Position numbers and translations under genes: made by a program | Notes under the pieces: model-generated | What the model saw: only the letters and a program-made list of their open reading frames with translations | Told to the model about the DNA's origin: nothing | Database searches by the model: none | Shown: in pieces, positions 1 through 64,000 of the stretch | How positions within the stretch are numbered: position 1 is the stretch's first letter | How the letters are laid out: every line of letters starts with the position of its first letter | Assembly: GCA_029210815.1 (NCBI GenBank) | Contig: JARGGB010000001.1 | Coordinates: 162,530 to 226,529, forward strand | Source: Candidatus Brevefilum sp. | Lineage (GTDB): Bacteria; Chloroflexota; Anaerolineae; Anaerolineales; Anaerolineaceae | Length of the DNA stretch: 64,000 nt | Direction of reading: 5' to 3'

Positions 1-108
1 CGGATTGCTGAACCCGCCCTGCCGGGTGAAGACAGCATGAAAAATAGGCAATGCTTCAAATGATTTAAATTGGAAATAACGCAGTCCTTCCTTTTCGATG
101 AAGGGCAT
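1..108 (-). CDS. pgeF: Partial PgeF/YfiH (LACC-type) polyphenol oxidase family protein, N-terminus only
   Basis: Only the first 36 codons are in the window; the rest lies beyond position 1. An ATG at 108 follows the stop of the upstream gene by two bases. The visible stretch HAVFTRQGGFSNP matches the N-terminal signature of the YfiH/PgeF family (typically xxVFTRxGGVS). Members act on purine nucleosides and on misincorporated peptidoglycan precursors. It is the last visible gene of a minus-strand run. The family call rests on one short motif. Confidence 0.7.
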   Translation of the reverse strand, partial: MPFIEKEGLRYFQFKSFEALPIFHAVFTRQGGFSNP

Positions 109-110
109 TG

Positions 111-1112
111 TTAATCCTTCTCTTTGGAAATTTGTTTCACAATTGCGTACTTTAATGCCATTTCATTCCGATTTTCCTGCACTGATTCTTCGAGATAGGG
201 GTAACCGAACCAGGCGGTTGCCAGGCCGAAAAACAATCCTGTTAATGACCGCAAAAATGGTGTGCTTTCCCGCAAATTGAGCCAGTTAAAAATCCCTAAA
301 CCGGTTTGGCTGAGAAGTTGGGAAAATCCATCCAATCCAATTGGACCAAGACCAATGATTATCCACAAGTACCAGGGCAACGGCTTCATCTTCTTTCCAG
401 TTAAGCTGAAAATCAATCCAAAAATAAAGATGGCACCATAAATTGCAATATCACGCTGACACAAAGCCATCTTATAACCCAGCGTTTCATTACCCAAAAA
501 GTTTCTAGCATCTTGAAGATCGTTTTCATCTAAACCCGTAGCTTGTCCATAGGTGATCATACCTTCAACACCAGCCAATTCTCTCGGGTAATAGGGCTGT
601 TCTCCAAACAAAAAGAATGACCGAAATGCAAGTTGGTGACAGAGCGGACTGTAAACTTTATAGATGACTTTTGCCGGTCTATCCCAACCCACCTTCATAA
701 AAATCGGTGCAAGCACAGCAAGAAAAAGGTAGAGAAAAACGAAGCCATTTAGCATGAACATATAATGTTTAGAAAACCAGTGTGAGAATCGATCAGCGCC
801 TGTCATTTTTACTGGTTGGGTAATGTGCCTGACCATTGTTTCATTGCCCTTCAATTTGGCTTCTTTTAATCTTTCATCGGCTTTTGATATAGCATATTTG
901 ATCTCTTCTTTATCAAAGGATTTGATAAATCGGAAGAGGCCTACATCAAGAACCGGTGCTTTATCTTCAAATGCATGCGTTAATACAGGGTCTTTTTGTA
1001 TGTCAATAATGTGTAATTGATGTGGAAATTCTCCCTGCAGTTCAGAAAGATTTCTCTCAATCTCCAGCCGTTTCGTATCATCCCCTGCAATAAACAATGT
1101 AACTTGTATCAT
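111..1112 (-). CDS. DUF2085 membrane protein with N-terminal thioredoxin-like (DUF836-like) domain
   Basis: A 333-residue protein. Residues 1-60 look like a glutaredoxin/DUF836 fold, but the redox cysteine pair is absent (the first loop reads AGDDTKRLE). Residues 115-320 are a polytopic membrane domain with about four hydrophobic segments. They carry the DUF2085 hallmarks: a Cys-His-Gln at 158-160 followed by FRSFFLFGEQ, and a later CQRDIAIYGA. The family has no established biochemical function. It sits two bases downstream of the TlpA-like gene and just before pgeF, in one operon. The link to the thiol-redox neighbours is positional only. Confidence 0.75.
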   Translation of the reverse strand: MIQVTLFIAGDDTKRLEIERNLSELQGEFPHQLHIIDIQKDPVLTHAFEDKAPVLDVGLFRFIKSFDKEEIKYAISKADERLKEAKLKGNETMVRHITQPVKMTGADRFSHWFSKHYMFMLNGFVFLYLFLAVLAPIFMKVGWDRPAKVIYKVYSPLCHQLAFRSFFLFGEQPYYPRELAGVEGMITYGQATGLDENDLQDARNFLGNETLGYKMALCQRDIAIYGAIFIFGLIFSLTGKKMKPLPWYLWIIIGLGPIGLDGFSQLLSQTGLGIFNWLNLRESTPFLRSLTGLFFGLATAWFGYPYLEESVQENRNEMALKYAIVKQISKEKD

Positions 1113-1114
1113 GC

Positions 1115-1741
1115 TTATTTCACACCAATTCCGGCTAAATATTCTGCCAGGTAAACCTCATTTAATTCACCAATATGAACGCCCTGCAGCAAGCCTTCGG
1201 CGTCAATGAACAGGGATGTCGGTAAACCTGGTACCCTGTAAAGATCGGATACGCTGTTGCTTGGATCCATTAAAAAATTTATAGCATCCAAATTATGGCT
1301 GTTGACAAAATTCTCAACTGCCGGGCTTTCTTCACCTGCATTGATTGCCAAAACAACCAGTTGATCAGGATGCGCAGCGGCAAAGTTTTGAATGATGGGC
1401 ATTTCATTTCGACAGGGCGGACACCAGGTAGCCCAGAAATTGACCATTACTGCTTTTCCCAGGTGATCTGACAAAGCAACGTCTTCCCCATCCAAATTAT
1501 TTAAATTAAAGGCCAAAGCTGGCGCTGCACTTGATTGGGTTGATGTCTGTTCAGCAAGCTCCGGAGAAAATGCCGCGTCTGGCGTATTTCGAGAAGCCGC
1601 TTCAATTTCATCTCCAGATATTTTACGATCATCAATCATCTGATCTACGCGGTAATAAATGATCGCTGCCATAACAAGAATGGTAACGACAATCAGTATG
1701 TCAATAATGTATTTTCGATTTTTCGAAGGTCGATTTTTCAT
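1115..1741 (-). CDS. TlpA/ResA-like membrane-anchored thiol-disulfide oxidoreductase
   Basis: A 208-residue protein with a single N-terminal membrane anchor (about residues 12-30), a low-complexity linker to about 75, and a thioredoxin-fold domain. The active site is WATWCPPC (Cys107, Cys110), followed by RNEMP, typical of TlpA/ResA/AhpC-TSA-like reductases. A cis-proline loop is visible as VPGLPTS. It would act outside the membrane, reducing protein disulfides, perhaps of apocytochromes. The adjacent ccdA (gap 5 bases) is the classic electron donor, so the pair probably forms one relay. No cytochrome c maturation genes are visible here. Confidence 0.88.
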   Translation of the reverse strand: MKNRPSKNRKYIIDILIVVTILVMAAIIYYRVDQMIDDRKISGDEIEAASRNTPDAAFSPELAEQTSTQSSAAPALAFNLNNLDGEDVALSDHLGKAVMVNFWATWCPPCRNEMPIIQNFAAAHPDQLVVLAINAGEESPAVENFVNSHNLDAINFLMDPSNSVSDLYRVPGLPTSLFIDAEGLLQGVHIGELNEVYLAEYLAGIGVK

Positions 1742-1746
1742 TGTAC

Positions 1747-2472
1747 TTAGATTCCAAAATCGATTAATGATTCAAAAGTAACCAGCTGCTGATAAATGCC
1801 CAAAAACAACAAGATACCCACAATGATCAACAAAGCGCCCATTACGATTTGTGCGATTTGCATGGCTTTGCTGTACTTTCTCAGGATTTCAGTCACCCAA
1901 CCAACCCCTAGTGCTGCCGCGAGGAAAGGTATGCCCATCCCCAGGGAATAAGAACTGAGCAGGAATACTCCCTGCCCCGTGTTGCCGCCCTGTATAGCCA
2001 ATGTTAATATTACGCCGAGGGTTGGTCCAACACAGGGAGACCAGCCAGCCGAGAAAAACACACCCATCAAGAAAGATGAGAGCAGGCTGCTGCCTTTCCC
2101 GACCCTGGACTGAATTCGAAAATCATAATCTAAAAATGGAAGATGAAGCAGTCCTGTCATATGTAAGCCAAAAAGAATGATGATCACCCCGCCAATTTTT
2201 GCCAGAATTTCCCTGACCTGGAAAAAGAATTGGCTTAATACTGAAAAGGCAAGGCCTAAAGAGACAAAAACAAAACTAAAACCAAGGACAAAAGCCACAC
2301 CGTGAAAAAAAGTGCCCATCCGATCAATGGTTGTAGATTCTATGGATTTTGAAAGAGAACGACCGCTCAGGTAACCAATGTAAGCCGGAACGAGAGAAAA
2401 AACACAAGGTGAGAAAAAAGATGCTAAACCAGCTAATAAGGCTAATCCAATTGATATATTCATACCGCTCAT
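1747..2472 (-). CDS. ccdA: CcdA-type transmembrane electron carrier (DsbD beta-domain family)
   Basis: A 241-residue polytopic protein with about six hydrophobic helices. The two conserved redox cysteines are present in paired motifs: FFSPCVFSLVPAY (Cys23) and GWSPCVGPTLG (Cys147). CcdA passes electrons from cytoplasmic thioredoxin to extracytoplasmic thioredoxin-like proteins, and the gene next to it encodes such a protein. An internal ATG four codons in (MNISIG) is an equally good start. Length and motif spacing fit the short CcdA form. Confidence 0.9.
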   Translation of the reverse strand: MSGMNISIGLALLAGLASFFSPCVFSLVPAYIGYLSGRSLSKSIESTTIDRMGTFFHGVAFVLGFSFVFVSLGLAFSVLSQFFFQVREILAKIGGVIIILFGLHMTGLLHLPFLDYDFRIQSRVGKGSSLLSSFLMGVFFSAGWSPCVGPTLGVILTLAIQGGNTGQGVFLLSSYSLGMGIPFLAAALGVGWVTEILRKYSKAMQIAQIVMGALLIIVGILLFLGIYQQLVTFESLIDFGI

Positions 2473-2481
2473 CTTATTCAG

Positions 2482-3612
2482 TTAATCGTAAATGACTTCT
2501 ACTTTTGTGGATTTATTCTGACCTTGAATGACAAGGTCACCCGGATAATAGTCAACTTTTGGTTCTGTCCAACGCCATATCCATTTAGCGTCCTCTGGTT
2601 TAGTGTTTACACAACCATGAGACCCAGGAATACCAAATTCATTGTGCCAGTAGGTCGCGTGGATTGCTGCGCCATGATTATCAAAAAGCGTTGTCCATCC
2701 AATTCCTGATAGATCATACCCGCCAACAATGGTACCACTCATGTGCGTTGAAAGGATCTTTCGCCAAATTGTATGTGTCCCTAGCGGCGTTTGCCATTCG
2801 CCTTCCTTATCTTTCCAGCCTGTTGTTACCTTTGTGAAAAAGACCTCCTCATCACCCTCATAACAAGAAAGCGTTTGATAAAGCAAGTTAACAATAATAT
2901 GTTTATCCTCTGCATCAGGATGAATCGGGGATATTTCTTCAGGCGTAATTTGACGACAAACAGTCGCATCAATCCAGTATTCATCAGGAAGTGCGCCATA
3001 AAGCTGCTTTAGACAATATTCAGTTTTTCCATTTTCGGGATTTGTCCTGATATCAAATGCCCAAAAAATTTGGGAGTAGTAAATACGTGGGTTTATTGTT
3101 TCCCGCACCCATGTTTGCGCAGGAGGCTTGGCAAAGGTCATACCTGTGTATGGGGTGACAATTTCTACCCACATGCCCCTTTCACCAGAAGGAGTCTGGG
3201 GCAATTCGGCTATAGGTTCTTGTGGGATGTGTTTTATCTTTTGAACATATTGGGCATAAATATAACCTGCTTCGGTTTCAACCCATCGTTGATTTATCCG
3301 GATTGGGTCAAGCTGCTTTGCGATAACTTCCTTTTTCCACTCGAAGACATCATCTCGCCACGCAGTTCCAACCTCTGGCGCATCCCAATATGGCTCACTC
3401 TTTATTGGAAAATGTGCACCCGGATCCCCCGAGCAAATCCGTCCCAGGGTTTTATTCAGAGGAAATTCAGGTTGAATAAGCTGCGGATTTATCGAAAAAC
3501 CGCTTTCAGCAAATACTCGATCCAATGAACTTCGACTTAAAGCTAGACCACCCAGGGTCAAGCCAAGTAATTTAATAAATTCGCGTCGTGAATAATTGTT
3601 AACTGGTTTCAT
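2482..3612 (-). CDS. Tat-exported L,D-transpeptidase (YkuD domain)
   Basis: A 376-residue protein. The N-terminus has a twin-arginine signal (SRREFIK at 8-14, then a hydrophobic stretch ending in LALS). The C-terminal part is a YkuD catalytic domain with the core GSHGCVNTKPEDA; the nucleophile is Cys334 and the conserved histidine is His332. YkuD enzymes make 3-3 cross-links in peptidoglycan or attach proteins to it. The roughly 200-residue region between signal and catalytic domain has no motif I recognise. The Tat signal is notable, since many YkuD proteins use Sec. It lies 9 bases upstream of ccdA. Confidence 0.85.
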   Translation of the reverse strand: MKPVNNYSRREFIKLLGLTLGGLALSRSSLDRVFAESGFSINPQLIQPEFPLNKTLGRICSGDPGAHFPIKSEPYWDAPEVGTAWRDDVFEWKKEVIAKQLDPIRINQRWVETEAGYIYAQYVQKIKHIPQEPIAELPQTPSGERGMWVEIVTPYTGMTFAKPPAQTWVRETINPRIYYSQIFWAFDIRTNPENGKTEYCLKQLYGALPDEYWIDATVCRQITPEEISPIHPDAEDKHIIVNLLYQTLSCYEGDEEVFFTKVTTGWKDKEGEWQTPLGTHTIWRKILSTHMSGTIVGGYDLSGIGWTTLFDNHGAAIHATYWHNEFGIPGSHGCVNTKPEDAKWIWRWTEPKVDYYPGDLVIQGQNKSTKVEVIYD

Positions 3613-3652
3613 AATATGATTAATCTAATCCAATTTATCATCAAAGTCAACT

Positions 3653-5200
3653 TCAAATAGTTTTGAATGACGTTAATCTTTCATTCAAAACCAGATTTTT
3701 TACTTCATCAATTTCAGGACTCCACCATGCATCCCCCGCCTGATAAGGCACATCTTCACGGATCAGGGTGTAAGCTTTTCCTGTACCCTTCCCCAGGACC
3801 AGGTCCGGGTCCTGCCTCAAGCGCAGGTCTAACGCCCTGGCTGCGGTATAGAGTTCAATTGCAAGTACATGCGCAGTATTAGCAATGATCTCTCTGGTGT
3901 GCCTGGCTGCTGTCATTGCATTTGCATTGTGATCTTCCTGTTCCGCAGATGTTGGCAAAGACCTTACAGAATCAGGAGAAGCAAGCGTCTGGTTCTCAAG
4001 TACAAGGGATGCCGCCGTATATTGCGGCATCATCAAGCCAGAGTTCAATCCCGCAGCCGATAACCGATCAACCAGCATGGGTGGGAGATCAGCATTTAAA
4101 TGGCCATCGGTTAATCTAAAAACGCGCCTTTCAGAAATTGAAGCAACTTCCGACATGACAATGCTCAAAAAATCCATCACAACACCAACTGGTTCGCCGT
4201 GAAAATTCCCACCCGATACAGCTACACCCGGAGAGAACAAAAGGGGATTATCAGTGGCTGCGTTAATTTCTGTTTCTATGATTTTCTTTACAAAGTCCAG
4301 GGTATCCCAGGCAACGCCCTGAACCTGGGGCGCACACCTCAACGAATAAGCGTCCTGCACTCTGCCATAAGCATTGATCAGCGAGCTCCCATCGGTCAGC
4401 TCTCTGACTGATTTTGCCACTCGTGTTTGTCCATCATGCCCTCTTGCTTGATGTAATCGTTCATCAAATGCCGCTGAACACCCCATCACGGCTTCTAATG
4501 TCATCGAAAGAGATACCTCCCCGGCATTCAACAAAGTCTCAGCATCATGAACTGCCAAAGCTCCAATTGCGGCAGAGAATGTTGCGCCGTTATTAAGTGC
4601 CAATCCCTCTTTTGACCCGAGCAAGATTCGCTTAATCCCTGCTCGCCTCATTGCTTCCTTGCCGGTTAACACCTCTCCTTCAAAAACTGCCTGTCCCGAT
4701 TCTTTCTCATCATCTTTCTCACCTCGGGTGAAAACGAGGGCAAGGTGTGAGAGAGGTGCAAGATCACCTGATGACCCCAATGAGCCTTGAGAAGGAACAA
4801 CAGGAACGACATTTTTGTTTAACAATGCGATCAAAGTTTCGACCACATCAACCCTGACTCCTGAAAACCCCTTTGCAAGCGTATTCGCGCGAACAAGAAT
4901 CGCAGCCCTCACAATCTCATCATCCAATGTGCTTCCCGTGCCAACCGCATGACTCAGGATCAGATTGCGGCTTAATTGTGCGGAATCTTCAGATGGAATT
5001 TGATAATCAGCGAAAATACCAAAACCGGTATTAATTCCGTACACAGGTTCACCACGGCTCACAATTTGTTCGACCCAATGGCGCGATTCTCTAATCGCTT
5101 CCTTTGCTGATTCTGCAAGCGCAACCTTTGCACCGTGCCTGGCGACTGAAATAACATCCTCAATTTTAAGGCTCTGACCATCAATAATTATTTGTTTCAA
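3653..5200 (-). CDS. hutH: Histidine ammonia-lyase
   Basis: A 515-residue protein of the aromatic amino acid lyase family, of normal HAL length. Family landmarks are YGINTGFG (about 54-61), LSHAVG at 82-87 (the Ser-His pair that favours histidine over Phe or Tyr) and the MIO-forming loop SLGSSGDLAPL at 140-150. The tripeptide that would cyclise is Ser143-Ser144-Gly145 instead of the usual Ala-Ser-Gly. The reaction is L-histidine to urocanate plus ammonia. No hutU, hutI, hutG or ftcD is nearby, so the rest of the pathway, if present, is elsewhere. Gaps to the neighbouring genes are 40 and 17 bases. Confidence 0.9.
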   Translation of the reverse strand: MKQIIIDGQSLKIEDVISVARHGAKVALAESAKEAIRESRHWVEQIVSRGEPVYGINTGFGIFADYQIPSEDSAQLSRNLILSHAVGTGSTLDDEIVRAAILVRANTLAKGFSGVRVDVVETLIALLNKNVVPVVPSQGSLGSSGDLAPLSHLALVFTRGEKDDEKESGQAVFEGEVLTGKEAMRRAGIKRILLGSKEGLALNNGATFSAAIGALAVHDAETLLNAGEVSLSMTLEAVMGCSAAFDERLHQARGHDGQTRVAKSVRELTDGSSLINAYGRVQDAYSLRCAPQVQGVAWDTLDFVKKIIETEINAATDNPLLFSPGVAVSGGNFHGEPVGVVMDFLSIVMSEVASISERRVFRLTDGHLNADLPPMLVDRLSAAGLNSGLMMPQYTAASLVLENQTLASPDSVRSLPTSAEQEDHNANAMTAARHTREIIANTAHVLAIELYTAARALDLRLRQDPDLVLGKGTGKAYTLIREDVPYQAGDAWWSPEIDEVKNLVLNERLTSFKTI

Positions 5201-5217
5201 AACATAACTCCTGATAT

Positions 5218-5925
5218 CTAGAAGACAATCATCCCAATAATAACTGAGACAAGCGGTATGCTGAGGTTATCAATGTTTTCAAAAGGCAGCGATTCAATAA
5301 AGGCAGAAATTAGCGCAATGAATAAAATAGGTAAAATTGATTCACCAGGTGTGAGATCTAAATACCCCTGACTGATAAATACCCAGACCATCATAAAGGC
5401 AAATACAAAACCCCCAACTAGCACCGTCATTGAACCTGCAAGCGTCTTCTTTGGTGACCAGGGCAGCTTGTAGCCGCCCACATGATTGCCAATAATATCA
5501 GCCAGGCCGTCACCCCCGCATAAGATCATTAAAGCCACGATACCAACTGCTGAATTACGCCAAAACACAATCGTCAGAATGACAAATACTAGTCCATAAA
5601 AAAGCGGTCCTTTAAGTATCTCTTTTCGATCTCCGGAACGTGACATTGCTTCTACAGCGGATGGATCTTTGATAATACCTGAACCGACGAGGGCAAATTG
5701 TAAGGTGATCCCTAAGGGTACAAGGGCAGCAACAAAAGGCGCGAATGGTGAAGATTTAAAAAGCAGCCAGCATAAAACAAAAATTGGACCGGTGCCTATA
5801 TGAATAATTTTTCTGCTGGTTTTGCTGGTCACCCACCCTTTATGTGCAAAATAATCGTTAATGCGCAGCCACAATAAAGCAATAACCAGTGTTATTGCAA
5901 GAGCGATGAGGTTATTATTTAACAC
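5218..5925 (-). CDS. Phytol/dolichol kinase-like membrane protein
   Basis: A 235-residue polytopic protein with about six or seven hydrophobic segments. The stretch GGDGLADIIGNHVGG followed by SPKKTLAGS is the conserved core of the CTP-dependent phytol kinase/dolichol kinase/phosphatidate cytidylyltransferase-like family. It likely phosphorylates a polyprenol or similar lipid alcohol in the membrane; the substrate cannot be read from sequence. It lies between smpB and hutH on the same strand, with no obvious functional partner. Confidence 0.75.
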   Translation of the reverse strand: MLNNNLIALAITLVIALLWLRINDYFAHKGWVTSKTSRKIIHIGTGPIFVLCWLLFKSSPFAPFVAALVPLGITLQFALVGSGIIKDPSAVEAMSRSGDRKEILKGPLFYGLVFVILTIVFWRNSAVGIVALMILCGGDGLADIIGNHVGGYKLPWSPKKTLAGSMTVLVGGFVFAFMMVWVFISQGYLDLTPGESILPILFIALISAFIESLPFENIDNLSIPLVSVIIGMIVF

Positions 5926-5970
5926 AAGATCGTCGCTTTCATGAAATTATGATCAAATTCATGGCTAATT

Positions 5971-6429
5971 TTACCGATCCCGACGATCCAACGTTCGTTC
6001 AACTTCTCGTTCCATGTCGCGTTTCTTAATCGACTGCCGTTTATCATATTGGCGCTTTCCTTTTGCCAATGCAATTTCTAGTTTTGCGAGCCCATCCCGA
6101 AGGTACAGCATCGTTGGTATGATTGTCATTCCTTTCAAACGAACGCCATCCCATAACGCATTGATTTCGCGTTTATGCAGCAATAACCTTCGCTCACGTT
6201 CAGGATCATGGTTAAACGCACTTGCCTGATCATATGGGGCGATGTGTGCCCCAACCAACCATGCCTGGCGTCCATTAGTCCTAACGTATGCCTCTGAAAG
6301 AGAAACCTGCCGGGCACGGATAGACTTTATTTCCGACCCTCGAAGCTCTATTCCGGCTTCATAAGTGTCAAATAATTCGTATTCAAATTTTGCTTTTCGA
6401 TTTCTCGAAATAATCTTTATTCCATTCAT
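5971..6429 (-). CDS. smpB: SsrA-binding protein SmpB
   Basis: With the ATG at 6429 this is 152 residues, starting MNGIKIISRNRKAKFEYEL. That is the typical SmpB N-terminus, followed by GIELRGSEIKSIR and a basic C-terminal tail (KRQSIKKRDMEREVERTLD). SmpB binds tmRNA and enters stalled ribosomes for trans-translation. A GTG six codons earlier is in frame, but the family alignment favours the ATG. No Shine-Dalgarno precedes it; a TGTTAAAAT element ends about nine bases upstream, so translation may be leaderless. No tmRNA gene is nearby. Confidence 0.95.
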   Translation of the reverse strand: MNGIKIISRNRKAKFEYELFDTYEAGIELRGSEIKSIRARQVSLSEAYVRTNGRQAWLVGAHIAPYDQASAFNHDPERERRLLLHKREINALWDGVRLKGMTIIPTMLYLRDGLAKLEIALAKGKRQYDKRQSIKKRDMEREVERTLDRRDR

Positions 6430-6437
6430 AGTGACTA

Positions 6438-6446
6438 ATTTTAACA
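6438..6446 (-). promoter_or_regulatory. Possible extended -10 promoter for smpB
   Basis: Read on the minus strand, TGTTAAAAT fits TG-N-TAAAAT (extended -10, 5 of 6 in the hexamer). The expected start site falls within about two bases of the smpB ATG at 6429, implying a nearly leaderless transcript. No good -35 is visible. Confidence 0.4.
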
Positions 6447-6517
6447 CAGACTGATATGTTAATAAATCACCTTAACATTTAGGGCGGTCGCAAAGTCAAA
6501 ATATACAATTTCCCTTT

Positions 6518-6567
6518 AGTGTTTATCTATAAGGGTGGGTGGGGACAAAGCCCCACCTCTAAACACT
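6518..6567. repeat. Nested inverted repeat (cruciform-like hairpin)
   Basis: Outer arms AGTGTTTA (6518-6525) and TAAACACT (6560-6567) are perfect complements. They enclose a second perfect stem, GGTGGGG (6538-6544) with CCCCACC (6551-6557), loop ACAAAG. The left side has a 12-base bulge and the right side two bases. It lies between divergent genes, so it is not an ordinary 3' terminator. It may be a dispersed intergenic palindrome (REP/MITE-like). Confidence 0.6.
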
Positions 6568-6613
6568 TTTATTTCATTTACGCAATTCACAATCAAATAA
6601 AATTTCTGTGTAG

Positions 6614-6635
6614 GGGCTGACCACTTTGGCAGCCC
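6614..6635. repeat. Short hairpin GGGCTG...CAGCCC
   Basis: GGGCTG (6614-6619) pairs with CAGCCC (6630-6635). A bulged A and an inner CCA/TGG stem close on a three-base loop. It lies 47 bases right of the larger nested palindrome in the same gap, and may belong to the same intergenic repeat family. Confidence 0.5.
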
Positions 6636-6782
6636 GAAAAATAACTTTTGTCACACTAATACATCCTAATAAACCGAAAATTTGTTGTTTGGCTGCTGAA
6701 TAATCAACCTTGCGACCATACTACCTCACCAAAATACAGCGAGATATGATAATTTATCATCAATAAGCCAGCGACTCATGGG

Positions 6783-6788
6783 TATAAT
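6783..6788 (+). promoter_or_regulatory. Possible -10 element for patatin gene
   Basis: TATAAT, perfect to consensus, lies 41 bases before the ATG at 6830, with a Shine-Dalgarno (AAGGAG, 6813-6818) between. A TG sits two bases upstream of the hexamer, not one. No convincing -35. Confidence 0.4.
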
Positions 6789-6829
6789 AATGATTCGAGA
6801 GAAAAATCTTAAAAGGAGTGAGTTACTGG

Positions 6830-7750
6830 ATGGAAATTACACTGGCTTTAGGCGGTGGCGGCGTTCGAGGCATCGCTCACATTGGCGTTTTGAGAGCCTT
6901 AGAAAACCACGGTTTCAAAATTAAAGCAATTGCGGGCACAAGTGCTGGCGGACTGGTTGGGGCAGTTTACGCAGCGGGATTCAGCACTGAAAAAATCGAG
7001 AAAACAGTCAACGAAATGGATGCAAACCGGTCGTTCTGGCACCAATCAAACGACCAGCCTTCTCTTTTAGGACTTTCAGGTATTACCAAAATCCTCTCAG
7101 AGCTATTAGCAGATCGCACTTTTGAAGAATTAAAAATCCCATTTGCTGCAACTGCGGTAAGTTTGTATTCCGGTGAAGAAATCATTTTAACCAAAGGGAA
7201 GGTCATTGATGCTGTCCTGGCAACCATTGCTGTTCCAGGTGTTTTCCCCAGCCAGGAAATAGGCGGTCGAATATTGATAGATGGCGGTGTTTTGGATCCC
7301 GTTCCCGTACAGGTCGCCCGTTGGATGTGTCCGGACCTTCCTGTAGTTGCAGTCATGCTTCACAAAACACCAGAAGGCTGGGTTCCAGACGAACTTCCCC
7401 TCCCCATCTCAATTCCAGGTCCAAGTTCAATCGTGGAGCGGCTAACAAAATTACGCCCGGTACAGGCGCTCAAAATTTTCACACGATCAATCGAGGTTAG
7501 CAGTAAACACTTGTCAGAATTGTCTATGCAGGTTCATAAACCCGAAGTCATCATCACACCCCGGGTTGGGCATATCGGTTTGCTTCAAACCGTCGATGCT
7601 GAGGAAATGATCCGGGAAGGGATGAATGCTACGGAAGAGGTTCTAAAACAAATTGAATCGGAAGCAAACTGGATGAAAAAGCTTCAGCGAAAAGTAAAGG
7701 GAAAGTTCATACCTGGTGAAAAGCCCGAAATTTGGGGAGCGTTTGATTAG
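6830..7750 (+). CDS. Patatin-like phospholipase
   Basis: A 306-residue protein from the ATG at 6830, chosen because AAGGAG ends 11 bases before it; an in-frame GTG at 6818 overlaps that Shine-Dalgarno. All patatin motifs are present: the oxyanion loop GGGGVRG (8-14), nucleophile elbow GTSAGG (Ser38) and the DGG of the catalytic dyad (Asp151). This is the RssA/YlbK-like bacterial group, cytoplasmic acyl hydrolases of unsettled substrate. The esterase gene 31 bases downstream is probably co-transcribed. Confidence 0.88.
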   Translation: MEITLALGGGGVRGIAHIGVLRALENHGFKIKAIAGTSAGGLVGAVYAAGFSTEKIEKTVNEMDANRSFWHQSNDQPSLLGLSGITKILSELLADRTFEELKIPFAATAVSLYSGEEIILTKGKVIDAVLATIAVPGVFPSQEIGGRILIDGGVLDPVPVQVARWMCPDLPVVAVMLHKTPEGWVPDELPLPISIPGPSSIVERLTKLRPVQALKIFTRSIEVSSKHLSELSMQVHKPEVIITPRVGHIGLLQTVDAEEMIREGMNATEEVLKQIESEANWMKKLQRKVKGKFIPGEKPEIWGAFD

Positions 7751-7781
7751 AAATTAATAATTCAAGGTGATATAGAAAAAA

Positions 7782-8435
7782 ATGAGTGAAAACAATAATC
7801 CCCAAAGAATAGTAATCAATAATTGGACCTTCAGGATCAAGCAACCACCCCAATTAAGCGATCAATCACGAATCATGCTGCTGCTTCACGGTTACATGGG
7901 AAATGAAAATGTGATGTGGATTTTGACAAATCCTTTTCCAAACACACATCTCTTCATTGCGCCGAGGGCACCTGTAAAAATTGGGGCAGAGCAATTCGCC
8001 TGGCATAAAATCACACCACAGTGGCCGGGACTTGACACGTATCGAAAACTGGCAGATCAGCTAATGGATCGCGTCGATGTATGGCTGGAGGATAATGGAA
8101 TAAAGACTGACAGATATGACATCATGGGGTTTAGCCAGGGTGCAGTGATGGCTTATGCTTTAGCCTTTTTGTATCCTGAAAAAATCAATAAAGTCGCAGC
8201 TCTGGCAAGTTTCATCCCTCAAACATGGCGATCATCCATCGACACTGACGGGATTAAGAAAAAAGATTTTTTCATTGCGCATGGCTCTCAAGACGAGATC
8301 ATACCGATCGAAAAAGCATCTGAATCAGCAAAATGGCTTGAAGAACATCAAGCCAATGTCACTTTTTGTGAAGCGGATATTGGTCACAAGTTAAGTGCGG
8401 ATTGTTTTAAGGGATTGGGGAACTTTTTCAGGTAA
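7782..8435 (+). CDS. Alpha/beta hydrolase, phospholipase/carboxylesterase (YpfH-like) family
   Basis: A 217-residue protein. The fold is recognisable from LLLHGYMGNE (oxyanion region), the nucleophile elbow GFSQG (Ser118), an aspartate in HGSQDEIIP (about 181) and a histidine in IGHKLS (about 203), giving a complete Ser-Asp-His triad. This family hydrolyses carboxylic esters or lysophospholipids. No signal peptide. It probably forms a small lipid- or ester-hydrolase operon with the patatin upstream, and ends six bases before a convergent gene. Confidence 0.82.
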   Translation: MSENNNPQRIVINNWTFRIKQPPQLSDQSRIMLLLHGYMGNENVMWILTNPFPNTHLFIAPRAPVKIGAEQFAWHKITPQWPGLDTYRKLADQLMDRVDVWLEDNGIKTDRYDIMGFSQGAVMAYALAFLYPEKINKVAALASFIPQTWRSSIDTDGIKKKDFFIAHGSQDEIIPIEKASESAKWLEEHQANVTFCEADIGHKLSADCFKGLGNFFR

Positions 8436-8441
8436 TAAACT

Positions 8442-9065
8442 TTATCGACCGCTGATCAGGGCAATAACCCCAAGAAATAATCCTAAAGATCCGAGACCAA
8501 CAATAATCAATCCGACAGGAACACCACCCACGCCCCCGTTATTCACTTCAGAAGTGAAAGTAGGAATTTCCAAGGGAGGTGGCTCGGTAAACGTGGGTAA
8601 TCGTGTTGAATCCGGCGTGATCAAGAATTGAGCAGCCAGCGTTGGGTCAACCGTTTGCGTCATATTCGGGGTAGATGTTGGCGGGGGTTCCAGCAAAGGT
8701 AAATTTCCACCAAAAATGGAGACGTAATTCCCATAGATCCAGGCTTTACCACCCGGTATTCCCGGGTATTCAATTTGAACCCAATCGCCATACCGTCCAA
8801 GGGCATTTGCTTCCTGGCCGACAATTAATACCCCGACCTTTTCAGTTAAAACACTGGGACCAGCGCGGACATTAATTTGGGTTTCATTAGCAGCAATCGC
8901 ATTCACGATCACATAAGGTCCGCGCGGTGTACTGGTTACTGTGGGTATCACACCTGTGGGCTGCTGTGTGAGCGGTCCCGCCTGAACCTGCCCCACAAGG
9001 CTCAAACCAACAATAATCATCAAAAAAAATATCACAAAAGATGCACGAATTAAACGATTTTTCAT
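8442..9065 (-). CDS. Exported SH3-like domain protein with C-terminal membrane anchor
   Basis: A 207-residue protein from an ATG at 9065 giving a clean signal peptide (MKNRLIRAS, hydrophobic core, GQVQA cleavage region). Residues about 50-120 form a bacterial SH3-like repeat (INVRAGPSVLTEKVGVLIVG...GKAWIYGNYVS), then a proline/threonine-rich linker and a C-terminal hydrophobic segment (VGLIIVGLGSLGLFLGVIAL). Such SH3b domains often bind cell-wall material. No catalytic domain is attached. An ATG ten codons earlier is in frame but would bury the signal peptide. Confidence 0.75.
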   Translation of the reverse strand: MKNRLIRASFVIFFLMIIVGLSLVGQVQAGPLTQQPTGVIPTVTSTPRGPYVIVNAIAANETQINVRAGPSVLTEKVGVLIVGQEANALGRYGDWVQIEYPGIPGGKAWIYGNYVSIFGGNLPLLEPPPTSTPNMTQTVDPTLAAQFLITPDSTRLPTFTEPPPLEIPTFTSEVNNGGVGGVPVGLIIVGLGSLGLFLGVIALISGR

Positions 9066-9178
9066 AAAGAACAGCATATAATCTAGTCCTATCAACCTGC
9101 AAAGGGATTATAATCCATGGTGAATAATTAAGAAAGTGAAGCAAGAACGGTACTATTCAAGCTCAGAAAGGTTTTTCA

Positions 9179-9775
9179 ATGCCAGATACCCGCTTCTTTC
9201 ATGGTGATCTAAAACCCAGCGATTTTGCCCGCGATATCATTGCCTATTTCAATCGCGGATCTTACATTGTTCAGCAAATTGGTCGCGACCCAAAGCTTGC
9301 TGTTCAGATCTCCACGCACCAGGCTGCACGTTCTGGTGGACAAACAGCCCTGACAATCACTTTACACGAAGTCGAGGATGGGGTTTCAATCCAAATTGGC
9401 AAACAAGCCTACCTGGGTGTGGCTGCCAGTCTTGGCTACACAGCTTTAAGCGCGCTGCGCAACCCCTTATCCCTGCTCGGACGTATTGATGACATCGCTC
9501 AGGACATTGAATCCATTTCTCTTGCTGACGAGTTGTGGGAAGTTGTAGAAAAAACAGCCCGACAGCATGGTGTTGGTAAAGCCCTATCTGAGAAATTACA
9601 GAGAAATATTTGTCCATATTGCAATACAGCGAACCCTATCAGTGAAGGGCGATGTATTGCTTGCGGTGCACCCCTGGGAGATATTCAGCCCCGAACCTGC
9701 ATGAATTGCGGTTTTGTGGTTCGAAATTTAGACCGTGAATGCCCTAATTGCCATGCAATACTTCCGCCGCAATAA
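9179..9775 (+). CDS. Double zinc-ribbon protein of unknown function
   Basis: A 198-residue protein. The first 140 residues show no motif I recognise. The C-terminus carries two zinc ribbons, each with two CxxC knuckles: CPYC...CIAC and CMNC...CPNC. AGAAAGG precedes the ATG by seven bases. The ribbon arrangement resembles the zinc-ribbon/DZANK-type domains of many bacterial proteins of unknown role. It is divergent from the SH3-like gene and convergent with zwf. Confidence 0.6.
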   Translation: MPDTRFFHGDLKPSDFARDIIAYFNRGSYIVQQIGRDPKLAVQISTHQAARSGGQTALTITLHEVEDGVSIQIGKQAYLGVAASLGYTALSALRNPLSLLGRIDDIAQDIESISLADELWEVVEKTARQHGVGKALSEKLQRNICPYCNTANPISEGRCIACGAPLGDIQPRTCMNCGFVVRNLDRECPNCHAILPPQ

Positions 9776-9825
9776 ATAAAGCCACAGAATTCTTCATTGT
9801 TTTTCAGGATTAACAGGCTGATCGC

Positions 9826-11325
9826 TTAATTCTCGCGCCATTTCCTGCCATCATCACGGATAAAATCATCTGCGCCATGCGGTCCCTGGGTGCCAGCTTC
9901 ATAAACCGGCAAATTTTCCAAATCCTGGGAAGCCCAGGCTTCGATGATGCCATTCGTCAAACGCCAGGCTTCTTCCACTTCATCACTTCGCGTAAACAAT
10001 GTTGCATCGCCCAGAAGGCAGTCTAACAACAATCGCTCATATGCTTCAGGAGGCTCCCCCCCAAAGGCTTCAGCATAACTGAAATGCATCCTAACGGGTT
10101 CAATCCGCATCTGGTTGCCCGGTGCTTTTGCACCAAGATACAGGGTGATCCCCTCATCAGGTTGAATGCGAATGATCAGCACGTTAGGCGCTTCTCCCGC
10201 TAAATTGCGCTGACCAAATAAAGCCAATGGTACCTGCGTAAACTGAATCGAAATTTCAGTGACGCGTTTAGGCATCCGCTTGCCAGATCTCAAGTAAAAC
10301 GGGACGCCTGCCCAACGCCAGTTATTAACAAACAAGCGCGCTGCCATATAGGTTTCTGTTGTTGATTCCGCTGCAACATCCGGTTCATCGCGATAGCTTG
10401 GAACCCTTTTTCCGTCAATGGTTCCACTGACATATTGCGCCCTGAATGTATTTTCAAGCGCTTTTTCACCGGAAATATCATTAATTGATTTCAACACTTT
10501 TACTTTTTCATCACGAACAGATTTGGCATTAAATGCGGCAGGTGCTTCCATTGCCGTCAATGTCAATAATTGTAAAAGATGATTTTGGAAAACATCCCTT
10601 ATCACCCCTGCCTTGTCGTAATACCCCGCCCGTGTGCCAACCCCATCAGATTCCGCCATGGTGATTTGAATGTGATCAATGTACTTACGGTTCCAAAGAG
10701 GTTCAAAAATACCATTTCCGAAACGAAATGCGTGAATATTCTGAACCGTTTCTTTGCCCAGGTAATGATCCATACGATAAATTTGCTCTTCTGAAAATAC
10801 AGAATGAAGTTTTGCATCAAGGGATAAGGCAGTTTCAAGATCGCGCCCAAAGGGCTTCTCCACGACAATCCTTCGCCATCCATTGGCGCAAGCTTCCATT
10901 TCCGTTGCACCAATATTTTCAACGATTGTTGAATACCAGCCAGGCGGTGTCGAGAGATAAAATAAAGTGTTTTGAATACCCAGTTGATTAATAGACTCTT
11001 GAAGCTTCTTGTATCCTTCCTGATCTTGAAAGGTTGACTCAACATAATAGGCATTATCCAACAAACCATCCAAAACTTTTTCATCAATGGGTTTTGTTCT
11101 GCCATAATCTACAACACCCTGGTGAAGGACGTCACGCATTTTTTCATGGCTCCAGGGGCGCCTTGCAAAGCCTAAAATATAAAAAGGTTCTGGAAGGCGT
11201 CCAATTTTCGCATTCTCATAAAGTGCAGGCATCAGCTTCCGCCTTGCCAGGTCACCTGTCACACCAAAAATAACTACGGCAACACCTTCTGAGCAAGGTT
11301 CAAGATTGACATCAATTTCTGGCAT
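9826..11325 (-). CDS. zwf: Glucose-6-phosphate 1-dehydrogenase
   Basis: A 499-residue protein of standard length. The N-terminal dinucleotide site is GVTGDLARRKLMPAL; the substrate/catalytic signature is RMDHYLGKETVQN, containing the conserved Asp-His-Tyr-Leu-Gly-Lys. It oxidises glucose 6-phosphate to 6-phosphogluconolactone with NAD(P)+, the entry to the oxidative pentose phosphate pathway. No pgl or gnd is adjacent, and it appears monocistronic between a convergent zinc-ribbon gene and the divergent MoxR operon. Confidence 0.95.
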   Translation of the reverse strand: MPEIDVNLEPCSEGVAVVIFGVTGDLARRKLMPALYENAKIGRLPEPFYILGFARRPWSHEKMRDVLHQGVVDYGRTKPIDEKVLDGLLDNAYYVESTFQDQEGYKKLQESINQLGIQNTLFYLSTPPGWYSTIVENIGATEMEACANGWRRIVVEKPFGRDLETALSLDAKLHSVFSEEQIYRMDHYLGKETVQNIHAFRFGNGIFEPLWNRKYIDHIQITMAESDGVGTRAGYYDKAGVIRDVFQNHLLQLLTLTAMEAPAAFNAKSVRDEKVKVLKSINDISGEKALENTFRAQYVSGTIDGKRVPSYRDEPDVAAESTTETYMAARLFVNNWRWAGVPFYLRSGKRMPKRVTEISIQFTQVPLALFGQRNLAGEAPNVLIIRIQPDEGITLYLGAKAPGNQMRIEPVRMHFSYAEAFGGEPPEAYERLLLDCLLGDATLFTRSDEVEEAWRLTNGIIEAWASQDLENLPVYEAGTQGPHGADDFIRDDGRKWREN

Positions 11326-11434
11326 TGGATACTCCTAATAATTTCAGGATTCTTTTTACGGACATTCAATAAATCATATTATTCAATTAGTTTATCGTTA
11401 TAATATTTATACTCTATAAAAGGATGGCACATCC

Positions 11435-12382
11435 ATGGAATTAATACCTGTTATCGAAAAAATCAAGAAAAATATTGCCAATGTCATCGTAGGGAAAGAT
11501 AACGCTGTTGAACTGCTTATGGTTGCCTTACTTTGCCAGGGGCACGTATTGATTGAAGATGTTCCGGGTGTTGGTAAAACAATGTTAGCACGCTCTCTGG
11601 CAATCAGCCTTGGGGGAAAGTTCAAACGCTTGCAATGCACGCCCGATTTGCTTCCTAACGACATTACTGGTGTTTCCATCTTCAATCAAGCCTCACAAGA
11701 TTTCGAATTTCGACCGGGTCCCTTATTTGTAAATGTCTTACTGGTTGATGAGATCAACCGTGCCACCCCACGCACCCAATCTGCCCTGCTTGAATCGATG
11801 CAAGAAAGCCAGGTGACTGTGGATGGTAATACTTACCCACTTCCTCAACCCTTTATCGTCTTAGCTACACAAAATCCAATTGAATATGAGGGTACCTTTC
11901 CCCTCCCTGAAGCACAATTGGATCGATTTATTCTCATGCTTGATCTGGGGTACCCTACACATGAAGAAGAAAAAGAAATTCTTAATCGCATCAAAGGGAT
12001 TCATCCTGTTGAATTCCTGAAATCAATTGTTGAGCCTGAAGTGATTAATGAATTAAGAACTAAAATTTGGGATGTGAATATGGATGATACAGTAATTGAC
12101 TACATCATCCGCCTTATCAACGCTACTCGTAACCATAGTGATATCCTTTTGGGAGGGAGTCCCAGAGCAACCTTAGCATTATCGACAACGAGCCGTGCCC
12201 TGGCTGCCATTCGAAACCGGGATTACGTCCTGCCGGACGATGTAAAATATCTCGCTGTACCCGTTTTATCCCATCGTTTGATAGTTAAACCCCAGGCAGA
12301 ATTAAGAGGACTCACCAGTGAAAGTTTGATCAAAAAACTTATCGAAGAAACCCCTCTCAAACTTAAAGATCAGGAAGAATAA
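11435..12382 (+). CDS. MoxR-family AAA+ ATPase
   Basis: A 315-residue protein with Walker A GVGKTMLARS (in EDVPGVGKT), Walker B LLVDEINRA, the conserved LPEAQLDRF box and the usual C-terminal lid. MoxR ATPases act as chaperones, usually paired with DUF58 and von Willebrand-like proteins, as here. First gene of a tight five-gene operon (next gene starts 2 bases after its stop). AAGGA lies 11 bases before the ATG. Confidence 0.92.
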   Translation: MELIPVIEKIKKNIANVIVGKDNAVELLMVALLCQGHVLIEDVPGVGKTMLARSLAISLGGKFKRLQCTPDLLPNDITGVSIFNQASQDFEFRPGPLFVNVLLVDEINRATPRTQSALLESMQESQVTVDGNTYPLPQPFIVLATQNPIEYEGTFPLPEAQLDRFILMLDLGYPTHEEEKEILNRIKGIHPVEFLKSIVEPEVINELRTKIWDVNMDDTVIDYIIRLINATRNHSDILLGGSPRATLALSTTSRALAAIRNRDYVLPDDVKYLAVPVLSHRLIVKPQAELRGLTSESLIKKLIEETPLKLKDQEE

Positions 12383-12384
12383 TA

Positions 12385-13572
12385 ATGACAGATTATCTGC
12401 CATTGATCGTTTTTTTAATGATTCTGGCAGTCCTACTCAGAGCTGAATCCGCCCTGACAGTCTTATACATGATCGTCGGGACCTTTTTGATCGGATTCTG
12501 GTGGAATAAACGTGCGATACGTCACATCGAGTTCAAACGCGAATTTGATGATCACGTTTTTTTAGGGGAAAAAATAGATGTAGATCTAACAATCAAGAAC
12601 CAAAGCTTATTACCAATCCTTTGGCTTGAGATCCATGAGAGTACACAGCCAAACTTAAGTGCTGGAAAATCAATAAACGAAGTTTTTAGCCTAGGGATTT
12701 ATGGTGAAAAAAATATCACATACGCATTAACCGCATTGAAGCGAGGCTATTATAAATTGGGGCCATTAACAGCCAGAACTGGTGATCCACTCGGATTGGT
12801 CAAACCGAGCCAGGTGGTATTTCATGATGATCCAATCATCATTTATCCACAAATAATTGACCTGTCGTCCTTTACACTCCCCTCCCGATCACCCTTTGGT
12901 ACCATAAAACACAAAAACCCAATTTTTGAAGACCCCAGTCGGTTATTAGGTAAAAGAGATTTCAGCGTTGGCGATTCCGTTCGTCGAATTGATTGGAAAG
13001 CGACAGCGTCGACGGGCAAACTTCAAGTAAAACTATACGAAGCCTCCATCGCCCTGGATGTTCTTGTCATGCTGGATTTGCATCGTGAGAGTTATGAGAT
13101 AAAATCACTTTTTGATGCGTCTGAACTCGCAATAACAGCTGCAGCATCCATCGCCGCCTGGGGTAATAACAAACAGCAGTCTGTTGGATTGATCACCAAT
13201 GGTACGGATCCTTTGATGGACAACCGTACGCCAGCTCCGCTCCTTCCACACAAAGGCTCTGGACACTTCATCAACATCCTGGAAATCCTTGCGAGGATCC
13301 AATTAGGAGATGAGCCCTCCATTGAGAATTTGCTCCGGGAAAATTCAACCAACCTTTCTTGGGGAACGACGATTATATTACTCTCGGGCGGGCTTAAACA
13401 GAACATCCTTGAGAGACTTTACAAACTTCGAAAACGGGGGCTGATGCCTGTGGTTATACTGACTGCAAACACGCCAAATTATCCCAAACTACGAAGTTTG
13501 TCAGAGTTCTTTTCAATTCCATTGTATACCGCATCAAAAACAGAACATTTGAAAACACTGGGGATGGGCTGA
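12385..13572 (+). CDS. DUF58 domain protein (first copy)
   Basis: A 395-residue protein. Two N-terminal hydrophobic segments (about 5-40) are followed by a beta-rich region and the DUF58 core (GDSVRRIDWKATASTGKLQV, then a von Willebrand-like LDVLVMLDLH strand). DUF58 proteins accompany MoxR ATPases and transglutaminases in envelope-linked clusters; their molecular role is not settled. A second, diverged DUF58 gene lies two genes downstream. Confidence 0.88.
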   Translation: MTDYLPLIVFLMILAVLLRAESALTVLYMIVGTFLIGFWWNKRAIRHIEFKREFDDHVFLGEKIDVDLTIKNQSLLPILWLEIHESTQPNLSAGKSINEVFSLGIYGEKNITYALTALKRGYYKLGPLTARTGDPLGLVKPSQVVFHDDPIIIYPQIIDLSSFTLPSRSPFGTIKHKNPIFEDPSRLLGKRDFSVGDSVRRIDWKATASTGKLQVKLYEASIALDVLVMLDLHRESYEIKSLFDASELAITAAASIAAWGNNKQQSVGLITNGTDPLMDNRTPAPLLPHKGSGHFINILEILARIQLGDEPSIENLLRENSTNLSWGTTIILLSGGLKQNILERLYKLRKRGLMPVVILTANTPNYPKLRSLSEFFSIPLYTASKTEHLKTLGMG

Positions 13573-13576
13573 AATC

Positions 13577-15202
13577 ATGAATAACCAGCCGAAAGAGCAG
13601 CATTCTAAAGAATATTTTCAAATAATCACGCTTCTCAATTTCCTGTTAATCAGCTTGATGCTTGCATGTCTTGCATTTGTTTTGGGAAAATTTATCCAAA
13701 TCATTAATCCGGGTTTTCAAGCTGTAGTATTCCAATCATTGTCATTTTTCGTCGCGCTCGAATCACTTCTGTTGAGAAATTTTCAGCGCAAGGAATCTCG
13801 CTTTTCTCAAAATCTGGTAATGGGGACTGCATCAGAAATTATTTTTATCATTTTAATTACTAAATTTCTCAACATGCTGGTAGAAGGTTTTTCGACACTT
13901 TGGGCTCAGATCAGCTCATGGCAGCAAGATTTTTGGATCAACTTTTTCGATGAAAACACATTGCTAAATGTGGGTGGTATCCTGCTTATCTGGATGTTAA
14001 CCTGGGTTTTCAGCCATCCTTTAACCCAGCTTGAAGAAGATCATTCATTAATGGCGCAGGAAAAACTGGGAATCGTCTTTACCGATCGAAGGAAAGCGCG
14101 CAGAAATTTAATCAATCTGATATTTATTCTTGGCTTTTTGATGATCATGTTGATTAGTTTGATCAACTATTTTTTTGAAACCCAATTGTTCAATCAAACA
14201 GGATCAAAATCATTTTTACCGGTAGTACTCCTCTACTTTGCAGCTGGGTTTGTTTTCTTATCGATAAATCAATATGCCATCATGAAGACATACTGGTATT
14301 TGAATGAAATTTCGGTCAATTCTGAATTAGCAAAACGATGGATTTTTTACACGATACTCTTTATCATCTTTGTGATCTTCATAATTATTTTCCTGCCAAA
14401 CGATTTCACGCTTGGATTTGATCCCCTCCTGAAAATCATCGCTCAAATACTTTTATTCCTATTTTCAATTTTTCAATTTCTAATAATTTTCCCCATCGCA
14501 CTTGTCATATCTCTAATTTCATCCCTTTTCTCAGATCAACCGGTTGATAATCTTATCCAGGAGCAGGTTCAGGAATACATCCCTGCACCTCCAGAAATAA
14601 TTGGTCAAACTCCCTCCTGGTTAGCAGTAATAAAATCAGCTCTTTTTTGGTTGGTTTTTATACTAATAATTGTCTTTACAATCCGGTTCTATTTCAAAAA
14701 CAACATCAAAATAGGATCTCTTATCAATAATTTTCGTTTAGGAAATTGGATAAAAGATTTCTGGAAATGGATAATGGATGCGTTTCGTAAATTAAAGCGG
14801 ACAACTGCTAACAGTTATAATACAGGGCTTAATAATATAAAAGAATACATCAAAAATAGGCAAATAAGATTGACTAAATTGGCGGGGGTCACTCGAAAAT
14901 TGCCTCCTCGCCAGGCGTTAATCATGACTTATTTGGAATGGATCCTTTGGAATCAACAATTTGGAAGAGAACGAAGAAAATCGGAAACGCCGCTGGAGTA
15001 TGCACAAACCTATAACCAATTCTTTGAAGGATCAACTAATCTCGTAAACACCTTCACAAATATTTTTATCGACGCCAGATATTCAAAACACCCAATCAAT
15101 GAAGCGCAGGTACAAGAGGCAAAAAGATTATTAACAAAATTAAAAGAAGCCTTTGAGCAAAACAAGGAGAACCAGGCTACAAACGGTGAAAGAAAATCTT
15201 GA
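13577..15202 (+). CDS. Polytopic membrane protein with C-terminal DUF4129 domain
   Basis: A 541-residue protein with about eight to ten hydrophobic segments in the first 390 residues, then a soluble tail. The C-terminal roughly 100 residues (YLEWILWNQQFGRERRKSET, then PLEYA and a helical end) match the DUF4129 layout that also closes TgpA-like transglutaminases. In this operon the DUF4129 tail therefore occurs twice, here and on the transglutaminase. Its end overlaps the start of the second DUF58 gene. Function unknown; membrane scaffold is a guess. Confidence 0.65.
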   Translation: MNNQPKEQHSKEYFQIITLLNFLLISLMLACLAFVLGKFIQIINPGFQAVVFQSLSFFVALESLLLRNFQRKESRFSQNLVMGTASEIIFIILITKFLNMLVEGFSTLWAQISSWQQDFWINFFDENTLLNVGGILLIWMLTWVFSHPLTQLEEDHSLMAQEKLGIVFTDRRKARRNLINLIFILGFLMIMLISLINYFFETQLFNQTGSKSFLPVVLLYFAAGFVFLSINQYAIMKTYWYLNEISVNSELAKRWIFYTILFIIFVIFIIIFLPNDFTLGFDPLLKIIAQILLFLFSIFQFLIIFPIALVISLISSLFSDQPVDNLIQEQVQEYIPAPPEIIGQTPSWLAVIKSALFWLVFILIIVFTIRFYFKNNIKIGSLINNFRLGNWIKDFWKWIMDAFRKLKRTTANSYNTGLNNIKEYIKNRQIRLTKLAGVTRKLPPRQALIMTYLEWILWNQQFGRERRKSETPLEYAQTYNQFFEGSTNLVNTFTNIFIDARYSKHPINEAQVQEAKRLLTKLKEAFEQNKENQATNGERKS

Positions 15203-16484
15203 AATCAAACTAAAGCTCAGGATCGGGCTCCTGCCTGTGTCATTGGTCCTTTTATTGATGCTGGCAATTATTTTCCCCTTTAAAGGTTGGTGGATCCCCC
15301 TACTTGCCTTAGGTCTATCATTCATGTTCGGTGCTTATTCAATTCACAATTTGAAAAATAATCTATCAATTGTGAGAGAAATGAGATACAACTTTGCTAA
15401 GGTTGGTGATGTTGTTGAGGATCGAATCACGGTTAAAAATAAAAGCATCGTACCAACAACCTGGCTTGAAATTGTCGACCAAACCAACATTCCGGGAAGT
15501 AAATCATCCATTGGTATCAACATTGATCCACATAACAGCTACACCTGGCGAAAAAGACATGTATGTACTCGTAGAGGGCTGTACCGGTTAGGTCCAACAA
15601 CAATCAACACCTCGGATTTATTTGGCTTATATGATCTTTCCATTCATGATCCATCCGAAGCAAATATTCTGATCACGCCGCCTGTTGTGCCGCTGCCTCA
15701 AATCCAAGTTGCAAGCGGGGGTCGCACAGGGGATGGGCGCATGGATAAAAGCATCATTGAACAGTCCGTCGCTGTCAGTACGGTCAGAGATTATCAACCC
15801 CAGGATCCTTTGAGGTATATCCATTGGCCGATTACAGCAAAAAGGAATGAGCTCAGCTCTCGGGTTTTTGAGAACACACCTACCGGTAACTGGTGGATTC
15901 TTCAGGATATGTATGGTCCAGTGCAGTGTGGTGCAGAAAATAATAACACACTTGAAGTTGGCATTATTCTGTCCGCATCTCTGGCAATAAAAGGTCTTCG
16001 AGATGGAAAAGCCGTCGGATTGATCGCCAATGACCGCCAGCACACATGGATCACCCCGCAGCATGCAAATGATCAGGCAATGAAAATTATGCGTGCCCTT
16101 GCACTGTGTGAAACAGGAAGCCTCCCATTGAAAGATCTACTGCGCAAATCTCTGGGAGGATTTAAACAAAAAGCCAGTGTGATCATCATAACACCTGACA
16201 TATCGATGGATTGGTGGGATTCATTAATCTGGATGAAAGCCAAAGGATTAATACCCACACTCCTGGTTTTTGACCCTCTAAGTTATGGCGCTGAAGGTTC
16301 TTCCGAAATCGTCCTAAAACAGCTTGTGAAAGCCAACATTCAGGCATATGCCATTAAATCTGAGATGTTCAGGGAGCACACGGTGGTAAGGGAAGAACCG
16401 CTTTGGGAATGGCGTATTTCCGGTACTGGAAAGGCGATCCCCATCAAGAAACCAGGGGATCTTTCCTGGAAGAGGTTAGAATGA
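15186..16484 (+). CDS. DUF58 domain protein (second copy)
   Basis: A 432-residue protein from a GTG at 15186; a TTG at 15153 is in frame and would overlap the upstream gene by 50 bases. AAGGAG at 15164-15169 is rather far (16 bases) from the GTG, so the start is uncertain. Two N-terminal membrane helices precede a DUF58 core with PLRYIHWPITAKRNEL in place of the usual Arg-Ile-Asp-Trp version. The low similarity to the first copy argues for old duplication with division of labour. Its TGA overlaps the next ATG (ATGA). Confidence 0.8.
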   Translation: MKENLEIKLKLRIGLLPVSLVLLLMLAIIFPFKGWWIPLLALGLSFMFGAYSIHNLKNNLSIVREMRYNFAKVGDVVEDRITVKNKSIVPTTWLEIVDQTNIPGSKSSIGINIDPHNSYTWRKRHVCTRRGLYRLGPTTINTSDLFGLYDLSIHDPSEANILITPPVVPLPQIQVASGGRTGDGRMDKSIIEQSVAVSTVRDYQPQDPLRYIHWPITAKRNELSSRVFENTPTGNWWILQDMYGPVQCGAENNNTLEVGIILSASLAIKGLRDGKAVGLIANDRQHTWITPQHANDQAMKIMRALALCETGSLPLKDLLRKSLGGFKQKASVIIITPDISMDWWDSLIWMKAKGLIPTLLVFDPLSYGAEGSSEIVLKQLVKANIQAYAIKSEMFREHTVVREEPLWEWRISGTGKAIPIKKPGDLSWKRLE

Positions 16485-18802
16485 AATCGAAACCTTTTCC
16501 TTTAGTCGGCAAATTTCACCTTGGATGGGCAATTTTCTGGGTGTTGGCAGTACTTCTCGTCTTTTCTGTCACATCCGGAATGGATGATTCCATTCGTAAT
16601 TTTCCATTAACATGGATGTTTATTTTTGGTCTAATTGCATTTTCTTCTGGCTGGGTTATTTCAGGCGGCAGACAAAGGTCAACCATAAAATTTTTCTGCG
16701 GTTTGTTAACGGGTATGGTGTTATTGATGTTGATCAAATCTGGAGCATACCGCAATTTATATTTCGCGATTGTAAATGGGTTCAGGCTGAATAGAATGGA
16801 TTTGCCCTTCACACGATATCCAATGGATGTCAATCTGTTCATGTTTTTTCTCCGCAGTTCATTTGAAAATCTATTCAATCTAAGCAGCGAATTTGTTGGT
16901 TGGATTTCCAGGCTGGGCAAGGAACAGGCGATTTTTAATCCGAAGATAAACGATGTATTTTGGGGGACAATTTTATGGATTGCCACCTTTGCATCGGGTT
17001 GGATGTTTCGCCGAAAGAACCATGCCTTTACAGCCAGCTTACCAATTTTGTCAATACTGATCGGAATTCTTGGTTATACACGGCAGAACACGCAGGGATT
17101 AATTCTTGCGCTGGCTGTTTTACTATTGATGATTGTCGTATTCGAACATCTACGTCATGAAGAAGAATGGGATACGCATAATATTGATTATTCAGAAGCT
17201 TTACGGGGAGATGTTGCCTTCCTGGGGATCCCAACCATTCTGGCCATCATGTTAATAGCAAGCGCTTTACCAAACATCCCCTATGACGCTATTACCGAAT
17301 TTCGCAGTCAAATGAATTTCATGGAAGATCAAAATCAGTCTCGTTTTGATAAATCGCTTGGTTTGCAAAAAATACCGCAAGAACCATTTCCCGGTTCAAC
17401 TTCCGGCGTTCTTCCAAGGCAATTTTTAATCGGTTCGGGATCAGAATTATCAGAAAATCTCGTGATGGAAATTGATACAAGAGAAGTTTTCCTTCCCCCT
17501 GAAATTGATATTAACAGCACCCTGCCAAAATATTATTGGTTTGGGCGTTCATACGATACATATACGGGAAATGGTTGGGTAAACAGTGAGATTGCAACAA
17601 AGACTTATTCTGAGAATGAAATCATAATAGCTGCAGATTTAAATCATTCACGCCTTCTCAACCAAAAAATTAACAAATCAAATACTGCATTAGAAACCCT
17701 TTATGCTTCAGGTATCCCGCAAACGGTTGATCACAGGATCACTGCCGGCTGGCGTGAAACAACTAATGAATATTATTCAGCTCAAATAAACGCTTTGTCT
17801 TACGAAGTCAATTCTCCTGTCCTGCTTTTATCTGAAGAAGAACTGCGCCAATCAACCGAAACAATTCCAGAAGAAATCCTGCAGACTTACCTGCAAATAC
17901 CTGAAGAAATGCCCCAAAGGGTTTATGAGCTTGCGTCAACCATTACACAAGATTCAAGCAGTGTGTATGATAAAGCAAAAGCAATTGAATCCTATTTACG
18001 TCAATTTGAATACAGTTTAGATATTCCAACGCCAAATCCGAATTTGGATGTTGTGGACTATTTTCTTTTTGATTTACAGAAAGGGTATTGTGATTATTTT
18101 GCAAGTGCAATGGTAATCTTATCTCGATCTGTAAATATCCCAGCCCGGATCGCTGTTGGTTATGCAACCGGACAATATGATTATGCCAGGCAAATTTTCG
18201 TGGTCACAGAAGATAACGCCCATGCCTGGCCTGAGATTTACATCCCCCCTTACGGATGGGTACCTTTTGAGCCGACAACCAGTCTAATTCCTTTTTCATG
18301 GGACACTCATAGCGATTACTCAATGACGTTCCCAAATGTTAATGATCCTGGTGATATGGCGAATGAAGAAAGTTCAATCTGGTTAAATTTGTTTATCCTG
18401 GCTGGAAGCATTTTTGTTTTACTGGTTGCAGGATTTGTATGGTACAGACTCTCAACATTAAAAACAAGAAAGTCACAAGTAAACCAACAAATAGAGAAGA
18501 TTTACCAGAGGATGAATAAGCACCTGACAGGTGCTTTTATCTCACCACAGCTATCACGAACACCCCACGAGCTTTATCAAGATGCTGCTGATTTTCTCAA
18601 CAAACAAGGATCATCACAATTGAATAAGCGTTTAAAAAATCAGATTGAAAAGAACATTCATAATATTACGAACCTTTATATTCAAGGCATTTATTCCCCT
18701 GGTCCATTATCAATTAGCCAGGTAAATACAGCAAGACAAAATTTAAGTAAACTCCTAACCCAAACAAGGATCTTGAAAATCTTCTTAATCATCTCAAGAT
18801 AA
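16481..18802 (+). CDS. TgpA-like transglutaminase-domain membrane protein
   Basis: A 773-residue protein from the ATG at 16481, which overlaps the previous stop as ATGA. About seven N-terminal helices lead to an extracytoplasmic transglutaminase-like domain. Its triad can be read as Cys in KGYCDYFASA, His in NAHAWPEIYI and the acidic residue in FEPT. A further membrane helix (about 640-660) and a short DUF4129-like tail follow. This is the architecture of TgpA/DUF3488 proteins, usually next to MoxR and DUF58. The enzyme may cross-link or hydrolyse envelope proteins; the substrate is unknown. Confidence 0.85.
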   Translation: MKSKPFPLVGKFHLGWAIFWVLAVLLVFSVTSGMDDSIRNFPLTWMFIFGLIAFSSGWVISGGRQRSTIKFFCGLLTGMVLLMLIKSGAYRNLYFAIVNGFRLNRMDLPFTRYPMDVNLFMFFLRSSFENLFNLSSEFVGWISRLGKEQAIFNPKINDVFWGTILWIATFASGWMFRRKNHAFTASLPILSILIGILGYTRQNTQGLILALAVLLLMIVVFEHLRHEEEWDTHNIDYSEALRGDVAFLGIPTILAIMLIASALPNIPYDAITEFRSQMNFMEDQNQSRFDKSLGLQKIPQEPFPGSTSGVLPRQFLIGSGSELSENLVMEIDTREVFLPPEIDINSTLPKYYWFGRSYDTYTGNGWVNSEIATKTYSENEIIIAADLNHSRLLNQKINKSNTALETLYASGIPQTVDHRITAGWRETTNEYYSAQINALSYEVNSPVLLLSEEELRQSTETIPEEILQTYLQIPEEMPQRVYELASTITQDSSSVYDKAKAIESYLRQFEYSLDIPTPNPNLDVVDYFLFDLQKGYCDYFASAMVILSRSVNIPARIAVGYATGQYDYARQIFVVTEDNAHAWPEIYIPPYGWVPFEPTTSLIPFSWDTHSDYSMTFPNVNDPGDMANEESSIWLNLFILAGSIFVLLVAGFVWYRLSTLKTRKSQVNQQIEKIYQRMNKHLTGAFISPQLSRTPHELYQDAADFLNKQGSSQLNKRLKNQIEKNIHNITNLYIQGIYSPGPLSISQVNTARQNLSKLLTQTRILKIFLIISR

Positions 18803-18890
18803 GTAAAGCAAATCTTGAAAAACGAGTAAGAAGGGAGAATTGAATTAGTTATAATCATTCTATTCATTTTATTATCTAGGAGAATTTATT

Positions 18891-19733
18891 ATGACAAAAA
18901 TCATAGCCGATACCACCTGCGGCCTGCCGCTTGATGAATTGAGTGTGCTTGGAATCGATGTAATCCCACAGATCATCATTTTTGACGATCAACCATTTCG
19001 AGATGATACGGAAATCGACACGCCCACCTTCCTTTCGAAATTAGAGAAGGCAAAGGATCTTCCAAAAACCGCTGCCCCACCGCCAGCCCTTTACGAACCT
19101 TTATTTGAAGCCTGCGCAAAGGCAGGGGAATCCATTGTCATCCCGACGCCTTCAAAAGATCTCAGCGGCACTTTCAGATCAGCAGAAATTGCTGCCGAAA
19201 ATGTACCTGACGCCGATGTCCACATCATCGATACTCGCACGGTTGCCGGTGGATTAGGGGTCCTGGTCAAGATGGCAAAAAAATGGGCAGATGAAGGCCT
19301 GTCGGCAGAAGTAATCGTCCAAAAGATTATGGAGTTAAGCCAGCGGGAAGTAGTTTACTTTTTAGTTGATACCCTGGAGTATTTGTACAAAGGTGGGCGA
19401 ATCGGAAATGCCTCGTATTTGTTAGGCAGTGTATTACAGATGAAACCCATCCTGGGCTTACTTGACGGCAAAGTAAATGCAATTGAAAAACAACGCACCT
19501 CCGCAAAAGCGTTGAACCGCCTTAAAGAACTGGTCCTGGAAGAATGTCCAAAAGGCGAAATTTCTCACATCACCGTAAGTCACTGCGGCGGAGAAGAACG
19601 AGCGACGAAATTAGCAGGAGAATTAGCCAAAGCATTGAATATCGAAACGATCCCCGTCTATGTCGTTCCACCTGCAATCGTTGTGCATGCGGGTCCTGGC
19701 GTGATTGAGGTGAGTTTCTTCAAATCTGCCTGA
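18891..19733 (+). CDS. DegV family fatty-acid-binding protein
   Basis: A 280-residue protein with the DegV pattern: N-terminal KIIADTTCGLP, a mid-section SGTFRSAEIAAE and the hallmark DTLEYLYKGGRIG. Related FakB proteins hold a fatty acid for phosphorylation by the kinase FakA; no fakA is nearby. A good Shine-Dalgarno (AGGAG) precedes the ATG and a TATAAT lies at 18850-18855. A strong two-way terminator follows. Confidence 0.9.
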   Translation: MTKIIADTTCGLPLDELSVLGIDVIPQIIIFDDQPFRDDTEIDTPTFLSKLEKAKDLPKTAAPPPALYEPLFEACAKAGESIVIPTPSKDLSGTFRSAEIAAENVPDADVHIIDTRTVAGGLGVLVKMAKKWADEGLSAEVIVQKIMELSQREVVYFLVDTLEYLYKGGRIGNASYLLGSVLQMKPILGLLDGKVNAIEKQRTSAKALNRLKELVLEECPKGEISHITVSHCGGEERATKLAGELAKALNIETIPVYVVPPAIVVHAGPGVIEVSFFKSA

Positions 19734-19756
19734 TGTGAATTTCACACATCATAATT

Positions 19757-19779
19757 ACAGCCCGGTAAATCCGGGCTGT
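19757..19779. terminator. Bidirectional intrinsic terminator between degV-like and adh genes
   Basis: A perfect 9-bp stem, ACAGCCCGG (19757-19765) with CCGGGCTGT (19771-19779), loop TAAAT, followed by TTGTTA on the plus strand. It sits between two convergent genes that end 24 bases upstream and 3 bases downstream of it. Confidence 0.85.
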
Positions 19780-19782
19780 TTG

Positions 19783-20949
19783 TTAATATGCCTCTTCTAA
19801 AATCCCCAGCAGCTTATCTGTATCCAATTTTACTGGGTTTTTCTGCATACTTGATGAAATACTCGCTTTTTCAATAATGCTTCCAAAATCACTTTTCTTT
19901 ATCCCGATAGTCTTTAATCCAGGGATATTTAATTGCCTTGCCAAATTCTCAATCCAGGCAATCCCCTCGTCAATAGTTGCATCGGGTTTGCCGGTAATCC
20001 ATTGTGCAATTTCGGCAAATTTTTTCTGAACAACGTCCATATCCCCGCGCCGTGAAATCTCAAGGGCATTGAATTTCATGACAGAAGGCAGAAGGCTCGC
20101 ACAAATGGCTCCATGCGGCGCATTGAACATGCCTCCAATTGGACCTGCAAAGCCGTGTACCGCACCCAATCCGCTGTTTCCTAAAACTATGCCGCCGAAA
20201 AGACTCGTCAGCGACATATCATACCTGGCATGCAAATCGCTGCCATTTTGGTAGGCGGTTAATAAAGCCTTGCTCCCCCGAATGATGCCCTCTTTTGCCA
20301 GGGCATCCGTCATTGGGTTGGCTTTATTGGAAACATAGCCTTCAATTACCTGCGTTAATGCATCCATTCCCGTGCTTGCAGTGACTGATGGCGGCATGGT
20401 TATGGTCAATTCAGGGTCAACGATTGCGAGTTTAGGGATCATCAAGGGACTGCGCATGCTGACCTTTACATGATGAACCTCAGAAGCAATCACAGCATTA
20501 CGGGTAACCTCAGTCCCAGTCCCGGCTGTTGTTGGAATGGCAATCATCGGCGCGGGCGAATTGACGATCTTCTTCCCGCCACCGATGACTTCAAGGTATT
20601 CCATCACTTCACCCGGGTTGGTCATCATCGCCGAAATTGCTTTGGCAGAATCAAGGACAGACCCGCCCCCATAACCAATGACAAATGTGCTCCCGGAAGA
20701 TTTTGCGCATGAAAGACCATCTTCAATTGTTGAAATATTCGGTTCTCCCTCAACACGAAAGATCTCATAAGTAATCCCCCCTTCTTCCAGAAAGTTGATC
20801 AATTTATCTAACGGCACAGATCCGCTGCCGCACACCAGCAGCACCTTCAGACCAAAGCCTTGTGCTGCGTCCTTTACTTGAGCAAGGGAACCATTCCCAA
20901 AGACAATTTTTTCAGAGGTAACAAATTCAAAGCTTTTATCTAGAGCCAT
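19783..20949 (-). CDS. Iron-containing alcohol dehydrogenase
   Basis: A 388-residue protein of the type III (iron) alcohol dehydrogenase family. Visible landmarks are [15 protein letters not shown] (nucleotide site), [26 protein letters not shown] and [11 protein letters not shown]...NAPHGA, which supply the metal-binding aspartate and histidines. It likely interconverts an alcohol and an aldehyde with NAD(P)H. Its start overlaps by ten bases the end of an ABM-domain gene, so the two are co-translated. Substrate unknown. Confidence 0.9.
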
Positions 20950-21248
20950 CTATCTTCTCCTGGATAGAGGTTATTGAATATTTGTTTCGTGCGTGGGACT
21001 GCCATCATGTCAGCAACAGTTTCATTCCAGGTGTGGTAATGCGCTGTTTCTTTATGACTGGCTGTGTCTTCTTTTGTGCGGTAAACTTCAACCAGCACAA
21101 AATGGTTTTTTTCTTCGCGGTCTTGTAAAACATCAAATCTCAAAATCCCAGGTTCTTTTACGCTTGCCCTGGCATTTTCTAAACTCGCAGCGATGAAATC
21201 ATCCACTTTTTCAGGTTTAACCTGGATAAAAACATGAACGATAAACAT
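20940..21248 (-). CDS. Antibiotic biosynthesis monooxygenase (ABM/YgiN-like) domain protein
   Basis: A 102-residue protein from the ATG at 21248, preceded by AAAGGAG. It is a single ABM domain ([18 protein letters not shown], then RFDVLQD and VEVYRT...[10 protein letters not shown]). These small dimeric proteins are quinol or heme monooxygenases or simply ligand binders. The overlap with the alcohol dehydrogenase suggests a shared role, perhaps in aldehyde or quinone stress; that is inference. Confidence 0.8.
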
Positions 21249-21337
21249 AAAATCTCCTTTCAATAGCCTTTCCTTCGTTCATTTTATCATCATTACATAT
21301 GGATAAAATTGATCGTTTACTAAACAAAGAGCACTTT

Positions 21338-22033
21338 ATGACCACCCAAACACCAAATCTTATTTTTGAAAATCAGGATCTGCAAATTATCGATAAACCA
21401 GCTGGATTATTGTCTGTACCGGATGGCTACGATCCGCAGCTCCCCCATTTACGAAGTTTATTAGAGCCAATTTACGGCAGACTCTGGATGGTGCACCGGC
21501 TCGATAAAGACACCAGCGGCGTTATGGTCATTGCTCGAAACAGCAATGCCCATCGTATATTGAATGAAGCATTCAAAAACCGGGATACTGAAAAAACTTA
21601 TCACTGCCTGGTATTTCCTGCTCCGGATTGGCGTACAAAGGACATTCAACTCCCCTTAAGTGTCGACGCAGATCGCAGACATCGGACAAGGGTCGATGAA
21701 AAACACGGGAAACCTGCCCGATCAATTTGCGATGTTAAAAAACATCTCAACGATGGTGCACTTATTGAAATAAAAATTCTTACAGGAATAACACACCAAA
21801 TCCGGGCACATTTACGAGAATTGAATCTGGCAATATTAGGCGATGCGCTCTACAGCGCTGGTCTTCCAGAACCGCCGATTGATGTCCCAAGGATGATGCT
21901 GCACGCGCGCAGCCTAAGCTTCCCTGATCCAAGAACAGGAGAAATACTGAACTTTTCGGTGAATTATCCGGATGATTTTCGCCAGGCTTATCAAATGCTC
22001 AAGCTGCCCACAAACCTGGATGAAGTGTTTTGA
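21338..22033 (+). CDS. RluA-family pseudouridine synthase
   Basis: A 231-residue protein from the ATG at 21338 (AAAGAG seven bases upstream); an ATG at 21299 without Shine-Dalgarno is also in frame. The catalytic motif HRLDKDTSGVMV, with the essential aspartate, and the family pattern DKPAGLLSVP and ITHQIRAHL are clear. There is no S4 domain, as in the short RluA/TruC type. Its last 35 bases overlap the convergent radC gene. Confidence 0.88.
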   Translation: MTTQTPNLIFENQDLQIIDKPAGLLSVPDGYDPQLPHLRSLLEPIYGRLWMVHRLDKDTSGVMVIARNSNAHRILNEAFKNRDTEKTYHCLVFPAPDWRTKDIQLPLSVDADRRHRTRVDEKHGKPARSICDVKKHLNDGALIEIKILTGITHQIRAHLRELNLAILGDALYSAGLPEPPIDVPRMMLHARSLSFPDPRTGEILNFSVNYPDDFRQAYQMLKLPTNLDEVF

Positions 22034-22706
22034 TCGATGTTGTTCCTCGAGAACCCACCACGACATGATCCAGGATTGGTAATTCAAGCATTTTTCCAGC
22101 CTCAATTAACATCCTGGTCAGATTAACATCCTCAGGGCTGGGTGAAGGATCACCGCTTGGATGGTTATGAACAATTATCAATGCTGCTGCATTGTGTCGT
22201 ATCCCCGCCTTGAAAATCTCCGCTGGACGGACCGTGCTTGCATTGAGAGAGCCTCGATAGAGTTGTTCTGTTCTCAAATGATGATTTCGAGTGTCCAGCA
22301 ATAAAACCCACAATTCTTCTTGCTCTAAAGCTGCCATTTTATACTGAACCTGGTCAGCGACATCTTGTGGGCTTGAAATCAACCTTCGTTCTTCTGCCTT
22401 TGTTTTGGAAATCCGTCTGCCTACTTCAATTGCTGCTTTGATTTGTGCTGCTTTTGCCGGACCTACCCCCTCCACATTGCACAGCTCAACGAAACTTGCA
22501 CGATGTAAACCTTCCATACCGCCAAACAGGTATAACAAGCGCTGCCCAATTTGAACCGCGCTAGCCCCTTTCATGCCAACCCGCAGCAAAATTGCAATTA
22601 ATTCCGCATCGTTGAGTACTTCTGCGCCCTGGCTTTCAAGTCGTTCTCGAGGGCGTTGTGATTCCTGGAGATCTTTAATTCGGTATCCCTGCAATGAATC
22701 TGCCAT
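21999..22706 (-). CDS. radC: RadC/JAB-domain protein
   Basis: A 235-residue protein. An N-terminal helix-hairpin-helix region (LCNVEGVGPAKAAQIKAA) precedes a JAB/MPN domain with the metal motif HNHPSGDPSPSPED. This is the classic chromosomal RadC (DUF2466) of unknown enzymatic role; its old link to recombination repair is doubtful. The 3' end overlaps the pseudouridine synthase by 35 bases. Confidence 0.92.
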   Translation of the reverse strand: MADSLQGYRIKDLQESQRPRERLESQGAEVLNDAELIAILLRVGMKGASAVQIGQRLLYLFGGMEGLHRASFVELCNVEGVGPAKAAQIKAAIEVGRRISKTKAEERRLISSPQDVADQVQYKMAALEQEELWVLLLDTRNHHLRTEQLYRGSLNASTVRPAEIFKAGIRHNAAALIIVHNHPSGDPSPSPEDVNLTRMLIEAGKMLELPILDHVVVGSRGTTSIKTLHPGLWAA

Positions 22707-22767
22707 GATTTCTCCTGTGAAATGAGCGATGTATTTACGGATTGTTGTGAATTAACAATCTTCACCA

Positions 22768-22776
22768 TGTTATAAT
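22768..22776 (+). promoter_or_regulatory. Extended -10 promoter of the partner-switching operon
   Basis: TGTTATAAT is a perfect extended -10 (TG-N-TATAAT), 31 bases before the STAS gene ATG at 22808. A weak -35-like TGAATT lies 17 bases upstream. Confidence 0.6.
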
Positions 22777-22807
22777 ATCATCAAATTGGTCAAAGAATGG
22801 AACGACA

Positions 22808-23143
22808 ATGGAAATTATCATCACAGAAGAACAAAAATGTGACGTGATTAAAATTATTGGTAGGATCGATAGTTATACGACGCCAAACATCAAAGATTCA
22901 ATCCAGAACTTGATTAATGACGGACATACCAATCTCGTCATGGAATTGAGCAGCGTGAATTATCTGTCAAGCTCCGGAATTTTAATGTTTGTAAATTTCC
23001 ATAAACAATTATTGAAAAACAAAAACGGTAAGCTGGTCTTTTCTAATGTGCCAGAATTGATCTATTCAAACATAAAATTAGCTGGTTTTGACAAATTGTT
23101 TCAATTTGCTGATGATATAGCCGCCGCTATTGACTGCTTTTAG
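22808..23143 (+). CDS. STAS-domain anti-anti-sigma factor (RsbV/SpoIIAA-like)
   Basis: A 111-residue single STAS domain. The phosphorylation loop reads VNYLSSSGILMF, with serine at the position modified in SpoIIAA/RsbV. In partner switching, the unphosphorylated form captures the kinase/anti-sigma factor, whose likely gene starts 11 bases downstream. First gene of a three-gene operon that also encodes a matching PP2C phosphatase. Confidence 0.88.
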   Translation: MEIIITEEQKCDVIKIIGRIDSYTTPNIKDSIQNLINDGHTNLVMELSSVNYLSSSGILMFVNFHKQLLKNKNGKLVFSNVPELIYSNIKLAGFDKLFQFADDIAAAIDCF

Positions 23144-23154
23144 GAATTAATTGA

Positions 23155-23565
23155 ATGGCAAAAAAAACCTTTCCCGGGAATTTTAGAAGTTTAGAACTTA
23201 TCAGTGAATTTATTGTCGCCCATGCACAACAAGCTGGATTTGAACCTAAAGATGTTTATGCCATTCAAACTGCTGTGGATGAAGCCTGTTCAAACATTAT
23301 AGACCATGCATACGGCGGCGAAGATTTAGGAAATATTGCGATCAAAGTAAAAGAAACTGATAGTGCCCTACAGATCATTCTCAGGGACAAAGGTAAAGAA
23401 TTCGACCCGGATGATGTACCAAAACCCGATATCGAATCTCCCCTGGAAATTCGCAAAGAACGAGGCCTTGGGATCTTTTTCATGAGAAAATTGATGGATC
23501 AAGTTATCTTTGAATTTTCTAAAGAAAAAGGGAATAAACTCACACTCATAAAAAACAAAAGGTAG
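23155..23565 (+). CDS. RsbW-like serine kinase / anti-sigma factor
   Basis: A 136-residue GHKL ATPase. The N box AVDEACSNIIDHAYGGE and the G box ERGLGIFFMRKLMD are intact, so it should bind ATP. It would phosphorylate the STAS protein encoded upstream and sequester either a sigma factor or another target. No sigma factor gene is nearby. It is followed at 5 bases by the phosphatase gene. Confidence 0.88.
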   Translation: MAKKTFPGNFRSLELISEFIVAHAQQAGFEPKDVYAIQTAVDEACSNIIDHAYGGEDLGNIAIKVKETDSALQIILRDKGKEFDPDDVPKPDIESPLEIRKERGLGIFFMRKLMDQVIFEFSKEKGNKLTLIKNKR

Positions 23566-23570
23566 TTATC

Positions 23571-26500
23571 TTGACTCCGATTCAAGATGCTCAAGAGGGT
23601 ATGAACCTTTCCCACGAACAGATCATAGCTTTGGGCAAAAAATTGGCGTCCCTTAGGAATTACCAGGAGCAAAACGCCCATCTTACTGGATTTTTGAATA
23701 AATATTTCAGGGCAACATCTCATGTTTGGTTAAAATACCCCCTCAAGCACAAACCTCAACTGAAAGCTTCATTCCCCTTTGACCCGTTGATAGTATTAAC
23801 TGATGAATTTGCCGAAACCAATGACATCCTGACAATAAACAGGGATGAACAATATTGGACCTTGGCGACTTTAGACGCTGGGAATGAAGTTATTGGATTG
23901 ATCATCATCAATCGTCAATCCCAGCTTACTGAAACAGAATTAGAAAAGTTCAAGGCTGTCTCATCTGTATCTGCAATCGCAATTTACAGCAATCTTCAAA
24001 CAGAATTGAAAAATTGGCGCCAAAAACAACTCAGTCTTGTCCGTTCTGTCTCAGCACAAATCTCCCAAATTACAGAATTAAGAGTCCTCACACGGACGAT
24101 CACTGAACTTGTTCAGGAAACATTCGGATTTTATTATGTGGCAATTTTCCTCGTCAGCCACGACACAGAGCGGCTTCACTTTAAAAACAGCGCTGGCGCA
24201 GAACATGGCGACCGACCGGAATTTGAAAACAGCGCTCATCCGGGCTTTGAGTTGGGTGAACACATCATTGGTCATGTCGCTAAAACTGGCTTGGAAGTTA
24301 TCGCCAATGATGTGTCTCAAGAACCCCGATATCAAGTTGTTGATTCCCTGGCAAAAACGAAATCTGAAGCGGTCCTCCCCCTTAAAATTGAAAACGAGGT
24401 TCTGGGTGTCTTTGATGTTCAATCAGATGAAATTGATGCCTTTAATGAAGACAACTTACTTGTGCTCAGGGCACTCGCTGATAACATTGCCATTGCAATT
24501 AAGAGCACACAATTATTCCAGGAAGCCCATAACCGGGCTGAACAACTGGCAACCGTGTCCGAAGTCTCACGTGCGGTTACCTACATTCTTGATACAGATG
24601 AATTGCTCCAAAAGATTGTCGATTTAATCAACGAAAGATTTGATTTCCCCTTTGTTCATATATACACAGTCGACCCCGTTCAGGAGAGCTTGGTTTTTAA
24701 AGCCGGCAGCGGTGACAGAACAGCTCTTTATTTGCAATCAGCAGTAAGCTACAAACTTGATGCAGAAAAAGGTATTCTCCCTGCGGTTGTTCGGGAAGGG
24801 AAAACAAAACGGATAAATGATGTCGAGAAAGAGCCATTGTTTCTTGAATCACCCTTCGAAACAGCGCTTTCCGGGTCAGAAATGGCCGTCCCCCTCACCT
24901 TCGGCGGCGAAGTTTTGGGTATTCTTGATATCCAAAGTGAAGAAATAATGGCGTTTACAGCCGAAAATCAGCAGCTTATGGAAACGCTTGCGGATAATCT
25001 TGCCATCGCTATACGAAACGCCGGTCTTTATCGTTCGGAAAAATGGCGGCGGCAGGTTGCCGAATCATTGCGAGATGTCGCTGGTATGCTTTCAGAGAAC
25101 ACAGATTTACAACAGGTGATGGATGCCATCCTTAAGCAGCTTCAAAAAAATCTTCCCTGTGATGTTGCTGGCATCTGGCTGTTCAATGAAGATGCCCAGG
25201 ATGCTGATGTCTACAATTCTCGCGACTTAGTTTTAAAAGCTTTTTATACTTCTGATGGATATCAACCCGATGGGCTTGACAAAATTGTTCTGCATCCTGA
25301 TCAATGGGTAGAAAACGCTTTAAAACAAAAACAGCCACGGGTTCGAAAACGTGACGACCCAATTGGCCCTATCGGTTTGAAATACAACCTGGACAAAAAC
25401 TATTCTTCCATCGCTGCCCCACTTATAACTGGGGATGAAATTTTGGGGATGCTGACATTGATCCACCACGAACCGGGTCGGTATGGAAACGAATCCCAGA
25501 AAATTACTTCCGCTTTTGCAAGTTATGCGGCGATCGCCATTGACAACAATCGCCTTATCAGATCTTCCCAGGAACAAGCCTGGATTTCGACCATCCTGCT
25601 GCAAGTTGCCCAGGCAACGCAATCGTTGACAGATCTAAATGAACTTGTTGGGACAATTGTACGCATCACACCCATGGTTGTGGGTGTAAAAGGTTGTGCA
25701 TTATTCCTAAGAGAACCAAACAGCAAAATTTTCTCATTGTTTGATATATACGGGATCGATCCACCAGTGCTTGACGCGATTCCAGAATTGCCCTATCCTG
25801 TTTTGGAAGCACCTGTTTTTCAAAATCTCATTTCGACGCAGCAGCCATTGACAATAACAGCGCCTGAAACAGAACTCAATTTGCCTCCGCAACTGGCAAA
25901 AGAATTGTCAGAACATACCTTAATCCTGCTGCCATTAGCTTCCAGGAACGATTTATTAGGCGCCTTACTGCTTGCAAATGAAAAACAAGGAGATTCCAGT
26001 GAGGTAAATGCGAAAATCTTTGGAGATGACCAGTTAAGAATTGTCCAGGGCATTATCCAGCAAACAGCAGTAGCAATTGAAAATATTCGCCTTATTGAAG
26101 ACAAGCAGGAAGAAGCTTACGTATCTGCCGTCTTGTTACAATCTGCCCAGGCGATCGTAAGCGGCGGAACCTTGAGTGACACCCTTGATTCAATCGTCAG
26201 CATCCTGCCCATCCTGGTTGGTATTGACGCAAGTGCTATATATTTGTGGGATGATGTTGAAAACTGTTTTGAAATTTCACATGTGATTGGCAGCAAAGAC
26301 AGGGAAAACGCAGAACTGATTGGAGAAGAATATCCACCTGGAGATTTCCCAATGTTGGATGCAGTTTTCCAGAACAATCAGCCCGTTGTTTATCCATTTA
26401 TTGAGACTGTTCTCCCTGTTGAGGATTGGGATCTTGCGTTACCAGATGAAGGACAGCAAAACCCGACGCCAATTCTACAAAGCCGCTACCCATTATTGAT

Positions 26501-27437
26501 GGGTTTCCCTCTATCAGTAAAAGACCAGGTTTTTGGCGTGCTGATAGCAATGGATAAAAATTTCTCTACCAATCGAGAACGGCGGTTTGAGCTCCTGAAC
26601 GGGATTTCTCAACAAGCCTCCCTGGCAATTCAAAATGATATCCTCAACAAAGAAATGCTTGACAGGCAGAGAATTGAAAGAGAATTCCAACTCGCCCGGG
26701 AGATTCAGCAAACATTTTTACCTGACCAAATTCCAGAAATGCCGGGCTGGGAGATGGCTGTCCACTGGGAAACCGCCCGGCAGGTAGGCGGGGACTTTTA
26801 TGATTATTTTCTCCTGCCTGATGGACGGTTGGCTATCGTAATTGCAGATGTATCTGACAAGGGGCTTGCAGCCTCTCTTTACATGACCGTCACTCGAACA
26901 CTTATAAGGGCTGTTGCATTAGAATCAAATTCTCCGGCAAGGACACTTGAAAGGGTGAACGATTTACTGCTCGAAAACTCCCAAAATGGCTTATTCATCA
27001 CCACCTTTTATGGCGTTTTGTCCCTAAAAACAGGCAAACTCACGTACACGATAGGCGGACACAATCCGCCATTGATCCTCCGCTTCAATTCAGAACTGGT
27101 CATTTCGTTGGGGAAAGGCGGTATCGCCCTGGGGGCACTCCCTGATATTGAATTGGAAAACCAGCAATTAATCCTTAATCCAGGAGATTGCCTGGTTCTA
27201 TATACAGATGGTGTAACAGAAGCTTTTAATTTCCAGGATCAAATGTACGGCGAAGACCGGTTAATCCGAATCCTTGAATCTTCAATCGGGAAAAACGCCC
27301 GGTTTACTTTAGAGAAAATAGAAAATGATCTCGATGAATTTAGAGGGGCTGCGCCATTAAGTGATGACACGACAATTTTAACCATTTGTCGTTCGCTGCT
27401 ATTGACAGATCAAAACGGGGATTTGGGTTCCTCGTAA
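23571..27437 (+). CDS. Multi-GAF SpoIIE/RsbU-type PP2C serine phosphatase
   Basis: A 1288-residue protein from a TTG start. I count six GAF-like units in tandem, at roughly 45-145, 160-310, 325-490, 500-660, 670-840 and 845-1020; each ends in a helix of the pattern AIAIxNxxL. The C-terminal 250 residues are a PP2C/SpoIIE domain (REIQQTFLPDQIPEMPGWEM, RQVGGDFYDYF, IADVSDKG, YTDGVTEA) with the metal-binding aspartates. It would dephosphorylate the operon's STAS protein on sensing signals through the GAF array. No membrane segment is seen. Its last 39 bases overlap a convergent gene. Confidence 0.88.
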   Translation: MTPIQDAQEGMNLSHEQIIALGKKLASLRNYQEQNAHLTGFLNKYFRATSHVWLKYPLKHKPQLKASFPFDPLIVLTDEFAETNDILTINRDEQYWTLATLDAGNEVIGLIIINRQSQLTETELEKFKAVSSVSAIAIYSNLQTELKNWRQKQLSLVRSVSAQISQITELRVLTRTITELVQETFGFYYVAIFLVSHDTERLHFKNSAGAEHGDRPEFENSAHPGFELGEHIIGHVAKTGLEVIANDVSQEPRYQVVDSLAKTKSEAVLPLKIENEVLGVFDVQSDEIDAFNEDNLLVLRALADNIAIAIKSTQLFQEAHNRAEQLATVSEVSRAVTYILDTDELLQKIVDLINERFDFPFVHIYTVDPVQESLVFKAGSGDRTALYLQSAVSYKLDAEKGILPAVVREGKTKRINDVEKEPLFLESPFETALSGSEMAVPLTFGGEVLGILDIQSEEIMAFTAENQQLMETLADNLAIAIRNAGLYRSEKWRRQVAESLRDVAGMLSENTDLQQVMDAILKQLQKNLPCDVAGIWLFNEDAQDADVYNSRDLVLKAFYTSDGYQPDGLDKIVLHPDQWVENALKQKQPRVRKRDDPIGPIGLKYNLDKNYSSIAAPLITGDEILGMLTLIHHEPGRYGNESQKITSAFASYAAIAIDNNRLIRSSQEQAWISTILLQVAQATQSLTDLNELVGTIVRITPMVVGVKGCALFLREPNSKIFSLFDIYGIDPPVLDAIPELPYPVLEAPVFQNLISTQQPLTITAPETELNLPPQLAKELSEHTLILLPLASRNDLLGALLLANEKQGDSSEVNAKIFGDDQLRIVQGIIQQTAVAIENIRLIEDKQEEAYVSAVLLQSAQAIVSGGTLSDTLDSIVSILPILVGIDASAIYLWDDVENCFEISHVIGSKDRENAELIGEEYPPGDFPMLDAVFQNNQPVVYPFIETVLPVEDWDLALPDEGQQNPTPILQSRYPLLMGFPLSVKDQVFGVLIAMDKNFSTNRERRFELLNGISQQASLAIQNDILNKEMLDRQRIEREFQLAREIQQTFLPDQIPEMPGWEMAVHWETARQVGGDFYDYFLLPDGRLAIVIADVSDKGLAASLYMTVTRTLIRAVALESNSPARTLERVNDLLLENSQNGLFITTFYGVLSLKTGKLTYTIGGHNPPLILRFNSELVISLGKGGIALGALPDIELENQQLILNPGDCLVLYTDGVTEAFNFQDQMYGEDRLIRILESSIGKNARFTLEKIENDLDEFRGAAPLSDDTTILTICRSLLLTDQNGDLGSS

Positions 27438-29141
27438 AACATCATCAACCGTACTGCCAAAAAAGACTTCAAGCAGCGGTGGAAAACCATAGCCGCCAAT
27501 TAACAGCATATCTGCGCCTTTTTCTTTCGCTGCTTCTAGGATGGTCTGGCTTACCCCATTTTTCGCCTTTCGCATGATTGAACTGACACAAATTTTTCCC
27601 AGGTATGCCTTAGCCTTTTCCAGAAGTTCATCCCCCTGATCTTCTTTTTCACAGACAACAAGCAAACTGATGTGCTTATGATATTTTTGACCGAGATATT
27701 TGCCAATATACAAGGCTTCTTCACCCTTTGGACTGCCGTCATAAGCCAGCAAAAGATGATTCATGGTGCTAACCTGGTCTCTTACTATCAGTATCGGACG
27801 GGTGCTTTGACGGATAATCGTCCGCATCCCGGATTTTAGCCTGGAGATAAATTCAGGTCTTGGTGGATGTGATAACTTTAAAACAATAAGGTCATTAACC
27901 TGAGCGCGGTCAAGGATTGTGTCAGCAATTTTCCCATGTTCAAAAACCAGGTTGCCATTAATACCTGATTGACCCAACCGTTCACTAAATGCTCTTTCTA
28001 AATCTCCATGATTCAGATATCCAATTTCTGCCTTGCCTTCCACAATCAAGCCTTTAATTTCAGATCCTTCAAGCTCAGCAACAACAATAGCTTGTTCTAG
28101 AGCGATCCATCCTTCTGCACGACCATTCGTGGCTAACAATATGTCCTCAAAAAGGTTTTGGCTCTCGAGCTGTTTTTGCGCATGCCATTCGCCTGGTTTC
28201 GAAAAATCCTCCAGTTGTTTGGGCAAAAGTAATCGCAAAAAGTCTTCAAATTTGCGTTGTAATAACCGTATGAATCTTCGCCCCCTGACCGCAACCAGGT
28301 CTGCAGCGGCTTTCTCAGGGCGAATAGACCATCCCAATTCTTCCTGCATATAAGTCTGATGATCAAGAACCCAAATGTAGAGGTCTGTTTCAGTTTTGTC
28401 CGGAAATTCTTTCAAAATATTTTGCTTTTGAATGATAGCCACAATCGGTTGATACACATTTTCAAACCAATGCCGTACTGCTTCTTCCCATGGAATTTCC
28501 CGTTCCTGCTCCAAACCCATATAATGACGATGGACACGAATATGCTCTTCCAAAGTGTTGTATTGACCTGGAAAAGTAAGTCTCAAGGGCACTCCCGGGA
28601 CAATTTCATCAAATCGGGTTGCCTGTAAAAAGTCAGTATATTCAGCTTTTAAAATAATATCTTCCGGCGAATCGTCAGGTGATAACGGCACTTTTGTTTT
28701 TATTTCAACCACATGCGCTTCTAATTTTTCGATGCCCATTTGTTTGGCTATCGAAACCCTGTGGTTGCCATCCAGCACAAAATATGCTTCGCCAATTTGG
28801 TAAACCCTGATCGGTGGTAAGCCTGGACTGCCAGGGGAAGTCATCATAGCTTTAACCCGTGCCCAACGCTCAACATCCTCATTTCGTAATGGTAAGAAAT
28901 CTTTGTCAAAATCCTGATAACGATTTACGCTTCCAACAATAGCATCCAATGGAATTTCTTTGATCCCCTTTGAAGAAAGGCCTTCAATGTGCATCTTTCG
29001 CGTAATATCATCATACTGCAGAAGTTCATCTGATTTGCCTGTTATCGATGCCCAAAGATGCTGAAGCCGCGCTTTCGCCCTGGCACTGTGGAAGTCTTCT
29101 ATTGCTCTCGAATATTCAACGGCACTTTTGTTGTCTGACAT
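27399..29141 (-). CDS. ParB/DUF4032-like domain fused to two universal stress protein domains
   Basis: A 580-residue protein in three parts. Residues about 55-150 resemble a ParB/Srx-type nuclease-like fold (YFVLDGNHRVSIAKQMG). Residues 155-310 are helical and charged, as in DUF4032-like proteins. Residues 315-445 and 450-580 are two UspA units. The second has an intact ATP motif G-2x-G-9x-GS (GGYG...FFGST); the first lacks it. Function unknown; a stress or metabolic sensor is a guess. It converges on, and overlaps by 39 bases, the PP2C phosphatase gene. Confidence 0.7.
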   Translation of the reverse strand: MSDNKSAVEYSRAIEDFHSARAKARLQHLWASITGKSDELLQYDDITRKMHIEGLSSKGIKEIPLDAIVGSVNRYQDFDKDFLPLRNEDVERWARVKAMMTSPGSPGLPPIRVYQIGEAYFVLDGNHRVSIAKQMGIEKLEAHVVEIKTKVPLSPDDSPEDIILKAEYTDFLQATRFDEIVPGVPLRLTFPGQYNTLEEHIRVHRHYMGLEQEREIPWEEAVRHWFENVYQPIVAIIQKQNILKEFPDKTETDLYIWVLDHQTYMQEELGWSIRPEKAAADLVAVRGRRFIRLLQRKFEDFLRLLLPKQLEDFSKPGEWHAQKQLESQNLFEDILLATNGRAEGWIALEQAIVVAELEGSEIKGLIVEGKAEIGYLNHGDLERAFSERLGQSGINGNLVFEHGKIADTILDRAQVNDLIVLKLSHPPRPEFISRLKSGMRTIIRQSTRPILIVRDQVSTMNHLLLAYDGSPKGEEALYIGKYLGQKYHKHISLLVVCEKEDQGDELLEKAKAYLGKICVSSIMRKAKNGVSQTILEAAKEKGADMLLIGGYGFPPLLEVFFGSTVDDVLRGTQIPVLICQ

Positions 29142-29291
29142 GACATACTCCCGTCATGAATTAATTAAAGTTTATTTTTTAGATTATCTCAGAATTCAAA
29201 TTAATTAACTATAGTACAAAATTTGATAATGAAAAGTATTAATTTCACAAAACAAGAAAAGAATAAGAAAATAACGCCTGCTGACCATTCA

Positions 29292-29300
29292 TGCTATAAT
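29292..29300 (+). promoter_or_regulatory. Extended -10 promoter upstream of PfkB-family kinase
   Basis: TGCTATAAT, a perfect TG-N-TATAAT element, 79 bases before the ATG at 29380. No clear -35. Confidence 0.5.
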
Positions 29301-29334
29301 TTCAAAGAGTAATTTTTAGCTAATTACTTGAAGA

Positions 29335-29363
29335 TTGACATTTTACTTATATTTACGATTAAT
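29335..29363 (+). promoter_or_regulatory. Second possible promoter for the PfkB-par cluster
   Basis: A perfect TTGACA (29335-29340), 17 bases, then ATTAAT (29358-29363; 4 of 6 to consensus). A start near 29370 would leave about ten bases of leader before the ATG at 29380. The same TTG could be read as a start codon, but that would add 15 residues unlike the family. Confidence 0.45.
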
Positions 29364-29379
29364 ATTTCAACCTAATCAT

Positions 29380-30252
29380 ATGAAAACTAAAAACCAAAAC
29401 AAATCAATCTTAACACAAAAGTCGCTTGACTATCTAGTTATTGGTCACCTCACTGCAGATCTGACCGAGGATGGAACGGAGCTCGGTGGAACCGTTGCTT
29501 TTTCAGGGCTAACTGGGCAGGCTCTGGGATTAGAAACCGGGATCATCACATCTTGTGCAGATGATTTAGACACAGAAGGGCTGGACAATCTTCAATTATT
29601 TAAAATCACATCAAACCAAACGACAACATTTAAAAATATTTCCGATGGTGTCCATAGAGATCAATACCTCTACCACATTGCTGACCCAATTACAAAAGAT
29701 ATGCTGCCAGCCTTTCTTCATCCACCAGCGATCATTCACCTGGGACCTGTTGCCAACGAAGTCGACCCTGCAATTCTTGACGCCTTTCCTGACAGTCTTA
29801 AATGCCTCACCCCTCAAGGATGGTTTCGGCGAAGAAATCAAGACAATAAGGTTGAACTTCACCCATGGCAAAATTGGGAAAAAATTATTTCAAAGGCTGA
29901 GGCTGTTGTGATCAGTATTGACGATGTCCAAAAAGATGAAGAAATTATCTCCAAAATGGCAGCCGCAACCCCGGTTTTTGTCGTAACAGAAAATTATCTG
30001 GGCGCACGAGTGTACTGGAATAATGATGCAAGGTTTATCAACGCGCCTGAGGTAAAATATCTGGATGATACGGGTTCAGGTGATATTTTTGCTGCTGCAT
30101 TCTTTTACAGGTACTACATGACAAGAGATCCCTGGGAAGCTGGTCGTTTTGCAGTTTTACTGGCGTCCTGGTCAGTAACCAGTAAACGTCTTGAGAGCAT
30201 TCCAAACTCAGATGAAATCAAAAAAGCAAAACAGGAATTGATGGCACATTAA
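29380..30252 (+). CDS. PfkB/ribokinase-family carbohydrate kinase
   Basis: A 290-residue protein from the ATG at 29380. The N-terminal YLVIGHLTADL and the C-terminal active-site motif LDDTGSGDIFAAAFFY (with the catalytic Asp of the DTxGxGD box) define the PfkB family. Substrate cannot be assigned. It ends 10 bases before parA and may be co-transcribed with it, an uncommon neighbour for parAB. No Shine-Dalgarno is visible. Confidence 0.8.
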   Translation: MKTKNQNKSILTQKSLDYLVIGHLTADLTEDGTELGGTVAFSGLTGQALGLETGIITSCADDLDTEGLDNLQLFKITSNQTTTFKNISDGVHRDQYLYHIADPITKDMLPAFLHPPAIIHLGPVANEVDPAILDAFPDSLKCLTPQGWFRRRNQDNKVELHPWQNWEKIISKAEAVVISIDDVQKDEEIISKMAAATPVFVVTENYLGARVYWNNDARFINAPEVKYLDDTGSGDIFAAAFFYRYYMTRDPWEAGRFAVLLASWSVTSKRLESIPNSDEIKKAKQELMAH

Positions 30253-30262
30253 GGGCATAAGC

Positions 30263-31066
30263 ATGGGACTCGGAAAAATTTATACAATCGTAAACCAAAA
30301 AGGCGGGGTCGGAAAAACAACGACGGCGATCAATCTTGGATCATATCTTGGTTTCTACGGTCAGCGGGTTCTAATTGTCGATATAGACCCTCAAGCGAAC
30401 GCCACCTCCTGCCTTGGCATTGATAAAAATACGATCCAGGGTGGTACTTATGATGTGCTGATTGGCGCTCAACCCATCCTGACTCAAATCCTCCACAATC
30501 CACGGTTTAAACTTTCCTTACTCCCTGCATCCCCGGCATTAGCAGGTGCAGAAATTGAATTAATCGAAATGGAGAAGCGCGGCAATCGTCTGCAACAGGT
30601 TCTAAACCCAATTAGAAATCGTTACGATTACATCCTCGTTGACTGTCCGCCCTCTCTGGGGCTCTTAACATTGAATGGGTTGGTCGCAGCACAGGATGGA
30701 CTGCTTATTCCCGTACAATGCGAATACTTGGCTCTGGAAGGTCTCGGGCAGCTGACCCAGACCATAAATCGTGTCAAAAGTTCATTATTTCCAAATTTAT
30801 CTATACGCGGCGTGATTCTGACGATGTACGACAGTCGGACCAACCTCGCCGCAGATGTCGCTTCAGAGGTCAGAGGTGCATTTGACTCCCTGGTCTTCGA
30901 CACAATGATCCCGAGGTCAATCAGGTTAGCAGAAGCACCATCTTACGGCATGCCGATCTCTGTTTTTGAGCCAGGGTCAAGCGGTGCGCGAGCCTATCGA
31001 GCACTTGCCAAAGAATTAATGAATAAAGATAATGTTCAGGTACCAATCATCCAGGAGGCTATGTAA
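30263..31066 (+). CDS. parA: Chromosome partitioning ATPase ParA/Soj
   Basis: A 267-residue protein with the deviant Walker A KGGVGKTTTAINLG, the A' box LIVDIDPQANATSC, and Walker B LVDCPPSLGLLT. Its length fits the small chromosomal Soj type without an N-terminal HTH. It drives origin segregation together with ParB, whose start codon overlaps its stop. It is not beside rsmG/mnmG, unlike in many bacteria. Confidence 0.95.
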   Translation: MGLGKIYTIVNQKGGVGKTTTAINLGSYLGFYGQRVLIVDIDPQANATSCLGIDKNTIQGGTYDVLIGAQPILTQILHNPRFKLSLLPASPALAGAEIELIEMEKRGNRLQQVLNPIRNRYDYILVDCPPSLGLLTLNGLVAAQDGLLIPVQCEYLALEGLGQLTQTINRVKSSLFPNLSIRGVILTMYDSRTNLAADVASEVRGAFDSLVFDTMIPRSIRLAEAPSYGMPISVFEPGSSGARAYRALAKELMNKDNVQVPIIQEAM

Positions 31067-31935
31067 TGGCACGTCGACCCGGTTTAGGAAAAGGTTTAAA
31101 TGCATTAATCCCGGAAAGCGAAGAAACGAAAAAAGATTCTAACCTCACTTCCGATCAGGGAATTATCCAAATACCCATTACGCAAATTCAACCCAACCCG
31201 CAGCAGCCCCGGTCTAAGATCGACGAAGAAGCATTGGGCGAATTATCGGCATCCATCCGTGAGCATGGCATTATCCAGCCTTTAATTGTCAGCAAAGATG
31301 AGGATGGGGCATACACCCTGATCGCCGGTGAAAGACGCTGGCGAGCGGCACAAAAAGCGGGATTAACAATGGTGCCGGTGATTGAGCGCAGTGTGTCAGA
31401 GCAAGAGCAGCTTGAATTAGCATTGATTGAAAACCTGCAGCGGGCAGACCTCGCACCCTTAGAAATGGCAGAAGCTTATCACACCTTATCAGAAAATTTT
31501 TCACTCACCCATGAGCAAATTGCGGAACGGGTCGGTAAAAGCAGAACGAGTGTTACCAACACGCTTCGCCTCCTGAACTTACCTGACCAGGTTAAAAATG
31601 CCCTTGCTGAAGATTTAATTAGTGAGGGACATGCGAGGGCGCTTCTGAGCCTGACTACACCCAATGCCCAAAGAGCAGCATTAAGCACCATCCTGAACCT
31701 CGGGCTGAATGTGAGGCAAACCGAAGCCCTCGTTAAGAAACTGAGCGGCGAAAAACCCCCATCAAAACCCAAACCAGCCCCTTCGCCAGAAGCACAAGCA
31801 CTTGAGAGTCGTTTAAGAAATTTTTTCGGAACAAAAGTTAACCTGAATCAATCAAAAAATGGCGGCAGCCTGGTGATTTATTATTATTCCGATGAAGAAT
31901 TGAACGATATCCTGGATAAAATTCTGCCAGAATAA
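31066..31935 (+). CDS. parB: Chromosome partitioning protein ParB/Spo0J
   Basis: A 289-residue protein. It starts MARRPGLGKGLNALIP, the common ParB N-terminus, then the CTP-binding ParB domain (QPNPQQPRSKID, AGERRWRAAQ, ENLQRADLAPLE) and an HTH (THEQIAERVGKSRTSVTNTLR). A C-terminal dimerisation segment follows a proline-rich linker. It binds parS sites; I did not find a convincing parS in the window. Overlaps parA by one base. Confidence 0.95.
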   Translation: MARRPGLGKGLNALIPESEETKKDSNLTSDQGIIQIPITQIQPNPQQPRSKIDEEALGELSASIREHGIIQPLIVSKDEDGAYTLIAGERRWRAAQKAGLTMVPVIERSVSEQEQLELALIENLQRADLAPLEMAEAYHTLSENFSLTHEQIAERVGKSRTSVTNTLRLLNLPDQVKNALAEDLISEGHARALLSLTTPNAQRAALSTILNLGLNVRQTEALVKKLSGEKPPSKPKPAPSPEAQALESRLRNFFGTKVNLNQSKNGGSLVIYYYSDEELNDILDKILPE

Positions 31936-31939
31936 ACCA

Positions 31940-33538
31940 ATGAAAATTTACTACAACGCAAATATTTACCCACCCGGACAGCCGCAAAAAACAGCCTTTG
32001 TCGTTGACCATGGCACCTTCATTGCACTTGGATCAGATCAAGAAATATTAGATTCCTTTTCGCAAGTTAAATGTTCAGTAAACCTTCAAAACAAGACAAT
32101 TTGGCCTGGCTTAACGGACAGCCACGTCCACCTCCAAACACTGGCAGACAGCATGGCAATTGTGGATTGTGAAACCCCCACAATAGAAGCTTGCCTTGAA
32201 CGCGTAAAAGAAGCAGCAGAAAAATTACCAGCTGGTGCATGGGTTCGAGGACATGGATGGAATCATAACCGATGGAAAAATGGTTTCGGTTCGGCGAAAT
32301 TACTGGATTCTTTTACAGGAGATCATCCCGCTTACCTGACAGCAAAATCTCTGCATGCAGCATGGGCAAATTCAAAAGCTTTGGCACTTGCAGGGATAGG
32401 AAGCCAAACACCTGATCCACCCTCAGGCATCATTCAAAGGGACAATAAAGGAAATCCTTCCGGCATTTTATTTGAGTCGGGTGCGATGTCGATGCTCGAA
32501 TCTGCTATCCCTAAACCAGGCCAAAAGGAAATCATTTCAAACATTAGAAATTTGATACCCAAACTATGGCAAATGGGTTTGATTGGCTTACATGATTTTG
32601 ATGGATTAGACTGCTGGCAAGCCTTGCAAACACTTTATCAAAACCAGGAACGATCTATCAGAGTCAGGAAAAGTGTACCCTTCAAGGATCTTGATACCTT
32701 CATCAATGCCGGCTTACGAACTGATTTTGGGGATGATTGGCTGCAAGTTGGTAGTGTGAAGCTTTTTGCTGACGGTGCCCTCGGACCTCAAACGGCAGCG
32801 ATGAAAAAGCCTTATCTCAACAGCGAAAACACCGGCACGCTGCTGTTATCAGAAGACGAGATTTTTGATATTGGGAAGTATGCGGTCGCGCATGGACTTG
32901 CTTTAGCCATCCATGCCATTGGTGACCGGGCAAACGAAGTCGTCCTGAACGCTTTTTCAAAACTTCGAGCCTATGAAGCTGAAAATAAGCTCCCCCATTT
33001 TAAGCACCGGATTGAACACGTCCAGATCATTGACGACAAGGATTTGCAGTGCATGAAAGATCTGGACATCACGGCATCAATACAAGCCATCCACGCGCCT
33101 TCAGATATGGCTATGGCAGACCGCTATCTGGGGGAAAGAACAAAAAACGCTTATGCCTACCGCTCGATGATAAATCACGGCATAACAATTCTTTGCGGCT
33201 CTGATGCACCTGTGGAACCCATCAATCCATTTTACGGGCTTCACGCAGCAGTCACTCGCAGAAACTTGAACGGGTTACCCGACGTAAATGGCTGGCATCC
33301 TGAACAAAGGTTAACAATAGAGCAGACTTTAAAAGGTTTCACGTATAATCCTGCTGTGAGTGCATCGCGCGGTGGGCATCTTGGCAAAATCCAATCGGGT
33401 TACAAAGCAGATTTTCTGGTTCTTAATAAAGATCCACTGAAAATTGATCCAGAATTATTAGCAAACATCAAACCGCTTGCCACCTTCATCGAAGGCAATT
33501 GTGTGTTCAAAGATGATGTCTTGGATATGGATTTTTAA
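31940..33538 (+). CDS. YtcJ-like metal-dependent amidohydrolase
   Basis: A 532-residue protein of the amidohydrolase family 3 type. The metal motif DSHVHLQ appears early, AIHAIGDRANE and HRIEHVQ in the middle, and GSDAPVEPINPF near the end. Bacterial relatives hydrolyse C-N bonds of uncertain substrates. It lies 4 bases after parB, so it probably shares the transcript without sharing the role. Confidence 0.82.
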   Translation: MKIYYNANIYPPGQPQKTAFVVDHGTFIALGSDQEILDSFSQVKCSVNLQNKTIWPGLTDSHVHLQTLADSMAIVDCETPTIEACLERVKEAAEKLPAGAWVRGHGWNHNRWKNGFGSAKLLDSFTGDHPAYLTAKSLHAAWANSKALALAGIGSQTPDPPSGIIQRDNKGNPSGILFESGAMSMLESAIPKPGQKEIISNIRNLIPKLWQMGLIGLHDFDGLDCWQALQTLYQNQERSIRVRKSVPFKDLDTFINAGLRTDFGDDWLQVGSVKLFADGALGPQTAAMKKPYLNSENTGTLLLSEDEIFDIGKYAVAHGLALAIHAIGDRANEVVLNAFSKLRAYEAENKLPHFKHRIEHVQIIDDKDLQCMKDLDITASIQAIHAPSDMAMADRYLGERTKNAYAYRSMINHGITILCGSDAPVEPINPFYGLHAAVTRRNLNGLPDVNGWHPEQRLTIEQTLKGFTYNPAVSASRGGHLGKIQSGYKADFLVLNKDPLKIDPELLANIKPLATFIEGNCVFKDDVLDMDF

Positions 33539-33612
33539 TATAATCCGAAAAACAAAAATTTCACCCCAAAATTTAGGTCGATAAGCTATAATCATCTTAA
33601 CAATATTTGATC

Positions 33613-33621
33613 TGCTACAAT
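33613..33621 (+). promoter_or_regulatory. Possible extended -10 upstream of the two-HTH gene
   Basis: TGCTACAAT (TG-N-TACAAT, 5 of 6) lies 20 bases before the ATG at 33642. A second TATAAT is at 33587-33592. Confidence 0.4.
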
Positions 33622-33641
33622 ATGAATTCATTGGAAAAAAC

Positions 33642-34301
33642 ATGGAAAAAATTGTTGAACGCATTAAGAAAATTCGAAAATTAAAATATCGCAGTGTACA
33701 TGATTGCGCAAAGGTTCTCAACATACCCAAAGAACGCTATCATCATTTTGAGGAAGGCAATGGTGTTCTCAGCTTACCCGAACTCGAATTATTAGCGATT
33801 TTTCTTGAAGTCCCACTGCAATCATTTTTTCAAGACTCAGACCTGGAATTGGATAAGGCTGCGCTGCTAAGCGAAGAAAAAATGCCCATTTACAAAAATT
33901 TGAGAGATAAAATAATCCGAACGAAACTCAATCTTGAAATAGAAAACAATGGAATATCAGTAGAAAATTTGAGTGATAATACAGGCATCTCACTGCAAAC
34001 CTTAAAGTCCTATCAAGAAAATGGCGAGTCGATTCCGTTTGATCATTTAACCCGAATAACTGAACTCCTTGGTATTCCAATTAATTCGCTTCTTCAAGAC
34101 ACAATAGAATCAGATGAAGAATTTGTTGTAGAAAAAGATCAAGAACAAACCCAATGGCAGCCCGAATACCAGGATGGTAGAGAAATACCAGTTGAAGAAG
34201 AAACCCCACAAACGGTGTTGCTCGAGGCAGTCAAAAGCTTGTCAATGACAGGGCAAGCAGAAATCGCAAAGCTGCTGCTGGAGAAATTAAAAGCCGCCTG
34301 A
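33642..34301 (+). CDS. Protein with two degenerate Cro/CI-type HTH domains
   Basis: A 219-residue protein. Residues 1-65 (RSVHDCAKVLNIPKERYHHF, then a FLEVPLQSFF helix) and 85-155 (ISVENLSDNTGISLQTLKSY, then LLGIPINSLL) each look like an HTH_3 unit of the lambda-repressor type. An acidic, Glu-rich stretch and a helical C-terminus follow. No membrane segment, so it is not a RodZ. Possibly a transcription regulator; target unknown. Confidence 0.6.
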   Translation: MEKIVERIKKIRKLKYRSVHDCAKVLNIPKERYHHFEEGNGVLSLPELELLAIFLEVPLQSFFQDSDLELDKAALLSEEKMPIYKNLRDKIIRTKLNLEIENNGISVENLSDNTGISLQTLKSYQENGESIPFDHLTRITELLGIPINSLLQDTIESDEEFVVEKDQEQTQWQPEYQDGREIPVEEETPQTVLLEAVKSLSMTGQAEIAKLLLEKLKAA

Positions 34302-34358
34302 TCACCTGTTAATAAAACAATTCCAATATGGATTGACAAATAGCTGTAAAGGTTTCTA

Positions 34359-35228
34359 ATGCTTAATGATAAAGCAAGTCCGAAAAAACCTATGATTATC
34401 ACCGAAGCAAAACCTGAACATTACGATCAAATTGCCAGTTTCCTTAACGAAAACAACCAAATTCATCGACACCTGGACTGGTTTGGCACCCTGGATTGGC
34501 TTGGGTACCAACCTTATTTATTGTTGATAAAAGATAAGAAAATTAATGCCGTTTTATGTGCGACACCTGAAAATGACAAATCAGCCTGGGTTCGAACCTT
34601 TGTGGCAAAAATAAATCTGCCGCTCGAAGAAACGTGGCAGGGACTTCTTGATAAAGCGATCAATAAACTCAAAGAGAGTGGAATAAATCAATTGGCTGCA
34701 CTGGCACTGCACAGCTGGTTTGAAGGGCTGCTGTCCATTTCTGGATTTACACATCAACAAAATATCGTCGTGCTCGAATGGGGAGGAAAGCTGCCTTCAG
34801 AGGTGCCGATAAAACCAGAAATAGAAATTCGCCCAATGAACTTAACAGATCTCCCTGAAGTCCACAATCTGGATAAAATCGCTTTTCAACCATTATGGCA
34901 AAATTCTCTTGCTGGGTTGACGAAAGCATATGAACAACCAGGGATCAGCACCGTCGCAGTTTGCCAGGGAAAAATTATCGGCTATCAAATCAGCACTTCC
35001 ATGACCATTTACGGTCACCTTGCACGACTTGCAGTCAACCCTGAATACCAGCGAAGGGGAATTGCATCGGCCCTGGTCTATGATTTGCTGCGTCAATTCG
35101 ATCAACAAGGGTTTTGGCGGGTAACAGTAAACACACAATCTGATAATTCCCCCTCACTCAAACTCTATAATACATTCGGGTTTGAACGAACCGGGGAAGA
35201 AATCCCGGTCTATAAATTGAATTTATGA
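34359..35228 (+). CDS. GNAT-family N-acetyltransferase
   Basis: A 289-residue protein. The C-terminal half is a clear GNAT fold with the acetyl-CoA loop VNPEYQRRGIASALV and a final NPSLKLYNTFGF-like helix (SPSLKLYNTFGFERTGEE). The N-terminal half may be a second, degenerate GNAT domain. AAAGG precedes the ATG at 34359. Substrate unknown. Confidence 0.78.
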   Translation: MLNDKASPKKPMIITEAKPEHYDQIASFLNENNQIHRHLDWFGTLDWLGYQPYLLLIKDKKINAVLCATPENDKSAWVRTFVAKINLPLEETWQGLLDKAINKLKESGINQLAALALHSWFEGLLSISGFTHQQNIVVLEWGGKLPSEVPIKPEIEIRPMNLTDLPEVHNLDKIAFQPLWQNSLAGLTKAYEQPGISTVAVCQGKIIGYQISTSMTIYGHLARLAVNPEYQRRGIASALVYDLLRQFDQQGFWRVTVNTQSDNSPSLKLYNTFGFERTGEEIPVYKLNL

Positions 35229-35318
35229 CCAAAATTATTTTCCCTGATTTTTAAGAAACGATTTACAATTAGACTTCAATAAAAATCCAGAATAATTTTC
35301 ACACCAAAATTACTGAGA

Positions 35319-35990
35319 GTGACGATGACAAGCAACCAAAACAAACGCGAATTACTACGCCAAAAAAGAAAAGAACAAAAGCGTCGGAAAATTTATACGA
35401 CGGCAATTATCACAGTAGCTGTGCTGGCAGTTATTGGCTTATTAGCTTTCTTGCCAAAATTGCTTTCTAAACCCGCCGATTACGATTCCAGCCAGGGTTT
35501 TTCCCTCGGAGACCCAAATGCGCCTGTAAAGGTCGTTGCGTTCTCAAGCTATACTTGCGGATACTGCAAAATATTTTCTGAAAGCCTTGAAAAGGATTTT
35601 ATTGAGGATTATGTAGATACTGGAAAAGTTTTTTATCGTTACGTGAATATGGCTAACGCCAGTGAAGAGTCAATGAACGCTGCAGAAGCATCCCATTGTG
35701 CCGCAGATCAAAACAAATTCTTTGAATATAAAGGGTTTCTTTATACCTATGCAAGTGCCGCAGAGGGATTTTCTTTAGAAAATCTTATCCGGTACGCAAA
35801 ATCAGCCGGGCTTGATGCTGAAGCATTCGAAGCTTGCATGCTCAGCGACCAATATTCAAAAGCCTATCTCGATGATCGAAGATTTGCCCAATCCAATGGC
35901 GTGACGGCAACACCAACTTTTCTTGTCAATGACCAGCTGGTTTACAGCAATGAATTAATCAATACTGTTGAAGATCTTTTATCAAATTAA
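35319..35990 (+). CDS. Membrane-anchored DsbA-like thiol oxidoreductase
   Basis: A 223-residue protein. A basic N-terminus (KRELLRQKRKEQKRRK) precedes one hydrophobic anchor (about 28-48), then a DsbA/thioredoxin_4 domain. The active site is SYTCGYCKIF (CxxC) and the cis-proline loop is TATPTF. It would catalyse disulfide formation or exchange outside the membrane. With CcdA/TlpA earlier in the window it is the second extracytoplasmic thiol enzyme. No VKOR- or DsbB-like partner is seen here. Confidence 0.85.
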   Translation: MTMTSNQNKRELLRQKRKEQKRRKIYTTAIITVAVLAVIGLLAFLPKLLSKPADYDSSQGFSLGDPNAPVKVVAFSSYTCGYCKIFSESLEKDFIEDYVDTGKVFYRYVNMANASEESMNAAEASHCAADQNKFFEYKGFLYTYASAAEGFSLENLIRYAKSAGLDAEAFEACMLSDQYSKAYLDDRRFAQSNGVTATPTFLVNDQLVYSNELINTVEDLLSN

Positions 35991-36030
35991 GAAAGATCAC
36001 ATCTCATTGGTCTGAGAACAAACAATAGAA

Positions 36031-36747
36031 TTACAAACCCCCAAAAAATCGTTCAATAATAAACACAATCAATGGTGTAACAAATAACGCTGGAAGGAAA
36101 CTGCCAGTTCTGATTTTCTTGATCGTTAAAAGGCTGCTTATGGCAATTGCCATCAAAATTAAGCCGCCGACTGCAGTCATCTCTGTCATCATTCCAGCCG
36201 AAAAATACTGACTGAAAAAACCCGATAACAAACTGATCAAACCCTGGTAAATAAGTATGGACAAGGCTGAAAAAGCGACGCCAATCCCAAGTGTAGAAGC
36301 AAAAGCAATCGAGGCAAAGCCATCCAATATTGCTTTAATGGTCAGCATTTCATAATTTCCGGTTAATCCATCTTGAATTGACCCAAGGATCGCAATTGGA
36401 CCAATCACGAAAACCAGAGAGGCAGTGACAAAGCCCTCCACAAAACGCCTTTGTGAAGCATTTTCCTGGTCATTTTTCATAACTGCATTTCTCAGGGTTA
36501 TCCCAATTCTTTCAAGCCCTTCCTCAATTTTCCACCATTCACCCAGCATAGCACCAATTAACAATCCACCCAGGGGCACAAGTGCATTTTGTGTGTCGAT
36601 AAAGGAGATTAAGCCATAACCCAGTGTAAATAAACCCAATCCGGCAACAATTGTTTCGCGCAGTCTTTGGGATAGTCGGCCGCCAATTAAAACGCCAATT
36701 AATGAACCAAGCAGAATAGTTCCTACATTGATAAAAGTGCCGATCAC
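36031..36747 (-). CDS. DUF554 membrane protein
   Basis: A 238-residue protein with about seven hydrophobic segments. The start MIGTFINVGTILLGSLIGVL and the inner GPIAILGSIQDGLTGN are hallmarks of DUF554 (YdfK-like). Its physiological role is not established. It follows the PduO-type gene by three bases on the same strand, suggesting co-expression. Confidence 0.82.
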   Translation of the reverse strand: MIGTFINVGTILLGSLIGVLIGGRLSQRLRETIVAGLGLFTLGYGLISFIDTQNALVPLGGLLIGAMLGEWWKIEEGLERIGITLRNAVMKNDQENASQRRFVEGFVTASLVFVIGPIAILGSIQDGLTGNYEMLTIKAILDGFASIAFASTLGIGVAFSALSILIYQGLISLLSGFFSQYFSAGMMTEMTAVGGLILMAIAISSLLTIKKIRTGSFLPALFVTPLIVFIIERFFGGL

Positions 36748-36750
36748 GCC

Positions 36751-37299
36751 TTATGCCCCTTTTACCAATCGAACACCAGGACCAGATAATGATGCTTCGT
36801 AAACCTCAAGAATAAACAATAATGAGGATAAGCGGTTCAAGTAAGAAATCAGGATTTCCTTAGTGATTTCCTTTGCTTCAAATAAAGCAATTGCTTTGCG
36901 CTCTGCTCGTCGAACAATTGTACGGGCAAGGCTCAACGCGCCGCTTGATGGATTTTCTCCGGGGATGATAAATTCTCGCTTCAAATCTACCAGGCTTTCG
37001 ACAGACGCAATTTTCTCTTCAAGCCAATGAATTTCGTTTTCACCGATCTTATCAAAACGATCACTGACATCCGGTGATGCAGACAGCTCAGACATTAAAA
37101 AATATAGCTGTTTTTGAATCTCTAATAAGATATCTTTCGTGTTCTGCCCAAGGGAAATCGACCTTGCAAACCCTATCGCAGCATTGGATTCATCAACACT
37201 GCCAACAGCGTCGATTCGCAATGAGTTTTTAGAAATCCGCCCTTCTCCTAAAAACCCTGTATCCCCGGTATCCCCTTTTCCAGTAAAAAATGAAGCCAT
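36751..37299 (-). CDS. PduO-type cob(I)alamin adenosyltransferase
   Basis: A 182-residue protein from the ATG at 37299, preceded by GGAAGG. The N-terminal TGKGDTGDTGFLG, the ATP motif in GSVDESNAAIG and the C-terminal RTIVRRAERKAIAL...YLNRLSSLLF are characteristic. It makes adenosylcobalamin from cob(I)alamin and ATP. No other cobalamin gene or B12 riboswitch is visible nearby. It begins ten bases after the stop of the solute-binding protein gene. Confidence 0.9.
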   Translation of the reverse strand: MASFFTGKGDTGDTGFLGEGRISKNSLRIDAVGSVDESNAAIGFARSISLGQNTKDILLEIQKQLYFLMSELSASPDVSDRFDKIGENEIHWLEEKIASVESLVDLKREFIIPGENPSSGALSLARTIVRRAERKAIALFEAKEITKEILISYLNRLSSLLFILEVYEASLSGPGVRLVKGA

Positions 37300-37309
37300 T
37301 AATCCTTCC

Positions 37310-39013
37310 CTATTCAGCACTATCAGTTGCTTCTATGTTATTTTCGCCATTCGTATTCACGCCAGACAGAATGTACCACTCATGAACGTTGTTGAAACGG
37401 TCACTGGGTTCAAACAGCGGACCCAGCTTGATCCCATTAATATCTTCCGTGACTGCGTACGTATAAACAGGATAAAATAGCGGCAAGGAAGGCAGTTCTC
37501 GCATGAACAAAACCTGGAAATTTCGATATAAACGTTCTCGTTCGCCAATATCAGACGTCATACGAGCCTGCTCTAAAAATTCACTTGCTGAACGGTTATC
37601 CCATTCCGCGTAATTTTGGCCCGACTGAACCTGTGCCTGCCCCCAAAATGGATAGGGGTCCGGGTCGGGTGATCGAGTGAAATTGATGTCCACCAGGGCA
37701 GTTTCATAATTCCGCAATGAAAGATCCTCTAATACATTCTCATACGGTTTAGATTCCAAAGTAACATTTACACCCAGTTTTTCCCAATCAGCCTGGATTT
37801 GCTCTGCAATCTGCGTGTGTTCTGCCGTATCAGGATGCAGTAAAGTCAAAGAGATTTCAAGATCCGTTTCACTTCGATATACTTCAGCCTCTTCGTCAAA
37901 GGTCACACCTGTTGATTCAAACAAGCGTTTTGCTTCGACAAAATTAAAAGGCACTTTTTCCAGGTCATTATAATGTGCCCAGGTTCCTGGCAGAATTGGC
38001 CCATTCGCCTGAACGGCTTGTCCATTGAATACTTGCTCAATAATCGCATCCCGATTGATTGCCGCCAGCAAAGCTCGCCTGAAATCTGGGTTCTGAAGAA
38101 AGCCTACTTCAGGATTGTTGAGATTCAGGTAAGTCATCGTTAAAAGTGGTTCTCGGGTTGTGTAGACCGATAAATCAGGTTCAGACAGGATATCCGATAG
38201 AATGGATGAATGGACTTTTCCTATGCCCTCCACCTCACCTTCCCGGAATGCAGCTAAAGCGTCCTGTGAACTCGGATAATAGCGGAAAATGAATTCATCC
38301 AAATAAGGACGTTCTTGAAAATACGCATCAAATGCTTCAAGAACGACACCAGCAATTTTTTCATTTTCAACAATCAGACGCTGAAAACGAAAAGGTCCTG
38401 TCCCGACTGGCGCAAGATTATAGGGGTGATCCACCAAGTCATCCATCCCAAGGCCGCCCAAGATGTGCTCTGGGAGGATGCCAAAACTCAAATAATCTAA
38501 GAATGGGGCAAAGGGTTCCGGCAATAAAAATTGCAGCTGGACATCAGAAAGTGCAACAACCTCAACCTCAGCCCAAAAATTTCGCAAATCCACGGGAATT
38601 AAATTATGCTGGCTTTGGAGCAGCCCGGTCGTATACAATACATCCTGACTGTTAAAAGGTTCACCATCATGCCAGTACACATCCGTTCGCAGGCTAAAAT
38701 TGTAAACCGTGCCGTCTCTTGAAACGCCCCAGGATTCAGCTAAATCACTTTGTGGAATACCTCTTGAGTCAAATTTCACCAGGTTGTTAAAAATTAGCTG
38801 ATCAACAGCTCGATCCGGTTCATTATACAAATCCAAAAAGGGATTTAACCGCATAAACTCACCAATCAATGCTTCAGTATAAACACCGCCTGAAATTGGT
38901 GATGGGGTTGATTGGATTTCTTCCCCATCATCCATTTGCTGAATAATGAGCAATATTCCCACAATCAAACCGGTTACAAGAACGATCAGTAGTTGCCAAC
39001 GATATTTTTTCAT
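37310..39013 (-). CDS. ABC-type peptide/nickel solute-binding protein (SBP_bac_5)
   Basis: A 567-residue protein. A single N-terminal hydrophobic helix (residues about 8-25) has no lipobox cysteine, so it is anchored by the helix or cleaved. The rest is a family 5 binding protein (SDLAESWGVSRDGTVYNFSL, VYWHDGEPFNSQDV, VGTGPF). These feed oligopeptides or similar ligands to Dpp/Opp permeases. No permease or ATPase gene lies next to it. Confidence 0.85.
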   Translation of the reverse strand: MKKYRWQLLIVLVTGLIVGILLIIQQMDDGEEIQSTPSPISGGVYTEALIGEFMRLNPFLDLYNEPDRAVDQLIFNNLVKFDSRGIPQSDLAESWGVSRDGTVYNFSLRTDVYWHDGEPFNSQDVLYTTGLLQSQHNLIPVDLRNFWAEVEVVALSDVQLQFLLPEPFAPFLDYLSFGILPEHILGGLGMDDLVDHPYNLAPVGTGPFRFQRLIVENEKIAGVVLEAFDAYFQERPYLDEFIFRYYPSSQDALAAFREGEVEGIGKVHSSILSDILSEPDLSVYTTREPLLTMTYLNLNNPEVGFLQNPDFRRALLAAINRDAIIEQVFNGQAVQANGPILPGTWAHYNDLEKVPFNFVEAKRLFESTGVTFDEEAEVYRSETDLEISLTLLHPDTAEHTQIAEQIQADWEKLGVNVTLESKPYENVLEDLSLRNYETALVDINFTRSPDPDPYPFWGQAQVQSGQNYAEWDNRSASEFLEQARMTSDIGERERLYRNFQVLFMRELPSLPLFYPVYTYAVTEDINGIKLGPLFEPSDRFNNVHEWYILSGVNTNGENNIEATDSAE

Positions 39014-39029
39014 ATGTTTAAGATAAAAG

Positions 39030-39054
39030 GGGCAACCCTTTTGGCGAGTTGCCC
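39030..39054 (-). terminator. Hairpin with T-rich tail between secG and the solute-binding protein gene
   Basis: GGGCAAC (39030-39036) and GTTGCCC (39048-39054) form a 7-bp stem. On the minus strand it is followed by CTTTTATCTT. It fits an intrinsic terminator for secG, but is only about 16 bases from the next start, so it may also act as an attenuator. A second palindrome (TCCGAAA/TTTCGGA, 39089-39104) directly follows the secG stop. Confidence 0.65.
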
Positions 39055-39104
39055 GATAGTTTTAAGTGAGATTTTTTCGCCAGGATGCTCCGAAATTTTT
39101 CGGA

Positions 39105-39332
39105 TTATGCACCAAACATGACTGTTAATATGGTTAACAAGAAAAATAATACACTCAATCCAATTGTCACCCAAAACAAAACTTTCTCAACGCCTCGGCG
39201 CTGCGTATAAACGCCGCCCGTGTCGCCGCCGCCTGTTAATCCTCCCAATCCCACACCCTTACTTTGAAGGATAATGCTCGCTATTAAAGCGATTGACGTT
39301 ATAATTAATGCAACACCAAAATAATTTGCCAC
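39105..39332 (-). CDS. secG: Preprotein translocase subunit SecG
   Basis: A 75-residue protein from a GTG at 39332, chosen because AAGGAGG lies seven bases upstream. Two hydrophobic helices flank the SecG signature LQSKGVGLGGLTGGGD. It is an accessory subunit of SecYEG. Monocistronic, followed by hairpins. Confidence 0.9.
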   Translation of the reverse strand: MANYFGVALIITSIALIASIILQSKGVGLGGLTGGGDTGGVYTQRRGVEKVLFWVTIGLSVLFFLLTILTVMFGA

Positions 39333-39391
39333 TCGTGCCTCCTTTTTAACAGAGATGATTATACCCACAACCTGAAAATTACGTCAACCCA

Positions 39392-40459
39392 ATGAATGAA
39401 TCAAAATTTGCTTTACACATACATACCACCTACTCTGACGGCCGCGCGACCCATAATGAACTCATCGAAATCGCGCGAAAAACTGGGCTTGATGGCATCA
39501 TTACCACTGACCACAATATTTGGGTAGAAGGGCTTGATGGCTATCATGGTGATGTCAAACACAAAGTAATGCTGCTTGTTGGCGAAGAAGTCCATGATAG
39601 AGACCTTGAACCACCCGGCAACCACATGCTGATCTTAGGGCAAAATAAAGAACTTTCTCCTTTTGCCAGCAATCCCCAGAGGTTGATTGACCAGGTTAAT
39701 AATGGCAAAGGACTTACTTTCCTTGCACATCCAGTTGAAGATCCCCTGGAGCGGTTCAGTGAAAAAGAATTTTCCTGGCGAAATTGGGAAATTAAGGGTT
39801 TTACAGGGATCGAGCTGTGGAACCAAATGAGCGAATTCAAAAGCGTTTCCCAGGATCTGAATTCTGCATTTATTAATGCCCTTTTCCCGAAACGCATGTC
39901 CCTTGGCCCTCTTGAGAGAACCCTTAGTTTGTGGGATAAACTTATCGCTGCACGTAACGAGCAAATTGTCGCAGTAGCCGGGGTTGATGCGCACCAATTA
40001 GAAAAGAATATTGGACCGTTTACCCTCAAACTCTATCCTTATCTCCACCATTTCCAAAGCTTAAGAACCCATATTTTGACTGACGAACCTCTGAATAAAA
40101 ATTTTGCTGAAGCAAAAAACCAGATTCTTTCAGCACTTCGTAATGGACATTGCTTTATTGGTTATGATCTCCCGGCAGCAACCGATGGCTTTCGCTTTAC
40201 TGTTCATAACGAGCAAGGTCAATATATTATGGGGGATGAGGTCAAAGTGACAGGTGGATTGACTTTCCAGATCAGGCTTCCACAAAAGAACCTTTGCAGG
40301 TTTTATAAAGATGGAAAATTGATCAATGAATGGCAGGATCGTGACGTTTGCACCTACATGACGACAGAACCTGGCGTTTACCGCGTTGAATCTTTTATCC
40401 CTTACAAAGGTAAACAACGGGGATGGATTTTTAGCAACCCGATCTATGCCTGGCTTTAA
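39392..40459 (+). CDS. PHP-domain phosphoesterase
   Basis: A 355-residue protein with the PHP metal motifs: [34 protein letters not shown] and a late [10 protein letters not shown]. The family hydrolyses phosphoesters with two or three metals; the substrate is not deducible here. The C-terminal 100 residues form a beta-rich appendage. Its stop overlaps the stop of the convergent rtcB by four bases. Confidence 0.8.
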
Positions 40460-41919
40460 CCTTTGATAACAATAAGCGGGTGAAGTACGGCAACTTTTTT
40501 GGCAATCCCGGCACCAACAACGCTTTCAACAACCTGATCGACATCCTTATATGCCTGGGGCGCTTCCTCAGCAAGCCCAGCCATCGAGCCCGCACGAATT
40601 TCTATGCCCTCCTTTTCAAGGTGTTTTAGCAAATCTTCTCCCCACACTTCTCGTTTTGCCTGTGATCGGCTCATGACCCTGCCGGCGCCGTGGCAAGAAG
40701 ACCCGAATGAACGCACCATACTTAATTCTGTACCAGTGAGTACCCAGGAAGCTGTACCCATTGAACCTGGAACAAGAACGGGCTGCCCGATCTCGGCATA
40801 ATCATCGGGGATCCCCACCGATCCTGGTCCAAAGGCGCGAGTTGCACCCTTTCGGTGAACGCAAACAAGCTTTTCTTTCCCATCTACATTGTGATTTTCA
40901 AATTTTCCGATATTATGTGCAATATCATAAACTTGCTTGAGATGCCAATCATCAACTTTTCCAGCCAAAACCTTTTCAAAGGCTAGTCTCAGTCGATCGG
41001 TAAGCAGTTGACGATTCAAAAATGCAAAATTTGCGCCGCACCGCATTGCGCCTAAATAATCCTGTCCCTCTGGTGACTGGATCGGCGCGCACACCAATTG
41101 TTTATCTGGCAAGCTGATCCCATACTTCCTGACAGCATTTTGCAACTGCCTGACATAATCTGTGCAAATTTGATGGCCAAAACCTCGAGACCCTGTGTGG
41201 ATTTGGACAGCTATCTCACCCGGGCATAATCCCAAAACCTTTGCTGCTTCTTCGTCGAACACTTTTGCAACAATATCAACCTCAATAAAATGGTTTCCCC
41301 CGCCCAAAGTGCCTAGCTGGGTTCTTCCTCGAGATAAAGCACGTTCGCTCAATTTACTCGGATCCGCACCATCCAAACATCCATTGGCTTCGGTATGGAG
41401 GATATCCTCCTGGCTTGCATAGCCTGCTGATTTAGCCCATTTTGCACCTTTGACACAGGCTTCAATCAGCTCATTTTTAGAAAGGGACAAATCGCTGTCC
41501 ACCCCCACCCCGCTTGGACAATACTGATTGATGGTCGTAGCCAAAATGCTCAAGTAGTCCTTAATCTCATCATAACTGAGCTTTGTTGATAACAACCGCA
41601 CACCGCAATTGATATCGTATCCAATCCCACCCGGTGAAATGACACCATTCTCAATATCGGTGGCAGCAACACCGCCAATCGGGAAACCGTACCCCTGGTG
41701 CATATCTGGCATCACCATCACTGCACCAACCAAACCAGGTAATGTGCTGACATTTATTGCCTGAATAATGGATTTATCCCGAAAAGAATCCTGCAGAAGA
41801 GACTTCGAAGCAAAAATCCGCACCGGGACGCGCATATCCGAACGAAAATCTGGTGAAATTTCCCACTCAAATTCCCGAATCTGAGTAAACATATCAAAAC
41901 TTATTTCGGTCATTGTCAT
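40456..41919 (-). CDS. rtcB: RNA-splicing ligase RtcB
   Basis: A 487-residue protein with RtcB landmarks: [35 protein letters not shown] and the guanylylated-histidine region [15 protein letters not shown]. It joins 2',3'-cyclic phosphate and 5'-OH RNA ends. The upstream gene (gap 5 bases) encodes archease, its activator, giving a minimal RNA-repair operon. No RtcA or RtcR is nearby. Confidence 0.95.
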
Positions 41920-41924
41920 TACTC

Positions 41925-42332
41925 CTAAACATCAAAAGTAATCATGGTCTCGAAACCTGTTTTAGTTTCCAAAATATCCAAATTATGGAAGGTGACGGCT
42001 TTTATGCTTCGCTGGTAAGATCCAATTTTACAGCCCCTTGCAGAAACTACAATGATATCCATCGAATTGCCAAAAGAAAAATTGTCGAAACAAGACCATT
42101 TATCATCCACCAGGAACAAAAGCTCATTTAAAAAGTCAACAAGCTGCATTTCCATACTACCCTGGCCAATTTCAAAGTTGACATTCGTCATCAGCTCCCG
42201 GTTCCTTTTAATTCCCATCAATTCATACATCCCCCATGCAGACTGCCTGAGAAGGTCAAAAAAATCTTCACCCCACACTCTCAGCGCAATATCAGCAGTA
42301 TGCTCAACCTCTTCATAACCTGATAAAATCAT
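41925..42332 (-). CDS. Archease, RtcB activator
   Basis: A 135-residue protein from the ATG at 42332, where the archease N-terminus starts ([20 protein letters not shown]). Other features are the [14 protein letters not shown] segment and an acidic metal-binding C-terminus. Archease speeds the guanylylation cycle of RtcB, encoded immediately downstream. No Shine-Dalgarno; a -10-like palindrome lies right upstream, so the message may be nearly leaderless. Confidence 0.9.
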
Positions 42333-42336
42333 CTTG

Positions 42337-42350
42337 AGTATAATTATACT
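42337..42350. promoter_or_regulatory. Palindromic back-to-back -10 between archease and fhaA-like genes
   Basis: AGTATAATTATACT is a perfect 14-bp palindrome with a consensus TATAAT on each strand. The archease ATG (42332) and the fhaA-like ATG (42363) are 11 and 19 bases from the respective -10 boxes. Neither side has a clear -35 or a TG extension. It could also be an operator. Confidence 0.45.
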
Positions 42351-42362
42351 GGATCGGTTCTT

Positions 42363-43127
42363 ATGAATAATAACCTTGAACAATTCGAAACACGCTTACG
42401 TGTCTTATTTGAAGAAAATCTCATCAGGCTAATTCCTGGGATGCATGCCCCTCGAAAACTTTTTGATGATTTGTTGGGTGCAATGCATGAAAATGCAAGA
42501 GCAGCCTCCGAAAATCGAGCCTTAGCACCTGACCTATATAAAATTCATGTGCCTGAGGAAGACCTGGATGATTGGAAAGCGCATCAGGACATTTTGAATG
42601 AAATGGCGGATTTCCTACATAAAACAGGAAAATCTGAAGGTTATGAATTTAATCACCATCCGACATTAGTGGTCCTTCCCCAGGAAACAATACAAAGCAA
42701 GGTTTTTTATCTGGACACCAGTATCTCTCCTGCTAATCAAGTACTGCCAGACACTGCTGCGATTCCCAACAATGAGCGGCCAAACATTCAGGATGAAATC
42801 CCGGGTCGTGCTTTCCTTATTGTTGGAGGAAACGAAAACTTTTTACTTGAAAAATCAGTGATTGATATCGGTCGACACTCGGAGAATGATTTGATCCTGA
42901 ATGAACCCCACGTATCAAGGCACCACGCACAGCTTCGGGCGATCAACAAACGTTATATCATCTTTGATGTGGGTTCAACAGGCGGACTCTTTATCAATGG
43001 AAAGAAAATTTCTCAGGCGACTCTCCAACCCGGGGATGTCATTCGAATTGGTATGGTTAACCTGATTTTTGTACAGGATATCACCTCAGAAAATCCAACA
43101 ACAGCGATAACCATCGAGGAAGATTGA
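42363..43127 (+). CDS. FhaA-like protein: DUF3662 plus FHA domain
   Basis: A 254-residue protein. Residues 1-120 match the DUF3662 (FhaA N-terminal) domain; residues 150-245 form an FHA domain with the phosphothreonine-binding pattern DIGRHSENDLIL...HVSRHHAQLRA. FHA domains bind phosphothreonine peptides. In actinobacteria, FhaA sits with FhaB, RodA, PbpA and PknA/B in a cell-wall control cluster; here FhaB-like and RodA-like genes follow, but no kinase. No Shine-Dalgarno at the ATG. Confidence 0.85.
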   Translation: MNNNLEQFETRLRVLFEENLIRLIPGMHAPRKLFDDLLGAMHENARAASENRALAPDLYKIHVPEEDLDDWKAHQDILNEMADFLHKTGKSEGYEFNHHPTLVVLPQETIQSKVFYLDTSISPANQVLPDTAAIPNNERPNIQDEIPGRAFLIVGGNENFLLEKSVIDIGRHSENDLILNEPHVSRHHAQLRAINKRYIIFDVGSTGGLFINGKKISQATLQPGDVIRIGMVNLIFVQDITSENPTTAITIEED

Positions 43128-43138
43128 GGCAATAATAA

Positions 43139-43579
43139 ATGAACGCGATATTGGTATTCGCCCTCCGCTTACTGCTCATATTATTGTCCTACACCTTTTT
43201 GGGATGGATAATTTATACCATCTACATGGATCTGAAAAGAGAAAGCTCTTTGAAAGAGGAGAAAACCACATCTCCAATTGTTCTCTCAGTAAAAATCGAC
43301 GATGAAGAAATAACAAAACGCTTCAGACAACCTGAAATTATCCTTGGAAGAGACCCATCCGCAGACTTTTTCTTAAATAACGAAACAATTTCACTCAGGC
43401 ATTGCAAGGTCTTTTTCCGACAAAAACAATGGTGGGTAGAGGATCTTGAATCCACAAACGGGACGTATCTAAATCAAGGACAGGTTACGACTAGCACTAT
43501 TTTGACAGATGGTGATAAATTAACACTGGGAAAAGTAGACATCACAATTAGAATCAATCAAAATATCATACTGGAGTAA
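43139..43579 (+). CDS. FhaB-like membrane-anchored FHA protein
   Basis: A 146-residue protein. One N-terminal membrane helix (residues 4-28) is followed by an FHA domain (ILGRDPSADFFL, ISLRHCKVFF, LESTNGTYLN) that keeps the conserved Gly-Arg, Ser and Asn. It resembles FhaB/FipA of actinobacteria. Spacing to both neighbours is under 15 bases, so it is in the operon with the RodA-PBP fusion. Confidence 0.85.
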   Translation: MNAILVFALRLLLILLSYTFLGWIIYTIYMDLKRESSLKEEKTTSPIVLSVKIDDEEITKRFRQPEIILGRDPSADFFLNNETISLRHCKVFFRQKQWWVEDLESTNGTYLNQGQVTTSTILTDGDKLTLGKVDITIRINQNIILE

Positions 43580-43582
43580 GTT

Positions 43583-44449
43583 ATGATCGAAACCCCTATT
43601 TTGGCTGTCATTGGCGGATCAGGTTTGTATAATTTTAAGGATCTGACAGGTATCGAAACAATTCAATTGGATACCCCATTTGGAAAACCCAGCGCCCCGA
43701 TTACTCTGGGTAATTTGATGGGAAAACCCGTCGCTTTCCTCGCACGACATGGGATTGGGCATACATACTCACCCACCGAAGTCCCTTACCGGGCAAATAT
43801 GTTTGCCTTGAAAAAGCTGGGGGTAAAGCGGATCGTAAGTGTCAGTGCATGCGGATCATTGCGTGAAGCTTATGCTCCTGGCACCATCATCATTCCAAAT
43901 CAAATCTTCGACTTTACACACAAACGAGAAAGAAGTTTCTTTAGCGAGGGGCTGGTTGCACATGTTAGTGTGGCGGATCCTTTTTGTGAAAACCTTTCAA
44001 ACATTCTTGAAAACGCGGTTAAACAAACTGAAGCAAGATTTCATCGCGGTGGTACTTATATCACCATTGAAGGGCCAAGGTTCTCTACGAAAGGGGAATC
44101 CAACCTTTACAGGCAATGGGGAATTGACATCATCGGGATGACAGCCTCTCCAGAAGCTTTTCTTGCGCGTGAGGCAGAAATTTGCTACACAACGATGGCG
44201 CATGTAACAGACTATGACGTTTGGCATGTCAGTGAAGAGACCGTAACCGTTGATATGGTCATTCGAACCTTATCAAAAAATATCAGCCTTGCCCAGGAAG
44301 CGATCAAAAATTTGGTTGCTATGATTGATGAAACTGATGAATGTGATTGCCATAATGCGCTGCAAAATGCACTCATCACCAACCGTGATCATATCGATCC
44401 TGTAAAGAAAGCCCAAATTTCACTTCTGATTGAAAAATACCTGGATTAA
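43583..44449 (+). CDS. mtnP: S-methyl-5'-thioadenosine phosphorylase
   Basis: A 288-residue protein of the nucleoside phosphorylase family 2. Motifs: GGSGLYNFKDL, TPFGKPSAPI, FLARHGIGH, DFTHKRERSFF and TIEGPRFSTKGES. It splits methylthioadenosine with phosphate to adenine and methylthioribose 1-phosphate. It lies between fhaB-like and rodA-PBP genes with 2-3 base gaps, an odd insertion in a cell-wall operon. Selectivity for MTA over adenosine or inosine is inferred from the motif set. Confidence 0.88.
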   Translation: MIETPILAVIGGSGLYNFKDLTGIETIQLDTPFGKPSAPITLGNLMGKPVAFLARHGIGHTYSPTEVPYRANMFALKKLGVKRIVSVSACGSLREAYAPGTIIIPNQIFDFTHKRERSFFSEGLVAHVSVADPFCENLSNILENAVKQTEARFHRGGTYITIEGPRFSTKGESNLYRQWGIDIIGMTASPEAFLAREAEICYTTMAHVTDYDVWHVSEETVTVDMVIRTLSKNISLAQEAIKNLVAMIDETDECDCHNALQNALITNRDHIDPVKKAQISLLIEKYLD

Positions 44450-44451
44450 TT

Positions 44452-47103
44452 GTGATCAACATCTTTCCATATGGGGATAAAAGTTCCCCTAACGATCAAA
44501 CTCAGGGCAAATTAATATCCCTTGCGGCAATCATTATTATCATATTTGCCTTGATCTTATCCATATCGCCGATGATACGTTACCATGGCGCGGCAGAAGG
44601 ATACCGCTTTGACCACTGGTTGGGGGTAGGTGTTTGGATAGCCGCATTTGGACTGCTGCATTATCAGTCGTCGCGGAAATTACCGCAAAGAGATCCGTTT
44701 ATTCTTCCGATAATTTCTCTTTTATCCGGTATCGGATTAATGACCATCTGGCGACTATATCCGAATTTAGGACTTCGTCAAACGATTTGGATCGCTTTAG
44801 CTTCAGCACTGGTTTTTCTTGGCTTGAATTTCCCCATTTTTTTGGATTATTTGCGTCGTTATAAATATATATGGCTAATCTCAGGTTTATTATTGACTGG
44901 CTTAACCATTTTCATGGGAACCAATCCATTGGGCAATGGACCCACGTTATGGTTAAAATTCCTTGGAATCCACTTTCAACCCTCTGAAGTTTTAAAAATT
45001 CTGCTGATCGCTTTCCTGGCGAGTTTCTTAACTGATCGACAGGTCTTTGTTTACAAGAAATTCGATATCTTATTACCCACCTTATTTGTTATTGGTTCTG
45101 CGCTGGCATTGCTTGTCGTTCAAAGAGATTTAGGAACAGCAACAATTTTTCTTTTGATCTACATTGGCATGATCTTCTCCTCAAAGGGGAATAAAATTCT
45201 CTTTTATGGTGCACTAATTTTAGCAGTTATCATAATTGGATTTGCTTATATTTATATCGACATCGTCAAGCTGCGTTTTGATGCCTGGTTGAACCCATTT
45301 ATCGACCCTTCAGGCGCATCTTATCAAATTCTTCAATCGTTGATTGCAATTGCAGAAGGCAGTATCTTTGGAACAGGACCCGGTTTGGGCAGTCCAGGTT
45401 TGATCCCTGTGGCTGTCTCCGACTTTATCTTTGCGTCAATAACCGAAGAATTGGGATTGTTTGGTGCCGGCTTGATTATTTCACTCTATATCATTTTGCT
45501 CTATAGGGCGTTAAAGCTCGTGAAAATAACCCAGCATTCATTTGACCGCTATTTGGCATTGGGCTTAACCTTTTATTTTGGTGTTCAAAGCATTTTGATC
45601 ATCGGCGGCAACATCGGATTCCTCCCCCTGACAGGTGTTACCCTGCCTTTTGTGTCCTATGGAGGGTCATCACTGCTCATATCCTTTATTGCAGTCCTGT
45701 TTCTTCTGATTATCAGCAATCGAGTTCCTGCTAATCCTCAGATTGAATTAATTCACCGACGTCGGACTATCCGTTTGTGCAGCCTTCTCATTGCAATTCT
45801 TGGCCTGGAAATGCTTGTCACCAGTCTGGCATCTTTCTGGTTTATGCCGAGTCTGGTCAATCGACCTGAAAACCCCCGCTGGATTGTCCATGATCGGTTC
45901 AGCGAACGGGGAAAGATACTTGACCAGGACAATCAAATCATAGTTACGAACAGTGGTCAAACAGGTTCCTTCCAAAGAGAAAGCAATCATATCCCTCTTT
46001 ATCCAATCATCGGCTATACGAACCCAACCTATGGTCAAACGGGAATTGAAGAAAGCATGTTTGATTATTTGCGTGGTTACGAAACTTATCCTGCAATGAC
46101 GCTCTTCTGGCAGGATCTGCTTTACAACCAACCACCTGAGGGATCGGATATCAGGTTAACCATCGATCTTGAATTACAAAAATTTGCGGATTCTTTGCTC
46201 GGTGAAGAACAAGGAGCAATTGTTTTAATGAACGCCCAATCGGGCGAAATCATAACCATGGCATCCCACCCCTATTTTGACGGAAAAAACTTGGAAGAAA
46301 ACTGGCAGGACCTGATAAACAATGAAGACGCTCCGCTTGTCAACCGGGCAACCCAGGGTTTGTACCCACCAGGTGCCACGCTGTTTCCCTTTGTTGCATC
46401 GACACAAATTGAACTTATTCAGCAAAATGAGGACCCTTTTTCCATCATGAATGGCTCCCCACAATTACACACCTGTGCAACTTTTCCGGGTTCTGACCTG
46501 ACCTGGCAAGCTGCCATGACACACGGCTGCCAGGATGTTCAGGCAAAACTTGCAGAATTTACGGATGTCAATCAGCTTATTGAATTATTCCAAAATCTAA
46601 ATTTCTTCACGCCCCCTGATATCCGGCTGAATGTCGCCCAGGCTGATTCCCCGGATTATGAGATACCTGAAGCGCTTTACACAGGTCAGGGTGCATTCAA
46701 TCTTACACCGCTTCAAATGTCTTTAGCTGCCAGCGCATTGACCAATCAGGGCATTCTGCCAGCGCCGAGGCTTGTTAACGCCTATCAATATTCAAATGGG
46801 ACCTGGATCACCCTCTCAAAATTAGGACAAAATTCCCAGGCATTAGATGCCGATGCAGCTTTCTGGATCACCAGCCTGCTGGAAACGCCTGATTCCCCGC
46901 ATTGGCAGATTACATCAAGCGTCTCAACTCTGGATGAACAAGTGATCACCTGGTTTATCGCCGGCACCACTGCGGATTGGCGGGGGCAGCCAACAACTGT
47001 CGTTGTTCTTCTCGAGAGAGATGCAGCTTTACTTGCCGAAGATATCGGGTTATCACTCTTAGAACAATCCACACAAATCTCATTGACCAAAGGTCAGCAG
47101 TAA
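44452..47103 (+). CDS. RodA/FtsW-type glycosyltransferase fused to a degenerate PBP transpeptidase domain
   Basis: An 883-residue protein from a GTG start. Residues 1-435 are a SEDS (RodA/FtsW) domain with about ten helices and motifs FQPSEVLKILL, QRDLGTAT, IAEGSIFGTGPGLGSPG and SDFIFASITEELG. Residues 450-883 align in layout with a class B PBP transpeptidase (LTIDLELQKFADSL, NRATQGLYPPG). Its SxxK is replaced by ATLF (642-645), the SxN region reads GCQ, and the KTG region reads IAGTTADW without Lys-Thr-Gly. The polymerase half should be active; the PBP half is probably a pseudoenzyme partner. Confidence 0.85.
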   Translation: MINIFPYGDKSSPNDQTQGKLISLAAIIIIIFALILSISPMIRYHGAAEGYRFDHWLGVGVWIAAFGLLHYQSSRKLPQRDPFILPIISLLSGIGLMTIWRLYPNLGLRQTIWIALASALVFLGLNFPIFLDYLRRYKYIWLISGLLLTGLTIFMGTNPLGNGPTLWLKFLGIHFQPSEVLKILLIAFLASFLTDRQVFVYKKFDILLPTLFVIGSALALLVVQRDLGTATIFLLIYIGMIFSSKGNKILFYGALILAVIIIGFAYIYIDIVKLRFDAWLNPFIDPSGASYQILQSLIAIAEGSIFGTGPGLGSPGLIPVAVSDFIFASITEELGLFGAGLIISLYIILLYRALKLVKITQHSFDRYLALGLTFYFGVQSILIIGGNIGFLPLTGVTLPFVSYGGSSLLISFIAVLFLLIISNRVPANPQIELIHRRRTIRLCSLLIAILGLEMLVTSLASFWFMPSLVNRPENPRWIVHDRFSERGKILDQDNQIIVTNSGQTGSFQRESNHIPLYPIIGYTNPTYGQTGIEESMFDYLRGYETYPAMTLFWQDLLYNQPPEGSDIRLTIDLELQKFADSLLGEEQGAIVLMNAQSGEIITMASHPYFDGKNLEENWQDLINNEDAPLVNRATQGLYPPGATLFPFVASTQIELIQQNEDPFSIMNGSPQLHTCATFPGSDLTWQAAMTHGCQDVQAKLAEFTDVNQLIELFQNLNFFTPPDIRLNVAQADSPDYEIPEALYTGQGAFNLTPLQMSLAASALTNQGILPAPRLVNAYQYSNGTWITLSKLGQNSQALDADAAFWITSLLETPDSPHWQITSSVSTLDEQVITWFIAGTTADWRGQPTTVVVLLERDAALLAEDIGLSLLEQSTQISLTKGQQ

Positions 47104-47109
47104 CTAAAA

Positions 47110-47139
47110 AGGCTGTGCTTTTTTAAAAAAGCACAGCCT
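47110..47139. terminator. Perfect bidirectional terminator after rodA-PBP and tyrS
   Basis: A perfect 30-base palindrome: AGGCTGTGCTTTTTT (47110-47124) followed by its exact complement to 47139. The centre contains TTTTTTAAAAAA, so either strand gives a GC stem plus a T-run. It lies between the convergent rodA-PBP and tyrS genes. Confidence 0.9.
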
Positions 47140-47160
47140 CCGGGTTTATCCTACGCTTAT

Positions 47161-48375
47161 TTATTTTTCAACCCTTAAAAACCGTCGTTTGCCAACCTGA
47201 ACAATAACGGGGGGAGTCAGCACCATGTAGGGGTCACTAACCGCTTCCCCATCAATCTTCACGCCATTCTGATCAACCAATCGGCGAACCTGGGATTTGC
47301 TTCGGACCAGGCCGCTGTCCACCAACACATCCAATAAGATCGGCTCTCCAGAAGGCTTAAATACTTCCATGTCATCCGGGGTGTCCTTTTTTTGAAAAAG
47401 GGTGATGAAATGTTCTTGCGCCTTTTGTGCTTTTTCATCATCAAAGAATGCTGAAGTAATCTCCTTCGCCAGCTCTAATTTGGCGTCCCTGGGGTGCAAT
47501 TCACCCTTCTCGATAGCATTTTCAAATTTGTCAATCTTATCAACGGTCCAACGAGTGACAAGACGTGCGTAACTTGACATCGCTTTGTCCGGCACACTCA
47601 TCACCTTACCAAACATATCCTCAGGCGTTGTGTTCAGAGGGATATGGTTCCCGAGGGACTTGCTCATCTTCACATCACCATCGGTGCCGGGCAATATTCC
47701 CAGGATGATACCAATGTTCGGCTTTTTACCGTAATATGACATGATCTTTCGGGCAGCGGTCATGATGTTGAACATCTGGTCCGTGCCGCCCACCTGCACA
47801 TCCGCATCCAGTGCGTAGGCGTCGTAACCCTGCATGATCGCATAAAACAATTCATGAAAATAAACTGCTTCCTCATTATCAAAGCGCTTTTTAAAGTTTT
47901 CTCTCGTAAAAAATTGCTGCAGTGTAAAATTCGATGCCAGGTGGATCAAGTCTTTTAATTTTAAATCTGATAACCATTCAGCGTTGTAACGCACCTCTGT
48001 CTTCTCTCGATCAAGGATGCGAAATGCCTGCTCGGCATAGGTTTCAGCGTTCACCTGTGCTTCTTCCGGAGAGAGCTGTGCCCTCAGCTTGTCTTTGTCA
48101 GAGGGGTCACCGATAAGGGCAGTATATGTCCCAACTACAAAAATAACATGATGCCCCAATTCCTGGAATTGGCGTAGTTTGCGCATTGTAACGGTATGCC
48201 CAATATGCAAATCCGATGTTCTGGGATCGTATCCGCAGTAAACCCTCAGTGGCCTTCCAGAGCTTTCTGATTCCACCAGCCGGTCCCTGAGCTCTTTTCT
48301 CATGGATTCGTGCATCGCCTGGTCACCATATGCAGTCCCTCGCATTAAATATGTTACCTGCTGATCAATATTCAT
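47161..48375 (-). CDS. tyrS: Tyrosyl-tRNA synthetase
   Basis: A 404-residue protein from the ATG at 48375, which has AAGGAGG seven bases upstream. Class I signatures are clear: HIGHTVTMRKL and KMSKSLG. A YYG-less anticodon region and an S4 domain close the protein (VRSKSQVRRLVDQNGVKIDG). It charges tRNA-Tyr. A terminator-like hairpin lies in the 5' leader, 43-65 bases before the start. Confidence 0.95.
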   Translation of the reverse strand: MNIDQQVTYLMRGTAYGDQAMHESMRKELRDRLVESESSGRPLRVYCGYDPRTSDLHIGHTVTMRKLRQFQELGHHVIFVVGTYTALIGDPSDKDKLRAQLSPEEAQVNAETYAEQAFRILDREKTEVRYNAEWLSDLKLKDLIHLASNFTLQQFFTRENFKKRFDNEEAVYFHELFYAIMQGYDAYALDADVQVGGTDQMFNIMTAARKIMSYYGKKPNIGIILGILPGTDGDVKMSKSLGNHIPLNTTPEDMFGKVMSVPDKAMSSYARLVTRWTVDKIDKFENAIEKGELHPRDAKLELAKEITSAFFDDEKAQKAQEHFITLFQKKDTPDDMEVFKPSGEPILLDVLVDSGLVRSKSQVRRLVDQNGVKIDGEAVSDPYMVLTPPVIVQVGKRRFLRVEK

Positions 48376-48417
48376 ACTTACCTCCTTCATAATTCCCGGC
48401 ACCTACACAAAAGAAAA

Positions 48418-48440
48418 CGCGCCCCGTCATACAAGGCGCG
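48418..48440 (-). terminator. Terminator-like hairpin in the tyrS leader
   Basis: CGCGCC (48418-48423) pairs with GGCGCG (48435-48440). On the minus strand the hairpin is followed by TTTTCTTTTG. It could end the upstream LiaF-like transcript or regulate tyrS. The loop contains CCGTC (48424-48428), complementary to GACGG at 48453-48457, which could form an alternative fold. No T-box TGGNACCGCG motif is present. Confidence 0.6.
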
Positions 48441-48548
48441 CTATCGGCCAAGGACGGATTGCCATCAATTATGCATAATAATAAAAATCCATCATAAATA
48501 CATCCACAGCCATAATTATAACGAATAAATTAAGGATTTGCATCAATT

Positions 48549-49079
48549 TTATGCAGAAATTACTCGTATTTCGGCAACGAAACTCATGATTTGAACCTCA
48601 ACAAGTTTATCGGCCAAATCATAGTTCGGGGTGCGATCATCCAGAGATGCAAAAAAACGTTCTTCTTTTTTTCCAAGTCCATGAAAGTCTGAGAGAAAAG
48701 CAAAAGAACGGATGCACAAACCCACATCTGATGGAAGATAGATTTTGACATCATTCACAAAACCGAAAACTTTGATTTTTGCTTCTCCCTCCGGAAAAAT
48801 TGCATTTGAAAAATCCAATTTCGTTTCGCCAACGAACCACCAAAATTCATGCCTTCTTGCTTCCCAGTTTCCTGATTTATGGATATCCCCCAAAACCGGC
48901 ATCCGAACCTCCACACCAGGACCCGTCAATTGATGCCGAAATATTATCAGGAGTCCGATCGCAATTAATACCAGTGGACCGATAAATCGGCTGAAATTAA
49001 TTTCGAAAATGACATCAACTAATGAAAATACGCCCAGGGTAATTAATACAATTCCGATGATGATCTGCCACTTTTTCAT
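48549..49079 (-). CDS. LiaF-like membrane protein
   Basis: A 176-residue protein. Two N-terminal membrane helices (about 5-22 and 32-48) match the LiaF transmembrane region; the C-terminal half (KVFGFVNDVKIYLPSDVGL and following) resembles the LiaF C-terminal domain found in cell-envelope stress regulators. No liaS/liaR two-component genes are adjacent. AAAAGG precedes the start. Confidence 0.75.
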   Translation of the reverse strand: MKKWQIIIGIVLITLGVFSLVDVIFEINFSRFIGPLVLIAIGLLIIFRHQLTGPGVEVRMPVLGDIHKSGNWEARRHEFWWFVGETKLDFSNAIFPEGEAKIKVFGFVNDVKIYLPSDVGLCIRSFAFLSDFHGLGKKEERFFASLDDRTPNYDLADKLVEVQIMSFVAEIRVISA

Positions 49080-49209
49080 CTCATTACCTTTTCTTATGCT
49101 TGATTTACGTTTATCTTGTTCATCTTCGCTGTGGAAAAAATTATTTGTATACTGTGATTATAATACGATAATTTTTGAAGTTTCCCAAAAATTATTTGGG
49201 GAATTTACA

Positions 49210-49238
49210 TTAACATGCAAATTCAAAACTGATATAAT
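49210..49238 (+). promoter_or_regulatory. Promoter of the HNH gene
   Basis: TTAACA (49210-49215, 5 of 6 to -35 consensus), 17-base spacer, TATAAT (49233-49238), with a TG extension (TGATATAAT). The start site would fall about 9 bases before the ATG at 49254, so the leader is very short and lacks a Shine-Dalgarno. Confidence 0.65.
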
Positions 49239-49253
49239 CATTATGGTGAAATT

Positions 49254-49757
49254 ATGAACGATCCTGTTCTTGTGTTGAACGCAAACTTTCAACCAATCAA
49301 CATAACATCAACCTACCATGCGATAAATATGGTCCTGTCTGAAAGGGCAACCCTGGTTATGAATGGACGAGGGGTGATTCGATCCGTGTCGCAAACATTC
49401 CCGCTGCCATCCGTTATCCGACTGACCCGCATGATCAAACGTCCCAGACCAATCGTCAAGTTGACAAGGAAAGAAATCTTCAGAAGGGACAATTTCACAT
49501 GTCAATACTGCGGTAGGCAGGTTAGCAACCTGACGATCGACCATGTCATACCCCGCAGGCTCGGCGGCGAAACGGATTGGGATAATGTGGTCGCCGCCTG
49601 TCCCCGATGCAACCACCTTAAAGGCGGCATGACACCCGCACAATCCGGCATGTACCCCATGAAACAGCCAAAACACCCCCCTAACTCTGCCAAATATTTA
49701 TTCGGCAAACACCTTAATCAATGTGAGGAATGGGAAGATTTTCTTCATGGCTGGTAA
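49254..49757 (+). CDS. HNH endonuclease domain protein
   Basis: A 167-residue protein with an HNH motif flanked by zinc cysteines: CQYCG, then TIDHVIPRRLGG, DNVVAACPRCNHLKG. The N-terminal 80 residues (VLNANFQPINITS) are typical of the stand-alone chromosomal HNH family common across bacteria. Function in vivo is unknown; no restriction or phage genes surround it. Confidence 0.85.
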   Translation: MNDPVLVLNANFQPINITSTYHAINMVLSERATLVMNGRGVIRSVSQTFPLPSVIRLTRMIKRPRPIVKLTRKEIFRRDNFTCQYCGRQVSNLTIDHVIPRRLGGETDWDNVVAACPRCNHLKGGMTPAQSGMYPMKQPKHPPNSAKYLFGKHLNQCEEWEDFLHGW

Positions 49758-49778
49758 GTTTATGCTTTTGGGGGAAGC

Positions 49779-50525
49779 TCAGATTTCCACAACCATTAAA
49801 TCTTCAGCCACAACGACAGTGCCCGAAAAATTCGCTTTTGCTTCCTGCAGTAAAACCTTAGGGTTCCTGTCAAACGGATAATGGATCAAAAACAGCCTTT
49901 TAACGCCAGCAGTCTGAGCAATTTTTCCTGCGTCGCCAGGTGAGGAATGCCCGTTTTCATTTCCGGTAGCTTCGTGAATTAAAATATCGCATCCTTTAGC
50001 CAGGTTTACAACCGCATTGCTTGGGGCTGTGTCCCCAGAATAGCAAATAGAACCTTCAACAAAACTTGCCTTGAGGCTGATCGATGGAATTAAATGTTCA
50101 GCAGGCGAAGCCCAGACTTTAATTTCCTCTGATGCAAATAACAGGCTGCCTTCAATATTTGGACACTCAACAAAAGTTACCGGGAAGAAATCATTCCATT
50201 CATCCCAATCATAAAGCCCCATCATTTGCTTACACTTTTCCAGAACTCCTGGCAATCCGTAGATCATTAAGGGAGCCTTGCGTTTTATCAGCCACAAGTC
50301 CATGAGCAGCAGCGGAAAACCAGTAACGTGATCCGGGTGAAAATGCGTCAGGATCAGATCGGTTATTGAAAGGGGATTAATTTTTGCCTGGTGCAAACGG
50401 ACAAAGGGATTCCCGGGACAATCGACGAGCACAACCCGATTACCTCCCTTAATTACAATATGCGCATTCTGATGATTCGCATCTGGAATAGCACTTGCCG
50501 TCCCGAGGAATGTGACTTTTGGCAT
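49779..50525 (-). CDS. MBL-fold metallo-hydrolase (RNase Z-like)
   Basis: A 248-residue protein. The metal motif THFHPDHVTGFP, a CYSGDT strand, and HEATGNENGHSS with a late LIHYP are typical of the RNase Z/arylsulfatase-like branch. It lacks the long exosite arm of true RNase Z, so the tRNA-processing role is unsure. It faces the HNH gene tail to tail. Confidence 0.82.
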   Translation of the reverse strand: MPKVTFLGTASAIPDANHQNAHIVIKGGNRVVLVDCPGNPFVRLHQAKINPLSITDLILTHFHPDHVTGFPLLLMDLWLIKRKAPLMIYGLPGVLEKCKQMMGLYDWDEWNDFFPVTFVECPNIEGSLLFASEEIKVWASPAEHLIPSISLKASFVEGSICYSGDTAPSNAVVNLAKGCDILIHEATGNENGHSSPGDAGKIAQTAGVKRLFLIHYPFDRNPKVLLQEAKANFSGTVVVAEDLMVVEI

Positions 50526-50570
50526 TTGTTAGATTAACATCTTTCTATTATCTGTCTGGATTTAATCAAG

Positions 50571-51431
50571 CTAATTTTTTTCATCATCTTCAGCTGCCAT
50601 AGCGGTATCAGGTTTTTCCACCGCTATTTCCCGTGGAGCAGCGTCTTTTCTGTGACGCCAGATGAGTGCACCCAGGGCTGCAACTGCAATGACGATCATC
50701 AGGGTCTGGTTAGCGTTGATCCCCCCTACAAAGGAATTATCAAGTCGTAAGAATTCCATAAAAAATCGAAAAACCGGATACGAAACAAGATAGGTCAAAA
50801 ACACATCGCCATTTTTCAGTTTATCTTCAAATTTCCTCGAAATCCACAATAAGAACACCATATTTAAGAAATTGAAAATGGATTCATACAAAAATAAGGG
50901 GTGATAGGTTTCATATGCCACGAACTCAGGCAGCCGATGCTGCGGATCAATCCTGATCGCCCAAGGTAAATCGGTGGGACTGCCGTAAACTTCCTGGTTG
51001 ATGAAGTTTCCCCATCGCCCAATCGATTGTCCCAAAGCCAGACCTGGCGCAAAAATATCCGCCCACAGCCCAAATTTCAAGCCTCGTCTTTTGGCATAAA
51101 GGTAGAAAACCAGCGCGCCACCAGCCACTGCGCCTGGAATACCCAACCCCCCCCGCCATATTGCAATCGCCGCTAATGGATGTGTCAGGTAATATTGCGT
51201 GGTAATACCCTGTGCAACCATCGATGCTGGCGGCGTGAAGATATGCCAGAGTCTGGCACCGATCACGCCCCCAAGAACTATCCAGGTCAGGCTGTCGAGA
51301 ATAATTTCGGGGTTTTGTTTTTTTCGTTTTGCTTCATAAGTGCTCAGCACCGCTGCCAGGATAACACCCAGCATGATCAGCAAACCATAAAAGTTGAGGG
51401 TCAAAGGACCAATTTTGATGCCTGTAACCAT
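50571..51431 (-). CDS. lgt: Prolipoprotein diacylglyceryl transferase
   Basis: A 286-residue polytopic protein with the Lgt landmarks: WRGGLGIPGAVAGG, the signature GRWGNFINQEVYG with the essential residues, and HPLFLYESIFN. It transfers diacylglycerol to the lipobox cysteine of prolipoproteins, for example the alpha-amylase encoded at 59929-61602. The C-terminal tail is charged and cytoplasmic. Confidence 0.93.
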   Translation of the reverse strand: MVTGIKIGPLTLNFYGLLIMLGVILAAVLSTYEAKRKKQNPEIILDSLTWIVLGGVIGARLWHIFTPPASMVAQGITTQYYLTHPLAAIAIWRGGLGIPGAVAGGALVFYLYAKRRGLKFGLWADIFAPGLALGQSIGRWGNFINQEVYGSPTDLPWAIRIDPQHRLPEFVAYETYHPLFLYESIFNFLNMVFLLWISRKFEDKLKNGDVFLTYLVSYPVFRFFMEFLRLDNSFVGGINANQTLMIVIAVAALGALIWRHRKDAAPREIAVEKPDTAMAAEDDEKN

Positions 51432-51454
51432 TTTTATCTTCCTTTATTAATAAA

Positions 51455-52075
51455 TTAATGCGGGGGAGTTTCCTTAGCTTGTTTCCGCACGTACCAAAAC
51501 CTCTGTAATGCAGTCACGTGTGTCATTAAAGCTAAAATCCATAAGGAAATGTGTGGAAAGCCAAAGATGATCCCCGGGATCAATACAATGTATCGTTCTG
51601 CCCTGGTCAGCAAGCCAATTTTTGCAGAGTAATTCAAGGCTTCTGCACGAGCCCGTGTATAAGAGACCATGATTGAACCAACAGCAGCAAAAAAAACCAG
51701 GAGCGCATCCTGCCATGTACCGGTTTTGTTGAAGTACACAAGCAAGCCGCCATACAAGGCAATCTCAGAGTACCGGTCGGTCACCGAATCGACAAAGGCG
51801 CCGTAACGCCCACTTTCATTGCGCATGCGTGCCATGGTGCCATCCAGGGCATCCAGTGGGCCCACAAGCATCGCAATGAGACCGCCCCAGGTAAGTTTCC
51901 CATATGCAATTAAAATTGCTGCTATCAAATTCCCAATAAGGCCGGCTGCTGTAACCATATTGGGTCTGATGCCCAATTTATTAAGAAATGCGGCAATGCT
52001 GTCAAGAATACCTTTGAACAGGCGTCTTAAGAAATCGGTAAATGTTTTCGGATCTTGTTGGTCTGATTGAGTCAT
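51455..52075 (-). CDS. CDP-alcohol phosphatidyltransferase
   Basis: A 206-residue membrane protein with the family motif spread over DALDGTMARMRNESG and YGAFVDSVTDRYSE (D-x2-D-G-x2-A-R-x8-G-x3-D-x3-D). It joins a CDP-activated lipid to an alcohol such as glycerol phosphate or inositol phosphate; this spacing resembles the phosphatidylinositol-phosphate synthase group, but the substrate is uncertain. It is 23 bases upstream of lgt. Confidence 0.85.
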   Translation of the reverse strand: MTQSDQQDPKTFTDFLRRLFKGILDSIAAFLNKLGIRPNMVTAAGLIGNLIAAILIAYGKLTWGGLIAMLVGPLDALDGTMARMRNESGRYGAFVDSVTDRYSEIALYGGLLVYFNKTGTWQDALLVFFAAVGSIMVSYTRARAEALNYSAKIGLLTRAERYIVLIPGIIFGFPHISLWILALMTHVTALQRFWYVRKQAKETPPH

Positions 52076-52116
52076 AAAAATAAGTGTAACATAGTGTTCA
52101 AAGTAGAAAAGTCATT

Positions 52117-54381
52117 CTACCGACCATTTTCCTCATCGTCGGTATCGATCAAAATTTCTCGCTCACGTCCGCCGCCCTGGGAAGACCCAATGACACCCAT
52201 TTCCTCAAGCTGATCAACCAGCCTAGCCGCCCGTGGGTATCCAACTCGCAGCTGCCGCTGAAAATAGGAGGCACTTGCATGTCCTTCAGCTTTGATCAAA
52301 GCAATTGCTTCTTTGATCAGCAGTTCATCCTCATCATTCTCATCTTCCTTGCCAATTTTTTCTTCCCAGGGAGGCGCTTCGGTGTCATCATAGCGAGCTT
52401 GAGGAACCTTTTCTTCAATCTTTTCAACCGACTTTTCTTGTTTTTTCCACCAACGGATGATTTTGTTCAATTCGTTATCCGAAACAATCGCACCCTGAGC
52501 TCGCATGGGCAAACCGATTTCTGGATGCAGGAAAAGCATGTCACCCTTTCCCAACAAGGTCTCTGCGCCGCTTGTGTCGAGAATAACCCTTGAATCAATT
52601 GAGCTTGCAACAGTAAAGGAAATTCTGGTCGGGAAATTAGCCTTGATCAAACCAGTGACAACATCGGTGCTCGGTCGTTGTGTTGCTAGGATCAAATGAA
52701 TGCCAATAGCTCGGGCTTTTTGCGCCAACCTGATCACAGCGTGTTCTGTTTGATCTGGGGCTGAGATCATCAAATCTGCCAGCTCATCAATCAAAATGAC
52801 GATCTTTGGCAGTTTGGCTTTGTTCTGGCGTTCCATTTTGTGGTTATAAGAATCAATATTTCGTGCTCGCGCCTTCTCCAACAATTTATAGCGATAATCC
52901 ATTTCTGTCGTCGCCCAGCGCAAAACACCCAGGATTCGTTCAATCTCAGTTTCAACGTTGCCCATCAAATGCGGCAAACCATTGAATCGCATGAGTTCAA
53001 CACGCTTGGGGTCGATCATCGCAAGTTTCAGCGCTTCAGGGGTATTGTTCATCACCAGGCAAGCAGTCAAAGCAGTAATACAAACACTTTTCCCTGAGCC
53101 TGTTGTTCCAGCGATTAACAAATGGGGCATCGTTGCTAAATCTGCCACAACGGGACGTCCTGAAACATCCCGCCCTAAGGTCAGGGCTAAGGGTGAATTA
53201 ACACGCTGGAAGGCTTCAGATTCAATCAAGGGCCTCAACTGGACACTGGCGCTGTTCGCGTTGGGTATCTCGATACCCACATAAGATTTTCCAGGAACAG
53301 GGGCTTCGATCCTCAATCGTTCCGCCGAAAGTGCTAGAGCAAGATCACGCTGCAAAGAAGAAATTTGAGAAACACGGATTTTTTGGCGATCATCATCAGA
53401 TTTGTCAATATAGCCAGGTTCAACTGCAAATTGCGTCACGGTTGGGCCGGTTCTGAAGCCAACAACCTTAGCCGGAATACCAAATTCATCCAGTGTTTTT
53501 TCAATCAAACCCGCAGTCATGTTAATTGTGCGTTTGTCGGGCTTATAAGTATCGCCTCGAGACAATAGATCTAAAGGAGGTAATTCAGGGGACCGTTCTA
53601 CAGGGCGATTCGGCTGCTCATCCGCTAAAGTTGGCGTGTCAAATGTCTTGCGAAATTCAGGAGGAAGCCAAACCGTTTTCCTGGGCTGCTCAGGCTTTTC
53701 CTCATCTTCCACTTCGTCCTCTGTGAGAACAGATGGTTTTTCATCATTGCTGGATACAGCACCTTTCCTCGTTTGAAGGACATACTTCCCCATTTGTTTG
53801 TCAATAAATTTTTCCAATCTGTAAAAAAGCCGCAGCGCAGAAAAAACAGAAACCAATAGCAAAAGCAGAATGATGACAAATCCAAACGTTGGTCCAACCA
53901 AATTGCGAAATATCTCTGCAATACCCCAACCAATAATGCCACCAGGGTCAAGCCCAGCTTCAGCCTCTGACGGGCTGCCGCTGTAAATTATCGATGCTAA
54001 GCCCAGGCTTAGAAAGAAGGCAATCTCAATCGCTACAATTTTTCCTATCGGCAGCTTTGTTGGTGGATGTTTACGCCATCGCAGGACACGAATACCAACA
54101 TAAATTAAAATTACCGCAATTAAATACCGACCCCAACCAAACCACAATGAAAAGAAAGTGGTTAAGGGGGTAATAAACGCACCAGAAGTAACCTCAACAA
54201 AACTCAAGATCAAGATCAAACCAAGCGCAATGGAAATAACACCTGTAAAGTCCCAGAAATACCGAGAGACACCTTTTAGCTTATCAATCCCGCGAGAAAG
54301 GAAGGATTTATCCTGTTCAAACAAACCCTTTTGTTTTGGGCTGACGGTTTTTTTTGTTGAATTACTCTTTCGATTCGTCAT
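52117..54381 (-). CDS. ftsK: DNA translocase FtsK/SpoIIIE
   Basis: A 754-residue protein. Four N-terminal membrane helices (about 40-190), a variable linker, then the motor with Walker A AGTTGSGKSVCITAL, Walker B IVILIDELADLM and RQ-rich ATPRPSTD-type motif (LILATQRPSTDVVTG). The C-terminal gamma winged-helix domain (about 690-750) should read KOPS-like sites. It pumps chromosome DNA at the septum. Its start overlaps the S1-protein gene by 20 bases. Confidence 0.95.
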   Translation of the reverse strand: MTNRKSNSTKKTVSPKQKGLFEQDKSFLSRGIDKLKGVSRYFWDFTGVISIALGLILILSFVEVTSGAFITPLTTFFSLWFGWGRYLIAVILIYVGIRVLRWRKHPPTKLPIGKIVAIEIAFFLSLGLASIIYSGSPSEAEAGLDPGGIIGWGIAEIFRNLVGPTFGFVIILLLLLVSVFSALRLFYRLEKFIDKQMGKYVLQTRKGAVSSNDEKPSVLTEDEVEDEEKPEQPRKTVWLPPEFRKTFDTPTLADEQPNRPVERSPELPPLDLLSRGDTYKPDKRTINMTAGLIEKTLDEFGIPAKVVGFRTGPTVTQFAVEPGYIDKSDDDRQKIRVSQISSLQRDLALALSAERLRIEAPVPGKSYVGIEIPNANSASVQLRPLIESEAFQRVNSPLALTLGRDVSGRPVVADLATMPHLLIAGTTGSGKSVCITALTACLVMNNTPEALKLAMIDPKRVELMRFNGLPHLMGNVETEIERILGVLRWATTEMDYRYKLLEKARARNIDSYNHKMERQNKAKLPKIVILIDELADLMISAPDQTEHAVIRLAQKARAIGIHLILATQRPSTDVVTGLIKANFPTRISFTVASSIDSRVILDTSGAETLLGKGDMLFLHPEIGLPMRAQGAIVSDNELNKIIRWWKKQEKSVEKIEEKVPQARYDDTEAPPWEEKIGKEDENDEDELLIKEAIALIKAEGHASASYFQRQLRVGYPRAARLVDQLEEMGVIGSSQGGGREREILIDTDDEENGR

Positions 54382-55405
54382 TATCAGGTGAACAACTTTC
54401 TAATTGCAGTCCTAAGCGTCTTTTCTTTGTATCGATGCTTAAAACGCGCACAAGGACTCGCTGACCTTCACAGAGAATATCATCAATATGTTCGCAATCT
54501 TCGGGAATATCAATGGATGAGATATGAATCAAACCTTCTACGCCGCATTCTATCTCAGCAAAAGCGCCATATTTGACAATGCTGGTTATTCTCGCCTCAA
54601 TGACATCACCGGGTGAGAGAACGGCAGCCAGCACGTCCCAGGGATTCTTTTTTAGTTTTTTCAAACTAAGCGCAATCCGGCCTTCTTCTTCTGAAACCTG
54701 GAGCACCATGGTCTCGATTTTATCGTTGACATTCAATATCTCACAAGGATGCTTGACGCGTCCCCAGGACAGCTCCGAAATATGGATCAGACCTTCGAGG
54801 CCGCCCAAATCCACAAAGGCACCAAAAGGGGTGATGTTTGTGACAACACCGTTGACCACATCACCCTCAACCAGGTTATTCAGCAGGTACTTACGCTGTC
54901 CTTCCTTTGCCAGTGCAGCTCGTTCAGAAAAAACAACACGGTCCTTTTCAGGCTCACATTCTATGATTTTTAAGTCAATTTTTCGATCCAGGTAATTAAA
55001 GAGATACTCTTCCCGTTCATCGTCTGTTATGTTTACAGGTAAATCTACAAGATGAGATAAAGGAACAAAACCATGAATCTCGTCTCCTTCAACCAGAATT
55101 CCGCCTCGATTATGTCCTACAACTTGCAATTCAACAATTTTATCATTATTGAATATTTTCTCAACCATCTCCCAGTTGACCGTTGGCGTTTTTTGTGATG
55201 TAACATGATCATCAAAATCCACCTCATCCATCTGCAGTGTTTCAATGGAAAGAACATCTTCTTCCAAATAGGGTTCGTCTGCCAGGACAGCAGCCCACCA
55301 CCCTTCGTCAGGTTCCATAGGCTCATCAATTTGTTTTGCCTGATGGACTTGGATTTGCATTCGCTTACCCTCCCGAAAATTACCAGGATTCAAATCAGCG
55401 CTCAT
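54362..55405 (-). CDS. S1 RNA-binding protein (three S1 domains, rpS1-like)
   Basis: A 347-residue protein. After an acidic N-terminus come three S1 domains (about 75-165, 175-255, 260-340). The second is the most canonical (GVVTNITPFGAFVDLGGLEG). It may be a short ribosomal protein S1 or another translation or RNA-decay factor. Its ATG overlaps the previous stop by ATGA and its end overlaps ftsK, so three genes appear translationally coupled. Confidence 0.82.
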   Translation of the reverse strand: MSADLNPGNFREGKRMQIQVHQAKQIDEPMEPDEGWWAAVLADEPYLEEDVLSIETLQMDEVDFDDHVTSQKTPTVNWEMVEKIFNNDKIVELQVVGHNRGGILVEGDEIHGFVPLSHLVDLPVNITDDEREEYLFNYLDRKIDLKIIECEPEKDRVVFSERAALAKEGQRKYLLNNLVEGDVVNGVVTNITPFGAFVDLGGLEGLIHISELSWGRVKHPCEILNVNDKIETMVLQVSEEEGRIALSLKKLKKNPWDVLAAVLSPGDVIEARITSIVKYGAFAEIECGVEGLIHISSIDIPEDCEHIDDILCEGQRVLVRVLSIDTKKRRLGLQLESCSPDNDESKE

Positions 55406-57315
55406 GAATTATTCTCTTCACGTGCAGCTAATTCCATGCCAATAATTGCTTTAGAAACCGCTTCTAAGGCTACCTTCTGCTTGCGGTAGAGATCAGCCTC
55501 GGACATCGCCAGTCGTGTTGCGACATCTCGCACTTTTCTTCCCTCAAGAAATTTCAATTCTAATATATTATATAATATCCATTCACCGGTAAAACGCCGC
55601 TCACCTTCAGGTTTGATATTTTCTATTGCATCTTTTAGAATTGCCCGCAAAGCATTGGTCGGGTTCCCGTCATAATCCTTCAAAGCTGACTGAACAACAA
55701 TCAAACTCAAGAGCGGCGATTCCGTTAGTTTGGGTCCGCCCCAATAATGGGAAAGGGCATCTTTTACCCAGCTCACAAAATCTTCTTCTGGAAGATCCAC
55801 TTCATCCATCAACACACTTGTTTTATTATAACTGGATGCTGCTCGCAATTGTTGAATTAAAGCAACTTGTGGCTGCAAGCTCTCCATTGATTTGATCACC
55901 TGCTGCTGCAAACGCCAATCTCTCAGGGCGATCTCAACACGGTACGCCAACAAGTTGATCGATTCCAGATGCTCCTCTTCCATCTCTCGATCTTCTTCCC
56001 AGGGGAAGCCGCATAAACCAAGCAGCATATTGCCATTTTGTGGATCCTCATAAATCAAAGGGATCAATAAATGACCATTCCAAAAGAAAAAATCACCCCT
56101 GTCCCTTGCCTTATCATTCAAAGATAGCTCGAGCAATTCACCCGAGGACTCGATTCCCTTAAAATCGCTGTCATCACCTGTGGTCGTCAACATTTCAAGT
56201 GTGCCACCGTTCATTACAGCGATAAACGCCCCTTTGACCTGCAACAAATCACAAATGCTGGCTGTAACGATTTCCAGAAATTGAGAAAGATCTGATCGCG
56301 TTAAAAGGTGGTCTTCAAGGGATTGTATCCTGGCAATATCTTTGCGATCACTGCCGTAAAATATCAATCGTTCCCAAATTGGTGCTAATAATGTAATAAT
56401 GTATTCAATTAGCAAAATCATACCAACCATGGATATGGGAACAAACGCATTATAAGCTTCATCCCAAATGACCCCCAGGCGCCGGATGATCGTTGTGATA
56501 GCAAGGACAATTGACGCCGTAAAAGGACCACGTAAAAACCACTTGAAAAGCCTGCTCTTAACAAGCCGATCAGGCCAGGTGACGCCAAAAAATGCTACGG
56601 AGTAGGTCATCACGACCAAGAATCCCGCCACGCCAATGCTGCTCAAGCTGACGAGTATGTAGTAAATGATGGGGACCTTTGAGAAAACTCCTGATCCATA
56701 AAGCATATAGGGAAAAGTGCCAACCGCAGCAGCCGTTGCACCAGCAAGTAAGTAGATCATCCGACGGCGGCTGGTTTTGGTAACAGTCCTTTGAAAAGCA
56801 CGGTACAACACCGAACCTGCGACAGCCATTACACCAATATAATAAATGGCAAAAAGATCAGTAAAAATGGTTCGGGCAAGATGCGGCGCAGGCAAGCCGG
56901 ACTCAACATAGGGTCCAACTATAATATTGAATGGTAATAAAACAGCCAGGAAAACCGAGAATGCATAAATAAGTCGAACCGACCACAATCTTCGTCCCCT
57001 GCTAGGTCTGCCGGTTAAGGTTAACAGGGAATCAGCGAAGTGCAAATAAGTCGCCGGCAAAAAAATAATTCCAAGCCACTTCAACTTGAGCATCATCTCT
57101 ATCAACAGCGGCTGCTGACTGACACTTGCAATAGACTCAGCTGAAAAGACAAGAGTCACACATAACAAAATGATGATGAATGCCCTGACGACACGCTCTC
57201 GCAAGTTATAAGCAAAAGAATATAACAATAACGAAAATGCTGTTATCGCTACGCCAGCCGTTAAGATCTGGCTGATTGTATGAAACGCACTTTCCCAGGA
57301 TATTCCAAAAAGCAT
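55402..57315 (-). CDS. 7TM-GAF membrane protein with C-terminal HTH
   Basis: A 637-residue protein. About eight N-terminal hydrophobic segments (residues 10-320) resemble the sensor part of 7TM/histidine-kinase proteins. A GAF-like domain follows (about 340-470, LLTRSDLSQFLEIVTASICD). There is no kinase domain. The C-terminal 90 residues end in an HTH-like stretch (RKVRDVATRLAMSEADLYRK). This suggests a membrane-bound one-component regulator, which is inference. Confidence 0.65.
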   Translation of the reverse strand: MLFGISWESAFHTISQILTAGVAITAFSLLLYSFAYNLRERVVRAFIIILLCVTLVFSAESIASVSQQPLLIEMMLKLKWLGIIFLPATYLHFADSLLTLTGRPSRGRRLWSVRLIYAFSVFLAVLLPFNIIVGPYVESGLPAPHLARTIFTDLFAIYYIGVMAVAGSVLYRAFQRTVTKTSRRRMIYLLAGATAAAVGTFPYMLYGSGVFSKVPIIYYILVSLSSIGVAGFLVVMTYSVAFFGVTWPDRLVKSRLFKWFLRGPFTASIVLAITTIIRRLGVIWDEAYNAFVPISMVGMILLIEYIITLLAPIWERLIFYGSDRKDIARIQSLEDHLLTRSDLSQFLEIVTASICDLLQVKGAFIAVMNGGTLEMLTTTGDDSDFKGIESSGELLELSLNDKARDRGDFFFWNGHLLIPLIYEDPQNGNMLLGLCGFPWEEDREMEEEHLESINLLAYRVEIALRDWRLQQQVIKSMESLQPQVALIQQLRAASSYNKTSVLMDEVDLPEEDFVSWVKDALSHYWGGPKLTESPLLSLIVVQSALKDYDGNPTNALRAILKDAIENIKPEGERRFTGEWILYNILELKFLEGRKVRDVATRLAMSEADLYRKQKVALEAVSKAIIGMELAAREENNS

Positions 57316-57334
57316 GAAACCTGCCTACTTATAA

Positions 57335-57874
57335 TTACCGCGTGAAACGACTGAAGAACAAAGCCAATTCCTGGTTCGGGAAATAATGGTCCTGAAATCC
57401 GCAGAAATTGAATCCAAGTTTGTTCGCCATCCTTATCGCGGGGTCATTCTTCGATTGAACTTCTAAAATTAGCGTGTGAAACCTTCGATTTGTGCAAAGA
57501 TCCATCGATGCTACCATTAAACCGCTTGCAATCCCCTGCCGGCGTATCGGAGAAGAAACAACAAGGTCTGAAACCCTGGAAACACCCAGGTTTTTGCTGG
57601 AAGTAATTTTGACATATCCTACGGGTTGGTCATCAAAAACTGCCACAAGGACGGCTTCAACATCATCCATTTCCTGAAAGATCAATTCGCGTTTACGGGG
57701 ATAAGAAACGAATACCTGCCTTGGTAAACGCACCCTTTGAAAAGTCGTTCGCATCCGATCAATATTCAAATCCAAACTCATTTGCCAAACATAGTCGGTG
57801 TAATACCCATGTTCAAAAAATTGTAAACTTTCGACATCTTCAGATTCAAAAGAACGAATTGTGATTTCAGGCAT
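57335..57874 (-). CDS. GNAT-family acetyltransferase
   Basis: A 179-residue protein with the acetyl-CoA loop SSPIRRQGIASGLM and a C-terminal NDPAIRMANKLGF helix. Resembles RimI-type acetyltransferases. Substrate unknown. It begins 7 bases after the stop of the upstream Ig-like gene, on the same strand. Confidence 0.8.
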   Translation of the reverse strand: MPEITIRSFESEDVESLQFFEHGYYTDYVWQMSLDLNIDRMRTTFQRVRLPRQVFVSYPRKRELIFQEMDDVEAVLVAVFDDQPVGYVKITSSKNLGVSRVSDLVVSSPIRRQGIASGLMVASMDLCTNRRFHTLILEVQSKNDPAIRMANKLGFNFCGFQDHYFPNQELALFFSRFTR

Positions 57875-57881
57875 TTATTAA

Positions 57882-58580
57882 TTACTCCTCTAGAACAACC
57901 TCAACAGTAATAACGCAGGGGGTCATCTCTTCACCTAAATTATTTAAGGGCACCAGTCTTAACAAATATGGTCCCGGGGTGAGCGCGCTGGTATACCAAA
58001 ACCCCAGGCTTTCATCTAATTTTAACTGATTACCAGCAGCAATTGTGACCCAATTTATGGTACCGGTCGTTGAAAATTCATATTTGTAAGATCCAAAATT
58101 TTCTACATTTACTGAACCAATCAGCTCTACCGTACCGCTGACCTGGTCGCCATTTGCGGGAGTCGTGATTTCAAGAACACCTTCGACACATTCCGAAACG
58201 ATATCATCTTGCAAATAATTGGTGATGATGACAGGCTGAGGTGTTTGATCTACCACCGCCGACAGAGTTGTGGTTGGTGATGCCAGTGGATCAATGGCTC
58301 TGGATGTTTGATCCGGCACCTGAGACATCCTCGGGTTGATAAAGGTAATCAGCAAGAATTCACCAATAATAAGCAGCAATATCAACGTCAAACCAGTAGA
58401 TGCTGAAATTAATTTTCGTTGTGCCAGGTCTTTTTCCAAACCAAAAACAGAACCCTGCCAGGTCCGCAGTCCTTTGAAAAATTTCTGCAGATAGATCACA
58501 AATCCAAGCCCCAGCAAAATAAAAATACCGGTGCTGAATGTGACCAGGCCGCGCAAAATGTCATCAAGAAACGCGTTCAT
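57882..58580 (-). CDS. Membrane protein with extracytoplasmic Ig-like domain
   Basis: A 232-residue protein. Two hydrophobic segments (about 8-32 and 58-80) precede a Thr/Pro-rich linker and a beta-sandwich-like region (GVLEITTPANGDQVSGTVEL to the end) of the kind found in Ig-like surface domains. I recognise no catalytic motif. Function unknown. Confidence 0.6.
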   Translation of the reverse strand: MNAFLDDILRGLVTFSTGIFILLGLGFVIYLQKFFKGLRTWQGSVFGLEKDLAQRKLISASTGLTLILLLIIGEFLLITFINPRMSQVPDQTSRAIDPLASPTTTLSAVVDQTPQPVIITNYLQDDIVSECVEGVLEITTPANGDQVSGTVELIGSVNVENFGSYKYEFSTTGTINWVTIAAGNQLKLDESLGFWYTSALTPGPYLLRLVPLNNLGEEMTPCVITVEVVLEE

Positions 58581-58627
58581 ATCAGGCGTTCCTGAAAAAC
58601 GCTATTGAGATCAAAGCAATCACGAAC

Positions 58628-59464
58628 CTATAGTTTCCGTAAAAATCCACGAATAAGAGTTGTCAACTTCGGCACCAATACTTTTCCAGCCTCCAAAACC
58701 TCTTCATGAGTGGTTATGGTGCTTCCGTCTAAATTGGCTTTGTTACTGATCCCGGAAATACCCAACACACGCATACTGCTGTGCTTTGCCACAATCACTT
58801 CCGGCACCGTTGACATACCAACTGCATCAGCACCGACGGTTTGCAAAAAGCGAAGTTCTGCTGGGCTTTCAAATGAGGGACCAGCCAATGAGGCATACAC
58901 GCCTTCTTGAAATGCCATCCCTGCTTCAATACAGGCTTCTCGTGCGAGTTTCAACAATTCTCGATCATAAGGCTGGCTCATATCCGGAAAACGCGGCCCG
59001 AATTCTTCCATGTTCGGCCCTTTAAGGGGATTGGCACCAGACATACCGATTATATTCAGGTGATCATTGATGAGCATCAAATCGCCCGGAACGAAATCCG
59101 GATTGATTGCACCTGCAGCATTTGTCACCACCAGCTTATCACATCCAAGTTGTTTCATGACGCGCACAGGCAAGGTGATACGTCCCATACTGTAACCCTC
59201 GTAGAAATGCGACCGCCCCTGTAAAACCAGGACTCGAACGCCCTCAAGCAAGCCTATCACCAGCCGCCCTTTATGCCCCTGGACAGTTGAAAGCGGCCAT
59301 TGCGGGATCTGGTCATTCGGGATGGTAACCGCCTCTTCAACGCTGTCCGCCAAATCGCCCAGGCCGGTGCCTAATATCATCCCAACTTCTGGCTCGATAT
59401 CAATTCTCGCCCGGATTGCATCCGCAGCTTGTTTGATTTCCTTCATGGTTATAAAATCTTCCAT
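58628..59464 (-). CDS. Purine-nucleoside phosphorylase
   Basis: A 278-residue protein of the trimeric PNP (family 2) type. Motifs: GMILGTGLGDLADSVE, LQGRSHFYEGYSMG, VTNAAGAINPDF, YASLAGPSFESPAELR and the late SGISNKAN with the base-binding Asn. It phosphorolyses guanosine or inosine. AGAGGA precedes the ATG, and an extended -10 is at 59499-59507. Confidence 0.92.
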   Translation of the reverse strand: MEDFITMKEIKQAADAIRARIDIEPEVGMILGTGLGDLADSVEEAVTIPNDQIPQWPLSTVQGHKGRLVIGLLEGVRVLVLQGRSHFYEGYSMGRITLPVRVMKQLGCDKLVVTNAAGAINPDFVPGDLMLINDHLNIIGMSGANPLKGPNMEEFGPRFPDMSQPYDRELLKLAREACIEAGMAFQEGVYASLAGPSFESPAELRFLQTVGADAVGMSTVPEVIVAKHSSMRVLGISGISNKANLDGSTITTHEEVLEAGKVLVPKLTTLIRGFLRKL

Positions 59465-59498
59465 AAAATCCTCTTTGATCTCCAGTAATTATGCTCAT

Positions 59499-59507
59499 AT
59501 TATAACA
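59499..59507 (-). promoter_or_regulatory. Extended -10 promoter of the PNP gene
   Basis: On the minus strand TGTTATAAT, a perfect TG-N-TATAAT element, 34 bases before the PNP ATG at 59464. No good -35. Confidence 0.55.
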
Positions 59508-59569
59508 CTCGTTCTATTTAATGGGATTTTAGAGAAATAATGAGAAGACTTCTTTATTCTGATATAATT

Positions 59570-59578
59570 TCAAAAATC
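59570..59578 (+). promoter_or_regulatory. Extended -10 promoter of the small membrane protein gene
   Basis: TGATATAAT (TG-N-TATAAT) about 80 bases before the ATG at 59658. The weak -35-like TTCTTT lies 17 bases upstream. Confidence 0.5.
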
Positions 59579-59657
59579 AAGATTGATTTTTCCTGGTCTC
59601 ACAATCACAAGGTTATTGCCATTTACAATAAATTTGGGATAAAGGAAAGTTTGTTTA

Positions 59658-59897
59658 ATGCAAAATAAAAAGAATTCTGATGAAAAACCGCAAAAAAAGC
59701 CACGGAAGACGATCCTTGGTGCATTTTTTGCGCGGGAAGAACCAGACAAGGAATACCTGCCGGAGCTAAAAGATCAATGGGCTTCGATGGAAAAAGGCGA
59801 ACGCGTTAAGTTTGCCATCGGCGTTATTGTTGGTTTGGTGATTTTCATTGCCGCACTGGTATTGGCTTACATGGTTATCTCCGGGATTATTTCATAA
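59658..59897 (+). CDS. Small single-pass membrane protein
   Basis: A 79-residue protein. A basic Lys-rich N-terminus (NKKNSDEKPQKKPRK), an acidic middle (EEPDKEYLPELKDQW) and one C-terminal membrane helix (VGLVIFIAALVLAYMVISG). AAAGGAAAG precedes the ATG. No family recognised; own promoter and good Shine-Dalgarno make it a real gene. Confidence 0.65.
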   Translation: MQNKKNSDEKPQKKPRKTILGAFFAREEPDKEYLPELKDQWASMEKGERVKFAIGVIVGLVIFIAALVLAYMVISGIIS

Positions 59898-59928
59898 ACA
59901 AGTTTACTTACGTTGTGCATTATTGATG

Positions 59929-61602
59929 TTACCGTCGTAATTTTAAAATGAAACATTCCCAGGGGTCCAGGTCCACCGGGATTTGAAATTCAAGAAGTGC
60001 GCCATTCTCTTCAAAGCTTATACTGCCAAATTCACCTTCACCAAAGATGATATCAATCTCATATTCTCCCGCCAATTGGCTTTCTTCAATAGAAATTGTA
60101 CAACCCTCCTGAACCCGCCGATCCAGGTTGGCAATGAGGATCATCGCTTCTTCATCATCAATCCGTAACACCGGATAAATCAATCGGCAGGAAGATGTAA
60201 ACGGCAGATACTCACCCGTCCGCAACACTGGATGCTGGTTGCGTAAATTGACAAGGGTTCGGTAATGATTTAATAAGGAAGTGTCCTCCCATTCCTGCAG
60301 GGCGACATTGACCTCCTGATAGCTGCTGTCTGCCGGCTGCCATGGCGTTCCTGATGTGAATCCTGCATTGGTATCACCCGACCACTGCATCAGCGTCCTC
60401 AGAAGTTCATCAGGTTTGTTGCCAAACATCCCAATTTCCTCACCATAATAAATAAAGGGGACACCTGGACCCGTCAGGTAAACAAAAGCACCTGTCTTTG
60501 CTTTATCAACATTCCCCTCGTACAGTGACATCACACGCTGCTGGTCATGATTGGATAGAAAAGTGCTGAAGTCCTCCTCAGGGAAGTACTCGAGGGCGGT
60601 GAGATAGGATTCAATAATTCGAGATGGATCAGGGTAATAGGTCGAATTCTTGATATCCTCAGCCAGATCAAACATGAACAGCGAATCCATTCCCTGGCTG
60701 TACTTCGCAGTCACCTGTAAATTGGTCCAGACCTCCCCAACTGTGAAAGCGTCCCCATTGACATCTTTGTAAAAGGACCGCCAATCTTCAAACCACTGGA
60801 TGGTTTCTTTGGTATCTTGTTGTACAAAGCCATCAGCGAACAAATAGCGGGCTGCATCCACTCTGAACCCATCAACCCCAACCTCCTCAAGCCAGAACTT
60901 TGAAACCTTCATCATCTCGGCACTGACATTCGGGTTATCATAATTAATATCGGGCATGCCGCCCCAAAAGACACCATAATAATACATACCGTTTGCCGCA
61001 TTGCGATGCCAGACATTCTGTGACCACGGCCCTAGCGTTTGCGGATTATCCTCAGACCAGACATACCAATCATGATATTTAGACTCAGGATCTTGGGACG
61101 ATTGAAACCAGGGATGCTCCGTGGAAGTGTGATTTAAAACCAGGTCCATAATCACCTTGATATCCCGCTTGTGGGCTTCTTCCAGCAATTGTTTGAAATC
61201 ATCCAACGTGCCGTATTCAGGATTGACGGCATAATAATCCGTGACGTCATAACCATGATATGAGGGCGAAGGATTGATCGGCATCAGCCAGATCCCGCCA
61301 ATGCCCAGGTCGTCATGGGTGTCTGGATCGCCGTCATTCAGATAATCCAGTTTTTGAATGATCCCCTGGAAATCGCCGATTCCATCCCCTTCGCTGTCAT
61401 AGAAGCTGCGTACAAATATTTCGTAGAAGACAATATCCTTCCACCATAAGACTGGCTCGGGTAAAGGCGTCAACGTTGGCGTCGGCTTTGGCAGCGTGCT
61501 TGCCGGCGGTTCCGTTTCAACAACGGGTGTTCCAGGTGCACAGGAAGACAGGGTAATAACCAGAAGTATGACAATAATTAGACCTCGAATAGTTTTCATC
61601 AT
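59929..61602 (-). CDS. Lipoprotein alpha-amylase family (GH13) glycoside hydrolase
   Basis: A 557-residue protein with a lipoprotein signal ending LSSC (Cys21), so it is anchored outside the membrane. GH13 regions: DLVLNHTSTEHPWF (I), GFRVDAARYLF (II, nucleophile Asp), VGEVWTN (III, acid/base Glu) and FLSNHDQQRV (IV). A beta-rich C-terminal domain follows. It hydrolyses or rearranges alpha-glucans. A hairpin lies in its leader (61628-61644). No transporter or other glycan genes are adjacent. Confidence 0.92.
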   Translation of the reverse strand: MMKTIRGLIIVILLVITLSSCAPGTPVVETEPPASTLPKPTPTLTPLPEPVLWWKDIVFYEIFVRSFYDSEGDGIGDFQGIIQKLDYLNDGDPDTHDDLGIGGIWLMPINPSPSYHGYDVTDYYAVNPEYGTLDDFKQLLEEAHKRDIKVIMDLVLNHTSTEHPWFQSSQDPESKYHDWYVWSEDNPQTLGPWSQNVWHRNAANGMYYYGVFWGGMPDINYDNPNVSAEMMKVSKFWLEEVGVDGFRVDAARYLFADGFVQQDTKETIQWFEDWRSFYKDVNGDAFTVGEVWTNLQVTAKYSQGMDSLFMFDLAEDIKNSTYYPDPSRIIESYLTALEYFPEEDFSTFLSNHDQQRVMSLYEGNVDKAKTGAFVYLTGPGVPFIYYGEEIGMFGNKPDELLRTLMQWSGDTNAGFTSGTPWQPADSSYQEVNVALQEWEDTSLLNHYRTLVNLRNQHPVLRTGEYLPFTSSCRLIYPVLRIDDEEAMILIANLDRRVQEGCTISIEESQLAGEYEIDIIFGEGEFGSISFEENGALLEFQIPVDLDPWECFILKLRR

Positions 61603-61627
61603 GGAAAACTCCTATCATTTGATTAAA

Positions 61628-61644
61628 CCAGGTCAAAGGCCTGG
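61628..61644 (-). other. Hairpin in the amylase leader
   Basis: CCAGG (61628-61632) pairs with CCTGG (61640-61644). On the minus strand it is followed by TTTAATC and lies 26 bases before the amylase start. It may be an attenuator, or one arm of a dispersed palindrome. Stem is short. Confidence 0.4.
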
Positions 61645-61674
61645 CACCAGAAAAGTACTGAGATTAAGTTATAT

Positions 61675-61680
61675 TATAAT
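61675..61680 (+). promoter_or_regulatory. Possible -10 in the amylase / Fe-S protein divergent region
   Basis: TATAAT on the plus strand overlaps another TATAAT read on the minus strand (61673-61678). They could serve the two divergent genes. No TG extension or clear -35. Confidence 0.3.
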
Positions 61681-61784
61681 GCTCTCACATAAAATTTATT
61701 TACGATTAAGAAAGCGCATACAAGTTCTTGAAATAATAAATTGGCATGCCTTTAATCAATCATCCCCCGTATGGAGCTAAGAAC

Positions 61785-62774
61785 ATGACCGATAAATCGA
61801 ATATATACATAATGAGCCTCGACCCTCGCGTCAGCATCAATCAGGTCCAGGTGAATAAAATTGGGCAGGTGATCAAAGACCTTCCAGCCGCCAGTCAACC
61901 TGATTTTGTCGGGGATTACTTGCCGTCCATCAACCATCCATTGACGCTGGACTATTTCTTCGCCGTAACCCTCCAGCAATTCAGCTTTTGGGAAACAAAG
62001 GACGGTAAGTATGACAAACCGCTGCTTGCCGTCTTGGATGGAAAACAATTGAAGGGGTCAAGCTATCTTTTTTATGCTTATACACGTATGCTGGAGGTAA
62101 AACCTGCCTTCTTCACCCCTGAAGGTCAGGCAAATTTAAGCATGGAAAATTTGGAGGACGTCTTCCGTGATGATCAGGGGAATGTGCAAATGCCGGCAAT
62201 TGAACTGCATCTTCAGCAAGCCCGAGCTTATGGACGGGACATGCTTGAATCAGATCTGACCCCAGAGAAGATACTAAAAGAATCACATAATTCAGAGAAA
62301 CCTTTGGGGACTTTCCTGTCTATTCTTGATCAATTGAGCGGCTATAAGAAAGATCCCTTGCAGAAAAAATCCAACCTGCTGGCTTTATGCCTCAGCCAAA
62401 GGCCAGAAGGTTTCCTGAAATTCGGAGAAGATGAATCCATCGGACCGATCGTCGACTACCACTGTATGCGATCCATCCTGCGGACTGGCATGATCGACAT
62501 CCTTGACGAAGACATGAAAACAAAGCTGACCCACCGGCAAATCGTCAGTCCACGCGATGAGTGGGCAGTTCGATTTGCTTCCTACCAGGTTCTAAAGCAG
62601 CTGGTCGAGCTTTCAGGCAGACCCATCAGCGTGGTCGATGAATTCCTGTTCCGGTATATGCGCAGCCACTGCCCTGAAATGACTGAGCCAAAATGCTCAG
62701 AATGCCTTCTGGACAAGGTGTGTGCAAAGAGAAAGGAGTTGTTCCAGCCGGTGATCCGGACGACTTTCTATTAA
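61785..62774 (+). CDS. Uncharacterised protein with C-terminal four-cysteine cluster
   Basis: A 329-residue protein from the ATG at 61785, which has GGAG nine bases upstream; an ATG at 61746 is also in frame. The C-terminus has Cys296, Cys304, Cys307 and Cys313 (C-x7-C-x2-C-x5-C), close to the C-x6-C-x2-C-x5-C [4Fe-4S] loop of EndoIII/MutY-type HhH-GPD glycosylases. The preceding helix VVDEFLFRYMRSHC resembles the VD-x-H-V-x-R helix of that fold. No lysine or other catalytic match is certain. Function unknown. Confidence 0.55.
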   Translation: MTDKSNIYIMSLDPRVSINQVQVNKIGQVIKDLPAASQPDFVGDYLPSINHPLTLDYFFAVTLQQFSFWETKDGKYDKPLLAVLDGKQLKGSSYLFYAYTRMLEVKPAFFTPEGQANLSMENLEDVFRDDQGNVQMPAIELHLQQARAYGRDMLESDLTPEKILKESHNSEKPLGTFLSILDQLSGYKKDPLQKKSNLLALCLSQRPEGFLKFGEDESIGPIVDYHCMRSILRTGMIDILDEDMKTKLTHRQIVSPRDEWAVRFASYQVLKQLVELSGRPISVVDEFLFRYMRSHCPEMTEPKCSECLLDKVCAKRKELFQPVIRTTFY

Positions 62775-62887
62775 GTCAAATAATCACCTGGATGCTGATT
62801 AATAAACAACATGGGGAGCCTGGATATAGATTATGCAACATCTTTTCTGTAAATTTGACCACAGATCCTCTCAATTTTCTCAGTTAA
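62775..62887 (+). other. Boundary region between the four-cysteine gene and the transposase remnant
   Basis: About 110 bases with no gene. The right end of the IS256-type element should lie here, but I could not identify its terminal inverted repeat because the other end is lost. Confidence 0.3.
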
Positions 62888-63612
62888 TCAATCTGGTTCC
62901 AATTGCAAATACACTCTTCCGAATTCCCAATCTTCTCCAATCTCCATCAAAATAGCAGATACTAATCTCAAGCAGGATGCCTCATTTGGGAAGACACGTA
63001 CGACCCTGGTTCGTCGTTTGACTTCTTCGCTGACCCGTTCTAAGCAATTTGAAGTCCTGATCCTCCGCCAATGTTCTTGGGGAAACTCAAAAAACGAAAA
63101 GCCTTGAGGCAAGTTAACCTCCATCTAGTCTGCCAGTTTTGGCGCAATCTTTTCATACTTCTTCACAATTTCAACCAGGTAAGCTTCGGCCTGCTCTCTG
63201 TTTGGTGCATTGAATATCATCCGAATATCAGCAGCAACTTCTTTCTGCATCGATTTGTGCGGCACATAACTTTGTGCATTTTGCTGTAAGTGAAACAGAC
63301 AACGCTGCCAGATAATGCCAGTCAAAAAGGCTTTGCGAGCGGCTTGTAATCCTGCATGGTCATCACTTATGATTAGTTGAACACCGTGTAACCCACGAGC
63401 TTTCAAACTCTCTAAAAAGGCCCCCAGTGCTCTTCTGCCTCACTAAGAGACAAGGAAACACCTAAAATTGTGCGTTTCCCATTAGTGAAACACTCTTCGA
63501 GCACTTTTTATGCCACTCGCGAAGCACTCTTCGAGTGGCGATCAAAATAGCAGCATCTCGTACGACAACACCTTGCCGTACACTCTCATAACCCTCTGTG
63601 TCTATAATAATG
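62888..63612 (-). pseudogene. IS256-family transposase pseudogene, 5' part lost
   Basis: Reading leftward: IIIDTEGYESVRQ, VVVRDAAILIAT, TNGKRTILGV, SLSEAEEHWG, LKARGLHGVQLIISDDHAGL, CLFHLQQNAQSYVP, then HWRRIRTSNCLERVSEEVKR and RRTRVVRVFPNEASCLRLVS, all typical of the IS256 (mutator) transposase catalytic and C-terminal parts. Lesions seen: an in-frame TAG at 63125-63127, a one-base deletion in a G run at about 63422, and a roughly 44-base insert around 63491-63534 that also breaks the frame. The N-terminal third is replaced by an IS3-type element from about 63611. Confidence 0.8.
63491..63539. repeat. Small palindromic insert inside the transposase remnant
   Basis: CACTCTTCGAG occurs twice in direct orientation (63491-63501 and 63525-63535). 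GCCACTCG (63512-63519) and CGAGTGGC (63532-63539) form a perfect 8-bp inverted repeat. The block splits the conserved DAAILIAT...TNGKRTIL region, so it is an insertion or local duplication. Confidence 0.55.
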
Positions 63613-63626
63613 AGACAACTGACCCC
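63611..63626 (+). repeat. Probable left end of an IS3-type element
   Basis: TGAGACAACTGACCCC marks the point where IS256 homology stops and the new element begins; it starts with the TG typical of IS3-family termini. The matching right end is outside the window, so neither the inverted repeat nor a target duplication can be checked. Confidence 0.45.
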
Positions 63627-63660
63627 AATAATTTAGTGTATAGGGCGAAGGAGAAAAGAA

Positions 63661-64000
63661 ATGTCTCAAGAAGAAAAAAACATAAACCCACCTGACCCAG
63701 AGGTGGTATCCAAACCTCAACCCAGGAGATTCACGGCAGAATATAAGCTGAGAATGCTCAAGGAATATGATGCCTGTGAACAACCAGGGGAGAAAGGGGC
63801 ATTATTGCGACGAGAAGGCATTTATGCATCCAATATAGCGACTTGGCGTCGACAATACAGCCAAGGCGGTATGGATGGATTACATAAAACCAAGCGTGGG
63901 CCCAAAGCAGATCCGCAAACGCGAGAAAACAAGCAGTTGAGACAAGAGAATGAGCAATTGAAAAAGCGTTTGCAACAGGCCGAGTTAATTATCGAAGTCC
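63661..64000 (+). CDS. IS3-family transposase OrfA-like protein, partial
   Basis: Open to the window end; 113 codons visible from an ATG with GAAGGAG nine bases upstream. An HTH region (RRFTAEYKLRMLKEYDA, GIYASNIATWRRQY) and a leucine-zipper-like helix (LRQENEQLKKRLQQAELIIE) match the OrfA N-terminal part of IS3-type transposases. The element has inserted into the IS256-type pseudogene. Intact as far as seen. Confidence 0.82.
   Translation, partial: MSQEEKNINPPDPEVVSKPQPRRFTAEYKLRMLKEYDACEQPGEKGALLRREGIYASNIATWRRQYSQGGMDGLHKTKRGPKADPQTRENKQLRQENEQLKKRLQQAELIIEV

Follow-up and report, generated by a model that had tools for sequence, protein, structure and literature searches.

A gene in the stretch of Candidatus Brevefilum sp. 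DNA analysed here (64,000 nucleotides, called the window below) joins a SEDS polymerase to a PbpA-type penicillin-binding protein (PBP) half without any of the three transpeptidase motifs, a loss that extends through a whole clade of relatives. Natural SEDS-PBP fusions are already known; the clade-wide pseudo-enzyme is a new form of SEDS-bPBP synthase. The dead half has probably been kept as a built-in activator or scaffold of the polymerase, with cross-linking performed by other transpeptidases.

The fusion gene (44452..47103, forward strand, as are all features of the protein given below) has a GTG start and encodes 883 amino acids without an internal stop. With matches to PF01098, PF21922 and PF00905 in this one reading frame, the SEDS-PBP fusion proposed in the preliminary description is real; the same arrangement, that of a natural fusion synthase, is found in a same-genus genome (L060) and others. 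The AF2 model has a pLDDT of 88.3. The SEDS polymerase core occupies aa 74–425 (44671..45726), with the PF01098 match at aa 108–423 (E 1.7e-67; 228.4 bits against a curated cut-off of 26.4); its sequence is related to solved FtsW/RodA proteins (8bh1, 8tj3 and 6bar among them), and its Asp324 (D324, 45421..45423) aligns with RodA's catalytic residue, D262 in E. coli. Then come a helix from the former PBP, predicted to span the membrane (aa 436–463, 45757..45840; a helix in the AF2 model), an anchor motif, R-P-E-N-P-R, recognized by column conservation (aa 471–476, 45862..45879), a pedestal or PBP_dimer_2 region (aa 470–585, 45859..46206; PF21922 at aa 486–567, E 1.8e-07), and a pseudo-transpeptidase domain of transpeptidase fold (aa 586–880, 46207..47091; PF00905 at aa 588–812, E 7e-15). 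A PBP_dimer_2 pedestal followed by a transpeptidase is the PbpA-type class B fold, and the fold matches listed for the protein are all PBP folds.

That this half lacks SxxK, SxN and KTG, as first read from the sequence alone, was borne out by alignment with active PBPs. The SxxK site reads ATLF (aa 642–645, 46375..46386), within YPPGATLFPF, opposite PGSxxK of active PBPs; the SxN site reads GCQ (aa 692–694, 46525..46533); and the KTG site reads ITS (aa 820–822, 46909..46917), a placing contingent on the alignment, since the stretch ahead of WFIAG is shortened. The protein thus has neither the catalytic motifs of class B PBPs nor the active transpeptidase half of fusion synthases, and with the three motifs absent its PBP half is homologous to functional class B PBPs but itself a pseudo-enzyme. 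Intact motifs in the nearest relatives would have pointed to local decay; L060, whose protein is 91% identical, also lacks all three, reading STLF, GCQ and ITS, with the Ser present and the Lys absent. A search of 5.8 billion proteins with the window fusion gave 1382 matches, 120 of which were listed and aligned. Among these 120 and the window protein, none has K at 645 and 117 of 121 have G692. Local decay is ruled out by L060 and this alignment, the dead state being clade-wide, and sequencing error at the motif sites is excluded by the same comparisons. Two cysteines, C675 (46474-46476) and C693 (46528-46530), the latter in the middle of the former SxN, are invariant in the 121 sequences; a disulfide between them is possible.

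On the same strand, upstream of the fusion, domain matches identify an FhaA-like gene (FhaA_N and FHA domain, 42363..43127) and a gene for an FhaB-like FHA protein (43139..43579), the context typical of the PbpA type. Between fhaB and the fusion lies a gene for S-methyl-5'-thioadenosine (MTA) phosphorylase (43583..44449, forward strand), regarded as a neighbour and not as part of the system; tyrS follows downstream on the other strand (47161-48402). The MTA phosphorylase gene is found directly upstream of SEDS in many loci, with active or dead PBPs alike, and has no evident link to wall synthesis. FhaA/FhaB-like genes precede SEDS in many dead relatives (e.g., L117-L121, L124) and in many active ones (e.g., L125, L126, L131, L136-L140), in a survey where the flank was too short to judge in many loci; some loci (L127, L152 and several from Lachnospiraceae) have no FHA gene in the 7–8 kb upstream. 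The Brevefilum genome encodes two further SEDS proteins, the first adjoining a PBP, MreC and MreB, and the other in a cluster with Mur ligases, a MurG-like gene, MraW and an FtsI-like PBP. Beside these separate MreB-linked and FtsW/FtsI-type pairs, the fusion represents the FHA-linked RodA/PbpA type, to which the original label “RodA-type” can be sharpened.

In actinobacteria, the gene order at the corresponding locus is fhaA-fhaB-pstP-rodA-pbpA-pknA-pknB. Like the actinobacterial RodA-PbpA pair, the window protein has fhaA and fhaB upstream and a PBP_dimer_2 domain, and its best match among solved folds is M. tuberculosis PbpA. Unlike that pair, it is fused, has no SxxK, SxN or KTG, and is separated from fhaB by the MTA phosphorylase gene. 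A mycobacterial and actinobacterial locus with fhaA, fhaB, rodA and pbpA is described in the passages available from PMC11898655 and PMC6554272.

For a wider comparison, loci were drawn from 199 genomes of the class, 301 genomes of the phylum and named contigs: 30 loci were fetched from each of the two genome sets, in part identical ones, together with 60 chosen stretches, and for named contigs the top 80 of 585 matches were confirmed. L058 and L059, which duplicate L039 and L038, were left out. Partner PBPs without SxxK, SxN and KTG were scored as dead, and those keeping all three as active. The counted set holds 136 SEDS partners with a readable PBP, fused or adjacent (two identical pairs, L011/L122 and L076/L127, included): 66 are dead (among them L054, a broken fragment), 69 are active, and one (L051) keeps KTG only, so the three motifs are nearly always kept or lost together. 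Searching for the fused architecture across Chloroflexota, as the preliminary description had suggested, thus turned up 49 dead fusions in the counted set; the other 17 dead PBPs are separate genes, and of the active ones 65 are separate and 4 fused. Outside Chloroflexota all PBPs read are intact, including the Coriobacteriia/Actinomycetota fusions L125, L126 and L131, and a same-phylum genome (L075) also has a fusion with intact motifs. These four share the one-ORF domain order of the window protein, but they keep the three motifs and are separate fusion events on the tree. Intact separate pairs also occur in the window's own class (L031, L043, L045, L046, L052, L053, L103, L104). None of 50 SEDS matches without a partner by BLAST was counted among the 136; HMM searches found intact partners at five of these loci (L101, L142, L151, L160, L170), and another of the 50, L094, carries a PBP piece that was put in neither class.

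Several of the sampled loci deserve separate mention. The KTG-only PBP (L051:2125-3252) is the sole partly degenerate one seen, with SxxK and SxN lost; it has close kin with intact motifs (L045), and its state may be due to recent loss or to misassembly. Kindred SEDS genes with no PBP found alongside occur at L088, L089, L092, L095, L114, L135 and L141, mostly in genomes of Chloroflexota. L119, on a contig titled Chloroflexus sp., clusters on the SEDS tree with fusions from the window's order, and its record name is probably wrong. One genome of the window's family (G359, a single contig, 99% complete) yields no match to the fusion at E 1e-45; it carries two SEDS proteins, compared with three in the five other same-family relatives searched, so the fusion system is dispensable there. 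The same genome has an FtsW fused to MurG (L215:2714-4987, a 757-aa ORF with PF01098 and both Glyco_transf_28 domains), and the next ORF (5006-7327), judged by eye, looks like a MurC-MurB fusion.

Substitutions at the SxxK site include K to Q or E in 30 of the 66 dead rows; N to P at SxN is found in 29, and K to H at KTG in 27, while the SxN segment is gapped altogether in 26. A second search with a short protein (L123, discussed below) as query gave 5815 matches, of which 120 were listed. None of these 120 has KTG in its PBP part, and the SxN is gapped in 117; three homologue clusters (P0179, P0190, P0195) have SALK at the SxxK columns, with neither SxN nor KTG, which may be regained or coincidental.

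The polymerase half has a different record. The equivalent of Asp324 is D in 66/66 dead rows, 69/69 active rows and 120/120 further homologues, and almost every further SEDS position listed is as conserved there as in the partners of active PBPs. Both observations speak against an inactive polymerase, in which the protein would be a lipid II sensor or docking platform; such a role seems very improbable.

The history of these changes was read from a SEDS tree built by maximum likelihood and rooted on Actinomycetota, with 92 of the 136 rows remaining after manual thinning of redundant entries (L051 and L054 are among those omitted). Named rows that group with the window protein, L117 (Leptolinea sp. 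HRD-7), L118, L120 and L121, point to Chloroflexota and the class Anaerolineae. One clade, with support of 98/92, contains 51 of the 52 dead rows. The exception is L074, from a genome (G208) of the same phylum as the window and of another class. A single loss for all dead rows was rejected, the AU test giving p 0.009 for joining L074 to the dead clade, and L074 therefore represents a second loss. A single clade of the 35 other dead fusions was likewise rejected (AU p 1e-101); both tests were framed post hoc, after a tree was known. Two dead/active and eight fused/separate changes are the fewest the tree requires, five of the latter within the dead clade alone. An earlier tree, for which FtsW and RodA of the Brevefilum genome served as outgroup and in which long branches met, needed three dead/active changes instead of two and was not used for rooting.

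The earliest branch of the dead clade (L032, L038, L039) is dead yet unfused, and one family (f36) has dead pairs, dead fusions and a stub (L107) side by side. As the earliest dead branch is unfused and a single dead-fusion clade is rejected, catalytic loss would have preceded fusion, and on the same grounds fusion is ruled out as the cause of the loss. The rooted tree thus points to one loss in the main dead clade and one more in L074, with fusion arising repeatedly afterward; as a reconstruction from sequences this history is well supported, and the K to Q/E, N to P and K to H replacements shared by dead rows fit it. The original picture of a pseudo-PBP tied to its polymerase in one polypeptide is to be amended in that fusion and loss are separate events: active fusions and dead separate genes both exist among the 136 partners.

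The relatives read within the order are mostly 800–890 aa long; among them, members of family f2 are without the SxN-bearing segment, as is L034 (family f5), for which the structure model is nonetheless confident (pLDDT 88.7). In two proteins, L123:7968-9437 and L107:651-2270, only SEDS, the PBP membrane helix and the NPR anchor are present, with the stop 16 residues after the anchor in L123 and 23 in L107; tblastn found no PBP sequence downstream of either in any frame. By sequence, these are natural SEDS plus PBP-helix proteins. L123 is followed by an oppositely oriented tyrS that shares 63% identity with the one next to the window fusion, and the matching tyrS marks the two as the same locus; the next ORF after L107 has a marginal PHP-domain match. 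Four other short proteins (P0122, P0144, P0191, P0235; 533–626 aa) have tails that look frame-shifted and were not counted as stubs. Together these form a graded natural series, from active pair to dead pair, dead fusion, shortened domain, and finally helix-and-anchor stub.

Between the window protein and L060, dN/dS is 0.077 for SEDS, 0.042 for the transmembrane helix and pedestal, and 0.103 for the transpeptidase domain. Over the 16 pairs listed, the transpeptidase value ranges from 0.07 to 0.28 (dS is saturated in several), and it exceeds that of SEDS in all or nearly all listed pairs with both values. Divergence relative to SEDS, calculated with L028, L054 and L074 omitted from the dead set, has a median of 1.80 in dead and 1.16 in active transpeptidase domains, and of 1.33 and 1.38 for the pedestal. 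Within the band of SEDS distances from 0.3 to 0.7, the dead and active values are 1.89 and 1.36 for the transpeptidase, and 1.08 and 1.51 for the pedestal. Constraint on the pedestal is thus undiminished or even stronger after the loss, and that on the transpeptidase domain is relaxed, not absent.

The preliminary description had taken a well-kept scaffold as a sign of selection instead of decay. This holds in part. Purifying selection is evident in the 0.103 for the transpeptidase, the dead state is clade-wide, and the pedestal is indeed well kept; the transpeptidase domain, on the other hand, has a divergence relative to SEDS ~1.4–1.6 times that of active relatives, with shortening in sister lineages and complete absence from two genomes. 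Slow decay, with a transpeptidase made redundant by other PBPs or L,D-transpeptidases and left as a passive remnant that serves only polymerase folding or stability until it is deleted, could explain this faster divergence, the shrinkage of the dead region (median 277 and minimum 189 residues, compared with an active median of 315), the missing SxN-bearing segment in many members, and the absence of the domain from L107 and L123. It nevertheless appears unlikely in view of the low dN/dS over the listed pairs, the 49 transpeptidase columns at least 95% conserved in the 121 homologues (C675 and C693 included), and the persistence of the dead domain throughout a whole clade.

Column by column, with L054 and L074 omitted from the dead set, 17 positions conserved in active rows are lost in dead ones, seven of them motif residues. 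Conserved in dead rows only are R471, D473, P475, D537 and R541, in the anchor and pedestal, and L614 in the transpeptidase domain, the dead group being slightly narrower (median SEDS distance 0.88, compared with 0.99 for active), which by itself adds conserved columns. Among the 120 listed homologues of the L123 protein, N474 and R476 are found in all 120 and R541 in 115. In the dead group no polar column has gained conservation around the old active site, and a new catalytic site there was rejected for this reason. The same result weighs against repurposing more generally, in which the former active-site cleft would bind stem peptide, lipid II or another protein, or carry out new chemistry, as does the gapping of the SxN segment in so many dead rows and further homologues. 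The near-invariant G692 and invariant C693 and C675 of the window's subfamily, and the N to P and K to H replacements common to many dead members, are what might be expected of a repurposed cleft, which is on balance quite improbable.

An activator or allosteric role for the pseudo-PBP is the best inference, drawn from the places where constraint persists and from what is published on the biochemistry of RodA-PBP2. According to the available passages of PMC10449877, E. coli RodA with the membrane helix of PBP2 alone is significantly stimulated relative to RodA alone. Those of PMC10257715 state that RodA and FtsW require their bPBP for polymerization in vitro, and those of PMC6207328 that RodA keeps polymerizing when the PBP2 transpeptidase is blocked. 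A partner with helix, anchor and pedestal and no chemistry is what would be expected if activation alone is needed. The SEDS half, with its catalytic Asp kept, is predicted to polymerize glycan; the pseudo-transpeptidase domain would not be acylated; and the membrane helix, NPR anchor and pedestal may hold or switch the polymerase in its active state, like the cognate bPBP in RodA-PBP2. By analogy with the mycobacterial fhaA-fhaB-rodA-pbpA locus, FhaA/FhaB and phospho-signalling could set the place or time of polymerase work.

Glycan polymerization is toxic to E. coli when the cognate PBP does not cross-link the product (available portions of PMC6207328), so a dead partner would need a compensating cross-linker. 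The genome's other PBPs and its L,D-transpeptidases presumably cross-link the glycan strands. A survey for active class B PBPs, proposed from the outset, found five other PF00905 proteins, all with the three motifs; four carry class B domains, and the fifth, judged from its N-terminal half, looks like class A. There are also six YkuD (L,D-transpeptidase) matches in the genome, one of them inside the window (2557-2907, reverse strand).

No clade-wide, catalytically dead SEDS partner was found in the literature searched, mostly open papers as represented by titles and the beginnings of abstracts. For natural SEDS-PBP fusions, the accessible text of PMC10449877 says that “examples exist,” citing the Rhodococcus RHA1 genome, and residue numbers of ~523–954 in Atopobium parvulum structures (4jbf, 4n1x and others) suggest that these structures derive from such a fusion. 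The nearest functional parallels are E. coli RodA with the PBP2 transpeptidase blocked, or laboratory constructs of RodA fused to just the membrane helix of PBP2, in which the polymerase is likewise uncoupled from its own cross-linking (excerpts of PMC6207328 and PMC10449877); there, however, the uncoupling is imposed, while in the window's group it is natural and clade-wide.

A SEDS polymerase and its transpeptidase are regarded as closely coupled in model bacteria, since strands left without cross-links feed a futile cycle that is toxic (PMC6207328, PMC10257715, in the parts available). The clade described here has retained the polymerase, together with the anchor and pedestal of its partner in almost every member read, and has discarded the partner's chemistry. 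By showing which part of the partner evolution retains, the reduction series provides a direct test of what activates SEDS and of the need for coupling. A bolder proposal, possible and put forward only tentatively, is that the clade has lastingly uncoupled a SEDS elongation-type synthase from cross-linking, the PBP having become a pure allosteric activator that was repeatedly fused and is now being pared down to the single membrane helix and NPR anchor required to switch the polymerase on, with the glycan passed to other transpeptidases. If this is true, the coupling deemed essential in model bacteria would be dispensable, and the synthase would be blind to beta-lactams.
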